Assembly: GCF_900182925.1 (NCBI RefSeq)
Contig: NZ_LT900024.1
Span: 992,001-1,056,000 of the forward strand
DNA length: 64,000 nucleotides
Direction: 5' to 3'
From: Psychrobacter sp. LV10R520-6
Lineage (GTDB): Bacteria > Pseudomonadota > Gammaproteobacteria > Pseudomonadales > Moraxellaceae
Shown here in pieces: positions 1-64,000 of this stretch; the stretch's first letter is position 1; the number at the start of each line of letters is the position of its first letter. The notes under the pieces were generated by a model. It was given only the letters and a program-made list of their open reading frames with translations, searched no databases and was not told the origin of the DNA. A program made the translations under genes and the position numbers.

Positions 1-145
1 TGGAATAAGACACTCTAAAACTAATTAAGAATAATAAGTGCTAAGTAAATACTATTAGTGCTAAATGGTTGTAGGATTTTTATATTCAAGTGGTTTTATA
101 TAAAAGCGCTCTGTATTGAAGTGCTTTAGTATTATCAATATAAAA
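1..145. other. AT-rich intergenic left edge
   Basis: No coding sequence, tRNA or convincing terminator is visible here. The stretch is AT-rich and lies downstream of the minus-strand PaiB-like gene. The neighbouring gene to the left is outside the window. Confidence 0.5.
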
Positions 146-796
146 CTAACGGCTGCTATGGTAGCCGTTTTGCTTTACAACTTTATGAGCCATAGTAGCC
201 GCGTGTTCAGTATTTAACTCGTTTAGCCCATTGATGACACCTGCTATATTTTCTTCAACTTTGCCCTGACTCAGTTTAAACTGAGCCTGTACAGCTTCTA
301 TGGTTAGCTCAAACCCAATAATAGCGCGACACATAGTATCAATATAGGCAGCTGGCGCATCTTCTAATGACCAAGGACTATCTGATATAGTTTCCTGCTG
401 TGAGGTCATTTTCCCTAACACCCACTTCAGTCTATCAGTATCTTCAATCAAATTAATGTCTGCTTGTATATGTATACTTTGATAGTTCCAAGTAGGCACT
501 TCTTTATGCGTTTTAGCTTTGGTCGGATACCAATTAGGGCTGATGTAGTGTCCTGAGTCTTGAAAAATGATTAACCAAGATGTAGAGTTCAAAGCATTTT
601 GATAAATTGGGTTTTTCCGAGCAAAGTGACCATAAAGCTTACCGTACTGAGAATGATCGTTATGCCAAAATAAAGGTATATGACAGGCTTCAATACCATC
701 GCTGGTTTGAGCGACCAATGTCGCTAATGGATTGGCTGCAATAAAATCAATAATACTGTCTAAGTTATTTTCAGAAAAGTTTGTAGGGACGTGAAT
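146..796 (-). CDS. PaiB-like FMN-binding negative transcriptional regulator, start codon non-canonical
   Basis: The product resembles PaiB/FMN_bind_2 proteins, FMN-binding split-barrel proteins of about 200 residues; B. subtilis PaiB represses sporulation and protease genes. The motif DGIEACHIPLFW followed by YGKLYGHFARKNP matches the family. The first permitted start in the frame is a TTG at 716-718, but the reading frame stays open upstream to a stop at 818-820. That upstream part encodes HVPTNF and DFIAANPLATLV, the typical family N-terminus. No ATG, GTG or TTG exists between that stop and the TTG. The best candidate start is an ATT at 794-796, placed where the family has its initiating Met and preceded by purine-rich GAGGTTGAGAG. 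Either ATT is used as a rare start, or a start mutation has crippled the gene. The fold assignment is fairly sure; the activity is not. Confidence 0.7.
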   Translation of the reverse strand: MHVPTNFSENNLDSIIDFIAANPLATLVAQTSDGIEACHIPLFWHNDHSQYGKLYGHFARKNPIYQNALNSTSWLIIFQDSGHYISPNWYPTKAKTHKEVPTWNYQSIHIQADINLIEDTDRLKWVLGKMTSQQETISDSPWSLEDAPAAYIDTMCRAIIGFELTIEAVQAQFKLSQGKVEENIAGVINGLNELNTEHAATMAHKVVKQNGYHSSR

Positions 797-881
797 GGCA
801 CTCTCAACCTCATACTTTCAGTAGTAGTCAATGAACCATCACAAAAATGATAGGTTACTCTAACAAAGATAGTTTTTAAAG

Positions 882-1301
882 TTAATGACACCACTGTTGT
901 TCACAGGGGATACCATCGTTATTGCCATCCATTTTTGTATTAGGACAATGTTGTATAAAGTAAGTCGCTTCTGCACATGACTTCATTTGTGAGCAATGCT
1001 GTCTGCCGTCACAAGAAAAGCTTGGCGTTGCTACTACTGGCGGAGCAGGTTGTGAATTTACTACTGAATTCAGTATTGGGTCTGATGCTGAAGTTGGCTT
1101 TGAGTCAACGTACGTCGGCGGTATATCATCAAAGTCAGTGGACGTGAAGGCATAGCCAGTAGAGGTGTCGGTCGCGACATCGATTATGGAGTTAGTAGTA
1201 GTGTCATTTTCAGATTGAACAAGTTTATAGCCGTAAAACGCTAGAATGATTAAAACCACGACAATCAATATCTTTTTCATGATCGCTTGATACCTATTCA
1301 T
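882..1301 (-). CDS. Membrane-anchored excalibur-domain protein
   Basis: A small protein of 139 residues. It has an N-terminal hydrophobic anchor (ILIVVVLIILAFYGY) and a low-complexity Ser/Thr/Pro-rich linker. The cysteine-rich C-terminus carries CDGRQHCSQMKSC and DGNNDGIPCEQQWC, the excalibur calcium-binding signature with a DxDxDGxxCE-like loop. The anchor suggests the domain lies in the periplasm. A second in-frame ATG at 1280 (MKKILIVV) has an AGG about 11 bases upstream and gives a neater signal anchor, so the true start may be there. Excalibur domains often accompany extracellular nucleases, but no nuclease domain is present. Function unknown. Confidence 0.75.
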   Translation of the reverse strand: MNRYQAIMKKILIVVVLIILAFYGYKLVQSENDTTTNSIIDVATDTSTGYAFTSTDFDDIPPTYVDSKPTSASDPILNSVVNSQPAPPVVATPSFSCDGRQHCSQMKSCAEATYFIQHCPNTKMDGNNDGIPCEQQWCH

Positions 1302-1390
1302 AGCCGCTATGAATTAATGACCGTTATCAATTAAAAACGGCCATTAGTTAGAAACAGGCATGACACGCTATAATTCATGCCTGTTTTATA

Positions 1391-2944
1391 CTATTTCAAA
1401 AACAACTGATAGCCAATATTGTCATTGACCGTAGCACAGTCATAGCCGATATCGAGTAGGGCATCTTGTAACAAGCGTGAGTTGCTCTCAGACGCTTGCA
1501 AGCCAACCAAAACGCGACCTTCAGCGGCACCATGATTGCGATAATGGAATAAAGTGATATTAAAATCGTCGCCTAATTTTTCTAGGAAAGTTAACAGCGC
1601 ACCAGGGCGTTCAGGGAAGGTAATCTTTAATAACTGCTCATTTTCTACATGGGCATGACCGCCAATCAGATGGCGTATATGCGACTTAGCGATATCATCA
1701 TCCGTTAAATCGTGTGCCGCGTAGCCATCAGCTGCCAATTGGTCGCTGATAGTCTGGCGCTCTTTATCACCTTCTTTTAGCCCAATACCGACAAATATCG
1801 CAGCAGGCTCCATAGAGTCTGGTGATAGTTGATTGTCCGCACGGTAGTTAAATTCAGTGATATTACGACCATGTAGACTGCGGCAGAAGTTTAAGAAGGC
1901 ACCTGTTTTCTCAGGAATGGTAACGGCAAAGATCGCTTCTTTTTTCTCACCAATCTCAGTACGTTCAGCGATATAACGTAAGCGGTCAAAGTTCATGTTC
2001 GCGCCACAGATAATACCCACACAGTTCTTATCTTGTATGTTATTAGCCTTGATATATTTTTTCATACCAGCGACTGATAACGCGCCAGCAGGCTCAACGA
2101 TGCTACGATTTTCTTCAAAAATATCTTTGATAGCGGCGCAGACTTCATCGTTGCTACAAGTTACTACTTCAGGTTCAACCACCGGTCCTGAGTTATCACT
2201 TTTTTGGGTGCGAATCACCTCAAACGGCAGCTCGCCAATTTGTGCCACTGCTACGCCATCAACAAATAAGCCAACTTGTTCGAGTTTTACGCGCTCGCCA
2301 GCTTTAAGTGCCGCTTGTAGGCAAGCAGATTGTTCGGCTTCTACCGCGATAACTTTAACGTGTGGAACCACTTCGCCAAGGAATGCCGCAATGCCTGAGA
2401 TAAGGCCACCGCCACCTACAGCAACGAAAACATAGTCCATATTGCGCCATTGCTGGGTCAGCTCAAGACCAATGGTGCCTTGACCGGCAATGACCAGCTC
2501 GTCATCGTATGGCGGTATAAACGTTAAGCCTTCACGCTCAGCAAGCGCAATGGCATAACGGTTGGCTTGATCGAAACTATCACCCTGTAGGTCAACATTG
2601 CCACCCAACGCTTTGACCGCATCGACCTTAATGTCAGGGGTGGTGGTGGGCATAACGATAATATTTTTTAGCGACAATTTTCGTGCGGAATAAGCAACAC
2701 CTTGGGCATGATTACCGGCTGAAGCACAGATAACGCCGTGAGACTTTTGCTCATCGCTTAATTGACTGATACGGTTATAGGCCCCGCGCAATTTAAAGGA
2801 AAAAACGGGTTGTAAGTCTTCGCGTTTAAAACGAATGTCATTAGCAAAACGCTGGGTCAGCTTGGGTGCAGGCTCAAGTGGGGTTTGAATAGCAACGTCA
2901 TAGACGGTGGCTTGCAAGATGGCTCGTACCCAATGTGACAGCAT
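1391..2944 (-). CDS. ilvA: Threonine ammonia-lyase, biosynthetic
   Basis: IlvA deaminates threonine to 2-oxobutanoate, the first committed step of isoleucine synthesis, with pyridoxal phosphate in the cytosol. The PLP lysine is K51 in FSFKLRGAYN. A glycine-rich phosphate loop follows (VAVGGGGLISG). The last third holds two ACT-like regulatory domains (about residues 335-420 and 435-515), as in the isoleucine-inhibited long form. At 517 residues it is full length. AGGAG lies five bases before the ATG. It is divergent from rpiA, an order common in gammaproteobacteria, with about 240 bases between them. Confidence 0.96.
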   Translation of the reverse strand: MLSHWVRAILQATVYDVAIQTPLEPAPKLTQRFANDIRFKREDLQPVFSFKLRGAYNRISQLSDEQKSHGVICASAGNHAQGVAYSARKLSLKNIIVMPTTTPDIKVDAVKALGGNVDLQGDSFDQANRYAIALAEREGLTFIPPYDDELVIAGQGTIGLELTQQWRNMDYVFVAVGGGGLISGIAAFLGEVVPHVKVIAVEAEQSACLQAALKAGERVKLEQVGLFVDGVAVAQIGELPFEVIRTQKSDNSGPVVEPEVVTCSNDEVCAAIKDIFEENRSIVEPAGALSVAGMKKYIKANNIQDKNCVGIICGANMNFDRLRYIAERTEIGEKKEAIFAVTIPEKTGAFLNFCRSLHGRNITEFNYRADNQLSPDSMEPAAIFVGIGLKEGDKERQTISDQLAADGYAAHDLTDDDIAKSHIRHLIGGHAHVENEQLLKITFPERPGALLTFLEKLGDDFNITLFHYRNHGAAEGRVLVGLQASESNSRLLQDALLDIGYDCATVNDNIGYQLFLK

Positions 2945-3238
2945 AACGACTCCTAATCTAGGTGATGAATAAATAGATGATGAATGAAGATAAAAACGAA
3001 ATAGATTAGCCTATGCTGATTTTTGTCATCTTGCAAGGCGCAATTGCAATTTCCGTGGTCGTGTTCACGCTAGTTATGATTTAATTAAAGCCTTTATAAC
3101 GAAACATGCATCCTAAAAATGACCAAAATAATGGCTAAATTAAAATTGGTGGCAGGCTGACATCTGTTATAGGCATCAGTTATAATGACCGCGCATTTTA
3201 CCTCTTTTATATTGATAAGTTTGTCTTGCCAAGGATTT

Positions 3239-3901
3239 ATGATGAGTGATCAGCACGCACAAAAGCAAGCCGCTGCCAAGGCTGCTCTACGCTATATCGA
3301 AGACGATATGATATTAGGGGTAGGGACGGGTAGCACGGTAAATTGTCTGATTGAGTTATTGCCTACATTTAGGCTTGCCGGTGCGGTTGCCAGCTCACAG
3401 GTTACAGAAGATAAACTTCGTGCACTCGGTATCGAAGTGGTCGACTTAAATTTTGCCGGTACGCTAGATGTTTATATCGATGGTGCAGATGAGGTTAATG
3501 AGCATTTGCAATTAATTAAAGGGGGCGGCGGGGCACTCACTCGCGAAAAAATCGTTGCAGCCGCGTCTAATAAGTTTGTATGCATGGTTGATGACAGCAA
3601 AATGGTTAAGGTACTTGGGCGCGAGTTCCCCGTACCGATTGAAGTGCTACCGCAAGCGCGCTCTTATGTGGCACGGCAGTTGGCGCAGTTGGGCGGTGAG
3701 CCCGTATATCGTGAAGACTTTGTTACTGATTATGGCAATGTCATCTTAGATACTTATGACTTAGATGTTAGTAATCCGCTTGAGCTTGAACAGCAGTTGA
3801 ATAATATCGTGGGCGTGGTATGTAATGGTATTTTTGCTGCCAATCAAGCCGATATTGTGTTAAAGGCGGGTAGTGATGGGGTAGAAACCTTAACGCGTTA
3901 A
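3239..3901 (+). CDS. rpiA: Ribose-5-phosphate isomerase A
   Basis: RpiA interconverts ribose 5-phosphate and ribulose 5-phosphate in the pentose phosphate pathway. Family motifs are [12 protein letters not shown], the active-site DGADEV and [11 protein letters not shown]. The frame is open from 3185, but the start is placed at the ATGATG at 3239-3244: AAGGA at 3231-3235 sits just upstream and the protein then begins as other RpiA proteins do. That gives about 220 residues, the normal length. A strong terminator follows at 3941. Confidence 0.95.
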
Positions 3902-3940
3902 GATTAATTTAATATTTTAGCATAACGGTTTTTGTATAGT

Positions 3941-3976
3941 AAAAAAGGCAGATTACTAATGTAATCTGCCTTTTTT
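3941..3976. terminator. Bidirectional rho-independent terminator between rpiA and argF
   Basis: A perfect 10-bp stem (GGCAGATTAC with GTAATCTGCC) with a four-base loop has an A tract before it and a T tract after it. It can therefore end both rpiA (+) and argF (-), which converge here. Confidence 0.9.
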
Positions 3977-4032
3977 ATGGTGTCGATTTTTTACGATATT
4001 AACTTTAAAAAATCTTTTTAGACATATCTTTA

Positions 4033-4956
4033 CTATGCAGGCAACTTAATCTTGTCTTTTAATAAAAATTCCATCAATGCCTTTTGCGCATGTAAGCGGT
4101 TTTCTGCCTCATCCCAGACTACAGAACGTGGGTCATCGAGCATATCGTGAGAAATTTCCTCTCCACGATGCGCAGGCAAGCAGTGCATAAAGACCACTTC
4201 TGGGTCTGCTTTGTCTAATAATGATGGTGTCACTTGATAGGGAGCAAAACGGCGCGCGCGGGTGTTTTGTTCTGACTCTTGACCCATACTGGCCCACACG
4301 TCTGTGACAATTAAGTTGGAGTCTTTTGCCGCATCCTGCACGTTTTCGACTAGGCTGACGCAGTGCGAGAAACGCTCCATAAGCGCAGGATCTGGCTCAA
4401 AACCATAAGGGGCAGCGACGCGCAGCTCAAAGCCAAACTGATTTGCTGCTTGCATAAACGATGAGCACATATTATTGCCATCACCGACCCAAGTGACGAT
4501 TTTATTTTCGATACTACCGCGATGCTCGTAGTAGGTTTGCATATCAGCAAGCAGCTGGCAAGGGTGGTAGTCGTCGGTTAGCGCATTGATAATCGGCACA
4601 CTGGAATATTCCGCAAAAGTTTCAACTTTTTCGTGCCCAAAGGTACGAATCATGATGATGTCAACCATGCTCGATATCACGCGTGCCGAGTCCTCTAAAG
4701 GCTCACCGCGACCCAGCTGCGTGTCATTTGGCGATAGAAAAATAGCACTACCGCCGAACTGACCCATACCGGTTTCAAACGATATGCGTGTACGGGTAGA
4801 TGATTTTTCAAAAATCATACCCAGCGTACGGCCAACAAAGGGCTGATAAATCTCGCCGGCATGTTGCATCTTACGCAATTCACTCGCGCGTTTGATGAGA
4901 GCTTCTAGTTCTTGTTTGGTTAAATCAGATAAGGTCAAAAAATGGCGCAAACTCAT
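4033..4956 (-). CDS. argF: Ornithine carbamoyltransferase
   Basis: It joins carbamoyl phosphate and ornithine to make citrulline in arginine synthesis. The carbamoyl-phosphate motif [10 protein letters not shown], the DVWASMGQE segment and the ornithine loop [10 protein letters not shown] are all present. At 307 residues it has the usual length. AGGA five bases before the ATG supports the start. It stands alone; another arginine gene, argD, lies about 50 kb away in the window. No ARG-box was identified with confidence. Confidence 0.96.
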
Positions 4957-5132
4957 AGCAGTCCTAGCAGTCGATCACAGTCAATGAAAAATGATACGTT
5001 ATCAGCCGTCAATGGCGATCAGCTATGCCGTGGTGACAACAAACTTTTAGTATAGCGTAATTACTTCCAATGTAAACGCCCAATTTTGACATGAGGAGTG
5101 AGTACTAGGACTTCGTTATTTGGATACATTAG

Positions 5133-6257
5133 TTAAACTTGTTTGCGCTCTGGACGTGCGCTAAGGCGACACAGAAGCTCATAACCAATAGTACCAGCAT
5201 GAGCGGCCACTTCATCAACATGAGGCGCACTGCCCCAAAGCACCACCTTACTGTTTAGAGCAATATTTTCAGGTGCTGCACTGATATCTATAACAATCAT
5301 ATCCATCGCGACCCGACCACGAACCGGACAGGGATAGCTTTGGTTATTACCATCATCAGTATTGGCATCGATGACAGAGACATAAGAATCGTCATTGATC
5401 ACACGTGGATAACCGTCACCATAACCTATACTAATCAATGCCGTTCTGGTATCTTGTTGTGCAATCCAGCGGCTACCATAGCCAATAGCGTCGCCAGCTT
5501 TAACCGTTTGAAAGGCCATAATTTGCGCGCTAAAGTCCATCGCAGGCTGTAAATTTAAATCATAAGCAGATTTCGTATTGACCGGCGAGCTACCATATAA
5601 CATGATGCCTGGGCGTACCCAGTCATAGTGGCTGTCGGTAAAATTCACCAATCCTGCTGAATTGCATAGTGATCCTCTAATATCTGGGCTGATATTATCT
5701 CGTAGGACAGTGAGCATGTCAGCGAAGCGCTGTATTTGGATAGCATTTAATGGGTGGTCACGGTCATCTGCATTGGCAAAATGAGTGGTAAGAATCAGTT
5801 GGTAGCCAGCAGCATGAAGTTGATTTGCTGCCTGAATGACGTTCTCATCGTTAAAACCCAAACGATTCATGCCGGTATTATATTTAAGCCATACTAGCCG
5901 TGTTGGGCTATTAGCTGACGGTACATTCTCTAACGCCCAATCTAGCTGTGGACGATGATGAATGACACAACTGAATGACTGATCAATGGCTTGCTGCCAT
6001 TCATCCACGCTAAACACCCCTTCAACTAGGCCAATCGTTTTATCCCAGCCTAATTGCCGTGCCTCTAGCGCCTCATCAAAAGTTGCCACGCCGATACCGT
6101 CTGCCTGCTGTAGAGCTGGCAAGACCACGGCGACTCCATGACCATACGCGTTGGCTTTCACCATGGCTAGAACTTTTGCAGTAGGCACAATTTTTTTGAC
6201 TTGCATCAGGTTGTGGGTAAGGGCATCGGGGTTAATAGTGATAGTGGCGGTGCGCAT
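5133..6257 (-). CDS. alr: Alanine racemase
   Basis: A PLP enzyme interconverting L- and D-alanine for peptidoglycan. The PLP lysine is K34 in AMVKANAYGHG, and the opposing catalytic tyrosine is expected in GYGDGYPR near residue 275. At 374 residues it is full length. It lies directly downstream of dnaB on the same strand (about 150 bases apart), the conserved dnaB-alr order also seen in E. coli. Confidence 0.95.
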   Translation of the reverse strand: MRTATITINPDALTHNLMQVKKIVPTAKVLAMVKANAYGHGVAVVLPALQQADGIGVATFDEALEARQLGWDKTIGLVEGVFSVDEWQQAIDQSFSCVIHHRPQLDWALENVPSANSPTRLVWLKYNTGMNRLGFNDENVIQAANQLHAAGYQLILTTHFANADDRDHPLNAIQIQRFADMLTVLRDNISPDIRGSLCNSAGLVNFTDSHYDWVRPGIMLYGSSPVNTKSAYDLNLQPAMDFSAQIMAFQTVKAGDAIGYGSRWIAQQDTRTALISIGYGDGYPRVINDDSYVSVIDANTDDGNNQSYPCPVRGRVAMDMIVIDISAAPENIALNSKVVLWGSAPHVDEVAAHAGTIGYELLCRLSARPERKQV

Positions 6258-6410
6258 AGTCAGCTTCTTTATTAGCAGAGTTTCAAAGCTACTGACCAGC
6301 CAAAGCTATTGTTATTAATAGCCGTTTGTTATCAGCAGCAATTTATCGTTAAAAGTTAATCAAATTATTAAAGGTTAATTGCTTTTTTAAATATTAGGCA
6401 CGCTCGCGCA

Positions 6411-7811
6411 CTATTCATCATCAAAGGTAACGCCTTGATAGTATTCAGGCGTGAGGTTGATAAAGCGGGTAAACTGCCCCTCAAAACCCAAGCGTAATGT
6501 TCCGATAGGACCGTTACGTTGCTTACCAATAATAATCTCAGCCACGCCTTTGTGGTCTGAGTTTTCATTATAAATCTCGTCGCGATAAATAAACATAATC
6601 AAATCGGCATCCTGTTCAATTGCGCCAGACTCACGTAAATCTGACATAATCGGGCGCTTATTTGGACGGTTTTCTAGACTACGGTTCAGTTGTGATAGGG
6701 CAATGACTGGACATTCAAGTTCACGGGCTAACGCCTTTAGACTACGAGAGATCTCAGAGATTTCCCCAACACGGTTGGTATCAAGACCAGGGACTTTCAT
6801 TAATTGTAGATAATCGACGATGATAGCGCCTAACTTTCCGTCATGATTTTTGGCGATACGGCGACAGCGTGAACGTAGCTCTGATGGTGGTAGGGCAGTA
6901 CTGTCATCGATATATAAATGCTTTGATTGCAGATGTTGAATGGCATTCATCATCTTTGCCCACTCATCTTCGTTCATTTGCCCTGAGCGCAGATGGGTTT
7001 GATTGATCGCTCCCCACGATGACAATAGACGCATAACAATTGATTCTGCTGGCATCTCCATAGAAAACACCACCACTGGAAGATCTTCATTGAATAAAAT
7101 CCCCTCCGCCAAGTTCATAGCAAAGGTGGTCTTACCCATAGAAGGACGAGCGGCGACAATGACTAGATCACCAGCTTGTAGCCCTTGGGTTTTATTATTT
7201 AGCTCGGCAAATGGGGTTTGCAGACCAATCATGCCATCAGGATTTGATTTGAGCTCTTGAATTTTATCGATGACGTTGGTCAATACCGAAGTAATACCAA
7301 CCGGCCCGCGCTGCTCAGCGCGTTTATTATGCTGCTCATTGATACTGAATATTTTGGCTTCCACATTGTCCAAAATATCACTGACGGTTTGATCTTTGGG
7401 ATGATAAGCTAAAGTGAGCATATCATTGCCCGTAGCAATCAGCTGGCGCAAGGTAGACAGTTCACGTACGCGCTGTGCATAGGCCGTTAGGTTAAAGAGA
7501 GTCGCTGGGCTTTGGCTTAAGATATCGGCTAAATAACTGTCACCACCAGCACTTTTAAGAAGCTTTTGAGCTTCTAACCAGTCATGCACCATAACCGTAT
7601 CATAAGGCTCATTAACGGCCGCCAAATGAGCGATAGCGTCGAAGATATATTGGTGCCGCCCCGCATAAAAGTCGTCTTTGGTGACGATGTCGGCAATCTT
7701 GTCATATGCCTCTTCAATACTCATCAAAGAAGCCAGCAACGCCTTTTCGATATCGATATTGTGTGGCGGTTGCTGATTGAGTAAGTCGTCGGTCTTGTCG
7801 GTGTCTGCCAT
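6411..7811 (-). CDS. dnaB: Replicative DNA helicase DnaB
   Basis: A hexameric helicase that unwinds DNA ahead of the replisome and binds DnaG. The N-terminal DnaB domain begins at PPHNIDIEKALLASL. The RecA-like C-terminal domain has Walker A ARPSMGKTTFAMN, Walker B IIVDYLQLM, and downstream SQLNRSLENRPNKRP and DLRESGAIEQDADL. At 466 residues it is a normal length and has no intein. AGG lies a few bases before the ATG. Confidence 0.97.
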   Translation of the reverse strand: MADTDKTDDLLNQQPPHNIDIEKALLASLMSIEEAYDKIADIVTKDDFYAGRHQYIFDAIAHLAAVNEPYDTVMVHDWLEAQKLLKSAGGDSYLADILSQSPATLFNLTAYAQRVRELSTLRQLIATGNDMLTLAYHPKDQTVSDILDNVEAKIFSINEQHNKRAEQRGPVGITSVLTNVIDKIQELKSNPDGMIGLQTPFAELNNKTQGLQAGDLVIVAARPSMGKTTFAMNLAEGILFNEDLPVVVFSMEMPAESIVMRLLSSWGAINQTHLRSGQMNEDEWAKMMNAIQHLQSKHLYIDDSTALPPSELRSRCRRIAKNHDGKLGAIIVDYLQLMKVPGLDTNRVGEISEISRSLKALARELECPVIALSQLNRSLENRPNKRPIMSDLRESGAIEQDADLIMFIYRDEIYNENSDHKGVAEIIIGKQRNGPIGTLRLGFEGQFTRFINLTPEYYQGVTFDDE

Positions 7812-8176
7812 GAGTGCCTAATTATTAAAAAAAGTCGGTATTCAGAAGTCGTTGTAAAAAATGCATTAAAATAAAACAGTTAAAAGAGTATGTCTAAAAA
7901 AATAGTATGATTAAAAATATAAACAGAAAGTGAGCTGTACTTCTACGATAGAGGTACCAAAACGTGGCTTCATCGCTCGCCAGTAAATGCTACAATCAAA
8001 AGCGAAAGTTTAACACATTATGTGCTTTTTTCGGACGCTATCAGCAACTATCTATGTATCCGCCAGTCTCTTAATAGATATGAATAGCGAATAAAATGAT
8101 GCACTAAAAAGTCATAAATATAATAAGAAATATAATAAAATCTGATATTTATAATATGAGTAAGGACAGTTCGACT
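7812..8176. other. Divergent intergenic region dnaB/pdxA
   Basis: About 360 AT-rich bases between the divergent dnaB and pdxA. They must contain both promoters, but no -35/-10 pair stands out clearly enough to assign. No small gene or RNA was recognised. Confidence 0.4.
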
Positions 8177-9259
8177 ATGCAAAAACTACCTCTTCTTATC
8201 ACCACTGGTGAGCCTGCGGGCATCGGTATGGACGTGGTGCTACTACTGGCACAAGCCGGTAAGTTACAAGATTTTTCGCGACCAATTTGGGTGACCGCTG
8301 ATGCCGCTGCCATGCAAGCGCGAGCAGATGAGTTGGTCGCCGCTGGTGTGTTAACGAGCAAACTATCTTGGCAAACAGCAGATGCACAAATAGATGCTGA
8401 CGATTTTATAGGGCATATATCACAGCAGTTTGCTGTCACTAATGATGATAATAGCCCTGCGTTTATTTTACTTGATATTCCTTGTGGTGCTCCTGTGGTC
8501 GCTGGTCATATTGATATTAATAATGCGCTAATGGTTGCGCAGCAATTAGAAATCGCCCATCAGCTTGCGTCAAATAACACTGTGGCCGCTATAATAACCG
8601 GACCACTACAAAAATCTGCGCTGATTGATGCAGATATCAAGCTGTTGGATGGCACGATGTTTAGCGGTCATACGGAATTTTTTATGCAGCAAAGTGGCCG
8701 TGATAAAGTGGTAATGATGTTAGCCAATCCAACCATGAAAGTCGCCTTGGTGACCACTCATTTGGCTCTAAAAGATGTGCCCGCTGCTATTACTGCAAAT
8801 AATGTACGCCAGACCGTACAAATTGTGCTCGATGATATGCGCTCAAAATTTGGCTTGACTCAACCGCGTATTTTAGTTTGTGGTCTTAATCCGCATGCTG
8901 GCGAGGGTGGGCATTTGGGCACGGAAGAGATTGAAATTATCAATCCTGTGTTGCAAGAATTTATCGCAGCAGGGGTAGATATCTCGGAGGCGATGCCCGC
9001 TGATACACTATTCACGCCCAGACATTTGGAGAATTGTGATGCAGTCATTGCGATGTATCATGATCAAGGATTGCCGGTACTTAAGTCGCATGGTTTTGGT
9101 GATACGGTTAATCTAACCTTAGGGTTGCCTTATATTCGAACGTCTGTAGATCATGGCACGGCGCTTGATTTGGCGGGTCGCGGCGGCGCCAGTGCTACTA
9201 GCTTATACCAAGCGTTGGTTATGGCGAATGAAATGGCAGATAAGGCTTTGGCTCATTAG
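8177..9259 (+). CDS. pdxA: 4-hydroxythreonine-4-phosphate dehydrogenase
   Basis: PdxA oxidises 4-phosphohydroxythreonine in the DXP-dependent pyridoxal phosphate pathway. It begins LLITTGEPAGIGMDV, the family N-terminus. The metal-ligand histidine motifs VTTHLAL, NPHAGEGG and MYHDQG are visible. An upstream ATG at 8156 adds seven residues but has no ribosome site. The ATG at 8177 has AAGGA ten bases upstream and fits the family start, so it is preferred. It leads the pdxA-rsmA-apaH cluster. Confidence 0.94.
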   Translation: MQKLPLLITTGEPAGIGMDVVLLLAQAGKLQDFSRPIWVTADAAAMQARADELVAAGVLTSKLSWQTADAQIDADDFIGHISQQFAVTNDDNSPAFILLDIPCGAPVVAGHIDINNALMVAQQLEIAHQLASNNTVAAIITGPLQKSALIDADIKLLDGTMFSGHTEFFMQQSGRDKVVMMLANPTMKVALVTTHLALKDVPAAITANNVRQTVQIVLDDMRSKFGLTQPRILVCGLNPHAGEGGHLGTEEIEIINPVLQEFIAAGVDISEAMPADTLFTPRHLENCDAVIAMYHDQGLPVLKSHGFGDTVNLTLGLPYIRTSVDHGTALDLAGRGGASATSLYQALVMANEMADKALAH

Positions 9260-9280
9260 AATACGCTACTTACAATCATT

Positions 9281-9420
9281 GATTTACTTTAAAAAGAATA
9301 CAATGCTGCTAGGATAAATTTTTTGGAGCCTCTAAAGTTGAGACGCCGCACAGCAAGCGAGGAAAATTTGTACCAGTAGCACATTATAATACTTGTGCCA
9401 TTTTTATTTTGAACGGACTA
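9281..9420 (+). repeat. Dispersed inverted-repeat element, copy A
   Basis: One of three related elements of about 140 bases in the window (others at 33242-33384 and, inverted, 49029-49168). Shared blocks include AATACARTGCTGCT, AGCCTCT, CGCACAGCAAGC and a right part AAATTTGTACCAGTARCAC. The left block (9299-9323) and the right block (9364-9388) are imperfect inverted repeats, so the RNA or single strand would fold into a long hairpin. The copy lies between pdxA and rsmA, where it may separate their transcription. It has no coding capacity. Confidence 0.8.
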
Positions 9421-9557
9421 TATTTTTCAACCTACAAGATAATGCGAAATGCAGGCTGATTATAAGCTGTGATATAATTTAAAAAATATAAAACCACTCT
9501 CTTACTGCCTTATTAGCGGTATTTACTATTTTATTGTTTATTAATTAAGAATCCTTT

Positions 9558-10427
9558 ATGTCTAAACCTTCGTTTGACGCCGAAACCTTATCTGCCAGCT
9601 TGCGAGCTGCCAAACACCAGCCACGCAAACGCTTTGGGCAAAATTTCTTGCATGATCGCAGTGTTATTCGTGAAATTGTCGATAGTATTCATTTAAGTCG
9701 TGATGAAAACCTAATAGAAATTGGTCCCGGTATGGGGGCATTGACTGAACCTTTATTAGCTGAAGTCGACGCTATGACTGTCATTGAGCTTGATCGAGAT
9801 TTGGCAGATAGCTTACGCATTCGTATCGGTGCCAACAGCCATCCTAACTTTACGATTATCAAAGCCAACGCCATGAGCGTTGATTATCGCGAGCTATACA
9901 CCCCCGAGCGTGGCAAGCTACGCGTGGTGGGCAATCTACCGTATAATATCTCTACGCCGATACTATTTCATTTGCTTAGTTATGCCGATGTCATTCAAGA
10001 TATGCACTTCATGTTACAAAAAGAAGTAGTAGAGCGTATTACCGCCGACGTTGGCAGCAAAATCTATGGTCGTCTGTCAGTCATAATGCAATATCATTGT
10101 GATACCGATTATTTACTGACCGTACCCAGAGGTGCTTTTAACCCACCGCCCAAAGTGACTAGTGCGGTCTTTCGCCTTACCCCGCATATTGATAAGCCAA
10201 TAGTGGCAGAAGATGAGCAGCATTTTGCACTCATAGTACGTGAGACCTTTAACCATCGCCGCAAAACCCTGCGCGCTATTTTTAAAAAATCAACCCTGCT
10301 ATCCACACTAAGCGAAGACGATTTTGCAGCTTGTAATATTGATCCACAAGCACGTCCAGAGACTCTAAGCGTCAGTGACTTTGTGAATTTAAGCAATCAT
10401 GCGCGTCATTTAGAAGTAGAGAGCTAA
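9558..10427 (+). CDS. rsmA: 16S rRNA dimethyladenosine transferase
   Basis: RsmA (KsgA) dimethylates A1518 and A1519 of 16S rRNA during late 30S maturation. Signature segments are RFGQNFLHD, the SAM motif [10 protein letters not shown] and the catalytic NLPYNIS. At 289 residues it is slightly long because of its N- and C-terminal tails. It lies between pdxA and apaH as in E. coli, but without apaG. Confidence 0.95.
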
Positions 10428-10545
10428 AGTATATTTATTATTGATAAACGTTATCCGTATCTCTAGCGTCGATTGTTTTCAATAAATATTTCTTTATGCA
10501 CTTATCTTTCAATAATAATTATCAAGTCTTAGCAACAGAGGCATT

Positions 10546-11388
10546 ATGAGTTTTCGTCATCAATACGTCATCGGTGATTTGCAAGGTTGCTATGGCGCGT
10601 ATCGTCAATTACTTGACACCCTAGATTTTGATCCTACCCAAGATAAGCTATGGTTTGCCGGTGACTTAGTGGCGCGCGGTGAAGACTCATTGAGTACCTT
10701 GCGCGATGTGAAAGCGTTATGTGAGCAAGGCGCAGCAGCGACTGTCCTTGGTAATCATGATTTGAATTTGCTAGCGGTGTGGCGCGGGGCGACTAAGATT
10801 AAGAAAAAAGACAAGACGGCGCCAATTTTTGCCGCCGATGATAGCGAGGAATTACTGCAATGGTTACGTCATCAGCCGATTCTAGCTTATCCTGACGCTC
10901 ATACGGTATTGGTACATGCGGGTATTCCACCGCATTGGAGTATTGAGGCAGCAGCAGATTACGCACTGCAGTTGGAGGCACAGCTGCAAGGCAGTTTATA
11001 TCAGCTTGATCGGATACTGCCACACTTATATAGCAAAACGGTCGATGAGTGGCACACCGGTATTAATGGTTTTACCAAAACACGAGCAATTGCTAATTAT
11101 TTTACCCGTATGCGACTATGCAAACAGGATGGCACACTGGAGTTTAGCTTTACCACCAGTCTCGATGAAGCGATGCCAGATGATTTTGCGCCATGGTTCG
11201 AATGGCAAGTGCCACGCGAGCGTAAGATATTGTTTGGACATTGGGCAGCGCTTAAAGGTGATATTGATCTACCACACGCTCGTGCCCTTGATGGCGGCTG
11301 CGTCTGGGGTAATTATCTATTGGCTTACCGATTAAGTGACGGTAAAGTTATCACTTCTAGTGCGCACTGTCCTACGCCACAGCCTTAA
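10546..11388 (+). CDS. apaH: Bis(5'-nucleosyl)-tetraphosphatase, symmetrical
   Basis: A calcineurin-like phosphoesterase that splits Ap4A into two ADP and can act as an NpnN-cap decapping enzyme. Metal-binding motifs are GDLQGCYGAYRQLL, GNHDLNLLAV and VHAGIPPHW. At 280 residues it has the usual length. AGAGG precedes the ATG. It is followed by a terminator overlapping the convergent gcr stop. Confidence 0.94.
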   Translation: MSFRHQYVIGDLQGCYGAYRQLLDTLDFDPTQDKLWFAGDLVARGEDSLSTLRDVKALCEQGAAATVLGNHDLNLLAVWRGATKIKKKDKTAPIFAADDSEELLQWLRHQPILAYPDAHTVLVHAGIPPHWSIEAAADYALQLEAQLQGSLYQLDRILPHLYSKTVDEWHTGINGFTKTRAIANYFTRMRLCKQDGTLEFSFTTSLDEAMPDDFAPWFEWQVPRERKILFGHWAALKGDIDLPHARALDGGCVWGNYLLAYRLSDGKVITSSAHCPTPQP

Positions 11389-11458
11389 ATCACAATCCGC
11401 TGAATTTGTTTATTCCGACATTTTTTAAGTGAGCTCGTTTTAAGCAAAAAAACAAGTC

Positions 11459-11495
11459 GCCGCCCCAATCTAATTCGGTAGGTTGGGCGGCTTTT
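11459..11495. terminator. Terminator between apaH and gcr
   Basis: A GC-rich stem (GCCGCCC with GGGCGGC) is followed by five T on the plus strand and preceded by an A-rich run. It can act in both directions, and the gcr stop codon lies inside it. Confidence 0.75.
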
Positions 11496-13968
11496 TGGGT
11501 TTAGGAAGTGGCGTTTTGGCATCCCCCGCAGCTTTGCTACCAGAGCCCTCATGACTACTACCAGAGCTATTATGACTACCATCAGAGCCCTCATGATGGT
11601 TATTGTTTTTGCCATTAGTAGCTGCGTCAAGCGTTTTGGTGGCCTTATCATATTGAATGTCATCAGTGTAGGGTACGCTGTTGAGCTCTTCATCTACTAG
11701 CCCATCGTCAAGGTCGATTATATTTTTGGGTGAGGCGTTAAATAACGTAGTCTGAGCTACCTGTCCTGTACTGATATCATCGATATTATTAGCTTGAGGT
11801 TGATTGTCGTAGTAGATGTCCGTTGCGTCAGATTTCATGGACTCAGGTAATATTTTGATATCAGATAAGCGTCTGACGACATAATCATTGGGTATTGGCT
11901 TGCCGTCTTTTTGTGCTGAGCTGTCCTCAAAAATCATATGCCCTTGGCTATCGATACGCGCGTATTTCATGGGATTGTCGCGTGGCCAGAAAAAATCAGA
12001 CGGGTGATGAATAATATGGCCAAAGACGAGTTTGGTGAGCCGACTCCATTCAAAGAATCTGACTTCTTTAGAACGCAATGCTACAAATAGGGCAAGCGAA
12101 AAGCTTACCATCAAGTTGACGATACCAATAAGCGCGACCCCAAGGAAGGACAATAAAATGACTTCCCAACTCATTTGTGTGGCTGATAGGTTAAACAGTC
12201 CGTGCGCCAAGTTTGCCGAAGCAAAAGCAATGTGACGAATATCAATCGGTAAACCAAATAAGTAACCGATAGTGGCGGTACTGCCTAAGAATACCCCAAA
12301 TAAAAAGTTGCCCATGATCGCGCCAAGATTGGCTTCTATAAAGCCGCCCAAACGCTGAAGCCATGATTTGGGTAATAAATATTGCAGTAACCGATGCCGT
12401 TGAATCCGCGCACCAATTTGATTGTAAACGGCCAAATTATCATAGTAGCCAGCAATAAGACCAGATAAGAATAGATAAACCCCGGCAATGGCCGCGTGCG
12501 GTAGCGCTAATGAGCGAAAGGGATCTAGATCATGGAGAAGGTGGCCCGCCTTATCCGGATCAATCATAGGCGTACCCGTGTACTGCAGCCATGCAAAAGA
12601 GATAATCAGCGCCACCGGTATGGCCAGCATAATATTGCCCATAATAGCGATGAATTGGGTGCGCAAGATATCGACCATCAGCTCTGATAACTTAGTGAGC
12701 TGATGTGATTTTTTACCCGAGCTGTCTGAGATGGTCGAGGCGATAGCAGCAGCGGTCATTGCCGGCTGTTTGGTTGCCACTGTACCATGAATGACGTGGA
12801 TAAAAACGAAACCTAAGCCATAGATCATACTGTTTATAAAGGCTCGGCCCATTGGTGCCAGCGCTAAATGATAAGCCAATATTTTAGTAGTGGCCATAAA
12901 AGCAATCACAAACCCGCCGATAGAAGCTTTTTTAAACATTTTTTGGTAGCCAGCTTTATCGGTACTGATATAGTGTTCACCAACGCGGCTGGCGTTTTCG
13001 GTCACTTTACGTGAGAGTAGCTTGGTATTGTTATCAATCAAATAACCAATACTATAAAGACGATTGGCAGAGGTGATCAGCGCCTGAATAAGTTCAATCA
13101 CTGCGCGATCGTGTTGTTGAGAGTCATCTGAAACCAGCTGAGTTAAGACACGCATGCGCTGCAAACTTTGATCGAGACGCAGCATCATATTGGTCAGGCG
13201 GATGGAAATACCGGTTTTATAAATACGTTTGCGGACGGTGGCGACGATATCTTCACATTGCTCCAGCATGACTAATAATGGCGCTGGGTTGACCGCTTGT
13301 TCAGGAGTAATATCAGTTAAATTATCTAGCTCGTGTGTTTGTCGATATTGATTAACAAATAAAACTGCTTCCTGATTTTGTGCCACAAAGGACGCTGAGT
13401 AGTTTAGTATTTGCGGGTAAGCTCCCATCAAATCAGGATGTAGTCCGATACCACTGATACGATAAGATAAAATAACAATAGCGTTCAAAATACTATTTTT
13501 TGCCGTGGCGACTAAGTACAGATGTTGTTCTTTGACTTGAAGTAATTCAACTAAAGCATCCCACTTTTCTTTTTCGATGTTAGCCAGCCAGCGCTCATCA
13601 GAGCGCTTATCGAATAAATATCCTACTAGCTCAACGACCGAGTCATCTTGTGGCAGTAGCGGTAAAAATCGATGCCCGATTAAGCGGCGCAGGCTACTAA
13701 AAAATCCCTCATCTGACATGATGCCAGTATCAGTATATAGGGCAATTTGGCGATATTGGATAATCAGCTTTAATACAAAGCTGGCAAGTCCATCACCATA
13801 TTCTGGATGTTGACGTAAGATATTAATAAGGGTCTGGAGGTTTTTATTGGCTAAAACGGGCTCCTTATCAGTCACTCGCAGCTCATCAATTAAGCGTTTG
13901 AGAACCGAAGGATCGGGTACATCACTTAAGGCAGTAATCTGCTGTAAAATGCGTTTCATTTCTGACAC
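11470..13968 (-). CDS. gcr: Gcr-family protein (annotated as site-specific recombinase; multi-pass membrane protein)
   Basis: This 832-residue protein resembles the COG4389/SpecificRecomb family named after Neisseria Gcr. No tyrosine- or serine-recombinase motif is visible. Instead, residues about 355-625 contain several hydrophobic segments (for example GGFVIAFMATTKIL and IMLAIPVALIISFAW), so an integral membrane role is likely and the recombinase label is doubtful. The N-terminal 340 residues look helical and soluble. The tail is Gly/Ser/His-rich, encoded by a degenerate 21-base repeat. The start is a GTG with AAAGGG seven bases upstream; a second start at codon 4 (ATG) is possible. Confidence 0.8.
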   Translation of the reverse strand: MSEMKRILQQITALSDVPDPSVLKRLIDELRVTDKEPVLANKNLQTLINILRQHPEYGDGLASFVLKLIIQYRQIALYTDTGIMSDEGFFSSLRRLIGHRFLPLLPQDDSVVELVGYLFDKRSDERWLANIEKEKWDALVELLQVKEQHLYLVATAKNSILNAIVILSYRISGIGLHPDLMGAYPQILNYSASFVAQNQEAVLFVNQYRQTHELDNLTDITPEQAVNPAPLLVMLEQCEDIVATVRKRIYKTGISIRLTNMMLRLDQSLQRMRVLTQLVSDDSQQHDRAVIELIQALITSANRLYSIGYLIDNNTKLLSRKVTENASRVGEHYISTDKAGYQKMFKKASIGGFVIAFMATTKILAYHLALAPMGRAFINSMIYGLGFVFIHVIHGTVATKQPAMTAAAIASTISDSSGKKSHQLTKLSELMVDILRTQFIAIMGNIMLAIPVALIISFAWLQYTGTPMIDPDKAGHLLHDLDPFRSLALPHAAIAGVYLFLSGLIAGYYDNLAVYNQIGARIQRHRLLQYLLPKSWLQRLGGFIEANLGAIMGNFLFGVFLGSTATIGYLFGLPIDIRHIAFASANLAHGLFNLSATQMSWEVILLSFLGVALIGIVNLMVSFSLALFVALRSKEVRFFEWSRLTKLVFGHIIHHPSDFFWPRDNPMKYARIDSQGHMIFEDSSAQKDGKPIPNDYVVRRLSDIKILPESMKSDATDIYYDNQPQANNIDDISTGQVAQTTLFNASPKNIIDLDDGLVDEELNSVPYTDDIQYDKATKTLDAATNGKNNNHHEGSDGSHNSSGSSHEGSGSKAAGDAKTPLPKPKKPPNLPN
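11540..11597 (-). repeat. Degenerate 21-base tandem repeat in the gcr 3' end
   Basis: Almost three imperfect units of the pattern CAGAGCCCTCATGACTAC run in tandem on the plus strand. They encode the repeated EGS, SSGS and SHEGS stretches in the C-terminal tail. Copy-number change here would stay in frame and alter only the flexible tail. Confidence 0.7.
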
Positions 13969-14173
13969 ATCGTACCCTTTATTGTGGTTGTTCGAATATG
14001 GGTTGTTTTTTTGGATATTTAAAATGACTTAACCAGATAGCAGCATATTTAGCTGTTATTAAAAGTCAAAGGCTAGCCCGCTGTTATTTTAATCTGAACA
14101 GCGTGTCGATGGTCAATTATTTTGTTAGTAATTGATTTCAAGAGGTAGTTTGAGTAAAAAAGTATTGGGCAAT

Positions 14174-14200
14174 AAAAAAGGACAGTAGTAAAACTGTCCT
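14174..14200 (-). terminator. Terminator after the first acyl-CoA dehydrogenase
   Basis: On the minus strand an 8-bp stem (AGGACAGT with ACTGTCCT) is followed by TTTTTTATT, just downstream of the stop at 14236. Confidence 0.88.
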
Positions 14201-14235
14201 CTTTATCGTTGTATTAAGGATGGTTTAGCAGATGA

Positions 14236-16020
14236 TTAGCTAACAGCGACATTAAAGTAATCAAGATCAAAGTTCATCATTGGATCGCTACCGGCTTGGA
14301 CCATTTGCGCATGAGCATCAATACGGGGTAGTACACGACCGACAAAGTAGTCAGCAAGCTTGGCTTTATTGGTATAAAACTCGCCTTCTTTACCATCAGC
14401 AGCTTCTACCATCATGGCAAACATGTAAGAGTAGCAGAGATAACCAAACGCATGCATGTAGTCAACCGCGCAGCCATTAATCTCATTCTTACGCGTACTG
14501 ATATTAGCAAGAACCGTTTTAGTTAACTCTTCAACCGTATCCGCAGCCCCTAATGTTGCTTGCTTGATACCATGGTCTGCTTGCATGGAGTCAATATAAT
14601 CACGAATTTCACCTAAGAAGTTGGTAACATATTTACCCTCGTTGCGAGCGACTTTACGGCCAAGCAGATCAAGCGCTTGGATACCATTGGCCCCTTCGTA
14701 AATCTGAGCGATACGGGTATCACGAACGATTTGTTCCATGCCCCATTCGCGCACATAACCATGACCACCAAAGACTTGTTGGCAATCGATGGTAGCTTCT
14801 AAAGCTTTGTCGGTTAAGAAGGCTTTAGCCACAGGCGTTAGCAATGCAACACGAGCAGAGGCAATTTGAGCTGCTTCAGGGTCGGTACTGAACTTTTCAG
14901 CATCAAGTTGCTTGGCGACGTACATGGCAAAACAGCGTGATGCTTCAGAGTTCACCTTAGCGTTTAATAGCATACGGCGGACATCAGCATGGTGAATGAT
15001 GGCATCAGCAGGCTTTTCAGGGCTTTGGAGTTGCGTATCGCTACGACCTTGAGCACGATCAAGCGCATAGAGTGCGGCATTTTGATAAGCCAGCTCGGAG
15101 CCACCAAGACCTTGAAGACCCATAGTCACGCGTTCGTAGTTCATCATAATGAACATAGAGGACAGCCCTGTATTTTCAGCCCCAACCAACCAGCCTTTGG
15201 CATTATCAAAGTTCATGACACAAGTAGCGGAGGCTTTGATACCCATTTTATGCTCAATAGAGCCCGCTGCTAGCGTATTGCGCTCGCCTAAGCTACCATC
15301 TTCATTAACTAAGAATTTTGGCACCACAAACAATGAAATACCTTTGGAGCCCGCTGGTGCGTCTGGAGTTTTTGCTAACACTAAATGAATAATATTTTCA
15401 GTTAAGTCGTGCTCACCACCGGTAATAAATATTTTGGTACCTGAAATGTTGAAACTATCGTCGTCGTTAGGCACCGCTTTAGTTTTGATGATACCTAAGT
15501 CAGTACCAGCATGAGGCTCAGTCAAACACATCGTACCTGACCATTCACCAGAATACATTTTTTCTAAATAGGTTTTCTTTTGTTCTTCTGAGGCGGCGGC
15601 ATTCAAACATAGGGTTGCACCAACGGTAAGGTTAGGGTACAAAGCAAACGATTGGTTGGTGGTGAAGATCATCTCTTCAGTCAACATAGTGACCATTTTT
15701 GGGAAGCCTTGTCCACCGTACTCAGGATTACCGCCAAGACCAACCCAACCGGATTCCGCATATTGGTTGTAAGCTTCTTTAAAGCCTTCAGGAGTAGTGA
15801 CTACACCGTCGCCTTGGAAGGTCGCGCCTTCTTCGTCGCCGCTACGGTTAATAGGGAGGAGAACGTTTTTGGATAATTTTGCCATTTCTTCCAAAATCAT
15901 ATCGACAGTTTCCATATCGACATGAGACAAATTATCATTATTTTGCCAAAATTCATGAGCTTTGAAAACGTCTGTTAAGATAAAACGCATGTCATTAAGA
16001 GGGGCATTATAGACAGACAT
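14236..16020 (-). CDS. Large acyl-CoA dehydrogenase (about 600-residue type)
   Basis: An FAD enzyme predicted to introduce the 2,3 double bond in acyl-CoA during fatty-acid beta-oxidation. The acyl-CoA dehydrogenase core covers about residues 40-460, with CLTEPHAGTDLG and FNISGTKIFITGGEHD in the middle domain and QQVFGGHGYVREWGMEQ near the flavin site. A C-terminal extension of about 130 residues marks the large family that includes the Pseudomonas PA0506/PA0508 FadE proteins. AAGGAA seven bases before the ATG supports the start. A paralogue lies upstream on the same strand. Chain-length preference cannot be read from sequence. Confidence 0.9.
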   Translation of the reverse strand: MSVYNAPLNDMRFILTDVFKAHEFWQNNDNLSHVDMETVDMILEEMAKLSKNVLLPINRSGDEEGATFQGDGVVTTPEGFKEAYNQYAESGWVGLGGNPEYGGQGFPKMVTMLTEEMIFTTNQSFALYPNLTVGATLCLNAAASEEQKKTYLEKMYSGEWSGTMCLTEPHAGTDLGIIKTKAVPNDDDSFNISGTKIFITGGEHDLTENIIHLVLAKTPDAPAGSKGISLFVVPKFLVNEDGSLGERNTLAAGSIEHKMGIKASATCVMNFDNAKGWLVGAENTGLSSMFIMMNYERVTMGLQGLGGSELAYQNAALYALDRAQGRSDTQLQSPEKPADAIIHHADVRRMLLNAKVNSEASRCFAMYVAKQLDAEKFSTDPEAAQIASARVALLTPVAKAFLTDKALEATIDCQQVFGGHGYVREWGMEQIVRDTRIAQIYEGANGIQALDLLGRKVARNEGKYVTNFLGEIRDYIDSMQADHGIKQATLGAADTVEELTKTVLANISTRKNEINGCAVDYMHAFGYLCYSYMFAMMVEAADGKEGEFYTNKAKLADYFVGRVLPRIDAHAQMVQAGSDPMMNFDLDYFNVAVS

Positions 16021-16487
16021 AAATATTCCTTATTGTTCTATATGGATAAAAGTAAATCGGCTTATCTGCTATTGCTAAAGCTATAGATAGTACTAAAGCG
16101 GTTAGATGGTACTAAAGCAATAAACACGCTAAATAATAGGGTTGTTCGTAGTACTTGTTATTTATTGATGATGTACGATTTACCGGTAACGTCATGGTAA
16201 TGATGTGACATATGCTAGCTGTCACACTAATTTTATCATTGTAAACATGATAAGCGATAAATAAATTTTAGCAAATTAGCGTCTAATCTTGTGTATTTCT
16301 TCGTGAATTACGCGTACACCAAAAGTTGCGTAGCGCCCTTGTAGTATTTAAATAGAACTTAAATAGTCTATTTATCATTCAAGATTGGCTAATCAAGACC
16401 TATTAATAACAGACGGGTAAACAAGTGTAAATAAATACACTATAAGAGACAGCTGGATCTAAGAGCTTGACCTAACACCTAAAATAA
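16021..16487. other. Intergenic region between the two acyl-CoA dehydrogenases
   Basis: About 470 bases with no gene. A short direct repeat of AGTACTAAAGCGGTTAG/GGTACTAAAGC type lies near 16090-16120. Otherwise the stretch is AT-rich and presumably holds the promoter of the downstream dehydrogenase. No fatty-acid-responsive operator was recognised. Confidence 0.4.
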
Positions 16488-16519
16488 AATCGGCAACATA
16501 CCTGAGTATGTTGCCGATT
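16488..16519 (-). terminator. Terminator after the second acyl-CoA dehydrogenase
   Basis: A perfect stem of about 14 bp (AATCGGCAACATAC with GTATGTTGCCGATT) with a four-base loop is followed by TTATTTT on the minus strand. Confidence 0.92.
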
Positions 16520-16567
16520 ATTGATTAGTCTTTGTTAAATCGATCAATCAAAAGTTGAAACGCTTGG

Positions 16568-18361
16568 TTAAAAAGCAAATTGATCAACGTCCATACTCAT
16601 GTAGGGCTCAACGCCAGTGCCGATACGCTGTACGTGGGTGGTAGTACGTGGCAATAATTTAGCAAAATAGAACTGCGCTGTTTTTAATTTGGCATCGTAA
16701 AACGCTTGTTCGCTACTACCGTTGGCAATTTCGGTTTGAGCGATCAATGCCATACGTGCCCATAAGTAGGCAAGAGTCACATAACCGCTAAAGTACATAT
16801 AATCGACAGCTGCGCCGCCTACCGCTTCAGGGTTTTCAGCCGCTTGCTTGCCGATATCTGTGGTCAGATCGGTCCATTCTTTGACATGTTTGATAAGAGG
16901 ACGGGTAAATTGGCCCATCTCATCATTGTCTTTATTGTCTTCACAGAATTGTTCAATAACCTTAGTGAAATTCGCAAGCAGTTTGCCTTGTGAGCCCAAT
17001 ACTTTACGACCAATCAGGTCAAGTGCTTGAATTTGAGTCGTGCCCTCATAAATACAACCAATAGTCGTATCACGGACATTTTGCTCCATACCATACTCAA
17101 CGCAAAAGCCACTACCGCCCAAAGCTTGAACGCCGTGGTTGGCAGACTCAAGACCGGTTTCGGTCAAAAAGGCTTTACCAATGGGGGTAAGCAGCGACAG
17201 CATTTGATCCGCGTATTTGCGGGCATCGCCTTCACCTTTGGCAACCGTATCAGCAAACTGAGACATATAACCGATCAATGCACGGCCGCCTTCAGCAAAT
17301 GCTTTGGTGGTCAATAACATATCGCGGACTGCTGGATGCACGATGATAGGGTCGGCAGGTTTTTCAGGGAATTTAGCGCCATCTAAAGAACGGAATGCTA
17401 AGCGCTCTTTGGCAAAAGCCAATGCTCCTTGAAAGGCGTACTGAGAGGCGGTAACCCCTTGGATGGAGGTGCCGATTCGTGCCACATTCATAAAGGTAAA
17501 CATGTATTTTAGACCACGGTTCTCTTCACCGATTAAATAGCCGGCTGCCCCGTCATAGTTGATTACGCAAGTGGCTGAGGCTTTGATGCCCATTTTGTGC
17601 TCAATAGAGCCACAAGAAACCGCATTACGCTCGCCTAAACTGCTGTCCTCGTTGACCATGAATTTTGGTACAACAAATAAAGACAAGCCTTTGGTGCCCG
17701 CTGGTGCATCTGGCGTGCGCGCCAAAACAATATGGATAATATTATCAGACATGTCGTGCTCGCCTGCAGAAATCCAGATTTTACCGCCTGTAATTTTATA
17801 GGTGCCATCATCGTTAGGTTCCGCTTTGGTGCGGACCAAGTTTAGATCAGAGCCACATTGTGGTTCAGTCAAACACATCACGCCTGTCCATTCGCCTGCG
17901 ACCAGTTTAGGCAAATACTTGTGTTTTTGCTCGTCAGTACCATGATGCTCAAGAGTGGAGACACAGCCTTCTGAAAGTCCTGGATACATACCAAACGACC
18001 AGTTAGCGGTACCCACAAACTCAGAAAGAGCTGAGTTTAGAGACATGGGCATGGCCTGGCCACCGAATTCTTCATCAGCTGTTAAAGACGTGAATCCAAG
18101 CTCACAGTACTGCTTATAGGCCTCTTTAAACCCTTTAGGGGTAGTGACTTCGCCATCATTAAAATGACAACCTTCAGCATCACCGCTCATATTTAGTGGT
18201 GACAGCTCATTTTCAGCAAAACTTGCTGCAGCTTCTAGGTAACTGTCTACAATATCCGCTTCAATATGAGAAAAAGCATCCATAGTTTGGTAATGTGCAG
18301 TGCTGTTTAAAAGCTCATGCATGACAAATTTCATATCACGTAGCGGCGCTTTATATTGCAT
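16568..18361 (-). CDS. Large acyl-CoA dehydrogenase, paralogue
   Basis: A 597-residue FAD acyl-CoA dehydrogenase, clearly paralogous to the one at 14236-16020. It shares GIKASATCV, TPDAPAGTKGLSLFVVPKF and IYEGTTQIQALDLIGRKV. The middle domain shows CLTEPQCGSDL and ITGGKIWISAGEHD. The C-terminal extension of the family is present. AGGA/GGAAG precede the ATG. The two genes are separated by about 550 bases and a terminator, so they are independently transcribed and probably serve different acyl chain lengths (inference from Pseudomonas). Confidence 0.9.
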   Translation of the reverse strand: MQYKAPLRDMKFVMHELLNSTAHYQTMDAFSHIEADIVDSYLEAAASFAENELSPLNMSGDAEGCHFNDGEVTTPKGFKEAYKQYCELGFTSLTADEEFGGQAMPMSLNSALSEFVGTANWSFGMYPGLSEGCVSTLEHHGTDEQKHKYLPKLVAGEWTGVMCLTEPQCGSDLNLVRTKAEPNDDGTYKITGGKIWISAGEHDMSDNIIHIVLARTPDAPAGTKGLSLFVVPKFMVNEDSSLGERNAVSCGSIEHKMGIKASATCVINYDGAAGYLIGEENRGLKYMFTFMNVARIGTSIQGVTASQYAFQGALAFAKERLAFRSLDGAKFPEKPADPIIVHPAVRDMLLTTKAFAEGGRALIGYMSQFADTVAKGEGDARKYADQMLSLLTPIGKAFLTETGLESANHGVQALGGSGFCVEYGMEQNVRDTTIGCIYEGTTQIQALDLIGRKVLGSQGKLLANFTKVIEQFCEDNKDNDEMGQFTRPLIKHVKEWTDLTTDIGKQAAENPEAVGGAAVDYMYFSGYVTLAYLWARMALIAQTEIANGSSEQAFYDAKLKTAQFYFAKLLPRTTTHVQRIGTGVEPYMSMDVDQFAF

Positions 18362-18848
18362 ACTTCCTGTCCTTTTTTAGAATATGAACGATAGCGAAAC
18401 AATGATTGCTACTATTATCTAGCAGCTAAGTCATATTTACGGTTGCCTGATTTGTCTTAATTAATTTTTTCATTAATGATAGACAGTGACAAAGACTATT
18501 GGAGATATCGGTCATATTGGATTTAGATAACGTTTAAAAGAGTTAAATATAATGACTGTTAAGGCCTGCTTAATATTTAGCTGGTCTCAATGAATTCACT
18601 GTAAAAGATAGGCGTTCACAGGGGATAATACAAGTTTGGCGGTGAAACTGATAAGTCATGAACCTATCTTGCATCCTTTGTACAATCAACGTTAGGAGAT
18701 AGATAATGATGGGTAGTGATCGCATAGTAACTTTATAGATATATTATACTATGTACTATAAAAGACAACTATTAACGATGTTAACAACGACTATTCGTGA
18801 GGTAAAAACTAAACAATACGCCCTAACCAAAGCTGATTTATAGTGGTT
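18362..18848. other. Intergenic region without recognised gene
   Basis: About 490 bases between the acyl-CoA dehydrogenase promoter and the 3' end of the GGDEF-EAL gene. The sequence is AT-rich. No open frame of note, RNA gene or strong hairpin was recognised, and no clear terminator follows the GGDEF-EAL stop. Confidence 0.4.
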
Positions 18849-20546
18849 TTATTTGGATGAATATTGCTGGGTCAACATTTCGGTTGCCTCGTCTGCGGTG
18901 ACCGGTCTGCTAAACCAATATCCTTGACCATACGTGCAGCCCATTTGTACTAATAAATCACGCTGTTGTTCGGTTTCGATACCTTCAGCGACAACCTGCA
19001 TATCAAGAGCGTTTGCCAAATCTAAAATAGTTTTTACAATAGCGTTCTGGGTACGATCGGTGACGATTTTAGAAATAAAGCTTTTATCAATTTTGATGAA
19101 ATCAAAGGGATATTCTTGTAAATAACTGAGAGATGCATAACCAGTGCCAAAGTCATCAAGGGCTAGGCAGACGCCCAGTTCTTTGAGTAAGGTGAGCTGT
19201 TGCTTAACGTTAGCATGGCGTAGCATTAAGGATGATTCGGTTACTTCGATGTGTAACTGATGCGCGTGGATATCATGTTGGGTAAATAAATTATTGATAA
19301 AACTGAAAAATTTAGAATGACTAAACTCAGCAGCGTCAGCATTGATACAGATATGCTGAGTAAATTCTAGCGCCTGCCAAATAGACAGCTGCTGGGCGAT
19401 TTGTACCGCCATTTGATAAAACAACTCAAATGATAGCTTGTACTTGATAATCGCATCGATGAAGTCGATAGGTCTTAGCAGACCGCGGGTAGGGTGTTGC
19501 CAGCGTACCAATGCCTCAAAGCCAGTAATAGCTCCGGTATCCAAGGCTACTTTTGGCTGATAGTAGGGCACAAACTGACAATCATTGATAGCTACTCTAA
19601 GTTCAGCTTCCAGTTGTAAGCTGTCAGTAGTTGCCTCATTGATGGTTTCGTTGTACCAACAGACATCATCACCACCATTCTGCTTGACATAATGTAAGGC
19701 TTTTTCAGCTTTAATAAGCAGCTCTGAGAACTGATTGCCATGGTCAGGGAAATAACTGACGCCAACAGAGATGTGCAAATAAATCACATCGTTAACCAGT
19801 GCATATGGGCGCTCGCACATTTGCATGAGACTATCGAGCTGATTGCGTACCATATTAGCGTCGCTACATTCAAAAAGTAATGCAAAGTCATCCCCACCAA
19901 AATGTGAAAAACAGCGCAAGTTGCTCATCTCTAGCTTGCTAACCTGCTTTACGAAGTCTTTTACTAGGATGTTGATACTATCAGTCCCTAATGTGCTGGC
20001 AAGATTACGATAGCGGTCGATGTTTAAACGCACAATGACCACTTCTTGGTAGCTTTCTAACAATAACTCACTGGTCTGGCTCAAAAACACCTTACGATTA
20101 GGCAGACCGGTTAGTTGGTCATAATTAAGCAGATGCGCCACTTGTTTTCTATCTTTGACAACTGATGACATATCGCGAACCATACCGACATGGTAGACCG
20201 TTTGCTCGACACAAAGTCTGCGGTAAGTCATATGGCATTCTAGTGTTTGTCCGTAACGGGTAGCCATCGAAAAGTCATTTTCATAAAACCCCTCATTGTC
20301 CAAACGCTCGGTAATATCTTTCAGGATAGTCCTTTCTTCTTCTGATAAGAATTCAGCAGAATATATTCCCAGTGGTCGGCCAATCAAGAATTCTTCATTG
20401 TAGCCAATCATAATCTCGTAGGTAGCATTGACCGATAAATAACGAAGATTGGTGTCCAATATGAATATGGCATCTTCGAACCGCTCACATAATTGAGTCA
20501 AAAGTTGCTGCTTGATCGAAGCTGGGATGGGGTCAAAATTACTCAT
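18849..20546 (-). CDS. PAS-GGDEF-EAL cyclic-di-GMP protein
   Basis: A 565-residue signalling protein. It has a PAS sensor (about residues 15-130), a GGDEF domain (about 140-300) and an EAL domain (about 315-560). It has no membrane segment, so it is cytosolic. The cyclase signature is GGDDF (217-221) instead of GG(D/E)EF, and no RxxD inhibitory site lies five residues before it. The EAL motifs look complete: E344-A-L-V-R-W, EVTES, LDDFGTGYASL, KIDKSFI and VAEGIET. The protein is therefore more likely a c-di-GMP phosphodiesterase with a regulatory or weak GGDEF domain. It is isolated from any obvious partner gene. Confidence 0.88.
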   Translation of the reverse strand: MSNFDPIPASIKQQLLTQLCERFEDAIFILDTNLRYLSVNATYEIMIGYNEEFLIGRPLGIYSAEFLSEEERTILKDITERLDNEGFYENDFSMATRYGQTLECHMTYRRLCVEQTVYHVGMVRDMSSVVKDRKQVAHLLNYDQLTGLPNRKVFLSQTSELLLESYQEVVIVRLNIDRYRNLASTLGTDSINILVKDFVKQVSKLEMSNLRCFSHFGGDDFALLFECSDANMVRNQLDSLMQMCERPYALVNDVIYLHISVGVSYFPDHGNQFSELLIKAEKALHYVKQNGGDDVCWYNETINEATTDSLQLEAELRVAINDCQFVPYYQPKVALDTGAITGFEALVRWQHPTRGLLRPIDFIDAIIKYKLSFELFYQMAVQIAQQLSIWQALEFTQHICINADAAEFSHSKFFSFINNLFTQHDIHAHQLHIEVTESSLMLRHANVKQQLTLLKELGVCLALDDFGTGYASLSYLQEYPFDFIKIDKSFISKIVTDRTQNAIVKTILDLANALDMQVVAEGIETEQQRDLLVQMGCTYGQGYWFSRPVTADEATEMLTQQYSSK

Positions 20547-20706
20547 AACACTGGCTCATAAAAGATACTGGCTCATAAAATTCAAAACAAATGCTGGAAT
20601 ATAAGCAGGCTAATATTAAGGAGAAATACTATCAATCATACTATAACTAACAATAGTTTATTTTTAATGTTGAAAGTTAATAGAGATTGCTGTTCTTATC
20701 CTATTA

Positions 20707-21582
20707 TTAACGACTCAGAGCATGCAACGTTGCCAACGCGACAAGCGGGGCGGTCTCGGTACGCAACACGCGCGCACCAATTTGCCAAGGCGCAAAGCCA
20801 CTGTGTTTAGCTTGCGCGCTTTCGTCATTGCTGAGGCCGCCTTCAGGGCCAATCAACAGCTCAATATAAGGCACATCTTGTTTTAATACGACTAATAGCG
20901 CCTCTGGCATTAAAGGCTGACCTGTTGCCGGAACACTCATTTGCAAACGTATATCCGCTTGATGATTGAGTACCTGATAATAGGGATCTTGACTGAGCGC
21001 TACCATAGTGGGACTGACCGCGTCATCGACTGTCAATGATGCGGTATCAGTGTTTAACCACTGGGTAATGGGCTGAGGCGTAAGAATAAGTGGCGGACGG
21101 TTTAATCCGCATTGTTCACAAGCAGCAATAGCGATTTGCTGCCAATGGTGCAGTTTTTTGTCGACTTGCGAAGGCTTTAACGAGACTTCACCGTGATGGC
21201 TACTGAGCAACTGAATGGCAGTGACGCCAAGCTCAGTGGCTTTTTGGATGGCATAATCCATACGGTCGCCGCGGCTCATGACTAAGCCTATTTTGCTGAT
21301 AATAGGCGCGCTGCGATCATCGCTTATATGCGCTAATAAGGTGACCGTGGCATGCTTTTTACTGATGGTTTGTAGCTGTACTTGGTATTCACCGCCAAAG
21401 CCATCGAATAAAATACCTTGGTCGCCGATATTGGCTCGTAGCACACGGCACCAATGATGGACGATACTGTCCGGTAACTCGACGTCATTGCCTATAGGCA
21501 GCGAGCCTAATCGAGGTCGACAAAATTGCTCGGATTTATGGTCGTAATTATCACTATTGATGGCATAAAAGAAACGTCGCAC
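20707..21582 (-). CDS. rsmE: 16S rRNA (uracil(1498)-N(3))-methyltransferase
   Basis: RsmE methylates U1498 of 16S rRNA using SAM, through a SPOUT fold with a C-terminal knot. The N-terminal PUA-like part starts MRRFFYAIN. The knot motifs are LLIGPEGGLSNDE and ARVLRTETAPLVAL. At 291 residues it is longer than E. coli RsmE (about 243), with an insert near residues 160-200. The start is GTG with AGGAAT upstream. Confidence 0.93.
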   Translation of the reverse strand: MRRFFYAINSDNYDHKSEQFCRPRLGSLPIGNDVELPDSIVHHWCRVLRANIGDQGILFDGFGGEYQVQLQTISKKHATVTLLAHISDDRSAPIISKIGLVMSRGDRMDYAIQKATELGVTAIQLLSSHHGEVSLKPSQVDKKLHHWQQIAIAACEQCGLNRPPLILTPQPITQWLNTDTASLTVDDAVSPTMVALSQDPYYQVLNHQADIRLQMSVPATGQPLMPEALLVVLKQDVPYIELLIGPEGGLSNDESAQAKHSGFAPWQIGARVLRTETAPLVALATLHALSR

Positions 21583-21705
21583 GGCGTTTTATTCCTATTT
21601 TTTTAATTAAGAATATTTAGTAATAGCCTAATAGAATATCACTTGGCTACTTTAAAAATATTTTTTGTCACAAATTTTTATTATAGAGTAAATAGTCTAT
21701 AAATA

Positions 21706-21735
21706 AAAAACTGGTGCTCCTAAGAACACCAGTTG
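21706..21735 (-). terminator. Hairpin upstream of rsmE, beside the TnpB element
   Basis: ACTGGTG pairs with CACCAGT around a ten-base loop, and on the minus strand the stem is followed by six T. It lies upstream of the rsmE start, so on the minus strand it would end transcription arriving from metF and the element before rsmE is reached. Confidence 0.7.
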
Positions 21736-21841
21736 CTTAAACTATAAATTTAAAAGAAGCTGAATGTGATAAATACTTAGCAGTTTTAACAACCCTCGCG
21801 CAGAAATCCCCTACCTCTAAGGTAGTCGGCTGAATGCGTCA

Positions 21842-21870
21842 TTGGTTATATATTGATATTACATTATAAT
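21842..21870 (+). promoter_or_regulatory. Promoter-like motif in the left end of the TnpB element
   Basis: TTGGTT, a 17-base spacer and a perfect TATAAT follow directly after the conserved left-end block ending GCGTC. The motif lies about 60 bases before the tnpB ATG. The mini-element has a promoter-like motif at the corresponding position. Confidence 0.65.
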
Positions 21871-21930
21871 TATAAAAAATATTATGAGGTGTTATTATAT
21901 CTATACTAACCAAAAGAGTAAAACGATTGC

Positions 21931-23085
21931 ATGAGCAAGCCCATTATTAAAGCCTACAAATTCAGGCTGTACCCGACTGATGACCAGCAAGTGTCCTTTG
22001 CTAAGTCATTCGGCTGCGCTCGTTTTATATGGAATAGAATGCTTGCTGATAAAATAAAACATTATGACTGTCATAAAGAAAGCTTAAAAAATACACCCGC
22101 TCAGTATAAAAAAGAGTTTGAATGGCTAAAAGAAGTGGATAGCTTGGCATTGGCCAATGTGCAACTCAACCTACAAAAAGCCTTCCAGAGCTTCTTCAAA
22201 TCACCTACTTTCGGCTTCCCAAACTTCAAACACAAAGGTAAAAAAGACAGTTATACCACCAATAATCAAAAAGGTACGATTGCGGTTGGCTTGAACAGTA
22301 TTAAGTTGCCAAAAATCGGTCACATCAAAGCGATTATTGATAGAAAAATTACAGGGCTGGTTAAAAGCGCCACCATTACCAAGACTGCTACTGGTAAATA
22401 CTTTGTCAGTATTTTGGTTGAAACGGTAGCCGTCGATCTACCTAAAACCCAATCAAATATCGGTATTGATTTAGGATTAACAGACTTTATCGTCTTATCG
22501 GACGGTACAAAAGGTGCTAATCCTAAGTTTCTAGCGAGACTTCAAGGCAAGCTTGCCAAGGCGCAACGTATTTTATCCAAACGTGCGCGGGTGGCAAAAT
22601 CTGCCAATCGTAAATTATCCGAAAGTTGCAATTACCAAAAGCAGAATACCAAAGTCGCTAAAATTCATGAGCGGATCAGAAACACCCGCACTGACTTCTT
22701 ACATAAAACCTCATTCAATATCGTCAAAAACCACGACATTATTGCGATTGAGGATTTGAACGTCAAAGGGTTGCTCAAAAACCATAAGCTTGCTAAAGCA
22801 ATCGCTGACAGCTCATGGTCAACCTTTACCCATATGCTGACCTATAAAGCTGACTGGTACGGCAAGACCGTTATCAAGGTAGATAGATGGTATCCCTCGT
22901 CTAAAACCTGCTCTTGCTGTGGTCATATTCTTGGCAAAGCGGAACTTAAACTAAGCGACAGAGAGTGGGATTGCAAAATTTGCCTGACCCACCACAACCG
23001 CGACATTAACGCCAGCATCAATATCCTAAATGAAGGGTTGCGATGCTTGCAAACTCTCAAAAAACCCTTGGTTCAAGGGTGTTAG
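21931..23085 (+). CDS. tnpB: TnpB RNA-guided endonuclease of an IS200/IS605-type element
   Basis: TnpB uses a right-end-derived omega-RNA to cut DNA next to a transposon-adjacent motif; it is the ancestor of Cas12. All catalytic residues are present: D180 in GIDLGLTDF (RuvC-I), E274 in IAIEDLNVKG (RuvC-II) and D358 in HHNRDINAS (RuvC-III). Between them is a four-cysteine zinc finger (CSCCG ... CKIC). The N-terminal YKFRLYPTDDQQ and CARFIWNRML match the OrfB helix-turn-helix region. At 384 residues it is full length, with no frameshift. Its 3' end overlaps the predicted omega-RNA, as is usual. Activity is inferred, not shown. Confidence 0.9.
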   Translation: MSKPIIKAYKFRLYPTDDQQVSFAKSFGCARFIWNRMLADKIKHYDCHKESLKNTPAQYKKEFEWLKEVDSLALANVQLNLQKAFQSFFKSPTFGFPNFKHKGKKDSYTTNNQKGTIAVGLNSIKLPKIGHIKAIIDRKITGLVKSATITKTATGKYFVSILVETVAVDLPKTQSNIGIDLGLTDFIVLSDGTKGANPKFLARLQGKLAKAQRILSKRARVAKSANRKLSESCNYQKQNTKVAKIHERIRNTRTDFLHKTSFNIVKNHDIIAIEDLNVKGLLKNHKLAKAIADSSWSTFTHMLTYKADWYGKTVIKVDRWYPSSKTCSCCGHILGKAELKLSDREWDCKICLTHHNRDINASINILNEGLRCLQTLKKPLVQGC

Positions 23086-23179
23086 CTTGGTAAATTTACC
23101 TAACCGCTGGTGCAGAACATCGTACTAAGTATGGGTATTACCCAAGAAACCCCTACCTCTTAGGTAGTGGGTAGTTCAT
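23060..23179 (+). ncRNA. Predicted omega-RNA scaffold of the TnpB element
   Basis: The 3' end of tnpB and the downstream element end form serial hairpins: CCCTTG-GTT-CAAGGG (23065-23079), GGTAAATTTACC, GGGTATTACCC and the terminal CTACCTCTTAGGTAG. The same series occurs in the mini-element with compensatory changes. By analogy with known TnpB systems, the guide would be the flanking sequence from about 23180 onward, which is the tail of metF. The 5' end of the RNA is not determinable here. Confidence 0.65.
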
Positions 23180-23189
23180 GCGCCAAACT

Positions 23190-24035
23190 CTAAGCAAGTC
23201 CTAAAGCTTCAACCAAGCGTTTATTTGGTTCAACCTTATTCATACTATAAAAGTGCATCGCTGGCACACCCTCAGCGATTAAGCGCTCGCATAGACGGTA
23301 AACAACATCAAAACCAAACTCACGAATAGCTTTGCGATCATCACCAAAGTCAGCAAGTTGCTTACGCACATAGCGCGGAATATCAGCGCCACAGCTGTCA
23401 GCAAATCGGACTAAATTGCTAGAGTTGGTAATCGGCATAATGCCCGCCACCAACGGCTGTGCTACGGTATCGATACCACGGCTTTCTAACGCATCACGCA
23501 AATACAAGTAGCTGTCAGCGTTGTAAAAGAACTGGGTAATCGCCGCGTTTGCGCCAGCTTGATATTTATTCACTAAATTATCAATATCGAATAAAAAGCT
23601 ACGCGCTTGCGGGTGCATTTCAGGATAGGCAGCCACTTCGATATGGAAATGATCACCTGAATGCTCACGGATAAACTTGACCAAGTCGAGTGCAAAAGGC
23701 AGTTGACCCATACCGACTTGTCCTGACGGCAAATCACCACGTAACGCTACTAAACGCTTAATACCTAGACTTTTATAATGAGTTAATAACTCAGCAATTT
23801 CGTCCTTATCGTCACCGATACAGGAAATGTGCGGCGCAACCTCAGTCTCGCCACGCGCGCACAGATCTTGCACAATCTGTAAGGTACGGCTGCGCGTTGA
23901 GCCGCCCGCACCATAGGTCACCGAAAAGTAGGTTGGTGATAGCTTGTTTAACTCATCAAAGGTGCTGAGTAGCTTCTCATGTCCTTGCTCAGATTTGGCA
24001 GGGAAAAACTCAAAAGAAAAAGCAGGCTTACTCAC
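23190..24035 (-). CDS. metF: Methylenetetrahydrofolate reductase
   Basis: MetF reduces 5,10-methylene-THF to 5-methyl-THF, the methyl donor for methionine synthesis. It begins FSFEFFPAKSEQG, the family signature containing the catalytic Glu, followed by SVTYGAGGSTR and LVALRGD. At 281 residues it is full length. The start is GTG with AAGGAG seven bases upstream. It follows ahcY at 47 bases on the same strand, so the two are probably co-transcribed. The TnpB element sits immediately downstream, and no other terminator separates them. Confidence 0.95.
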   Translation of the reverse strand: MSKPAFSFEFFPAKSEQGHEKLLSTFDELNKLSPTYFSVTYGAGGSTRSRTLQIVQDLCARGETEVAPHISCIGDDKDEIAELLTHYKSLGIKRLVALRGDLPSGQVGMGQLPFALDLVKFIREHSGDHFHIEVAAYPEMHPQARSFLFDIDNLVNKYQAGANAAITQFFYNADSYLYLRDALESRGIDTVAQPLVAGIMPITNSSNLVRFADSCGADIPRYVRKQLADFGDDRKAIREFGFDVVYRLCERLIAEGVPAMHFYSMNKVEPNKRLVEALGLA

Positions 24036-24082
24036 AGTCGCGCTCCTTATTGTTCATATAAATATTGATATAAGTACTTATA

Positions 24083-25507
24083 TTAGTATTTATAGGCATC
24101 AGGTTTGAAAGGGCCTTCAACTGGCACACCTAGATATTCGGCTTGCTTATTGGTCAGCTTGGTTAGCGTGCCGTTAAAGCCGGCTACCATAGCAGCAGCC
24201 ACTTCTTCGTCTAGCTTCTTCGGTAAGACTTTGACATATAAGTTATCAAAGCGCTCATCGACAGGTAGCTCAGCGAATTTTTCTTCAAACAGATACATTT
24301 GCGCCAATACTTGGTTGGCAAATGAGCCGTCCATCACGCGCGATGGGTGACCAGTAGCATTACCTAAGTTCACTAAACGACCTTCAGCTAATAGAATTAG
24401 GTAATCGTTCACATCGTCTGAGCGGAAGATTTGGTGAACTTGTGGCTTAACTTCTTCCCAGCGCCAGTTATCACGCATAAACTGAGTATCGATTTCAGTA
24501 TCAAAGTGACCGATATTACAGACTACCGCACCTGGTTTTAGAGCCGCAAGCATGTTTTTATCACAGACATGGTAGTTACCAGTGGTAGTGACAATCATGT
24601 CGGTATCTTCTAGCAGGCGAGTATTGATGTTTTCCGCACCGCCAGTATTGTCGCCATCAATGTATGGTGATAATACTTCGTAGCCATCCATACAAGCCTG
24701 CATGGCACAGATAGGATCGACTTCTGAAACCCGAACAATCATGCCTTCTTGGCGTAAGCTTTGTGCTGAGCCTTTGCCCACATCACCATAACCGATAACT
24801 AAAGCGCGACGACCGGCAAGGAACATATCCGTACCACGTTTAATCGCGTCATTTAAGCTATGACGGCAACCGTACTTATTGTCGTTTTTAGACTTAGTGA
24901 CGGCGTCATTAACGTTGATAGCAGGAACTTTTAGCGTGCCTTTGTTAAGCATTTCGATTAAGCGATGCACGCCGGTAGTGGTCTCTTCTGAGATGCCATG
25001 CATGTTATCTAATAGGTGAGCATATTCGTCATGGATAAGTGCGGTCAAATCACCGCCATCATCTAAGATTAAGTTAGCATCCCAAAGCTGGCCTGTTTCT
25101 TCGCCGCCAACGTGTACTTGCTGGCGTAAGCACCATTCGTATTCTGCGTCAGTTTCGCCTTTCCAAGCGAATACAGGAATACCAGCAGCAGCAATCGCAG
25201 CAGCAGCATGGTCTTGGGTTGAGAAGATATTACATGAAGTCCAACGCACTTCAGCACCGAGCGCAATTAAGGTCTCGATAAGTACGGCAGTTTGGATGGT
25301 CATGTGGATACAGCCGACGATTTTGGCGCCTTTAAGGGGCTGATCCGCTTCGTAGCGACGACGCAAACCCATAAGGGCAGGCATTTCGGCTTCAGCAAGG
25401 GTGATTTCACGGCGGCCGTAATCAGCTAAGCTAATGTCCGCGACTTTATAGTCAGTGAAAGAGGGGTCGATCGTATGGGCAGATGGGGAAGTAGACACTG
25501 CGTCCAT
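24083..25507 (-). CDS. ahcY: Adenosylhomocysteinase
   Basis: AhcY hydrolyses S-adenosylhomocysteine to adenosine and homocysteine, clearing the product inhibitor of methyltransferases. It uses tightly bound NAD. The NAD-binding loop [22 protein letters not shown] near the N-terminus and the C-terminal KPDAYKY (lysine and tyrosine contacting NAD) are present. At 474 residues it is the long proteobacterial form. AGGAG lies before the ATG, and a probable SAH riboswitch occupies the leader. With metF it forms a homocysteine-remethylation unit. Confidence 0.96.
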
Positions 25508-25552
25508 AATATGCTCCTATCAGTGGTTAAAGTATGATAAAAAGAATAAAAA

Positions 25553-25700
25553 CGCAGGTGCCGTTGTTCACGCTACTTAATACTCAAATCTTTAGTATTA
25601 AACAGTTTACCGAGCCTAACATGACGAATTAATTAGCGTAGCTTGTTTATAAATCTCAAACTTAACTATTAATTAACATGGCGCAACACCTCTCGGAGGT
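25553..25700 (-). promoter_or_regulatory. Probable S-adenosylhomocysteine (SAH) riboswitch
   Basis: On the minus strand the leader of ahcY contains CTCCGAGAGGTGTTGCG, later AGGCTCGG, and finally CAACGGCACCT. CCGAG can pair with CTCGG, and AGGTG with CACCT, reproducing the pairing scheme of the SAH riboswitch, a class usually found before ahcY. The insert between the last two elements is a long AT-rich hairpin (TACTAAAG ... CTTAAT type), within the class's known variability. SAH binding would be expected to raise ahcY-metF expression. Assigned by eye; a covariance-model search would settle it. Confidence 0.72.
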
Positions 25701-25810
25701 CGTTATTGTAATTCATGGCGCATAATTTGTCACCTATTGGCTGCGGTAAATACTGTACGCTGATGTTACGAATTACGTTTTCAGTTCGTTGACAAATAAT
25801 TGAAAGCCAT

Positions 25811-25839
25811 AAAAAAAGGCCATCGATTGATGACCTTTA
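25811..25839 (-). terminator. Terminator after the BtuB-like receptor
   Basis: AAGGTCATC pairs with GATGGCCTT (one G-T pair) around AATC, followed by a T tract on the minus strand. Confidence 0.88.
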
Positions 25840-25877
25840 TAGTTAGTAATATACGTTTTAAGTGAGGCTAAATAAAT

Positions 25878-27809
25878 TTAGAACCAGTTATAGGTTAGTG
25901 AGGTGAAGAAGTTAGTGCCGTCTTGGTTATAACGCGAGCCATATTCACCAAAACTTTCATTGGTTGAGTAGTCTACGTTGGTCAAGTTATTAATACGACT
26001 TGTCCATGTTAGATTTGGGCTAAGATAATAACTGCCACTGATATTAAACAGCGTGTAGTCATTCATGAAAGTGCTATTATCCGTAACATTATATGTTTTA
26101 CCGACATATTCTGCTTCAGTACGAATATCAAAGTTGGCAGCTTGGTAGCCTACATAGACTAATCCAGTATGTTCAGGACGAAATACTAATTGTTTACCTT
26201 TATCATCTCCTGAACGCGATTCAGCATTGGTACGCGTATATTGACCACCAAATAAGATATTGCTTAGTTGCCAGTCTGAGGTAAAGCTATAACCTGATAG
26301 CCGTGCTTCATCAATATTGCTAGCTTGGTATTTATAACTTGGTAGCTCTTTATTAGTAATAAGATTTTTAACGTCGCTATTAAAACCAGTCAAACGAGTA
26401 GTTTGTATCGCACTGGTAGATTCAATAAATATCTCTAAGTTTTTACTTTTTTCAACTTTCAAATCTTCATTGGGGATATAGTAAGAGCTCTCAATATATA
26501 AATCATTAAGAGTAGGAGCTCTATAGCCGGTGGCAAAGCTAGTACCAAGACGTAGACTCGGTGCTAGTTTTACAGCATAGCCAAGCCCAAATGTGGTTTC
26601 GTCACCGAACTGTGAGTTATCATCGTAACGAACATTGGCTTGGAAATCATAGGCTTGCTCGTTAACTTGATAACCAGCAAAGCCACTTTTAATGGTACGG
26701 TCATTTATTTTATAGCTATCGCTACCATTATCAGGAGTATTATCAGTAAGGTCTACTTCCTGCTTAAGCCATTCTGCACCCGCTTGAATCTGTCCTACAG
26801 GTAATTGATAAGTACTTATTAGATTCGCTTGCTTTTGTTTAGTTTCAAATGCATCACCAACCTTATTATCAAGCTTATCTAAGCTCTGACCTGCTGACAG
26901 ACGTAAAGTCAATTTATCGTTTTCGTATTGTGAAAATGCTGATACTGCACCATTTTCCTGATCAATTTCTGCATTAGCGCTGTCACCAAAATCATCAAAT
27001 TCAGTGGTAGATTTAGCAAAAATACCAGTCGCGCCGACACTGATATTTTGAGTCAGAGGTATGCTAGCATTTAGGGAGAAATTATTACTTTTAAAGCCGT
27101 CATCATCTTTATTGTTACCTGTTTGATATTCAAGAGCGCTGATACCTTTGGTTTGGTTGCGATTGGCAGAAAGACTGAGCTTTGCGCCTTGGGCGTTCGC
27201 AAATTGTGCTGCTGCACCATAAACATAATGATCGTTTGAGCCAACACCTGCGGTAACAGAGAAGTTTGTTTGCTCAGCGCCACTACCTCTAGTAAAAATT
27301 TGAATGACGCCGCCCATAGCATCTGCGCCATAAATACTAGAACCAGAAGCGCCATATAGTACCTCAATACGATCAACTTGATCAGCGGGCAATAAGTTCA
27401 ATGCAGGTTGCCCAGATGTCATCGAGCCGTAACGGACACCATCTATCAATACCAACACGCGCTTACTATCATAGCCACGCAAATAGAAGTTACTACTTTG
27501 ACCTAAGCCGCCATCTTGCTTGATGCTAAAACCTGGCTGGCGTCTCAGAACTTCCATTACTGTTTGACCTTGGAAGCGCTTTAAATCCTCTTTATCAACC
27601 ACACGAGTTTGGGCGATAACGTTACTAGTCTTAGTTGGAGTACGCGTAGCGGTAACGACGATTTTATCAAGCTCAACTTCTGGTAGCTCGTCATCACTGA
27701 CGACATTTGAATCATTGGTGGCTGCTGTAGCGCTAACGGCAAGTACGCCAAGTGCGCTTAAAATACACAACCGAAGATAGCTGGTCGAAGACGAACGTGA
27801 TAAAACCAT
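25878..27809 (-). CDS. btuB: TonB-dependent outer membrane receptor, BtuB-like
   Basis: A 22-strand outer-membrane receptor, most like vitamin B12 receptor BtuB. A signal peptide (about residues 1-30, ending AVSATAA) is followed by a TonB box-like DKIVVTATRTPT. The plug domain has QTVMEVLRRQPGF, YLRGYDSKRVLVLIDGVR and IYGADAMGGVIQIFT. The barrel closes with the C-terminal aromatic SLTYNWF. The frame runs to a TTG at 27845, but the ATG at 27809 with GGAAT upstream gives the proper signal peptide. The family is certain; the cobalamin substrate is by resemblance. No cobalamin riboswitch was found upstream. Confidence 0.85.
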   Translation of the reverse strand: MVLSRSSSTSYLRLCILSALGVLAVSATAATNDSNVVSDDELPEVELDKIVVTATRTPTKTSNVIAQTRVVDKEDLKRFQGQTVMEVLRRQPGFSIKQDGGLGQSSNFYLRGYDSKRVLVLIDGVRYGSMTSGQPALNLLPADQVDRIEVLYGASGSSIYGADAMGGVIQIFTRGSGAEQTNFSVTAGVGSNDHYVYGAAAQFANAQGAKLSLSANRNQTKGISALEYQTGNNKDDDGFKSNNFSLNASIPLTQNISVGATGIFAKSTTEFDDFGDSANAEIDQENGAVSAFSQYENDKLTLRLSAGQSLDKLDNKVGDAFETKQKQANLISTYQLPVGQIQAGAEWLKQEVDLTDNTPDNGSDSYKINDRTIKSGFAGYQVNEQAYDFQANVRYDDNSQFGDETTFGLGYAVKLAPSLRLGTSFATGYRAPTLNDLYIESSYYIPNEDLKVEKSKNLEIFIESTSAIQTTRLTGFNSDVKNLITNKELPSYKYQASNIDEARLSGYSFTSDWQLSNILFGGQYTRTNAESRSGDDKGKQLVFRPEHTGLVYVGYQAANFDIRTEAEYVGKTYNVTDNSTFMNDYTLFNISGSYYLSPNLTWTSRINNLTNVDYSTNESFGEYGSRYNQDGTNFFTSLTYNWF

Positions 27810-28166
27810 ATTTAATTCCAAAGTTATAAAACTATGAATGACCAAAATCAGCAGGCAAACTGAACAGCACTCATTATCTACAATACTTACACATTTATAA
27901 ACAACTTTAACCTAATGTTTCCTCACTGTAAGCTGAGCCGTTTTCAAGATGAGATGCTATTTACTCATTTTGCCGTATCTTAAAACTAATTTTATAATTT
28001 TCCAGCTTTTGAGAACCTAAAAGATAAGCAAAACATAAATAATAGACCCCATTGCCAGTTACCATAAAAGTGCGCAATCAAAAGCACCGCAGTTATAAAT
28101 AATTGCTATCATAGCGGCAGCTTTTGTCCTTTTTTATATTCTATCTACTAAGTTAAGAGGTTCGTT
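27810..28166. other. Divergent intergenic region btuB/MscS
   Basis: About 360 AT-rich bases between two divergent membrane-protein genes. Searched by eye for a B12 box and a Fur-like palindrome on both strands; neither was seen. Promoters for both genes must lie here. Confidence 0.4.
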
Positions 28167-30086
28167 TTGTCTATTAAGCGTTATGTGAGTCCTGCTACTG
28201 CATCATCTTTATTAGCCAGAGCGCCACTTGCAATGGTGCTATTGATAGCGTTGCTGTTTAGTATGGTATTGCCAAATACTGCCATTGCTGCTGAAGGCGG
28301 TGGGGTGCTGGGTATCGGTGACAGTAAGGATGACAGTGCGAGCGAGCCTGCACCAGACTCATTCGGACGGGACTCGCCGCGTCATACGGTACAAGGATTT
28401 ATCAGTGCACTGGGTGAAAATGATTACTTATTGGCCAGTAATTATCTCAATTTATCCAAATCTGACAATCCAACCACCGTTGTGCGGCAGTTTAAGCAAG
28501 CGCTCGATGCGGGTGGGCGTTTTCAGCCTGATTTGCAACTCAATAATACCCCTGAAGGTAACTTAACGGATCAGCTACCGCCAAGCCAAGAAAACGTGGG
28601 CAATATTAGTATTAATGATAAAAAGGTCCCTCTGCTATTAGAGCGTGTTGTTTCCAAAAAAGGAGAGCAGTACTGGCAGTTCTCTACTGAGACGTTAAGC
28701 TCAGTTCCCGATGTTATAGAAAATACTGAGCCTACTTTAGTCTCGCGTTATACCCTTGAGTCGCTAGAAGATAAAAAGCTGTTTGGTTATCAGCTGGCTG
28801 ATTTGGTCGCGGCGGTGGCAATCACTATTGGTAGTTTTTTGCTAACCTATGTGCTGGTATGGTTATGGTATCACCTTCTAAATCTCATCTATCCGCGGGT
28901 ACGCGGTGTCCCATTGCCGCTACCGGATAAAGTAATACTACCGCTTGCCGTCGTTATTATGGCGCTGATTTTATCAGATGTGATGGTTTATTCTGGCGTG
29001 TCGGTGACGCTACGTGAACCGGTTAATCGCTTTACCGAAATTGCCTCGTGGCTAGCGACAACTTGGCTATTACTCCGGGTCATCGACGCTATCTTTACCC
29101 GCGCTGTAAATTTAAGCTATAAAAAGAACTATATTGAGCGGGTGTCTATATTAGGCTTACTGCGCAAGATCGTCAAAGCACTACTGCTAATATTTGCCGT
29201 TATTGTGATCTTCGGTAATTTAGGTTTTGACTTGACCACTGGTATTGCGGCATTAGGGGTAGGTGGTTTGGCCTTAGCCCTAGGTGCGCAAAAGACCATC
29301 GAAAATCTCGTAGGTAGTGTGGTGGTGGTGGCAGATTCACCGGTGCGCATAGGCGATTATTGTAAGTTCGGTACTTATGAAGGTACGGTGGTCGACATTG
29401 GTATTCGTTCATCACGCGTGCGCACACTGGCGCGCACCATTGTGACCGTTCCTAATGGTGATTTTTCATCCATGCAGATTGAAAACTTTACCTCCCGTGA
29501 TATGTTCCGATTTTTTCATCAGTTATACCTCAAGCGTACTGCAGATATTGACGTGGTATTTCAGATGGTAAAAGACTTGGATGAATTTTTAAATAAGCAT
29601 TACTTAACCAACCAAGAATGGAATCAAGTCAATATTTTAGAGCTGCGCCAAGATTGTTATGTTATCCAATTGCAAGCCTATATTAATGCCAATGATGTTA
29701 TGGAGTTTTACGACAAACAAAACGTAGTATTCGTTGATGTATTGAATCAAGTCGCAAAATATAAAGTCGAACATGCGCTGCCAACGCAGCAATTAATCGT
29801 CAACCAAGCTGAGCTTGAGCATCAATTAAAAAATGATGTTGAATATAAAGCAGCTGATTCTGTGGACGATACAGCAAGTGTTGCTGATGATAGTGAGCAT
29901 AGCTCTGTTAATCTAAGACAGGATTTAGAAGCACTCGCCAATACTGGCAAAGTATATAAACAAGAACATGAAAAAAAAGGAGAGATTGGAGGAGATGAGC
30001 AGAATAGCTCCAAGGAAAATGCTGTCCATACTTTAGCCAAACATCAGCTTCAGCGCATTCAAAAAGTTTTAGGTTTTCCAAAGTAA
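28167..30086 (+). CDS. MscS-family mechanosensitive ion channel with periplasmic N-terminal domain
   Basis: A 639-residue channel expected to open under membrane tension and release solutes in osmotic downshock. A signal peptide (ALLFSMVLPNTAIAA) precedes a periplasmic domain of about 150 residues. Four or more membrane spans follow (for example VAAVAITIGSFLLTYVLVWL and VIMALILSDVMVYSGV). The MscS pore helix is GIAALGVGGLALALGAQKTIENLVG, and the beta domain is PVRIGDYCKFGTYEGTVVDIG. The start is a TTG, supported by AAGAGG six bases upstream and by the signal peptide. The C-terminal 100 residues are charged and probably disordered. Confidence 0.88.
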   Translation: MSIKRYVSPATASSLLARAPLAMVLLIALLFSMVLPNTAIAAEGGGVLGIGDSKDDSASEPAPDSFGRDSPRHTVQGFISALGENDYLLASNYLNLSKSDNPTTVVRQFKQALDAGGRFQPDLQLNNTPEGNLTDQLPPSQENVGNISINDKKVPLLLERVVSKKGEQYWQFSTETLSSVPDVIENTEPTLVSRYTLESLEDKKLFGYQLADLVAAVAITIGSFLLTYVLVWLWYHLLNLIYPRVRGVPLPLPDKVILPLAVVIMALILSDVMVYSGVSVTLREPVNRFTEIASWLATTWLLLRVIDAIFTRAVNLSYKKNYIERVSILGLLRKIVKALLLIFAVIVIFGNLGFDLTTGIAALGVGGLALALGAQKTIENLVGSVVVVADSPVRIGDYCKFGTYEGTVVDIGIRSSRVRTLARTIVTVPNGDFSSMQIENFTSRDMFRFFHQLYLKRTADIDVVFQMVKDLDEFLNKHYLTNQEWNQVNILELRQDCYVIQLQAYINANDVMEFYDKQNVVFVDVLNQVAKYKVEHALPTQQLIVNQAELEHQLKNDVEYKAADSVDDTASVADDSEHSSVNLRQDLEALANTGKVYKQEHEKKGEIGGDEQNSSKENAVHTLAKHQLQRIQKVLGFPK

Positions 30087-30193
30087 GAAAGCATTGTGGT
30101 GTTCTTGAAATAGTCTACTGCTTGAAGTACTCCTTAGTGTTCCTAATCGATTTACTCAATCGAGTGTATACAAACAAGTAATGACATTGCCAA

Positions 30194-30828
30194 CTATACC
30201 GGCACTGCTTTTCTGTTCTTCATCCAGCCGTAGTGCGCCCACAGTAGCAAGCTTGCGGCACTACGATGCGGCGACCAATCTTGGGTCGCTGTCTTTAATT
30301 TTTTCGGAGTTGGGCGTTCTACTAAACCTAATAAATCCATCGCAGCGACTTTAATCGCCAAGTCGTCAACGGCGAGCACATCAGCTCGGCCCAAAGAGAA
30401 TAGTAAATACATCTCGGCAGTCCAGTGACCAATGCCGATAACGGCCGTGAGTATCTTAATTACATCCTCATTTGCTAGCGTTATCAGGGCGTCAAAATCG
30501 ATATCATGCTCAACCAGTGAGCGGGTATAACGAATTTTTTGTTTAGAAAGACCTTGTGCCCGTAAGGTAACATCTTCTGCCTGCATAATTGCTTGCGGAG
30601 AGGTCAAACCGTTATCGGCCAGTCGTTGCCAAATGCTGCTAGCCGCCGCAACGGATAATTGCTGTCCTACCATATCGCTCTCATTAACTGCTCAAATCCA
30701 CCTGTATTGTGCCGTAGACTCGGCACACCAACTTGCTCATAAATAGGGGCAAACTTTGGTTCAATGGCGATAAGTGCCATAATTTGCGTTTTCAATTCCT
30801 CGGGGGTATCAATCGTTTGTAAGCTCAT
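30194..30828 (-). pseudogene. Frameshifted AlkA-like DNA-3-methyladenine glycosylase
   Basis: The downstream part (30194-30673) encodes the HhH-GPD fold: MVGQQLSVAAASSIW, VIGIGHWTAEMYLLF and the catalytic Asp in LAVDDLAIK. The family normally has about 45 more residues before VGQQLS. These are found upstream in another frame, from an ATG at 30826-30828 (MSLQTIDTPEELK) through GGFEQLMRAI to a TAG just after the junction near 30673. A single missing base (GCGATATGG instead of GCGATAATGG) restores one 212-residue frame. It is a real frameshift or a sequencing error. If real, the truncated form lacks helices that frame the pocket. Confidence 0.8.
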
Positions 30829-30990
30829 AAATAACTCATTTTAGGTTGCCGAATGACAGTTTCTGAATAAAAAGCGCTGAATAAAAGCGGTCAAATACAT
30901 TTAAAAGCGTTTATTTGATACCACTATATTTCTGATACACAATAGGCTATTTTAATATTCAAGTTGGGCTTAATAATAAAAATTAGAGAT

Positions 30991-31024
30991 AAAAAAAGGA
31001 CCGCGTGTACGCAGTCCTTTTTTG
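30991..31024 (-). terminator. Terminator after the Smr-domain gene
   Basis: AAAGGACTGCGT pairs with GCGGTCCTTT around ACAC on the minus strand, followed by a T tract. A-rich on the other side, so it may act in both directions. Confidence 0.88.
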
Positions 31025-31048
31025 CCTCTCAACCGAAAAGCTTATAAT

Positions 31049-31780
31049 TTACTCGCCGTCAGTTTTAGGTTTTTTTAATAATACCAATACGGCGCCATTG
31101 CCGCCATCTTTTGGTGGGGCTGAGCAAAATGCCAATACTTCCGGCAATTGACGCAACCAGCCATTGACGCAGGTTTTGAGAATAGCTTCGCTGCCTTTAC
31201 CGTGGACAATTTTTACCATGGTTTCATTATTCTGTTTAGCTTGGCTCAGCAGTTGAGTCATCGCCGCGCGAGCTTCTTCAATCGTGCAGCCATGAATATC
31301 TACCGCATCATACCAACGCAATTTGCCTTGTTTGAGCTGAGTAAATACTTTGGTTTGTAGGGTAGGCTGCTTATAAGATAAGTAAGATTCACCGGCGACA
31401 GGATTAAGCAGCGCTTGCATATCCGATAAGCCTGCGCTTATATCTGCCGCTTCCTTACCTTGAGCGGCAGCACGTTTTGACAAGGTCGCCGCATCAGGTT
31501 TACGGCCTTTTTTAGCATTGGCAGGCGAGCGGACGTTGTTGTCATCAAGCTGATTGACGCCATGCATCGCTTGCATGAATAGCACTTTGTCATCATCGAT
31601 ATGTTCACTGTTTAACTGCTTTACGGTTTTATTGACTTGTTTTTGGGTAAGCAGAGAGACGGGGTCAGTTGGCTTTTGATCTTCGCCATCAGGTGACGTG
31701 GTATCGCGACCCTTGCTGAGTTGTCCTTTAAGCTCTTTGAGCTGGTCTTGCATTTCTTTTGAGAATATAGAATTTGCCAT
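31049..31780 (-). CDS. Smr-domain protein
   Basis: A 243-residue protein with a C-terminal Smr domain (about residues 150-235). It contains the conserved DIHGCTIEEA and KIVHGKGSEAIL, both typical of Smr domains with possible endonuclease activity, as in MutS2 and in stand-alone YfcN/SmrB-like proteins. The N-terminal half is charged and probably disordered. E. coli SmrB acts on collided ribosomes; whether this is its counterpart cannot be decided from sequence alone. The ribosome site is weak. Confidence 0.85.
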   Translation of the reverse strand: MANSIFSKEMQDQLKELKGQLSKGRDTTSPDGEDQKPTDPVSLLTQKQVNKTVKQLNSEHIDDDKVLFMQAMHGVNQLDDNNVRSPANAKKGRKPDAATLSKRAAAQGKEAADISAGLSDMQALLNPVAGESYLSYKQPTLQTKVFTQLKQGKLRWYDAVDIHGCTIEEARAAMTQLLSQAKQNNETMVKIVHGKGSEAILKTCVNGWLRQLPEVLAFCSAPPKDGGNGAVLVLLKKPKTDGE

Positions 31781-31892
31781 AAAAGTTAACGTGTCTGTTG
31801 AGTTAATGAATGGATTAATTGATAAATGATTTAATCACTAAGGCTATAGTTAATGTTATAGCCAGTATCGTACTAGCGTTGCCTGTCGTACT

Positions 31893-32780
31893 TTACGCGC
31901 TCACAGGGACGCTCGCAAGTAAGGATTGTAACGCCCGTCCTGGGTGATCGGTCTTCATAAACTGCTCACCGATTAAGAAATGCTGAATATCATGGCTGAG
32001 CATTAGGCGAATATCGTCTGCGCTATGAATGCCGCTTTCAGTCACGATAAGTGGTTTTTGTAAGGTGCTATTACTAATAGCATGGCTGTTATCGTCAGTC
32101 GCTAAAGCTTGTAATAGGGTGTTCTTTAGATCAAAGGTAGTTTGCAAGTCCACCTCAAAGGTATTTAAATTACGGTTGTTAATACCGTAAATGTTATGGT
32201 TTGAGCGTGGCAACTGTAAGGCGCGTTCAAGCTCGCTAGCGGTGTGTATTTCGATAAGTACATCCATACCAAGTTCAATACTCAGAGCATGCAACTCTTG
32301 CACCTGCGTGTCATCAAGGCAGGCCATAATTAGCAATATACAGTCTGCGCCCAATAAATAGGATTGATAAATCTGATAAACATCAATCATAAAGTCTTTG
32401 CGTAATAGAGGTAGATTGCAAGCTTCACGCGTTTGGGTCAAATAGCGATCATCACCTTGAAAATAATCGCGGTCGGTTAATACTGATAAACAGCTTGCGC
32501 CCGCTTGCTCGTACTGCTGGGCAAACAACGCTGGTTCAAAGTTATGATTGATAATACCTTTAGAGGGTGAGGCTTTTTTGATTTCAGCGATAACACTAAT
32601 ATCAGCCGCTCGTAAGGCCGTAGCAAAACCGCGCCGCGTTCGCTTATCAGCAGCAACTTCCGTTTTTAAGTCCGCAAGCGATAGCACATCACGAGCAGCG
32701 GTGACTTCATCACGTTTGGTGGCGACAATACGCTGTAATACTGATGGAATATCGGTATCTGTTTTTAGGCTGGTGGTCAT
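31893..32780 (-). CDS. trpC: Indole-3-glycerol-phosphate synthase
   Basis: It closes the indole ring in tryptophan synthesis. The TIM-barrel motifs VIAEIKKASPSKG, LSVLTDRDYFQGD, LRKDFMIDVYQIYQSYLLGAD, GINNRNLNTFEVD and VTESGIHSADDI are all present. At 295 residues it is slightly longer than the usual 260-270 because of an insert near residue 225. It stands alone; no trpD or trpF is adjacent, and no fused PRAI domain is present. Confidence 0.95.
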   Translation of the reverse strand: MTTSLKTDTDIPSVLQRIVATKRDEVTAARDVLSLADLKTEVAADKRTRRGFATALRAADISVIAEIKKASPSKGIINHNFEPALFAQQYEQAGASCLSVLTDRDYFQGDDRYLTQTREACNLPLLRKDFMIDVYQIYQSYLLGADCILLIMACLDDTQVQELHALSIELGMDVLIEIHTASELERALQLPRSNHNIYGINNRNLNTFEVDLQTTFDLKNTLLQALATDDNSHAISNSTLQKPLIVTESGIHSADDIRLMLSHDIQHFLIGEQFMKTDHPGRALQSLLASVPVSA

Positions 32781-32930
32781 GGCTATATCCGGTTATCAGT
32801 CAAATTAAGTCATTAGTTAAATTGTTAGTCAAACTAAAGAGGCCGTAAAGTTGAATGGTTGTGATTAAAAAGTATGCCGAAGAGCTAAAGAGAAGATGAC
32901 TGTCAAAGTCAAGCTGTTATCTTTGAGGCT

Positions 32931-33197
32931 ATGAAAACACAAATAGAACTAAGTTGTCCCGACTGTCAGCGTACCAGTTTAAAGAAAAACGGTATCAAAA
33001 GCTACGGTCAGCAGAATTGTCAATGTAAGGACTGCAACCGCTGATTCATTGGTGGTCATGCCATAAGTTGTCAAGGTTGTCATTCTAAAATAGAGAATAG
33101 AATAGGCCTTATGAGAGTGCGTGGCTGTGGTATTCGAGACATTGCTGATATTACCTCAGTGAGCATCGGCAAGACACTAAGCACGGTGAACACTTAA
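32931..33197 (+). pseudogene. IS1-family InsA-like remnant
   Basis: The frame from the ATG at 32931 gives MKTQIELSCPDCQRTSLKK with a CxxC ... CxxC zinc knuckle. It is stopped by TGA at 33042-33044 and continues in the same frame (FIGGHAISCQGCHSK, then LMRVRGCGIRDIADI) to a TAA at 33195. This order matches IS1-family InsA: zinc finger, then helix-turn-helix. No InsB catalytic part follows; repeat copy B begins about 45 bases on. It is a decayed fragment. Confidence 0.8.
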
Positions 33198-33241
33198 ATT
33201 CATAAAAAGATGCCAAAAAAATATTAATACGAGTATTTAGC

Positions 33242-33384
33242 GGTCGAATATTTTTAAAAAAAATACAGTGCTGCTGAGATGAATTTTTCGAAGCCTCTGG
33301 AGTAGAGATATCGCACAGCAAGCTAGAAAAATTTATAACAGCAGCACATTGTCATGCATATACTTGTTCTATTCTGAATTGACT
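33242..33384 (+). repeat. Dispersed inverted-repeat element, copy B
   Basis: Second copy of the family also at 9281 and 49029. It shares AATACAGTGCTGCT, GAAGCCTCTGGAGTA, CGCACAGCAAGC and GCAGCACATT with the others and ends in TTGACT. It sits between an IS1-like remnant and the 3' end of the class II uvrA gene. Confidence 0.8.
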
Positions 33385-33426
33385 GTATAAATTAAAGTAG
33401 CTTTATAACATTTCTACATGACACTT

Positions 33427-36021
33427 TTACGAATGGCACTCTGCCAATAAGAAGGGCGCAGTTTGGCTTATTTCTGAACAAGCTACTTCTTCAGGTGAGC
33501 CTTGAGCGACAATAAGTCCGCCTTCATCGCCAGCACCTGGGCCGATATCGATAACCCAATCGCTATTACTGGCAACCTGCATATCGTGTTCGACCATAAT
33601 AACAGTGTTTCCAGCGTCAACGAGCCCACTCAGTTGTGACATCAACATCGAAACATCTGCAGGATGTAGGCCGGTTGTCGGTTCGTCAAGGATATAAAGC
33701 GTATCGCCACGCTGCGTTCGTTGCAGTTCAGTGGCCAGTTTGATGCGTTGGGCTTCACCGCCCGACAGTTCGGTTGCTGGTTGACCGAGTCGTAAATAGC
33801 CAAGGCCGACTTGTAGCAAGGCATTTAAGGCCCGCAAAATGGCAGGTTCATCGGCAAAGAACTCATAGGCTGATTCAACCGTTAGGGCGAGCACTTCGGC
33901 AATGTTTTTGCCTCGATAGGTGATTTCAAGCGTTTTGTCATTGTAGCGTTGGCCATGACACACTTGGCACGGCGAATAAACACTGGGAAGAAACAGCAGC
34001 TCAACCATTACAAAGCCGAGGCCTTCGCAATTTGGACAACGACCTTTTACCGTATTAAACGAAAAACGACCTAGATTGTAACGACGTGCTTTTGCTTCTG
34101 GCGTTGCTGCAAACAGCTTACGCACATGATCAAATAGCCCCGTGTAAGTGGCCAGATTTGAGCGCGGTGTGCGACCAATTGCCTTCTGGTCAACGGTAAC
34201 CAATCGACTTACGTGTTCCATACCACTAACAATTTTCCCACCAGTTGGCGTTTCTAACTCTTGTTCGAGTAAATCGGCCTCGCCAGTTGGAGCCTCTACG
34301 ATCTGTTTCTGTCCTAGTGACTCATAAATGAGTTCGACTAGAGCCTGACTCACTAGACTCGACTTACCTGAACCCGATACCCCAGTAACGGTGGTCATAA
34401 CGCCTAGCGGAAAATTAACATCTAGCCCCTGCAAGTTGTTACGCTCAACTCCTGCTAGCTTAAGCCAAGCCGTCGGCTCTCTTGGGGTGTGTTTTACTTT
34501 CGCATCGGTGGTGAAAAGATATTGGCCAGTGGGCGAATTTTTGACTTCGCGTAACCCTTCTACCGGGCCACTATAAATCACTTCGCCACCGTGGGTTCCT
34601 GCATCTGGCCCAACGTCAACGATCCAATCGGCGTGCCTGATAACGCTAACATCGTGTTCAACCACAAATACCGAGTTGCCCGATGCTATTAGCTCATCCA
34701 ATGCACTTAATAGCGCTTGCGTGTCTGCTGGATGTAGACCTGCGGAGGGCTCATCGAGCACATAAACCACCCCGAAAAGTTGCGAGCGAATTTGAGTAGC
34801 TAGGCGCAGACGTTGTAGCTCACCTGGGGATAAAGTAGGGGTGGTGCGCTCAAGTGACAAATATCCTAAGCCCAGCATTGTCAGTGCTTCAACTCGCGAA
34901 AGAATGTCACTGGCAATACGCTGAGCGACAATGGCTTTTTCTCGACTTACGGTATCATCAGCTGGATTTTTATTAGCAGCATCTTGAAGCTTGAGCGCAA
35001 CTTCGGTCAGGGTTAGCTGTGACAACTCGCCAATATCTAGTCCTGCAAATTTGACCGATAACGATTCTTTCTTTAGTTTCTTACCATGGCATTCCGGACA
35101 TACAGAAATCTGCATAAACTGAGAAACGCGTTTTTTAGTTAGCGGGCTTTGGGTAGAGGCAAAAGAGTGCAATATGAAGCGTTTAGCACTCGAGAATGTG
35201 CCCATATAATTGGGCTTTTCATCATCCTCAATCGCCGCGCGCACTTGTTCAAGGCTATATTCTGGATAGACTGGGACAGTGGGTGTCTCGTCAGTAAATA
35301 AAATCCAATCACGGGTTTTTTTAGGTAAGGACTTCCACGGCGTGTCGATGTCGTAGCCGAGTGTTACTAGGATGCGGCTCAGGTTTTTACCTTGCCATGC
35401 GGGTGGCCATGCTGCAATAGCACGTTCTCGAATGGTTTTACTATCATCGGGGACCAACAGCTTTTCAGTTACCTCAAACACGCGGCCAATACCAGAGCAG
35501 GTAGGGCAAGCGCCATCAGGGGTATTGGGTGAAAACGCATCTGCATACAGCATCTCTTGACCGACAGGATATTCTCCAGCTCGTGAGTAAAGCATGCGTA
35601 GACCGTTTGAGATGGTGGTGACACTGCCAACCGATGAGCGCACAGAGGGCGTGCCCCGTTGTTGTTGCAGTGCGACCGCTGGCGGCAGTCCTTCTATGGC
35701 GTCAACATCAGGCTCATCGACTTGGTCTATCAATCGACGCGCATAAGGCGATACTGAGTCAAGGTAGCGACGCTGGGATTCTGCAAATAAGGTACCAAAA
35801 GCCAGTGACGACTTGCCTGAGCCGGAGATGCCGGTAAAAACCACCAGCGCATCACGAGGTAAATCGATATCGACATTTTTTAGGTTATGAACACGTGCGC
35901 CCCTTACTTGAATGCTATGGTCGGTAGCGCGGGGATCTTTAACACGAGAAGATTTTTTAGTTCGGCTTTTACTCTCTGTTGAATTATTATTGTTTGTTGT
36001 TTTTTTATGGGGGCTGTTCAT
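33427..36021 (-). CDS. Class II UvrA-like ABC ATPase (UvrA2/DrrC type)
   Basis: An 864-residue UvrA relative with two ABC modules. The first Walker A is [15 protein letters not shown] and the second [15 protein letters not shown]. Signature motifs are [14 protein letters not shown] and [14 protein letters not shown]. The zinc modules show [17 protein letters not shown] and CPNCEGLGF ... [10 protein letters not shown]. It is about 80 residues shorter than housekeeping UvrA and fits the class II group, which lacks the UvrB-binding region and is linked to intercalating-drug tolerance in some bacteria. AGGAA precedes the ATG. The basic N-terminal tail of about 35 residues is unusual. Confidence 0.88.
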
Positions 36022-36800
36022 AAAACAATTATTCCTGTTAAATTGTATTTTTAAATTTTAGATGAGTTTGGGCTGTACCCCTTATAAGATTTAGCGTAGT
36101 TTAGTAAATATTTTTTTCTAACTGTAAATATTAGTGATTAATAAATTGTGCTTTGAGCTATGCTTTGATTGGGGATCCACATGGCTCTCCTCAATAGGAA
36201 TTATCGATAGCTCAGTTTTTGTGATTTATTGGAGTATTCAAGGAAGTGTCCGTAAGAGACTTATTTTCTGGACACTAGTCGGAAGTACGAAGAATTTATT
36301 TGCCATATCAATCGATAGTTTTTTCAGCATACAGCCTCTAATTACTTTATTAGAGCTAAAAAATATAATATTTTCTTAGCCATATCTATATGTTAGAATT
36401 AGCGCCATTAACGACAGCTACTATTTATCAATCCTATAAGCTATCAATCCTATAAGAGTTTTAATATAAAAATGAATATGCCAATCTAGCTGTATACCCT
36501 TCAGTAACTTATTGTTTTCTATAGCAATACCCCTCTTTTAAAGCGTTTTACGCTTTTTTCTGTGTGACCCCATTGCTTTATTATTTATCTTATCAATCGA
36601 TTTGTCCGTTAAATATCTGACATTAAGATACTCAAAACAGAGTTTAGCTTCTTCTCATAATATTTAATGGGATCATGAGCCTAGCCAGAAGATTGCGGCG
36701 AATTACTATGCCTCTACTTTGCTAGTATATTTTAAACGTATCGATTAGTAGAATAGTAAATCAGTAAATCAGTAAATCAGTAAATAAGACTGAGTTAAAA
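36022..36800. other. Long intergenic region upstream of the SulP gene
   Basis: Nearly 780 AT-rich bases without a supported gene. It contains a 7-bp inverted repeat (AGTGTCC ... GGACACT, 36245-36276), a 16-base tandem duplication of TATCAATCCTATAAG (36426-36456) and four copies of an octamer (36755-36786). An 81-codon frame at 36134-36379 has no recognisable similarity. The region looks like accumulated mobile-element debris plus the SulP promoter. Confidence 0.5.
36755..36786 (+). repeat. Octamer tandem repeat before the SulP gene
   Basis: Three perfect AGTAAATC units and a fourth AGTAAATA lie 15 bases before the ATG, in the 5' leader or promoter. Slippage would change the distance between promoter and start. 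Confidence 0.85.
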
Positions 36801-38300
36801 ATGTTAAATGTTATTAAAGAGCATTGGTTATCGAATGTCAAAGGCGATGTTCTGGCTGGTATGGTAGTTGCTTTGGCCCTTATCCCTGAGGCCATTGCCT
36901 TTTCAATTATTGCTGGCGTTGACCCGCAAGTAGGTCTCTATGCCTCTTTTTGTATTGCCGTAGTGATTAGCTTTGTCGGTGGACGTCCGGCGATGATTTC
37001 TGCAGCTACCGGTGCCATGGCGTTATTGATGGTAACGTTAGTCAAAGATCATGGCTTACAATATCTGCTGGCAGCAACTGTTTTGACTGGGGTTTTACAA
37101 GTTATCTTTGGTTTCTTAAAACTGGGTAACTTAATGAAGTATGTCTCTCAGTCAGTCATTATTGGCTTTATTAATGCCTTAGCCATTTTAATTTTTATGT
37201 CGCAACTCCCTGAGTTAATGCCGCAAGCAGGCTCCAATTTATGGCATGTCTATGCTCTGGTGGCCTTAGGATTAATCATAATATATGGTTATCCCCACAT
37301 TCCAAAAATTGGCAAGATTATTCCTTCACCATTAGTCTGCATCGTATTGGTGACTATTTTGGCCATTGTATTTGGTGCAGAGGCACGAACCATCAGTGAT
37401 ATGGGCCAGTTGCCCGATACCTTGCCTATTTTCTTATTACCCGACATTCCTTTGAATATAGACACCTTGCGTATTATTTTGCCTTACTCAATTAGTTTGG
37501 CCATAGTCGGTTTATTAGAATCTATGATGACCTTGAGCATCGTAGACGACCTAACTGATACCAAAGGCAATCGTAATAAAGAATGCAAAGGTCAGGGAAT
37601 GGCAAATATGGTTAGTGGTTTCTTTGGCGGTATGGCAGGTTGTGCGATGATTGGTCAATCTATAATCAACGTAAAATCAGGCGGCTTTACTCGTTTATCG
37701 ACCTTAGTTGCTGGGATGTTTTTATTATTGATGGTGGTCTTTTTAAGTGACTGGTTGAAGATTATTCCAATGGCCGCGTTAGTGGCGGTTATGATTATGG
37801 TATCGGTTGGTACCTTTAACTGGGGCTCTTTTAAAGAGTTGAAGACCAAACCTCTACAGAGTAATTTAGTAATGATCACCACGGTTGCGGTGGTCGTGGC
37901 CACCCATAATTTAGCTTATGGGGTCTTAATCGGCGTTCTGTTATCGGCATTATTCTTTGCTAATAAGATTGAACGTTATATGAGTGTCGATACGCAACTA
38001 GATGAATCAAAGCAAACGCGTTATTATCGAGTGAATGGCCAAGTATTTTTCTCATCTGCAGAGCGCTTAATAGAATCATTTGATATTAAAGAAGCGATTC
38101 CTAAAGTAGTTATTAATGTCTCTGAGGCTCATTTTTGGGATGTGACAGCAGTCGCTGCTATTGATAAAGTCATTATTAAGTTTCGCCGAGAAGGCACCGA
38201 GGTTGAGCTCATAGGTCTCAATAAAGCCAGTCAAGCGATGGTAGAAAAGTTCGGTGTTCATGATAAATCGGATAGTGCTAATAACTTAAGCACTCATTAA
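36801..38300 (+). CDS. SulP-family anion transporter with STAS domain
   Basis: A 499-residue inner-membrane transporter of the SulP/SLC26 family (sulfate, bicarbonate or dicarboxylate). The transmembrane core starts [20 protein letters not shown] and includes [15 protein letters not shown]. The C-terminal STAS domain covers about residues 400-490 ([30 protein letters not shown]). Substrate cannot be assigned. A universal stress protein gene follows after about 55 bases and is probably co-transcribed. Confidence 0.88.
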
Positions 38301-38355
38301 AGGCTTGTTAAGGGCTTATTGATAACTTTATTCATTCAAGAATTAAGGATAAATT

Positions 38356-39216
38356 ATGACCACCGAACAGCACATTCTAGCTTGTATTGATGGATCAGCA
38401 GTTACTGAGTCTGTTTGTGACTATGCTGCATGGTATGCCAGTCGATTAACCTTACCGGTTGGGTTACTGCATGTTAGTGATATCCCTGCGTCGATTAGGC
38501 GTGACTTGTCAGGCGCGATAGGGGTGAATAGTCGCCAGTTTCTATTAGAAGAATTAACCGATCTAGATGAACAAAGAGCGAAGGTTGTTAACAGCTATAG
38601 TAATGCCTTAGTACAAGATGCAAAAAGCCATATCAACAGCAATTTTGATGTAGAAGTCAGCGTTTACCAACGCCGCGGCAAGCTATTACCCGCTATTGAA
38701 CACTTTGAAGCAAAAAATCGCGCCATTGTTATGGGACGACGCGGAGAAGATCATAAAAATGATCGAATCAATATTGGTAGCCAAATCGAAACGGTGGCAC
38801 GCGCATCACACATACCTATCCTGATTTGCTCAGAGGAGTTTGCCACACCTACCTCATACATGATCGCATTTGATGGCAGTAAAACGGCTATTAAGGCCAC
38901 ACAAATGGTAGCTAAGAGTCCGCTGTTAAAAGGCATGCAAGGCCATATTGTGATGATAGGCAATCATGATGATTCCTCCAAAGAAAGCTTAGCGGCGGCA
39001 GTGGAGCACTTAACGTCATCGGGCTATATGATAGAGGCTCATCATTTACCTGATTCTGATGCCGTTGATACACTACTAACGTTTCAAGTAGAAAATGATA
39101 TTGATATCATCGTGGTTGGTGCTTATGGACGTTCTAAATGGCGACAATTATTTCTTGGGAGCACGACTACGGAGATTATTGCCAGCACGCTCTCACCCGT
39201 TATTTTAGTACGCTAG
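38356..39216 (+). CDS. Tandem-domain universal stress protein
   Basis: A 286-residue protein with two Usp domains. Both halves carry a nucleotide-binding pattern: MGRRGEDH ... IGSQIE in the first, GAYGRSKWRQLFLGS (GxxGx9GS) in the second, so both may bind ATP. AAGGA precedes the ATG. It is paired with the SulP gene, an arrangement that suggests a role in ion or pH stress; that role is inference. Confidence 0.88.
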   Translation: MTTEQHILACIDGSAVTESVCDYAAWYASRLTLPVGLLHVSDIPASIRRDLSGAIGVNSRQFLLEELTDLDEQRAKVVNSYSNALVQDAKSHINSNFDVEVSVYQRRGKLLPAIEHFEAKNRAIVMGRRGEDHKNDRINIGSQIETVARASHIPILICSEEFATPTSYMIAFDGSKTAIKATQMVAKSPLLKGMQGHIVMIGNHDDSSKESLAAAVEHLTSSGYMIEAHHLPDSDAVDTLLTFQVENDIDIIVVGAYGRSKWRQLFLGSTTTEIIASTLSPVILVR

Positions 39217-39251
39217 GTTAGTGCATTAAAGGGCAACGTACGTGAAAATAC

Positions 39252-40124
39252 TTATGGTTTAGATAAGTGTTCCATTAGATAATCTACCAACAACCTGATT
39301 TTTGGTGACAAATGACGATTGTGGGGATAAACCGCCCATATTTCTTCTCTATGTTCTCTGTAGGTATCCAGTAAGCTTATCAGCTCTCCTGACTCTAGGT
39401 GTGTTTGCACGTAGTAGTCAGGCAGCTGCACGATGCCGAGCCCTTTTAAAGCGGCATCAACTAAGCTATAACCGCTGTTATAACGTACAGTACCAGTCAC
39501 ACGAACATTCCGCTCCTTACCAGCTTCCTTAAAATGCCAGTAGTCCAAGGTGCCAAGCAGGCAGTTATGTTGAACAAGCTCAGTCAGAGAATGCGGTATA
39601 CCGTATTTTTCAATATAGGATGGCGACGCGCAGACAAAATTGGTACGGCTACTGAGCTTTTTGGCCATCATGGTAGAATCGCGTAGCTTGCCAATACGAA
39701 TCGCTAAATCATAGCCACCTTCAATCAAATCGATTTTTTGATTGCTTAAAAAGGCGGTCACTTCAATATCACTATATTGCAACATAAAATCATTCATCAA
39801 TGGTAATAGCTGCCGCTCCCCATAAGTGACAGGGGCGGTCAACTTGATCATACCTTGCGGTTTCGATTGCAGATTACTTACCGCTTGTTCAGCCGCATCC
39901 AAGCCGTCGAGCACACCGCGGCAGTGCTGATAAAATACCCGGCCTTCTTCCGTTAACGATACCCGACGCGTGGTGCGATACAGTAATTTAATATTGAGGC
40001 GCTGCTCTAAGGCGCTCACCTGCCGACTCACTTGGGCGGTTGAGATGCTTAACTTTTTTGCCGCCTGAGTAAAGCTCTCATATTCTGTAACATAGACGAA
40101 CTCACTGATGCCATCCCACTTCAT
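39252..40124 (-). CDS. LysR-family regulator divergent from frmA
   Basis: An N-terminal winged helix-turn-helix (residues about 1-60: FTQAAKKLSISTAQVSRQVSALEQRL) is followed by an effector domain, about 290 residues in all. The frame extends to a GTG at 40136, but the ATG at 40124 (MKWDGISEF) is closer to the family start. It is divergent from the formaldehyde dehydrogenase gene, the usual place for its controller. A 7-bp inverted repeat lies between them (40225-40248). Confidence 0.9.
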   Translation of the reverse strand: MKWDGISEFVYVTEYESFTQAAKKLSISTAQVSRQVSALEQRLNIKLLYRTTRRVSLTEEGRVFYQHCRGVLDGLDAAEQAVSNLQSKPQGMIKLTAPVTYGERQLLPLMNDFMLQYSDIEVTAFLSNQKIDLIEGGYDLAIRIGKLRDSTMMAKKLSSRTNFVCASPSYIEKYGIPHSLTELVQHNCLLGTLDYWHFKEAGKERNVRVTGTVRYNSGYSLVDAALKGLGIVQLPDYYVQTHLESGELISLLDTYREHREEIWAVYPHNRHLSPKIRLLVDYLMEHLSKP

Positions 40125-40224
40125 GATTATTACCACTGTGTAAAAGATAATTTCAAATAGAGTATATTATCATTAGTGTAGAAATAATGTAAAATGGCAA
40201 CATAAATTAAAACAGCTTCTAATC

Positions 40225-40248
40225 TATTAGCGCTGAAGCCTGCTAATA
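40225..40248. promoter_or_regulatory. Candidate operator between lysR and frmA
   Basis: TATTAGC and GCTAATA form a perfect 7-bp inverted repeat with a ten-base gap, in the middle of the divergent intergenic region. The shape suits a LysR-type dimer site. Not proven. Confidence 0.5.
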
Positions 40249-40399
40249 TAAAGAAAGCACAATGAGTTGAATGTTTCCTTTTCGGAAGTAGTGAGAATAC
40301 TCCCTGTCACGTCAAAAGAGATGGATAGTGTCACTCAACCGCAAATGCGTATTTTAGAGCGACGCCTGTATTTAACAGGCTACAATAATTAATTATTAA

Positions 40400-41563
<1,164 letters not shown>

Positions 41564-41595
41564 GTTATAGCTATTTGGTCAAAGTAGTTAAATCA

Positions 41596-41638
41596 TAAAA
41601 ATGCTGTCCCACTAATAATTTACGGGGGCAGCATTTTT
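41596..41638 (+). terminator. Terminator after frmA
   Basis: AAAAATGCTG with CCC pairs with GGG and CAGCATTTTT around an AT-rich loop, about 35 bases after the frmA stop. Confidence 0.8.
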
Positions 41639-41720
41639 CGTTTAAGAAATCTATTTGAAGAGGTCGGTTTTAAATAAGCTGGTTATCTAGCCGCACTGTA
41701 TCTGTTTTCGAATGAACCGA

Positions 41721-42539
41721 CTATATCAACTCACTGCTGGGAATAATACCGAACAGCCGCTTATACTCTCGGCTGAATTGACTCGGACTCTCGTAATCTA
41801 TTTGCATGGCAATTTGCGATATTTGTTCCTCACCGAGTTGAATCAGTCGCCGTGCCTCCATCAACCGTAAGCTTTTTTGATATTGTAGCGGACTTAATTG
41901 AGTAATCTCTTTGAAATATTGATGGAACCCTGAGACACTCATACCGCAGCTACTGGCTAGATCTTCTATTACCACCAGTTCACTCAAATGTGTCTTAAGC
42001 CAATCGGTGGCTTGGGTAATGCGATGCGTATGACTGCCATTGACCACCAACTGTCGTAACTTTTCTCCTTTCTGCGCCATAAGCAATCGATAATAGATCT
42101 CTTGCTGAATTAATGACGCTAAAAATACAATATCATTTGGATAATTGAGCAAATCAATCAAGCGCTCAAATACTGAAAGTACAGTGTCCTCTAATGGCCA
42201 TTTTATACCCAAATACCGCTTGTTTATGCTTTGCTTGGGGGGGGGTATCTTGGCTAGGACTTCTCTAATTGTGGTAAGGTTTAACTTCATGGATAAAACG
42301 ATAACAGGCGTCTCTATCGTAGCGTGCTCAATATGCAAACTGATAGGGATGTTGACTGGGCAAAACATTAAATGACTGTCATCGAAATACTGACACTCTG
42401 TGCCTAGGTAAATCTCTCGCTCCCTTTGTAAAACGATGCATATGCTTGGCTCTTGGACATAGCTAACCATGTCACTGGGTCTATCTGCACAACAAAAAAA
42501 CAAACTCGAAACGGTAGATTCAATAGTTTTATTTTTGAG
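41721..42539 (-). pseudogene. AraC-family regulator, 5'-truncated
   Basis: The protein has the AraC_N ligand domain (YVQEPSICIVLQ, then YLGTECQYFDD) and a C-terminal double helix-turn-helix (VIEDLASSCGMSVSGFHQYFKE and IAMQIDYESPSQFSREYKRLFG). The frame continues upstream to 42758, but those 73 or so codons are antisense to an ohr fragment and are not family sequence. About 20 residues expected before IESTVSS are missing, and no start with a ribosome site is seen at the junction. The first internal Met lies 22 residues or so downstream. The gene has probably lost its 5' end and promoter; a shortened product cannot be excluded. Confidence 0.75.
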
Positions 42540-42814
42540 CAGTAATGGGCTATGCGGCCTGTTTTGATAGTGCGTTGAGTATGACGGCACAACAATTAAA
42601 ACTGCCAGTAACGTCATCAAAAACCTCTGCCCAAGTGGGTATTGGCATGAAAGCTGATGGCAGCTATAACTTGGACATCGATTTATATGTTGAAGTATCC
42701 GGTATCGACGAGGAACAAGCGCAAACATTGATCGAAGCCACGCATCAAGTGTGCCCATACTCTAATGCCACTCGCGGCAATGTAGACACACGCTTAGAGG
42801 TTACTGTGGTTTAA
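42540..42814 (+). pseudogene. ohr: Organic hydroperoxide resistance protein, C-terminal fragment
   Basis: From an ATG at 42545 the frame encodes 89 residues matching the C-terminal two thirds of Ohr (OsmC family). The first redox cysteine is in GYAACFDSAL and the second in HQVCPYSNATRGN. Intact Ohr has about 140 residues; the N-terminal 50, which complete the dimer fold, are absent. Upstream sequence switches abruptly to the truncated araC-family gene on the other strand. It keeps its own terminator downstream. Most likely a deletion remnant. Confidence 0.85.
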
Positions 42815-42913
42815 TCAGTATTAACGGTTTGACGTACAAATTCAGATTTGCCATAGCGTTGGGAAACAACCAATTGAAAAGCTAAATATTTTTTCAATAC
42901 ATATCCTGACAAT

Positions 42914-42959
42914 AAAAAAACGCCCGTAGCTCCAGTGTTCTGAGTTACGGGCGTTTTTT
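42914..42959 (+). terminator. Terminator after the ohr fragment
   Basis: AAAAAACGCCCGTAGCTC pairs with GAGTTACGGGCGTTTTTT around a nine-base loop: a long, strong, symmetric hairpin that also suits the minus-strand gene at 43033. Confidence 0.93.
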
Positions 42960-43032
42960 ATTCAGCGCAGTATAGTTGAGAAGGCAAGAATTGACAGGGC
43001 AGACGTGAATGTGAAATATACCTTGATAAGTA

Positions 43033-43557
43033 TTAGTGCTTTTTCGTCTCACCAACCACTTTATCCATAACGGCAAATAATAGGCCAGATATTACGAATG
43101 TCATGTGAATAATGACTTTCCACATGAGTTTATCAGCATCGAGATCACTCATTTCAGTAGAGATGTCCATAAATGACTTTAAAAGATCAATCGCAGAAAT
43201 GGCAACGATAGCGCCAATAAGCTTTAGTTTGAGACCAGAAAAATCGACCTTACCCATCCAGCTAGGCCGATCAACATGATCACCGATGTCGATTTTTGAG
43301 ACAAAAATCTCGTAGCCGCTGAATATTATGATGAGTAACAAGCTGGCAACCAAGGAGATATCGACCAGCACCAGTATATCGACGATGACGTTTGCCTCAG
43401 AGGCGGTCCAGATATTGGCAAACATATACCAAAGTTTTTGGACAAATTTGACAAATAATAAAATAATGCCCAGAACCAAACCTAAGTAAAAAGGTGCCAG
43501 CAGCCAGCGACTACTAAAGATAGTTTGTTCTAAAGGTTTTTCGAGCTTTTTTAACAT
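43033..43557 (-). CDS. UPF0114 (YqhA-like) membrane protein
   Basis: A 174-residue inner-membrane protein with about four spans (FYLGLVLGIILLFVKFV, ILVLVDISLVASLLLIIIFSGYE, LKLIGAIVAISAIDLL, a final one near VIIHMTFVISGLLFAV). It matches the YqhA/UPF0114 family, including LFVKFVQKLW and the E-F-x-S-K-I-D loop (EIFVSKIDIGDHVDRPSWM). Biochemical function unknown. AAGAGA precedes the ATG. Confidence 0.88.
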   Translation of the reverse strand: MLKKLEKPLEQTIFSSRWLLAPFYLGLVLGIILLFVKFVQKLWYMFANIWTASEANVIVDILVLVDISLVASLLLIIIFSGYEIFVSKIDIGDHVDRPSWMGKVDFSGLKLKLIGAIVAISAIDLLKSFMDISTEMSDLDADKLMWKVIIHMTFVISGLLFAVMDKVVGETKKH

Positions 43558-43638
43558 ATAGATCTCTTGATGATCGGAGTAGCGCTGTTTCTATTGCCGT
43601 TGTTGTTATGCTATAGGAGACTGTCAACACACTGCGAT

Positions 43639-44529
43639 TTAAGCTTTAACCGTCTTTTTATTTAAAACAAATATTGATACTGCGCCCAAAATTACGGCGC
43701 TTGCCACTATAAACCGCATGGTCAAGGGTTCAGATAAGAAAAGCATGCCAGCAATAGCGGCCAGTACAGGGACACAAAATTGCACTACTGCCGCTTGCGT
43801 ACTCTTTAGTAGTGGCATGGCAACGTACCAAAGGCTGTAACCTATACCAGAGGCAACCGCACCTGAAAGACACGCCAGCAGAACCCCTTCTATACTAACT
43901 TCTACTAAGTAACTCATTCCTGCTAACAGTAGTATCGGAATAGCGACGAGGCTTCTGATAAAATTAAAGCCAGTTGTCCGTAGTGGTGACACGCACACTT
44001 TACCGCGGATGCTATAGATGCCCCAGGCCGCGCCACTTATTGCCATGATCATAGCACCAAGTAGCGAGGGTACTGCCGCTGAAGGGAGCATCAAGTAAAT
44101 AAAACCTGCGAGCGCCACCAAAAGTGCCCCCCATTGTAGGGTACTCAGCTGCTCTTTTTGATAAATACCCCAACCAATCATGGTCAGTTGCACCGCTGAA
44201 AACAAAATAAGCGCCCCAGTGCCGGTGTCTAGCTCCACATACGCAATCGAAAAACAAAGGGCATAAACCACTAAGCTAACACTACTGAGCCAACTGCCTT
44301 TGTCTTTTAAAATGGCATTATTGAGCATATCGTCGTTTTTTGCGCTCTTACGTCGTATATTATAAGTATAGACCGTCATGATAATACCAAGGCAGACCGC
44401 GCCGCTCAGTAGCCGAATAATGGTAAAATTCCAAGGATCAATATAGCCTCCTGCTAAGGCCATTCTGCATAGGAGAGAATTTGCGGCAAATGCCATCAAG
44501 GCAATAATTGTGTATAAGGTGGCTTTCAA
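43639..44529 (-). CDS. EamA/DMT-family transporter
   Basis: A 296-residue inner-membrane protein with about ten hydrophobic helices in two EamA repeats, as in drug/metabolite exporters. The first repeat starts TIIALMAFAANSLLCR and the second GAMIMAISGAAWGIYSIRGK. The start is a TTG with AGGA eight bases upstream. Its ribosome site begins within the stop codon of the truncated LysE gene, so it may have been coupled to that gene. Substrate unknown. Confidence 0.85.
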   Translation of the reverse strand: MKATLYTIIALMAFAANSLLCRMALAGGYIDPWNFTIIRLLSGAVCLGIIMTVYTYNIRRKSAKNDDMLNNAILKDKGSWLSSVSLVVYALCFSIAYVELDTGTGALILFSAVQLTMIGWGIYQKEQLSTLQWGALLVALAGFIYLMLPSAAVPSLLGAMIMAISGAAWGIYSIRGKVCVSPLRTTGFNFIRSLVAIPILLLAGMSYLVEVSIEGVLLACLSGAVASGIGYSLWYVAMPLLKSTQAAVVQFCVPVLAAIAGMLFLSEPLTMRFIVASAVILGAVSIFVLNKKTVKA

Positions 44530-44538
44530 AAATAATTC

Positions 44539-44841
44539 CTAATAAGATATAACAAGCGTAGCGCAAACCACATTCCAAGCTAAGGAACCAAGATACAAAG
44601 CACCTGCAACCCGAACGATGTCATATGTGACTGGAACAGCCTTGAATAAAGTGGCCAAACCTAATGCCGAAGCGAACATATAAAATACGAACCCAAGACC
44701 AATTCCTGCCAGCGAAATCGTACCTGCTAATCGACCTTGAGAAATAGATCTTGAGGTCAAACATAACATGTTGGGCCCCGGTGTTAGCACAATTCCTAAT
44801 GCTATTACGGCCACAGCAGCTAAGCTTCCACTTGTAATCAT
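44539..44841 (-). pseudogene. LysE-family exporter, truncated
   Basis: The first 90 residues match RhtB/LysE amino-acid exporters: VIALGIVLTPGPNMLCLTSRS, SLAGIGLGFVFYMFASALG and DIVRVAGALYLGSLAW. A normal protein has about 205 residues. Here the sequence leaves the family after SLAW and ends 10 residues later at a TAG. The second half is not found nearby. The DMT-transporter gene begins at once, so a deletion joined the two loci. Confidence 0.8.
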
Positions 44842-44972
44842 ACATTAACGCCTTTTAATGGTAGTTAAAGTCTAAAAAAGTGATTAGTAGGTTAACAATA
44901 ACGTAACTCAACGAACGGTAAACCGAAGGAAGCCTCATTTACTATATAAATAGCCTAAGCAATACATTTTAA

Positions 44973-45557
44973 TTAATTGAAATATTTTAACCATCTTACT
45001 ACCTGTCGAACTCTGTCATCTCTATTCCCGCCAATCCGTCGAAACTGCTTATCGTGGCGATCGAACTCATCAGCAAAACGGGCGCTTATCTCTTTGCGTT
45101 CATGTGGGCTATCCCGTAAGTCGTCGGCAACCCAAGGGATATCGACTTCGGTGAGTAAAATTAAGTCATAATAATGTACTAATGCAGCTTGCGTAATGGC
45201 ATTAGGACAATCGCCATAGTACCAGTTGGCATAAATCATCAACTCAAACAGACTGGTATCACAAAACAAATAGCCAGTAGTTTGTTCGGCCTGTTTCGCT
45301 AGTCTGTTTTCTAAGTCTATCTGGCCTTGAGCTATGGGCAATAAATCGTCCCAGGTACAGGTTTTTTGCTCTCTGTCCCATTTCGCCTGCAAATAGGTGC
45401 GCATATATTCTGGCACCCAGTGGCTATCAAAATGCGTCGCCAAATCCCGACATAAGCTGGTCTTGCCAGTACTTTCTGCGCCTAAGATGGCAATTTTGAT
45501 CACCGATTCAGGCGTATGCTGCGTTAAATTGAAGGCGGTAGCGTCGTTGCCATTCAT
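44973..45557 (-). CDS. NadR-like ribosylnicotinamide kinase
   Basis: A P-loop kinase of about 195 residues matching the RNK domain of NadR. Walker A is GAESTGKTSLCRDL. Other family segments are WVPEYMRTYL, FCDTSLFELMIYANWYYG and LLTEVDIPWVADDLRDSPHER. It lacks the DNA-binding and adenylyltransferase domains of E. coli NadR. The frame opens at a TTG (45575); the in-frame ATG at 45557 is preferred. It overlaps the end of pnuC by 50 bases, which implies translational coupling. It would phosphorylate nicotinamide riboside brought in by PnuC. Confidence 0.85.
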   Translation of the reverse strand: MNGNDATAFNLTQHTPESVIKIAILGAESTGKTSLCRDLATHFDSHWVPEYMRTYLQAKWDREQKTCTWDDLLPIAQGQIDLENRLAKQAEQTTGYLFCDTSLFELMIYANWYYGDCPNAITQAALVHYYDLILLTEVDIPWVADDLRDSPHERKEISARFADEFDRHDKQFRRIGGNRDDRVRQVVRWLKYFN

Positions 45558-46248
45558 AATATGCCCAGATTGCAATGAGAGTAAACACCACGTACTGTAG
45601 TGCGGTAAAGGTCAGTCCTTTATAGAAGTACAGCGGCACTGAAATCGCATCAGCCACTATCCATAGTAGCCAGTGCTCAATTTTGCGGCTTGCCATTAAC
45701 CACATTGCCATCAAAAATAGGGCAGTGGTCAGCATATCGGTATAATCGACCCAAGTAAATAAGTGTAGACCTAACACCGCGCCATCAAAGCTAAAGTTAT
45801 TATTGATTACTGGTCGGAAATAATAAATTAAAGCGACAAACACTACTGTTGCAAAGGCAATCCCTGCTAGAATAGGTATGTCGCGTGACTGGATATGCTC
45901 AATGCGTACCTTGTTTTGAGACTGCTGGTCTGGCTGCTGGCTGTTGCCCTGACTCACTTTGGCTTTCTGACTGATACAGGTTTTGCTCTTTGACCAATTG
46001 ACCCAGCCATATAAGCTCATTACCGTGTAATAGGCATTGATGAACATATCGCCAAACAGCTGCCATTTCCATAACAGATAAACGAAAATAGCGGTACTTA
46101 CCAAACCGATAGGGAAGACCAAAATATTAGTCTTGCGGGCAAGCAGCACACTTGCCACGCCAAACACCACCGCAATCAGTTCCAGCACAATAAACAGCAT
46201 GGGATAATCAGCATACTGTCCGAATAGCCAATCAAAAAACCCTATCAT
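45508..46248 (-). CDS. pnuC: Nicotinamide riboside transporter PnuC
   Basis: A 246-residue inner-membrane protein with about seven spans. The N-terminal half ends in NAYYTVMSLYGWVNWSK, and the C-terminal half contains ADAISVPLYFYKGL and WAYYEWQRRY, both typical of PnuC. A hydrophilic Gln/Ser-rich loop (about residues 90-115) separates the halves. AAGGAG lies before the ATG. It is overlapped by the RNK gene, and together they form a minimal NAD-salvage unit. Confidence 0.92.
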   Translation of the reverse strand: MIGFFDWLFGQYADYPMLFIVLELIAVVFGVASVLLARKTNILVFPIGLVSTAIFVYLLWKWQLFGDMFINAYYTVMSLYGWVNWSKSKTCISQKAKVSQGNSQQPDQQSQNKVRIEHIQSRDIPILAGIAFATVVFVALIYYFRPVINNNFSFDGAVLGLHLFTWVDYTDMLTTALFLMAMWLMASRKIEHWLLWIVADAISVPLYFYKGLTFTALQYVVFTLIAIWAYYEWQRRYRLQFNAAYA

Positions 46249-46527
46249 TGCATCTCCTTTTATTGTCTGTAAAACTCAAGATTTTAATTTTTGGTAATTA
46301 TATAGTAGGTAGGCCAAAATTAAGCCAATCTTTACCCGTTATCTACTTGAAATAGATTATTTGTAACAAAGTATTAGAAAAAATATAATATTCAGGCATA
46401 ATAAAGACATTGATTTTAAGTTTACAGTTATTCACCGAACCATTATTCATTGAAAGTAGCCTGCGCTATTTTCTCTCCCTTTTATGCTTATTCATAAGCG
46501 ACACAGTAGTAGACAAGGAAGCTTATC

Positions 46528-47673
46528 ATGACGATTTGTATCACCGGCACTGGCCTGTATATCCCCCCTTATAGCATCAGTAACGAAGAGCTGGTATTGT
46601 CATTCAACCAGTATGTCGATAACTATAACGAACAACATGCTGACGAGATAGCCGCAGAGACGGTTACGCCGATTCAGCATTCATCGGCTGAGTTTATTGA
46701 AAAAGTATCTGGTATTCAATCACGCTATGTGATGGAAAAAGACGGTATTTTAAACCCTGAAATCATGGCTCCGGTTATTGCCTATCGCAACTTAGGCGAA
46801 GAGCTTTCCATCATGGCTGAAATGGGTGCAGCAGTGCTTAGAGACGCGCTAGCAGATGCTGGACTAGAAGCCAATGATCTGGACGGTATTATTCTTGCCT
46901 GCTCAAACTTCCAGCGTACGTATCCAGCAGTAGCTATCGAGATTCAGAACGAAATCGGTATGATTGGCGGTTTCGCTTATGATATGAACGTAGCTTGTAG
47001 TGCCGCGACCTTTGGTTTATCACAAGCACACGGCTCAATCGTATCGGGTCTTGCCAAACGGGTGGCCGTAGTCAACGTTGAGATTACTTCCGCGCATCTC
47101 AACTGGCGCAACCGTGATAGCCACTTTATCTTTGGTGATGTCGCAACCGCTTGTATCGTAGAAGAACTTGATACGCCAAAAGGTTATGAGATTCTCAACT
47201 CTAAGCTATTTACTGAGTTTTCAATCAATATCAAAAACGAATACGGCTTTATGGATCGCTCAGAGTTCTTAGCTGCCGAAACGCAGATGTATCCGGATAT
47301 CAAAGAGCCAGTAACAGACAAGCTATTCTTACAGAATGGCCGCAAAGTGTTTCGTGAAGTCTGTCCAAAGGTGTCAGAGATCATCACCGAGCACTTGCAT
47401 GAAAATGACTTGCAAGCGAGTGATGTGAAGATGATGTGGCTACATCAAGCCAATGCCAATATGCTGGACTTAATTTTACGCACTGTGGTTGGACGTGATG
47501 CGGATAAAGCCATTGCTCCAAGCGTAATTGCTGAATTTGCCAATACCAGTTCAGCCAGCCCGATGATTGTATTCCATCGCTACAAAGGTTCACTACAATC
47601 AGGTGATCTAGGGGTGATTTGCTCGTTTGGTGCCGGTTACTCGATTGGTTCAGTCTTAGTACGTAAAGTTTAA
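46528..47673 (+). CDS. Beta-ketoacyl-ACP synthase III family protein
   Basis: A 381-residue condensing enzyme of the thiolase fold. The active-site Cys is in NVACSAATFGL, the His in WLHQANANML and the Asn in FANTSSASP, so the Cys-His-Asn triad is complete. It is longer than typical FabH (about 320) because of inserts after the N-terminal strand and near residue 220. It resembles the Pseudomonas PA3286 type, which primes synthesis with octanoyl-CoA; that comparison is from memory. AAGGAAG precedes the ATG. Confidence 0.85.
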   Translation: MTICITGTGLYIPPYSISNEELVLSFNQYVDNYNEQHADEIAAETVTPIQHSSAEFIEKVSGIQSRYVMEKDGILNPEIMAPVIAYRNLGEELSIMAEMGAAVLRDALADAGLEANDLDGIILACSNFQRTYPAVAIEIQNEIGMIGGFAYDMNVACSAATFGLSQAHGSIVSGLAKRVAVVNVEITSAHLNWRNRDSHFIFGDVATACIVEELDTPKGYEILNSKLFTEFSINIKNEYGFMDRSEFLAAETQMYPDIKEPVTDKLFLQNGRKVFREVCPKVSEIITEHLHENDLQASDVKMMWLHQANANMLDLILRTVVGRDADKAIAPSVIAEFANTSSASPMIVFHRYKGSLQSGDLGVICSFGAGYSIGSVLVRKV

Positions 47674-47736
47674 AATCTGAGACTATAAGCTTAAGTAACT
47701 AACTTACTCGCACTATCAAAACTGAAGCGCACTATC

Positions 47737-47768
47737 AAAATAGCCAAGAGCAATCTTGGCTATTTTTT
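47737..47768 (+). terminator. Terminator after the KASIII gene
   Basis: AAAATAGCCAAGA pairs with TCTTGGCTATTTT around GCAA, followed by more T. Confidence 0.92.
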
Positions 47769-47864
47769 ATGGTTTGGATTTTTATTATTATTGCTCGTTG
47801 AGGATAGTTATTGAGCTTATTTAGAGACCTTTGACGATATAAGCGCTAAGTTTACGCAGGGGTT

Positions 47865-47893
47865 TTAATTTAACTGCAAAAATTTGCTATAAT
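47865..47893 (+). promoter_or_regulatory. Probable prfA promoter
   Basis: TTAATT, a 17-base spacer and a perfect TATAAT lie about 40 bases before the prfA ATG. The -10 is convincing; the -35 is weak. Confidence 0.55.
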
Positions 47894-47930
47894 CGCGGTC
47901 TTATTTCCATCATTTAGATAAAGTTGAGTT

Positions 47931-49019
47931 ATGAAAGAATCCTTGCGCCTGCGTTTAGACCAGATGGTAGATCGTTATGAAGAGGTTACTGCCTTATTAT
48001 CCGATCCTGGTGTCATTAGCGATAATAATAAATTCCGTGAACTGTCCGTTGAGCACAGCGATTTGATGGACATCACTACGCTGTGGTTGAATTATGGCCA
48101 CGCAGAAGCCGACCAAGCAGATGCCGAAGTGATGCTAGCAGACGCCTCAGATCCTGAAATGAAAGAGATGATGCATGACGAGATTGATAATGCGCGTGAT
48201 ACCATTGTACAAATGGAAGAGGCGCTCAACGTCATGATGTTGCCTAAAGACCCCAACGATAAAGTTCCAGCATTTTTGGAGATTCGTGCGGGTACAGGTG
48301 GTGATGAAGCGGCGATTTTCTCAGGTGATCTGTTTCGAATGTACCAAAAGTATGCACAGACTCAAGGGTGGACAATGGAAGTATTATCAGCCAGTGAAGG
48401 TGAGCATGGCGGTTATAAAGAGATTATTACCCGTGTATCGGGTAACAGCGTCTATGGTCGTCTAAAGTTTGAATCTGGGGTGCATCGTGTTCAGCGTGTG
48501 CCTGAGACTGAAAGCCAAGGCCGTGTACACACATCAGCTTGTACTGTGGCAGTGATGCCGGAAGTTGAGATTGATGATACGGTAGATTTAAACCCTGCAG
48601 ACATTCGTTTTGATACCTTTCGCTCGAGTGGCGCAGGTGGTCAGCATGTCAACACGACTAACTCAGCCGTACGCTTAACCCATATTCCAACTGGTACTGT
48701 AGCAGAGTGTCAGCAAGAACGTAGCCAGCATAAAAACCGCGCGCAAGCTATGAAAATGCTGATCTCAAGAATTCAACAAGTCAAAGTGCAAGCTCAGGTG
48801 GATGCAGCAGATACTATACGCCGTGACTTGGTCGGTAGCGGCGATCGTAGTGAGCGTATCCGCACTTATAACTTCCCGCAAGGGCGCATGACTGATCACC
48901 GTATTAATCTAACGCTATATAAGCTTGACGCCATTATGGAAGGCGATATGGATGAATTGCTTGATTCACTATTACGTGAGCACCAAGCAGATTTGATGGC
49001 CAGTATTGGTGGCGAGTAA
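47931..49019 (+). CDS. prfA: Peptide chain release factor 1
   Basis: RF1 ends translation at UAA and UAG. The GGQ motif is in [15 protein letters not shown]. The stop-codon-reading P-x-T tripeptide is PET in [10 protein letters not shown]. At 362 residues it is full length. The protein methyltransferase gene prmC, often next, is absent; a repeat element and a toxin-antitoxin pair follow. Confidence 0.96.
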
Positions 49020-49028
49020 GTACTGTGC

Positions 49029-49168
49029 AGTCAGTTCAAAATAGAACAGATATAGATATGATAACGTGTTACTGGTACAAACTTCCCTCGCTTGCTGTGC
49101 GAATTTACTCCAGAGGCTTCGGAAAATTTATCCTAGCAGCACTGTATTCTTTTTAAGATAAATCGACT
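49029..49168 (-). repeat. Dispersed inverted-repeat element, copy C
   Basis: Third copy, in opposite orientation to those at 9281 and 33242. Read on the minus strand it gives AATACAGTGCTGCTAGG, GAAGCCTCTGGAGTA, CGCACAGCAAGCGAGG and TTTGTACCAGTAACAC, closest to copy A in the inner part. Its outer ends are AGTC and GACT in inverted orientation. It sits ten bases after prfA. Confidence 0.82.
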
Positions 49169-49208
49169 CTATTTGAGTTATATGATTCTGTGCGCTTAGT
49201 GCCTTATC

Positions 49209-49260
49209 TTGAACACCTAATGAAGTGGCGATTAATATTGCTATCTTCCCAAAATGGGAA
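49209..49260 (+). promoter_or_regulatory. higBA promoter with palindromic operator
   Basis: TTGAAC (49209-49214), an 18-base spacer and TAATAT (49233-49238) are followed by the perfect palindrome TTCCCAAAATGGGAA (49246-49260). It covers the expected transcription start, 14 bases before the toxin ATG. HigA-type antitoxins commonly bind such palindromes to repress their own operon. Confidence 0.65.
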
Positions 49261-49274
49261 TATGATTAAGCTAT

Positions 49275-49583
49275 ATGAGAGTCATTGCGAAAAGTACTTT
49301 ATATAAATTTTGGCAACGACCCAACTGTGGGGATGCAAAAGGTCAGCTTGAAGCATGGTATGATTTTGCTATAAAAGCAAATTGGGAATCGCCCCAAGAC
49401 ATAAAAAATGCTTTTAAAAATGCCAGCATATGCGCTAATAATCGAGTGGTTTTTAATATTGCTGGTCATAAATATCGATTGGTTGTAGAAATGCAATATC
49501 AAGCGAGCATTGTTTGGGTAAAGTTTATTGGTACTCATGCAGAGTATGACAAAATCGATGTCGAGGTGGTAAATGAATATTAA
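49275..49583 (+). CDS. higB: HigB-family type II toxin
   Basis: A 102-residue RelE-superfamily protein of the HigB group, expected to cleave mRNA on the ribosome. Family segments are DAKGQLEAWYDFA, NNRVVFNIAGHKYRLVV and VKFIGTHAEYDKID. The toxin gene comes first and overlaps the antitoxin by 11 bases, the typical higBA order. The ribosome site is weak. Confidence 0.9.
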   Translation: MRVIAKSTLYKFWQRPNCGDAKGQLEAWYDFAIKANWESPQDIKNAFKNASICANNRVVFNIAGHKYRLVVEMQYQASIVWVKFIGTHAEYDKIDVEVVNEY

Positions 49584-49923
49584 GCCAATCCGAAATGATC
49601 AAGATTTGAAGCAAGCGTTCAAACAATTAGAGTCGGTGTTTCAAGCATCTAAAGGCAGCATTGAGGCTGATACTCGTGATGTATTGGTTACCTTGATTGA
49701 ATCTTATGAAAACCGATATTATCCAATTGAACATGCAGAAGCCGTTGAGGCCATTAAATTTCAGATGGAAAATTTGAATCTAAACCGGCAAGATTTAGAA
49801 CAATATCTAGGAGCGCCGAGTAAAGTATCTGAGGTTTTGAATCGCAAGCGCCCATTAAGCTTATCAATGATAAAAAAATTGCATAGAGAGCTTAATATCC
49901 CGTATGAAAGCTTAATTCACTAA
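49573..49923 (+). CDS. higA: HigA-family antitoxin
   Basis: A 116-residue protein. It has an N-terminal helical part and a C-terminal helix-turn-helix (about residues 70-110: LNRQDLEQYLGAPSKVSEVLNRK). It should neutralise HigB and bind the palindrome upstream. A terminator follows, so the pair is a self-contained unit. Confidence 0.9.
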   Translation: MNIKPIRNDQDLKQAFKQLESVFQASKGSIEADTRDVLVTLIESYENRYYPIEHAEAVEAIKFQMENLNLNRQDLEQYLGAPSKVSEVLNRKRPLSLSMIKKLHRELNIPYESLIH

Positions 49924-49954
49924 ATTAATGTACTGCTATCACTAAGACTATATT

Positions 49955-49980
49955 TAAGCAGTTTTTAAAACTGCTTTTTT
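49955..49980 (+). terminator. Terminator after higBA
   Basis: AAGCAGTTTT pairs with AAAACTGCTT around a single T, followed by a T tract; the tight loop may open to a few bases in practice. Confidence 0.82.
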
Positions 49981-50027
49981 ATTTTATAGTTAACTTTTAA
50001 AAACTATCCAACAATTTTGAGAGCGTT

Positions 50028-51563
50028 ATGTCAAAGCAAAACAACGAAGAAAAAGCCCCAACTTTAGAAGACGCAAACGAACTTATTGCTCAGCTGCAAA
50101 CCAAATTAGATGATATTAGTGCTTCTGGTAAGCAGCCTTACCCCAATCAGTTCAAACGTACCGATTACGCTCAAGACTTGCAAACGGCCTTTGAGAGTAT
50201 TCCAAAGCAAGAAATTGAAGATAACGCTGCTAAGGGTGAAAAAACTCAGGTTAATATTGCTGGTCGTGTCATGCTCAATCGTGGGTCATTTATTGTTATT
50301 CAAGATATGAGCGGTCGTATTCAGCTATACGTCGCACGCAAAGAGCTGGATCCAGAGATGCTTGCTAGCATTAAGTCCCTAGACTTAGGCGATATCGTTG
50401 GCGTATCTGGCTATATTGGTCGCTCAGGAAAAGGCGATTTATATGTGCATATCGAAGAATTGCATTTACTGACTAAATCATTACGTCCAATGCCAAACAA
50501 GTTTCATGGCTTAGCGGATGTTGAAGCCCGTTATCGTAATCGCCACCTAGATTTGATGACTAACGAATCGACTCGCGATACCTTTATTATTCGTAGCCAA
50601 GTGGTGAGTGGTATTCGTCAATTTATGTTGAATGAGCGCTTTATGGAAGTTGAAACGCCCATGATGCATACCATTCCTGGTGGTGCGGTAGCGCGTCCGT
50701 TTGTCACCCATCATAATGCCCTAGATATGCCGCTATATTTACGTATTGCACCTGAGCTTTATTTGAAACGACTAGTGATTGGCGGTTTTGAACGGGTATT
50801 TGAGATTAACCGCAGCTTTCGTAACGAAGGAGTCTCAACCCGCCATAACCCTGAATTCACTATGATTGAGTTTTATCAAGCGTATGCGGATTACCATGAT
50901 TTGATGGATTTAACCGAGCGCTTGTTTAACCAGCTAGCGACTGATATTTTGGGCAGTACTGAGCTGACTTATCAAGACGAGACCATCAGTCTAAAAGCAC
51001 CATTCGCACGCATATCAATGTCTGATGCTATCGCGCAATATGCTGAAGGTTTTGATATGGCGCATATTGATGACCGCGATTACTTAGCCGACTATGTATC
51101 GAATACGCTTAAGCAGCAAGTGAAAGACGTCTTTGGGGCTGGTAAATTAAAAACGATTGTTTTTGAAGAAACGGCTGAGCATCAATTGCGTCAGCCCACC
51201 TTTATTACGGAATACCCAGCTGAGACCTCACCGCTGGCTCGCCGTAATGATGACAACCCTGAGATTACCGATCGCTTTGAGCTATTCATCGGTGGTCGCG
51301 AATTGGCTAATGGCTTTAGTGAGTTAAATGATCCTGCTGATCAGGCGGAGCGTTTCCGCGGCCAAGTTGCCGAAAAAGACGCGGGCGATGATGAAGCCAT
51401 GCACTTCGATGAAGACTATATCGAAGCCTTATCTTATGGCTTGCCACCAACGGCAGGCGAGGGTATCGGTATTGATCGCTTAGTGATGTTATTTACGGAT
51501 TCGGCCAGTATTCGCGATGTGATTCTATTCCCGCACATGCGCCGTAAGCCTGCTAAAGATTAA
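50028..51563 (+). CDS. lysS: Lysyl-tRNA synthetase, class II
   Basis: It charges tRNA-Lys. The anticodon-binding OB fold covers about residues 70-170 ([22 protein letters not shown] is its core). The catalytic domain has motif 2 [18 protein letters not shown] and motif 3 [14 protein letters not shown]. At 511 residues it has the usual length. GAGAG precedes the ATG. Confidence 0.97.
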
Positions 51564-51657
51564 GGATAGTTAAGCAAATACAAACCTGTTTCAGAGTTAG
51601 ACTTGCTTAGTGTACGACATGTAAAATCTTAGTCGGTCTTTCTTGTACTAGGTTTAT

Positions 51658-51679
51658 ATTTAGTGCACTACGGCACTAA
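51658..51679. repeat. Short inverted repeat after lysS
   Basis: TTTAGTGC and GCACTAAA form an 8-bp stem with a six-base loop, about 95 bases after the lysS stop. There is no T tract, so it is not a standard terminator. Confidence 0.5.
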
Positions 51680-51716
51680 ATTGCACACACTTGATGACCC
51701 TTTGTTAAACCTGCTC

Positions 51717-51744
51717 AAAGCCAGACGTATGCGCTGGCTTTTTG
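51717..51744 (+). terminator. Terminator between lysS and dnaX
   Basis: AAAGCCAG pairs with CTGGCTTT, followed by T residues. Its T tract runs directly into the dnaX -10 box. Confidence 0.8.
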
Positions 51745-51745
51745 C

Positions 51746-51751
51746 TATAAT
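51746..51751 (+). promoter_or_regulatory. Probable -10 box of dnaX
   Basis: A perfect TATAAT preceded by TGC lies 62 bases before the dnaX ATG. The leader after it holds three imperfect repeats of ATAAGCACTCTAAA (about 51751-51791). Confidence 0.5.
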
Positions 51752-51813
51752 AAGCACTCTAAAATAAGTACTCCTAAATAAGCAATCTAAGCTACTTGGC
51801 AAAATGGATAGAT

Positions 51814-53805
51814 ATGACGCAGCAATATCAAGTCTTAGCCCGTAAATATCGCCCCAAAAACTTCCATGAGTTAATTGGGCAGACACATGTCTCACAAGCG
51901 TTGATTAATGCGATTGATTATAATCGTCTGCATCATGCTTATCTGTTTACTGGCACGCGCGGTGTGGGTAAGACGACTATTGCACGTATTTTATCCAAGT
52001 GTCTGAACTGTGATATGGGCGTTACCAGCACCCCGTGCGGCGTATGTGATAATTGCGTGGCGATTGATCAAGGTCGCTTTATCGATTTGATTGAAATTGA
52101 TGCCGCTTCTCGTACCAAGGTTGAGGACACGCGTGAGTTGCTCGATAATGTTCCTTATGCGCCAAGCCAAGGACGCTATAAGGTTTACCTCATTGATGAA
52201 GTGCATATGCTGTCGACGCACAGCTTTAATGCGCTTTTAAAAACGCTAGAAGAACCGCCTGAGCATGTCAAGTTCTTGCTGGCAACTACCGATCCGCAAA
52301 AACTACCGATTACTATTATTTCGCGCTGCTTGCAGTTTGTGCTGCGTCCTCTGCCGCAAACTCTGCTCAGTGAACATTTGGCAAACGTCTTAACCCAAGA
52401 ACAAGTCGCCTACACTCAGCCAGCATTATGGCAGCTGGCAAGTGCGGCTAAAGGTTCAGTACGTGATGCTTTGTCATTGACCGATCAGGCCATTGCCTTT
52501 GGTCAAGGCGCTCTTGATGATGTGACGGTTAATGCGATGCTTGGTTTGATTGATGCGGCCGACTTGGTGCGCTTAATCACTGATATCTATAACCATGACA
52601 AATCTGCAGTTGCGGCTCATATCGAACAGATGCGCGCGCAAATGGTTGATGCTTCCAGTATGTTTGATGGACTCGCTGAGCTACTGCATCAATTGGCACT
52701 AACCCAGCTGCTGCCTAAAGTTGCCCTTAATGTAAATGAGGCACAAGCGCAAACTATAAACACGCTCGCGCAGCATATCAGTCCTGATGTCTTACAGTTG
52801 TATTATGAGATTGTCGTAAAAGCGCGCGAAGGTATCAAGCTTGCCAGTACGCCGATGCAAGCGCTTGAGATGTGTATTTTGCGCCTATTAGCGTTTCGTC
52901 CGTTGCCTGTTGATGAGATGTTAGTAACCACTGCTACTGAGGTTTCAGATTCTGCAACTTCTACCGGGCATGTCGCAACGTCAGCGCCTGAGTCCCAACC
53001 TTACAATGTTGATTATGAGGTTGCTAATAACGCTGATCATGAGATTGCTCATGAGATTGTTAAGCAAGAGGAAAATAACGCTACGCCAATAGATGATGTA
53101 ACAGCGGTAAGTGAAGCAGAATCTAGTTTATTGACAAGCACTACAGACAATAATGAACATTTAGATATCAGTGATGATATTAGTAACGATATTACGGTTG
53201 ATGAGGAGTCTAATGACATTTATCGAACTCATGAGCCAACCGCTGATAATAATACCGTAGAGTCAGAACCCATTGCGGAACCCATTGCGGAACCCATTGC
53301 GGAACCCATTGCGGAACCCATTGCGGAACCCAGCGGAAATGATTCTCAGTTAATACAACAGACTGACGACCCACGTATCTTGTTGCGTTGTTCCCCACAA
53401 CAAATGACCGGCGAATGGACACCGGGAAAGTGGGATTATTGGCTCCAAACAGCTCGTGAAGACGACATGCTAGCGCAAGATGAGCTGGCCTTAGCGCGCC
53501 AAGGTATGATGACGGGCGTATGTAATGGCAAAGCAGTATTTATCACTAGTGTGGATAGTAAGCACTTGCAAGCGACTTTTCAACAGCTCGCGGAAAAATT
53601 GCAACAGCAATTCACACAAGCAGAGATTAGTTTGCAAATTGATAGCAGTGTCATGACAGCCGATGACAAAACCCCTGAGCGTCGTCAACGTCAGCGATTG
53701 GTACAAGCGACAGCGGTAGCAGAATCAAGGTTATTTAACTCACCCGTGATGCAATACCTGACTGATCGCCGCGAAGGAAAAATGGGCAAGGTTCAGTTAT
53801 ATTAA
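51814..53805 (+). CDS. dnaX: DNA polymerase III subunits gamma/tau
   Basis: The clamp-loader ATPase. Walker A is GTRGVGKTTIARI, the zinc module CLNCDMGVTSTPCGVCDNC, Walker B LIDEVHML and the SRC motif TIISRCLQF. The frame opens at a TTG (51796), but the ATG at 51814 (MTQQYQVLARKYRPK) is the family start. The protein has 663 residues. An acidic linker (about residues 375-505) holds five EPIA repeats, then the tau C-terminal domain (QQMTGEWTPGKWDYWLQ). No A-AAA-AAG slippery site was noticed, so a frameshifted gamma form is not evident. Confidence 0.95.
   Translation: MTQQYQVLARKYRPKNFHELIGQTHVSQALINAIDYNRLHHAYLFTGTRGVGKTTIARILSKCLNCDMGVTSTPCGVCDNCVAIDQGRFIDLIEIDAASRTKVEDTRELLDNVPYAPSQGRYKVYLIDEVHMLSTHSFNALLKTLEEPPEHVKFLLATTDPQKLPITIISRCLQFVLRPLPQTLLSEHLANVLTQEQVAYTQPALWQLASAAKGSVRDALSLTDQAIAFGQGALDDVTVNAMLGLIDAADLVRLITDIYNHDKSAVAAHIEQMRAQMVDASSMFDGLAELLHQLALTQLLPKVALNVNEAQAQTINTLAQHISPDVLQLYYEIVVKAREGIKLASTPMQALEMCILRLLAFRPLPVDEMLVTTATEVSDSATSTGHVATSAPESQPYNVDYEVANNADHEIAHEIVKQEENNATPIDDVTAVSEAESSLLTSTTDNNEHLDISDDISNDITVDEESNDIYRTHEPTADNNTVESEPIAEPIAEPIAEPIAEPIAEPSGNDSQLIQQTDDPRILLRCSPQQMTGEWTPGKWDYWLQTAREDDMLAQDELALARQGMMTGVCNGKAVFITSVDSKHLQATFQQLAEKLQQQFTQAEISLQIDSSVMTADDKTPERRQRQRLVQATAVAESRLFNSPVMQYLTDRREGKMGKVQLY
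53266..53325 (+). repeat. Five perfect 12-base tandem repeats in dnaX
   Basis: The unit GAACCCATTGCG occurs five times without any mismatch, coding for (EPIA)5 in the tau linker at about residues 485-504. Perfect identity suggests recent expansion. Length changes stay in frame. Confidence 0.95.
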
Positions 53806-53960
53806 ACAGTCAATAAGGCTTTCAATAATCCTCCTTTTTAAATTTAATCATAAATAAATGTTGATTTTTGCTATCGGAATAGTCTATAAAATATCTATAA
53901 CCTTGATATAATTGATTTTATTTTATGTTAAGCACGGTAGTTATGACGTGAGAGATGTAT

Positions 53961-54024
53961 TTAAAAACTGTAAAATTAACCAAAATCAGCTATAATGGTT
54001 AAGTTATATTAAAAACTGTAAAAT
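53961..54024. promoter_or_regulatory. Direct repeats around the lysR promoter
   Basis: The 16-base sequence TTAAAAACTGTAAAAT occurs at 53961-53976 and again at 54009-54024, 48 bases apart. A perfect TATAAT (53991-53996) lies between. The second copy ends 15 bases before the lysR ATG. The arrangement suggests an autoregulatory operator. Confidence 0.6.
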
Positions 54025-54039
54025 AGCTTAGGTGAAAGT

Positions 54040-54939
54040 ATGATAGATAATTTACGCGGTATGGCCGTGTTCGCCAGTGTGGTCGGACACGGCTCTTTCA
54101 GTGGTTCAGCTCGCGAGCTTGGTATCACAACCAGCGCGGTCAGCCAACAAATTCGGGCACTAGAAAATGAGCTGGGTGTGGTATTACTACATCGCTCGAC
54201 TCGTAAGCTGAGCCTAACGGAAGCGGGTGCGAGCTTTTATGACGCTGCAAAAGACGTGGTCAGCGCTGCTGAGCAAGGCAGAATTAAAGTTAATCAGCTG
54301 CGTGATGAATTAGCAGGTAGTTTACGAATCGCTACCACGCCTGAGCTCGGGGTTAATCATATTTTACCGGCTTTATCCACTTGGATGGCGGCACATGACG
54401 ATCTGAGTATCACTTATTTGGCAGACAATCATTATATCGATATGATTGATGAGCGTATCGATATTGCCGTTCGTATGAGCCCAAATATCAATGACTCAAC
54501 CTTAAGCAGTCATCCACTGACTGATGTGCGTCAAATGCTGGTCGCCTCACCACAGTATTTACGTCAACACAAAAAGATCGAAACCCCCAAAGATTTAGCC
54601 GACCATCATCTAATTTGTATCGATATCATGAAAGACTCTAATCATGTTGATTTGACTCAGACAGAAACGAGTAAAAAAACACGAGCAAAAATGACCTCGC
54701 GTATCCATACCAATAACGTCTTTATGGCGACCACTTTGGCTAAAGAAGGCCATGGTCTGGTTAGAATGATGGAGATGGATGTTAAAAAAGAGCTAGAGAG
54801 TGGCGAATTGGTCGAAGTATTGACTGGCTTTCAGCTACCAAGCTTTGTGCTATATGCCGTCACCTTAAACCGTGAGCAACAACCGGCAAAAATTACTCGT
54901 TGCCTAGAAGTATTGAAAAAATACTTTCATGCTAGCTAG
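54040..54939 (+). CDS. LysR-family transcriptional regulator
   Basis: A 299-residue regulator of the LysR family (CrgA-like subgroup). The N-terminal helix-turn-helix is SFSGSARELGITTSAVSQQIRALENEL. The effector domain begins near GSLRIATTPELG. AGGTG precedes the ATG. No divergent partner is adjacent (dnaX converges from the left), so its target is not apparent. The 16-base direct repeats before it may be its own sites. Confidence 0.9.
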   Translation: MIDNLRGMAVFASVVGHGSFSGSARELGITTSAVSQQIRALENELGVVLLHRSTRKLSLTEAGASFYDAAKDVVSAAEQGRIKVNQLRDELAGSLRIATTPELGVNHILPALSTWMAAHDDLSITYLADNHYIDMIDERIDIAVRMSPNINDSTLSSHPLTDVRQMLVASPQYLRQHKKIETPKDLADHHLICIDIMKDSNHVDLTQTETSKKTRAKMTSRIHTNNVFMATTLAKEGHGLVRMMEMDVKKELESGELVEVLTGFQLPSFVLYAVTLNREQQPAKITRCLEVLKKYFHAS

Positions 54940-55005
54940 AGCTCATACCTTTTAATATTTTAGCGCAGAAGTCCCCTACCTCTAAGGTAGTGGGCTGAAT
55001 GCGTC

Positions 55006-55034
55006 TTGACAAAATCTCGCTTAGTTGCTAAATT
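55006..55034 (+). promoter_or_regulatory. Promoter-like motif in the mini-element left end
   Basis: A perfect TTGACA, a 17-base spacer and TAAATT follow immediately after the conserved left-end block ending GCGTC. Transcription would start near 55041 and run through the right-end hairpins. Confidence 0.65.
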
Positions 55035-55040
55035 CTACTT

Positions 55041-55244
55041 AAGGAACAGCATTTCAGACCTTTAGAGCAATCTAATAACATCATCGTTAGTCTGTCACCG
55101 AATTGCTTGAAAACAGCAATAATGTGAACCCTCGGTGCGAGGGGGATAGCTCGGTAAACTTGCCTAACCGCTATTGCAGAACATCGCAAATAAGTATGGG
55201 TATTACCCAAGAAACCCCTACCTCTTAGGTAGTGGGTAGTTCAT
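55041..55244 (+). ncRNA. Candidate stand-alone omega-RNA
   Basis: The transcript predicted from the motif at 55006 would contain the hairpins CCCTCG-GTG-CGAGGG (55128-55142), GGTAA-AC-TTGCC, GGGTATTACCC and the terminal CTACCTCTTAGGTAG. These are in the same order and spacing as after tnpB. The guide would begin near 55245. Start and function are inferred. Confidence 0.55.
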
Positions 55245-55305
55245 TTCAGTGGTTGTATGAAGAATTACATCAATAGTGAAGAGTAAAAAATAAATATAGA
55301 ACATC

Positions 55306-55345
55306 AAAAAAGCCCCTCAATAATTTTATTGTGGGGCTTTTTTTT
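55306..55345. terminator. Terminator upstream of the argD stop
   Basis: AAAAAAGCCCC then TCAATAA pairs with TTATTG and GGGGCTTTTTT. It is symmetric, so it can end argD (-) and any plus-strand transcript leaving the mini-element. Confidence 0.9.
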
Positions 55346-55395
55346 GACTAAATTGTCATGAATACTGTCAAAGCCGTTGTTTTGAAAACTTCTAT

Positions 55396-56577
55396 TTAGA
55401 ATAGGGGTTTTAACAATTCTAGCAAACGCTCAACCACTTGTTCGCTTTCATCACGGCTCATATTGAGTGGTGGTAGCAAACGAATGACATGCCCGCCGGT
55501 GACGTTGATAATCAGTTTTTGCTCATCACGGGCGCGGTCAACCAGCTGGCTACAATCCATGGTCTCAGGTAGCACAATACCGATCATCATCCCAGCCCCG
55601 CGACTGCTGACGCCATATTGGCCTAGCGCATCAGTCATGCTGTCACGGATAAACTGTCCCTCAGTGACGGCATTTTCCATGATGTTACTATTGGCTAATA
55701 CGTCATAGACACTATGAACTACTCGGCTTGCCAGCGGCGTACCACCATAAGTAGAGCCATGACTACCGGCACCAAACAAGCCATTGGCTCGTCCGCGTAC
55801 CATACAAGCACCGACTGGGAAACCGTTACCAAGCCCCTTTGCTGTGGTCAATACATCAGGACGAGCATTGCTATGTTGATACGCAAAGTATTTTCCCGTA
55901 CGTCCGTTACCCGTCTGTACTTCATCCAGCATGAACAGCCAGTTATGAGCATCACATTCAGCTTGTAGTTGTTCTAAGTAAGCAAATCCATTGGCAGCGG
56001 TATTGAGACCGCCTTCACCTTGAATAGGCTCTACAAATATCGCGCAGATGTCATCGTGTTCTTTCGCTACTTTTTGAATCGCTTCAATATCATCAAAAGG
56101 CACACGGATAAAGTCGTCCTCTAAGGTAAAAAAGCCTTCACGCGCCTTAGGGTTGGCAGTCGCTGATAATGATAATAAGGTACGACCATGGAATGACTGT
56201 TCCATCACAATGACTTTAGGACGTTTAAAACCTTGCTGATGGGCATATAATCGCGCCATTTTTAAGGCTGCTTCATTCGCTTCAGCGCCACTATTAGCAA
56301 AAAATACACTGTCCATTTCTGCCGCACTACATAAGGCTTCGCCGGCACGCTCTTGCCAATCGATACCAAATAAATTACTGGTATGTACCAAGGTCGCTGC
56401 CTGTTGCTGAATAGCTTGCGTTACTTGCGGATGGCAATGACCCAAACCGCAAACTGCAATACCGGTCAGCGCATCTAAATACGGCGTGTCATCCTGCGTA
56501 TAGAGCCAACTGCCCGCACCGCGGGTAAAGCTAATCGGTTGACGATTATAAGTAGGCATCAGATAAGTAGCTGACAT
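55396..56577 (-). CDS. argD: Acetylornithine aminotransferase
   Basis: A class III PLP aminotransferase making acetylornithine (and probably succinyl-diaminopimelate). The PLP lysine is in TTAKGLGNGFPVGA. Other motifs are ANSGAEANEAALKMAR, FHGRTLLSLSAT, VEPIQGEGG and LDEVQTGNGRTG. At 393 residues it has the usual length. AAGGA precedes the ATG. Confidence 0.93.
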   Translation of the reverse strand: MSATYLMPTYNRQPISFTRGAGSWLYTQDDTPYLDALTGIAVCGLGHCHPQVTQAIQQQAATLVHTSNLFGIDWQERAGEALCSAAEMDSVFFANSGAEANEAALKMARLYAHQQGFKRPKVIVMEQSFHGRTLLSLSATANPKAREGFFTLEDDFIRVPFDDIEAIQKVAKEHDDICAIFVEPIQGEGGLNTAANGFAYLEQLQAECDAHNWLFMLDEVQTGNGRTGKYFAYQHSNARPDVLTTAKGLGNGFPVGACMVRGRANGLFGAGSHGSTYGGTPLASRVVHSVYDVLANSNIMENAVTEGQFIRDSMTDALGQYGVSSRGAGMMIGIVLPETMDCSQLVDRARDEQKLIINVTGGHVIRLLPPLNMSRDESEQVVERLLELLKPLF

Positions 56578-56658
56578 AGTGACATCCTTAAGATAGTAAA
56601 ATGGAGTAAGTCATACAATAATGATAGCTATAACAGCGAACTGCTATTTTAGTAGCGG

Positions 56659-56850
56659 TTATAGCTCATCAGAAAATGGCGTAGAATCGGCAGGTAGGGT
56701 ATAGTCTTCGTTTGCCCAAGCGCCTAGGTCTATAAGCTTACAGCGCTCACTACAAAACGGCTTAGATTTATTATCTTGCCAAGCTGTTTTCGTACCGCAG
56801 CGTGGGCAAGGATAAGTTTTGGGTAGGGGATTGGGGGTTGGTTGGGTCAT
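56659..56850 (-). CDS. yacG: DNA gyrase inhibitor YacG
   Basis: A 63-residue zinc protein: [10 protein letters not shown] then [19 protein letters not shown], with the four zinc cysteines in CxxC and CxxxC pairs. YacG binds GyrB and blocks DNA binding. The coaE gene that often precedes it is absent here. Confidence 0.92.
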
Positions 56851-57172
56851 AAGAAAATGAGAGTATCCTCGGATTCATCAGTGAATAAAAATGGTTATAA
56901 TAGCACGCGATTATTAAAAGACAAATATAGACAAAACACAAATATAAGGGCGCGCCTATATCTTTAATTAGTAACTTTAGCAAGGATGGCGCAGATAAGG
57001 GAAGTACCTCTTAGGTTTTTCTATTGTACTTGCAAGCGGATGGGAAAGTTTTTAGCGATTACCATCGAATGGCAGTTGATACTCAACATAAGCATTTTAA
57101 AAATAAGTAGCTAGCATGTCACCTTTCAGAGACTTAGAAGCCATAATAGCCTAAGCAAACAAAAATAAATTA
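56851..57172. other. Intergenic region upstream of yacG
   Basis: About 320 AT-rich bases between yacG and the UbiB-family gene, both on the minus strand. No gene or RNA was recognised. The yacG promoter should be here. Confidence 0.4.
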
Positions 57173-57197
57173 AAAAAACCGCCACTAAAGGCGGTCC
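57173..57197 (-). terminator. Terminator after the UbiB-family gene
   Basis: ACCGCC and TTT pair with GGCGGT around AGT on the minus strand, followed by seven T. Confidence 0.85.
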
Positions 57198-57218
57198 AAA
57201 AATCTACCTACTATTATA

Positions 57219-58637
57219 CTAAAGAAAAAGTTTCACCAACTTGTTAGAATCTGTATGAGCGTCAATTACCGTTAAAAACGTATAGGCCCCAATAAACTTA
57301 CGGCTGATAAACATAAACTCTTTAGGAGGTAGGTTAAACTCGAATGATTGTATCGCACGAGTAGCAGACGCTGAAAGTCGTGAATGCAGTTTACTACCTG
57401 CCCAAATATAACGTTGTTGCTCATCCAAGCAGCTGACAGGGATGTCAGGATTAGTTGCGGGATTACTAAAAGGTTCGGTAGCCAGTAAAAACAGCGAGGC
57501 AACATCAGTACGGACCTTATCACTCATACTATCAAAAAAATCATAACCTGTCATAACTAACGCCATTGCCTGATGATCATGATAGTAACCTGCTCGTAAT
57601 AGGCCACGCGCTATCGTCAATAGAGTGTTATCAAATTGACGAATAGCACCAAAATCCAGTAAAACTAGTTTGTCGATCTCAGCATCATCATCTTGGTCAT
57701 TATTGCCGATACGCACTAAATAGTTACCAAAATTTGGATCAGTTTGCATCTCGCCCCACACAAAAATCTCTCGCATCATAATTTCGATGGCAGCTTGACC
57801 AATCGCGTTGCGGCGCTCGTGAGGCACTAAGCGCAGCGCTTCGGAAACAACCGAAACTCCTGGCTCATAAGACATACACAATAAACGCTTAGTTGAATAA
57901 GTACGATTTATTTTGGGAACCACATAACGCGGATCATCGAGTAGACGTTCATAAAAACGTTCTGTCGTTGCGGCTTCTGCCTCATAATCCACTTCATGAT
58001 GGAGTAGATCACGTATTTCCTCAAACCAAGTATCAAGTGAGCGCGTTTGCGGAACGATATTACTTACTTTTAACAAGCGTTTGAACAATGCCAAATCCGA
58101 ATCAATAGCGTCTGCCACCCCTGGATATTGAACTTTTAACACCACTTGTTCGCCAGTAGCCAACACGGTTGCACGATGAACTTGGGCGAGGGAAGCGGTG
58201 CCAATAGGAACAGGGTCAACGTCAAGTTCGCTTAGCTTGTCACCCAAGATACGCTGTAACGTTTGCTCTATTTTTGACCAAGTGAGTGTTGCAGTATCAT
58301 CATTGAGTGTTTGCAGCGCACGAGTAATTTCAGGCGGCAAGACGTGCTCACCATACATAGCTAACATCTGACCAATTTTGACTACCGAACCTTTGAGCTT
58401 GCCAAGCTCTACTGCAACATAATTCGCCTGTGCTTCCATAAAGGCTTGATTGCGTACCGTGCGTGCTTTTTTGTCTAAAAACATACCAGAGACACTATTG
58501 CCCGCCCAGCGGCGACCAATATTCAAGGAGGTTTTAGCAATCGACAATCGACGTTCGAACCCTGAAGTTTTTAGGTTATCAATCGATTGTTTATTATTAG
58601 AAGGTTTAGACGGATCATGTGCCATAAAGATCATCAT
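57219..58637 (-). CDS. ABC1/UbiB (AarF) family atypical kinase
   Basis: A 472-residue protein-kinase-like ATPase of the ABC1/ADCK group. The family's KxGQ motif is in GSVVKIGQMLAM. Further motifs are VPIGTASLAQVHRA (Ala-rich loop), VVLKVQYPGV (lysine), EVDYEAEA and LLDFGAIRQF (metal-binding DFG). It has no C-terminal membrane helices of the ubiquinone-locus UbiB type, so it is a soluble paralogue. Role unknown, possibly lipid or quinone related. The start is the first of tandem ATGs; MAHDPSKPS at 58625 is an alternative. Confidence 0.88.
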   Translation of the reverse strand: MMIFMAHDPSKPSNNKQSIDNLKTSGFERRLSIAKTSLNIGRRWAGNSVSGMFLDKKARTVRNQAFMEAQANYVAVELGKLKGSVVKIGQMLAMYGEHVLPPEITRALQTLNDDTATLTWSKIEQTLQRILGDKLSELDVDPVPIGTASLAQVHRATVLATGEQVVLKVQYPGVADAIDSDLALFKRLLKVSNIVPQTRSLDTWFEEIRDLLHHEVDYEAEAATTERFYERLLDDPRYVVPKINRTYSTKRLLCMSYEPGVSVVSEALRLVPHERRNAIGQAAIEIMMREIFVWGEMQTDPNFGNYLVRIGNNDQDDDAEIDKLVLLDFGAIRQFDNTLLTIARGLLRAGYYHDHQAMALVMTGYDFFDSMSDKVRTDVASLFLLATEPFSNPATNPDIPVSCLDEQQRYIWAGSKLHSRLSASATRAIQSFEFNLPPKEFMFISRKFIGAYTFLTVIDAHTDSNKLVKLFL

Positions 58638-58839
58638 TCATCGGGGTGGTATTGATTTGCGGGTTACAGACCAGCAATACAAGCCAGTAATAAAAAGAAT
58701 ATGCAACGTAAGTATAAGAAATTGTACCATACAAAATGATATCGGTTGATGAGCCTTAGAGGGCTTATAACAGTTACTTTGTAAGCTCAAGTTTTGCTAT
58801 TGAGACTAGATAAGGCCATCAGACAATTAATAAAATATC
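58638..58839. other. Intergenic region upstream of the UbiB-family gene
   Basis: About 200 bases between the purD terminator and the UbiB-family start. AT-rich, presumably the promoter of the latter. Nothing else seen. Confidence 0.4.
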
Positions 58840-58873
58840 AAAAAATTCGACCTAGTATGGTACTAGATCGAAT
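58840..58873 (-). terminator. Terminator after purD
   Basis: A 13-bp stem (ATTCGATCTAGTA with TACTAGGTCGAAT, one mismatch) with a three-base loop is followed by TTTTTTG on the minus strand. Confidence 0.85.
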
Positions 58874-58948
58874 GAGGATTAATTCTAGAAAATCTCACTT
58901 TTTATCAAAAAGTATCAAAATGTCAGGAAATGCACTTCTATTAAGTTG

Positions 58949-60295
58949 TTAATAATTTTCACGTGCGATAGCATGATGACCGATATCACGGCGATAATGA
59001 GCACCATCAAAACTAATCGCGCCAGATACAGCGAGTGCTGCTTGCTGCGCTTCCAATATATTGTCTGCCAACGCAGTGATACATAATACACGCCCGCCAT
59101 TGGTGACAACGGCTTGGTCGTCATTTTCATCAATCGCCGTGCCAGCATGAAAAACTTTTACGGTGTTATCACGTTGAGCAGCAAGCTCTGGCAATCCAGT
59201 AATGATATCGCCTTTAGAAGATGTTTCTGGATAGCCTTTCGATGCCATCACAATGCCTAATGCAGGGCGTGCGTCCCAATTGGCTTGATTGGGTAACTTA
59301 CCAGTTAACCCTTGAGCAACCAAATCTACCATTGAGGACTGCAGGCGCATCAAAATTGGCTGCGTTTCAGGATCACCAAGGCGACAATTGAACTCAATCA
59401 CAAATGGATTACCAGCTTCATTGATCATCAACCCCGCATACAAAAACCCAGTATAAGGATGACCTGCAGCTTTCATGGCATCAACGACTGGCTGAATGAC
59501 TTGTGCCATTACTTTGTCATGGACGTCTTTGGTAACCACGGGAGCAGGGGAGTATGCGCCCATGCCACCGGTATTCGGGCCGGTATCTCCTTCAAAAGCA
59601 CGCTTATGATCTTGGCTAGTGGCCATTGGTAAAATGTTCTCACCATCAATCATACAAATAAAGCTGGCCTCTTCACCTCTTAAAAATTGCTCGATGACCA
59701 CGCGGCTACCCGCATCGCCAAATTTATTGTCCGCTAGCATATCATCAATAGCTGCATGCGCTTGTTCAATGGTTTCGGCAACGATGACACCTTTACCAGC
59801 TGCAAGACCGTCAGCCTTAATGACAATTGGTGCGCCTTGTTTATCAACATACGATTTAGCGCTGGCAACGTCAGTAAAGCCTTGATATTCGGCAGTGGGA
59901 ATATTATTTTGCGCCATAAATTCTTTGGCAAAGGTCTTAGAGCCTTCTAATTGCGCACAATAAGCCGTTGGCCCCCATGCTTGAATACCAGCATCACGGC
60001 AGGCATCTACAATACCGATGACTAATGGTGCTTCAGGGCCAACGATGACCATGTCTATGGCGTTATTTTGGCAAAAGTCTATGACCGCACTGTGTTTTGC
60101 AGCACTAGGTTTTCCAAAACTAAGATTGCCTGCACCAGCAGTAACTTCTAAAATGACGTTTTGACACTTAGGTTCAAGGGCAGTACCTGCATTGCCAGGG
60201 GCAACGTAAATGTGCTGTACCTTGTCATCTTTTGCACACTGCCAGGCTAATGCGTGTTCACGACCACCTGAGCCAATCACCAAAATATTCATCAT
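58949..60295 (-). CDS. purD: Phosphoribosylamine-glycine ligase
   Basis: It joins glycine to phosphoribosylamine in purine synthesis. The N-terminal domain begins NILVIGSGGREHALAW. The ATP-grasp domain includes VIKADGLAAGKGVIVA, DTGPNTGGMGAYSPAP and EFNCRLGDPETQ. The frame opens at 60313, but the ATGATG at 60295-60290 has AAGGG eight bases upstream and gives the family start. It has about 448 residues. It stands alone, without purH. Confidence 0.95.
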   Translation of the reverse strand: MMNILVIGSGGREHALAWQCAKDDKVQHIYVAPGNAGTALEPKCQNVILEVTAGAGNLSFGKPSAAKHSAVIDFCQNNAIDMVIVGPEAPLVIGIVDACRDAGIQAWGPTAYCAQLEGSKTFAKEFMAQNNIPTAEYQGFTDVASAKSYVDKQGAPIVIKADGLAAGKGVIVAETIEQAHAAIDDMLADNKFGDAGSRVVIEQFLRGEEASFICMIDGENILPMATSQDHKRAFEGDTGPNTGGMGAYSPAPVVTKDVHDKVMAQVIQPVVDAMKAAGHPYTGFLYAGLMINEAGNPFVIEFNCRLGDPETQPILMRLQSSMVDLVAQGLTGKLPNQANWDARPALGIVMASKGYPETSSKGDIITGLPELAAQRDNTVKVFHAGTAIDENDDQAVVTNGGRVLCITALADNILEAQQAALAVSGAISFDGAHYRRDIGHHAIARENY

Positions 60296-60817
60296 ACGTT
60301 TTGCCCTTAGCATTAATTGTTAGTAGCCAGTTAGTAAATTACTGTTAAGCATAATGCTGTATTCTAGCAAAAAAGTCGCATTGATTGCCATGAGTATCCC
60401 TGCCAGCACGCAAAGGTTGCCGTAGTAACCATTCAGACGGTTCAATAATAGCGTAGACTACTCATTATAGATGAGCCAATAAGTTAATCTTGTTTAACCA
60501 TCAGCCACTAATTGTACTAAAACTAGAACTGATGGTGTTATTGATAGATGGTTTCATTAATAAAGGTTATCGACCTGATGCTGATCCATAAAATGATTGT
60601 GCTATTGCTAGGCGAGCAGGTGCGTTACAATTCATCGGACGAGCGCTGTCACTATCATAAGCACTACTATAACCAGTCGCCTGCCAGCATAAGAAAAGAA
60701 AACACACGGAAGAATAAGTTATTAGTGAATAACGTCGATAAACAGACGTAACTTTTAAACAAACCTCTTAAATACAACCCTAAGAATCAAACTTATAAAA
60801 AAGGAAAAACAAACGCG
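60296..60817. other. Divergent intergenic region purD/gdhB
   Basis: About 520 bases holding the promoters of two divergent genes. A 67-codon frame (60548-60751) has no ribosome site or recognisable domain and is not reported. No riboswitch or PurR box was identified by eye. Confidence 0.4.
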
Positions 60818-63800
60818 ATGCCAAACTCCCTAAGTATAACAACAGAGCGTATTGGCCAAATAAGCGATATTGCCACCAGTTATGTGCAAAAGGATAAATC
60901 GCTCCTGGATCATTTTATTCACAGTTACTATCGACCGCTACATCAGGAGACGGCAGGAGCCATCAGTGATGCCGATCTTGCGGGTATGGTGCTGCATCAT
61001 TTTACCTTGCTAACCGCCTATGATGGCAAAAAGCCGCAGCTGACGGTTTTAAACCCTATTGCTGAAGAGCAACACTTTCATAGCTCGCATACTATTATCC
61101 AAATGGTGGCGTATGATCGGCCATTTTTGGTAGATACTTTATTGATGACCCTTGAGGCGCAGGGTATCGATGTACATCGCACTTACAATACTATTATCAA
61201 TGTACAGCGTGATGATACCGGTACAATCACCCAAATTGATAGTGCACCCGAAAGCGCGACTTCTCATATGTCATTGATTCATTGTGAGATTGCTTACCAA
61301 GATCATGATGAACTTGCAGCCCTGCATCAGTTGTTATTAGACAAAGTTGAGACGCTAGATACGGTGGTCGGTGACTGGGAGCAGATGCATACTCAGCTGA
61401 CGGACATCAAAGCTGAGCTGTTACAAAAACCGCTGCCTGAGGGGTTTTATTCACATCAAGAAATTCAAGCATTCATAGATTGGATATTAGACGATCACTT
61501 TATCTTTTTGGGCTATCGAGAATACCGCCTAGAAGGGGGCAATCATATTGCCGTTAACAACGATAAGACGAATGAGAACAAAAAAGGTGGCGCCAACATG
61601 GGTGCTGACCTAGACTTATTTGCGATTGGTAACAGCGGTCTTGGCTTGCTGCGCGGTGCTGAAGAAGACCGATTATCGACCAGTTTTGATAAACTACCTA
61701 CTGAACTCAAGCAGTTATTGACCGTGCCTCGCGTACTGATGCTATCTAAATCAAGCCGAGTGTCACCTGTCCATCGTTCGGTATATATGGATTTTTTGGG
61801 TATTCATAAGTTTGATGATAATGGCAAGCTAGTGGGGGAATATCGCTTTATTGGTCTGCTAACGTCACAAGCTTATCAGCTAAGCGTGCAACAAGTCCCA
61901 CTACTACGCGAAAAGTCCTATAAGATAATGGCCATGGCAGAATTGCCACGTGATGGTCATGCCTATCATAAAATGATGTATGTGATTAATACCTTACCAC
62001 GTGATGACTTGTTTCAAGCCAGCGTCGAGGAGCTATATCCTATTGTCTCTGGTATTAGCCAACTACAAGATAAAAAAAGTCTGCGTTTATTCAGCCGGAT
62101 CGACCCTTATCAGCGCTTTGTGTCGTGCTTGGTTTATATTCCGCGCGATAAGTTCAATACTGAACTGCGTATTAAAGTACAAAACGTCTTAAAAGAAGCT
62201 TATGGTGGCACGTCATCTGGCTTCACAACTGAGTTCAATGAATCAGATCATGCCCGCGTCCATGTGCACGTGCGTACCGTACCGGGTCACGTCAATGAGA
62301 TAGAGAACAGTGTACTTGAGGCTGAGCTGTCAGCACTCATGCAGTCATGGAGCGATCACTATCAAAAAATGCTGCTCGACAATGTGGGTGAACAACAAGC
62401 CAATGCTTTAATGCGCCGGTTTTTGCATTACATTCCGGCCGCTTATCAAGAGCGTTTTGATGCCCATACTGGGGTCGAGGATACCAAACGTCTGGCAAAA
62501 TTGACGGATGAGCAGTCGATGATTTGGCATCTGTATCAGTCAACAGGTGATGCCAGAAACCAGTTACATCTGAAGCTGTATGGTCGTCAGCAACCGGTTA
62601 TTTTATCTAAAGTATTGCCCATTCTAGAAAATTTTGGCGTTTCGGTCATCTCAGCACAAACGTATGAATTTGATTTGCCTGAGCAGTCTATTTGGATGCA
62701 AGAGTACGAGTTGACTTTGCAGCATGTGGATACGGTTGATATGCAAGTGGTGCGCGGCCAGTTTGAGGACAGCCTCAAACAAATCTGGGCAGGGCGCATT
62801 GAGAGCGATACCTTTAATGAATTGGTTTTAACCTCCAATATTGATGCTTATAATGTGGTGGTACTGCGTGCGTTATCACGCTATATGCGCCAAGCTCGTG
62901 CGCCATTTTCTAAAGATTATATTCAAAAAACAGTGGTGAAGAACAGCGCTATCAGTGTGGCTTTGGTCAATCTGTTCGATGCGCGTATGAATCCTAGATA
63001 CGGGAATGATGGCCGTATGGAAAAAACAACGCAGATTCAAGCGCAGATTACCAAAGCGCTGGCAGGTGTCGATAGCTTAGATGAAGACCGTATCTTGCGC
63101 TGGTACTTAGACTTGATTAACGCTATGGTACGGACGAACTTTTATCAAACCGAAGCTGATGGTCAGCGTAAAGACCGGCTGTCGTTTAAGTTCTTAGCAG
63201 CAGATATTCCAAATTTACCCAAACCTAAGCCGATGTTTGAGATATTTGTGTATTCACCCCGTGTTGAAGCGGTGCATCTACGCGGCGGAAAAGTCGCCCG
63301 TGGCGGCCTACGCTGGTCAGACCGCATGGAGGACTTCCGTACTGAAGTGCTCGGTCTCGTCAAAGCGCAAATGGTCAAAAATGCGGTGATTGTCCCTGTG
63401 GGCTCTAAAGGCGGCTTCATTGTGAAGACCAAAACCATGGCCGACGGTCGTGATGCTTTCCAAGCCGAAGGCATTGCCTGCTATCAGATCTTCCTGCGCG
63501 GTATGCTCGATGTCACAGATAATATTGTCGATGGCATCATTGTCCCGCCAGCAGATACCGTGCGTTATGATGACGATGACCCCTACTTAGTAGTCGCGGC
63601 AGATAAAGGCACGGCAAGCTTCTCTGATATTGCCAATGCCTTAGCCGCTGAATACAACTTTTGGCTCGATGATGCGTTTGCCTCCGGTGGTTCGGTCGGT
63701 TATGACCACAAAGCAATGGGTATCACGGCACGCGGCGGTTGGGAATCAGTAAAACGCCACTTCCGTATGCGCGACATGGACATCCAAGACCGTGATGACT

Positions 63801-64000
63801 TCACCGTTGTCGGTATCGGTGATATGAGTGGTGACGTATTCGGCAACGGTATGCTGCTCTCAACCCATATCAAGCTGGTTGCTGCTTTTAATCACCTACA
63901 CATCTTTATCGATCCAAATCCTGATACTGCCACCTCGTATGCAGAACGGGCACGCTTGTTTGAGATGCCGCGCTCGACGTGGGAGGATTATGAAAAATCT
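60818..64000 (+). CDS. gdhB: NAD-specific glutamate dehydrogenase, large type (5' part; cut by window end)
   Basis: The frame is open from the ATG at 60818 (MPNSLSITTERIGQ) to the window end: 1061 codons of an expected 1600 or so. The long N-terminal region (residues 1-700) has regulatory ACT-like segments (PFLVDTLLMTLEAQGIDVHR). The catalytic domain begins near residue 790 with RGGLRWSDRMEDFRTEVLGL, followed by the substrate-lysine motif GSKGGFIVK and TVVGIGDMSGDVFGNGM (NAD fold). This GDH-180 family oxidises glutamate to 2-oxoglutarate. AAGGA lies 12 bases before the ATG. Confidence 0.95.
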   Translation, partial: MPNSLSITTERIGQISDIATSYVQKDKSLLDHFIHSYYRPLHQETAGAISDADLAGMVLHHFTLLTAYDGKKPQLTVLNPIAEEQHFHSSHTIIQMVAYDRPFLVDTLLMTLEAQGIDVHRTYNTIINVQRDDTGTITQIDSAPESATSHMSLIHCEIAYQDHDELAALHQLLLDKVETLDTVVGDWEQMHTQLTDIKAELLQKPLPEGFYSHQEIQAFIDWILDDHFIFLGYREYRLEGGNHIAVNNDKTNENKKGGANMGADLDLFAIGNSGLGLLRGAEEDRLSTSFDKLPTELKQLLTVPRVLMLSKSSRVSPVHRSVYMDFLGIHKFDDNGKLVGEYRFIGLLTSQAYQLSVQQVPLLREKSYKIMAMAELPRDGHAYHKMMYVINTLPRDDLFQASVEELYPIVSGISQLQDKKSLRLFSRIDPYQRFVSCLVYIPRDKFNTELRIKVQNVLKEAYGGTSSGFTTEFNESDHARVHVHVRTVPGHVNEIENSVLEAELSALMQSWSDHYQKMLLDNVGEQQANALMRRFLHYIPAAYQERFDAHTGVEDTKRLAKLTDEQSMIWHLYQSTGDARNQLHLKLYGRQQPVILSKVLPILENFGVSVISAQTYEFDLPEQSIWMQEYELTLQHVDTVDMQVVRGQFEDSLKQIWAGRIESDTFNELVLTSNIDAYNVVVLRALSRYMRQARAPFSKDYIQKTVVKNSAISVALVNLFDARMNPRYGNDGRMEKTTQIQAQITKALAGVDSLDEDRILRWYLDLINAMVRTNFYQTEADGQRKDRLSFKFLAADIPNLPKPKPMFEIFVYSPRVEAVHLRGGKVARGGLRWSDRMEDFRTEVLGLVKAQMVKNAVIVPVGSKGGFIVKTKTMADGRDAFQAEGIACYQIFLRGMLDVTDNIVDGIIVPPADTVRYDDDDPYLVVAADKGTASFSDIANALAAEYNFWLDDAFASGGSVGYDHKAMGITARGGWESVKRHFRMRDMDIQDRDDFTVVGIGDMSGDVFGNGMLLSTHIKLVAAFNHLHIFIDPNPDTATSYAERARLFEMPRSTWEDYEKS

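Follow-up and report, generated by a model that had tools for sequence, protein, structure and literature searches.

A non-autonomous IS200/IS605-type mini-element with a promoter-like site and a predicted omega-RNA scaffold in a Psychrobacter chromosome

Features of the locus

The window, the whole 64,000-nucleotide stretch of DNA analysed here, covers positions 992001-1056000 of a single-contig 3.22-Mb Psychrobacter chromosome (genome G000). On its plus strand lies a full tnpB element of 1389 bp (21791..23179), which stands behind TTTAAC, has no tnpA inside and contains a tnpB gene for an RNA-guided endonuclease of 384 amino acids (21931..23085). Also on the plus strand lies a non-autonomous mini-element of 288 bp (54957..55244), preceded by TTTAAT (54951..54956); for this family, TTTAAY is the insertion target and presumably also the TAM, and for ISDra2 TnpB, likewise, the TAM is the insertion target. 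The mini-element is one of six full-length copies in the chromosome, three at 100% identity and the others at 99.6, 99.3 and 98.2%, which argues that it is not a product of chance and agrees with the dispersed family claimed in a first-pass annotation of this DNA. The same annotation had noted that the element shares both ends with the tnpB element, and this holds: bases 1-46 (of the 282 then assigned to it) are 94% identical to the left end of the tnpB element, and bases 165-282 are 89% identical to its right end.

Neither tnpA nor tnpB lies inside the mini-element, which sets it apart from autonomous IS200/IS605 elements, and there is no plausible gene within it, as had been claimed. Five ORFs of at least 20 amino acids overlap it, the longest being a TTG-initiated ORF of 60 amino acids on the minus strand; the longest on the plus strand has 41. 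In our own ORF reading of 3.3-kb stretches, none of the six copies interrupts an ORF of at least 100 amino acids. A subterminal hairpin at the left end (54973..54994, plus strand), presumably a TnpA substrate, is 95% identical over 22 nt to a hairpin at the right end (55215..55236, plus strand), which would be both a TnpA substrate and the last stem of the omega-RNA. The two hairpins have the same orientation and are thus direct repeats. We considered a classical MITE and rejected it, as the ends ATTTTAGCGC and GTAGTTCAT are not inverted repeats by eye and the hairpins repeat directly.

Boundaries and insertion target

The right end at 55244 stands as first annotated, whereas the earlier start at 54963, giving 282 bp, is probably six bases too far in. 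TTTAAY was found 6-8 nt before a GCGCAG box in 43 of the 47 left-end matches among all loci examined, and we therefore put the start of the element at 54957. The four misses are one mini-element copy with ATTAAC (L005), a right-end hairpin returned by the same search (L109) and two matches with no motif (L106 and L142). TTTAAY precedes five of the six mini-element copies (TTTAAT three times, TTTAAC twice; ATTAAC once), and the bases left of GCGCAG are not unrelated flank, since all six copies read TTAAY-ATTTTA-GCGCAG. The right boundary GTAGTTCAT, ending in TTCAT, is common to all six, and the flanks beyond it are unrelated. Both the family as a whole (43/47 left ends) and the mini-elements (5/6) are hence inserted 3' of a short fixed target. 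The element is absent from the orthologous spacer in 17 of 19 loci of relatives, those in which both flanking genes were found, the spacers being too diverged for alignment at the level of single bases; in the other two stretches (L157 and L158) both flanks were not found.

A conserved promoter-like site and a leader specific to mini-elements

Just inside the left end, TTGACA-17-TAAATT (55006..55034, plus strand), with TG before the -10 box, matches the promoter consensus at 10 of 12 positions. The site is present as first annotated, but by itself it is weak evidence for a promoter, because the 801-bp stretch around it contains four sites scoring at least 9/12 (against a mean of 1.8 in shuffles), although only this one reaches 10. 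Its conservation is a stronger argument than its improbability. A relative of the mini-element in genome G017 has TTGACA-17-TAAGTT, with 6 of the 17 spacer bases different by our own count, a truncated copy in genome G086 has the rough equivalent TTTACA-18-TAGACT, and TG precedes the -10 box in the mini-elements of all three species. In three tnpA-bearing elements of G000 (L062-L064), TTGACT occupies this position to within one base, suggesting that the site may be an ancestral left-end promoter; the TTGAC box is missing at that place in the tnpB-only elements of this genome, namely the window tnpB element, L065 and L066.

Downstream lies a leader specific to the mini-elements (55041..55122, plus strand), with UUAGA-GCAA-UCUAA at 55062-55075. 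This five-pair hairpin can be read in all three species, its GNRA-type loop being GCAA here and GUAA in the two relatives. A stretch of 37 nt, CAGCATTTCAGACCTTTAGAG-Y-AATCTAATAACATCA, is common to the three species and varies only at Y; searches across the genus returned no match to it in any tnpB element, and no match outside the three mini-elements covered element bases 85-150. In the three species pairings the leader core is identical at 42/46, 43/46 and 42/45 positions, and the promoter stretch at 23/30, 19/31 and 13/31. A 21-mer of the leader matched one genome contig, from Psychrobacter sp. APC 3426; exact matches to it were not found in viral contigs, and plasmid records gave no match. 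We rejected the leader as a structured domain, since its predicted fold, taken alone, is about as stable as that of shuffled sequences (z -0.7). According to the accessible part of PMC10097598, the RNA of ISDra2 loses its 5' portion by trimming, and cutting does not depend on that portion.

Structure of the predicted omega-RNA scaffold

An omega-RNA scaffold is predicted at 55105..55244 (plus strand; 34-pair model, with stem P1 at 55129-55143), and its counterpart in the tnpB element at 23038..23179 (plus strand), the last 117 nt of which are 89% identical to the mini-element. We assembled 42 distinct right ends, four of them from mini-elements, and aligned 36 of the 38 others, leaving aside L114 and L117, which are close to L110. 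An adjacent tnpB was among the matches listed for 33 of these 36; the exceptions are L147, L150 and L130, the last at a contig end with a partial tnpB by eye, and two of the right ends in the model come from tnpB copies that contain stops (L120 and L087). RNAalifold predicted 34 pairs from the 36 right ends, and in 14 of these pairs both partners vary. A covariance model built from this alignment, without any mini-element, matched 55105-55244 with 136.2 bits (E 4.5e-42, cmsearch); the window tnpB element, which is included in the model, scored 147.1 bits. The mini-element keeps 33 of the 34 model pairs, in line with the earlier claim that it retains the hairpin series following tnpB, and the G017 relative keeps 32. 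The broken pair, a U-A changed to C-A in P2, is the same in G000 and G017, and G017 breaks a second.

Mini-element and window tnpB element differ by 12 substitutions in 115 aligned positions. These touch six pairs, of which two carry double changes, three carry single changes that still pair and one is broken. When the same 12 substitutions were placed randomly (20,000 draws), 4.9 pairs were broken on average; only 0.7% of the draws had one broken pair or none, and 0.5% had two or more double changes. Both the covariance match and the sparing of pairs beyond random placement support preservation of the mini-element scaffold as a structure, one that ends at the right boundary as a TnpB omega-RNA does. 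As the test takes the window tnpB element as ancestor, part of the preserved structure, together with the substitutions that maintain it, may be older than the loss of tnpB. With L005, a nearly identical mini-element copy, set aside, the other 41 of the 42 distinct sequences pair in 99.1% of cells. Shuffles average 92.8% and slid structures reach 29-47%, the slid control leaning towards the structure derived from the same sequences; further pair types did not exceed shuffles in these 41 sequences (33 vs 34.6).

From P1 onward, the G017 relative (90% identical) shows six differences over 116 positions, of which one falls in a paired column. Identity between the G000 and G017 elements is alike in the scaffold (75/83), the left end (43/48) and the whole leader (79/87), and only the right-end tail stands out, with 41/41 identical positions. 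The region 55041-55260 folds better than shuffles (z -2.4). A candidate pseudoknot like that of ISDra2, joining the 3' end to the stretch that precedes stem 1, gives no clear support, since by eye it comprises three pairs in the mini-element (GAA/UUC) and is shorter in G017 (UAA) and in most tnpB right ends (AAA). At gathering scores the window had no match to any Rfam family, and loose thresholds yielded one chance-level match (E 2.9) in 54900-55300.

Predicted guide and likely terminator

The guide is predicted to be the first 16 nt of the right flank (55245..55260, plus strand), with its start set by the IS200/IS605 rule in the accessible text of PMC10711439 and its length by the corresponding part of PMC10097598. 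Predicted guides differ at every one of the six copies, and since the copies sit behind TTTAAY (5/6) and the guide is the right flank, each is predicted to aim at the empty site of its own copy. At the occupied site of the window copy the TAM is absent and GTTCAT stands in its place, so that TnpB carrying this guide would be expected to leave the insertion intact and to cut the empty allele. With up to two mismatches, TTTAAY followed by 12 bases of the window copy's guide occurs in the genome at the occupied site and at one other, where TTTAAY is intact and the guide has two mismatches; a reversed control pattern also occurs at one site. Further downstream, a stem-loop AAGCCCC...GGGGCTT followed by a T-run (55310..55339), read directly and lying outside the loop limit of 8 of the hairpin scan, is a likely terminator that could end the precursor RNA.

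Partner genes in the chromosome

The TnpB encoded at 21931..23085, the likely partner of the mini-element, matches NCBIfam NF038281 with 459.7 bits and has the Pfam domains PF07282, PF01385 and PF12323. At the positions that we take to be catalytic, its D, E and D residues are identical to those of its best PDB match. Within G000, the right end of the mini-element is closest to that of the element encoding this TnpB (89% vs 82%). The earlier picture of one TnpB serving the family needs a correction: besides one broken gene, the chromosome contains five uninterrupted tnpB genes of this family, counting the one at 21931 (100, 73, 73, 71 and 71% identical to the latter). G000 also has three cognate tnpA genes (100, 98 and 85%) and two tnpA+tnpB elements with matching ends and full reading frames.

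A further tnpA+tnpB element (L064, G000:C1:2424776-2426804) is broken, its tnpB lying in two pieces about 0.8 kb apart, one of them with a TAG, and the match stopping at residue 282 of 384. Other IS200/IS605 genes are found in the chromosome, for example ten tnpB copies at 43% identity to that of the window and four at 38-39%; tnpB-like matches number 39 in total, some of them pieces of one gene.

Distribution in the genus and family

The mini-element family is narrow. Long mini-element matches were found in at least three of 105 Psychrobacter genomes, G000 included, when the best candidates (up to seven) of each genome were considered. The match in G017 is full-length at 90% identity and that in G086 has 84% identity and has lost its right end, so that only two full-length lineages were found. 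Rescoring all 18 candidates in G017 and the best 40 of 48 in G086 yielded no further long match, and no match was seen in other genera among 348 genomes of the family, for which the best two candidates per genome were considered. The window tnpB family is present at E 1e-100 in 22 of the 105 genomes, among them all three with mini-elements. The probability that both mini-element genomes other than G000 would carry tnpB by chance is about 4% (21x20/(104x103)), ignoring relatedness. As for tnpA, G000 combines three genes with six mini-element copies, in G086 a single close tnpA accompanies the one truncated copy, and G017 has one copy and no close tnpA (best 35%).

Two genomes deserve mention for the abundance of related ends. 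G086 has at least 32 right ends (best 40 of 48 candidates) and at least 18 tnpB copies (best 18 of 36) with only one close tnpA, pointing to a largely tnpB-only element at high copy number. In G087, contig ends (for instance C6, C38 and C75) account for at least 24 of the 40 scored matches, which reach 47-53 nt into the left or right family end, and no tnpB was found at E 1e-100; this could be a high-copy element, possibly short, the inside of which is missing from the assembly.

A probable PATE-like element that may use its relatives' proteins in trans

Having no transposase gene and sharing its hairpins with an autonomous IS200/IS605 element, the mini-element resembles the PATEs. We consider it moderately probable that it is a PATE-like, non-autonomous IS200/IS605 element, mobilised by TnpA in trans and retained with the help of a family TnpB that its own omega-RNA recruits. 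A tnpA gene at another place in the chromosome would supply the protein that mobilises the element 3' of TTTAAY, as its shared ends and copy number suggest, and transcription from the internal promoter would yield a precursor comprising about 200 nt and the adjoining flank. The scaffold would be trimmed and bound by a TnpB of the family, most likely that encoded at 21931, which would use about 16 nt of the right flank as guide. After excision, the complex would cut empty sister sites (TTTAAY plus flank), and repair from an occupied copy would restore the element, in the manner of donor retention by TnpB. We include this cutting step because of the retention role proposed for TnpB, which likely helps to maintain its transposon (PMC10278001, accessible part). 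Under this reading, the mini-element would be a satellite using both proteins of its relatives in trans.

A more specific version, on which we would put slightly less than an even chance, is that of a satellite guide-RNA transposon, the sole product of which would be a promoter-driven omega-RNA with a leader of its own; it would parasitise one relative's TnpA to move and other relatives' TnpB to be retained, so that one nuclease would serve many dispersed guides in trans. The first-pass annotation, which was sound as to the anatomy of the element, had proposed a distributed network of RNA-guided nuclease activity. Dispersed copies do exist, but free choice of targets does not follow from them: guides are set by the insertion site and each matches its own empty site, as donor-site retention would require. 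The term network therefore overstates the case, and the family is better read as many copies, each with a self-directed guide.

The principal alternative is that of a plain PATE or MITE, in which only the ends matter, to TnpA, and the scaffold and promoter are unused relics of an internal deletion. PATEs are described as spreading although they carry no genes, in some cases perhaps as nothing more than 52-bp ends (PMC3119063, accessible part), and in G000 single-hairpin forms of 46-47 bp (L068 and L069) stand behind TTTAAC; six near-identical copies indicate recent spread, leaving little time for decay, the copy in G086 has lost its right end, and the scaffold is no better conserved than other parts of the element when G000 and G017 are compared. 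Set against this, TnpA should need far less than a 120-nt scaffold, judging from the family, the substitutions spare base pairs beyond chance, and G000 and G017 have both kept the hexamers of the promoter and the 37-nt stretch of the leader, while the promoter spacer diverges. We regard this alternative as unlikely, though it deserves serious weight.

A decoy or brake, in which the transcribed scaffold would bind TnpB and compete with the omega-RNAs of full elements to lower their activity, fits a scaffold that is kept and present in multiple copies, and the two kinds of scaffold would compete by mass action. Such a role has no need of an exact right boundary (6/6) and TTTAAY (5/6), both of which TnpA could require too, and we consider it improbable. 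Adoption of the guide RNA by the host, for regulating or cutting particular targets, is very improbable: the absence of interrupted long ORFs fits it, but the guides differ at every copy and the element is missing from the orthologous spacer in the 17 of 19 relatives' loci with both flanks found, and the window TnpB keeps its presumed catalytic residues, unlike TldRs, the nuclease-dead TnpB regulators that have lost their RuvC catalytic residues. A TldR-type partner was rejected on the same identity of the D, E and D residues.

Comparison with known systems

Stand-alone IscB omega-RNAs and HEARO RNAs without an ORF were reportedly described by Altae-Tran in 2021 and Weinberg in 2009. Like the mini-element, they are guide loci without a nuclease gene that are presumably served in trans; they belong to IscB rather than TnpB and are not known to form a homogeneous mobile family. 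PATEs were described in 2011 in Haloquadratum walsbyi, one of them containing tnpB-end sequence (PMC3119063). Like the mini-element, they are transposase-free, have near-terminal palindromes related to IS605-type transposons and a short targeting sequence on the left, and form homogeneous multi-copy families. They are archaeal, and the accessible text of that paper mentions no guide-RNA scaffold, promoter or covariation, whereas the mini-element is bacterial and has a scaffold recognised by a covariance model, a promoter-like site and a shared leader.

ISDra2 has a right-end scaffold of similar size (116 nt), followed by a 16-nt guide, and the terminal GUUCA of the mini-element agrees with its bases at -6, -5, -3 and -2; its omega-RNA (reRNA) overlaps tnpB (PMC10097598, accessible part), whereas the scaffold of the mini-element stands alone, with a promoter-like site and an extra leader. 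The sotRNAs of haloarchaeal IS200/IS605 elements (Rfam RF02656/RF02657) are transcribed non-coding RNAs at the 3' end of tnpB and, unlike the predicted RNA of the mini-element, are linked to that gene (accessible part of PMC12558985). A promoter-driven, TnpB-less omega-RNA element is not described in the accessible parts of PMC3119063, PMC10097598, PMC8730458, PMC11870625, PMC10711439, PMC12558985 and PMC10278001, an absence that weighs little, as the subscription literature lies mostly outside this set. What appears to be new here is thus a bacterial PATE-like family in which an omega-RNA scaffold, tested as a structure, is combined with a shared leader and a promoter-like site.

Loading of the RNA by TnpB, if it occurs, would mean that RNA-guided cutting can serve retention in trans, and a transposon could persist with neither its own transposase nor its own nuclease. 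TnpB would then be a shared resource open to cheating, and the family would provide a natural split of nuclease and guide, a step expected on the way from TnpB towards CRISPR effectors.

Shorter derivatives of the family also occur. In G000, the single-hairpin elements of 46-47 bp (L068, near 1393540 of C1, and L069, near 684690) consist of a left end fused to the right-end tail, and similar ones are found in other genomes (L142, L143 and L145); four of the five, all except L142, stand behind TTTAAY. They resemble the 52-bp forms that core deletions have produced among PATEs (PMC3119063, accessible part). Finally, remnants with only a right end were seen in G073 (L137, C1:2513632-2513688, 54 nt) and in G000 (L067, C1:3133768-3133834, 67 nt), the one in G073 directly following TTTAAC, as if the left part were cleanly missing.
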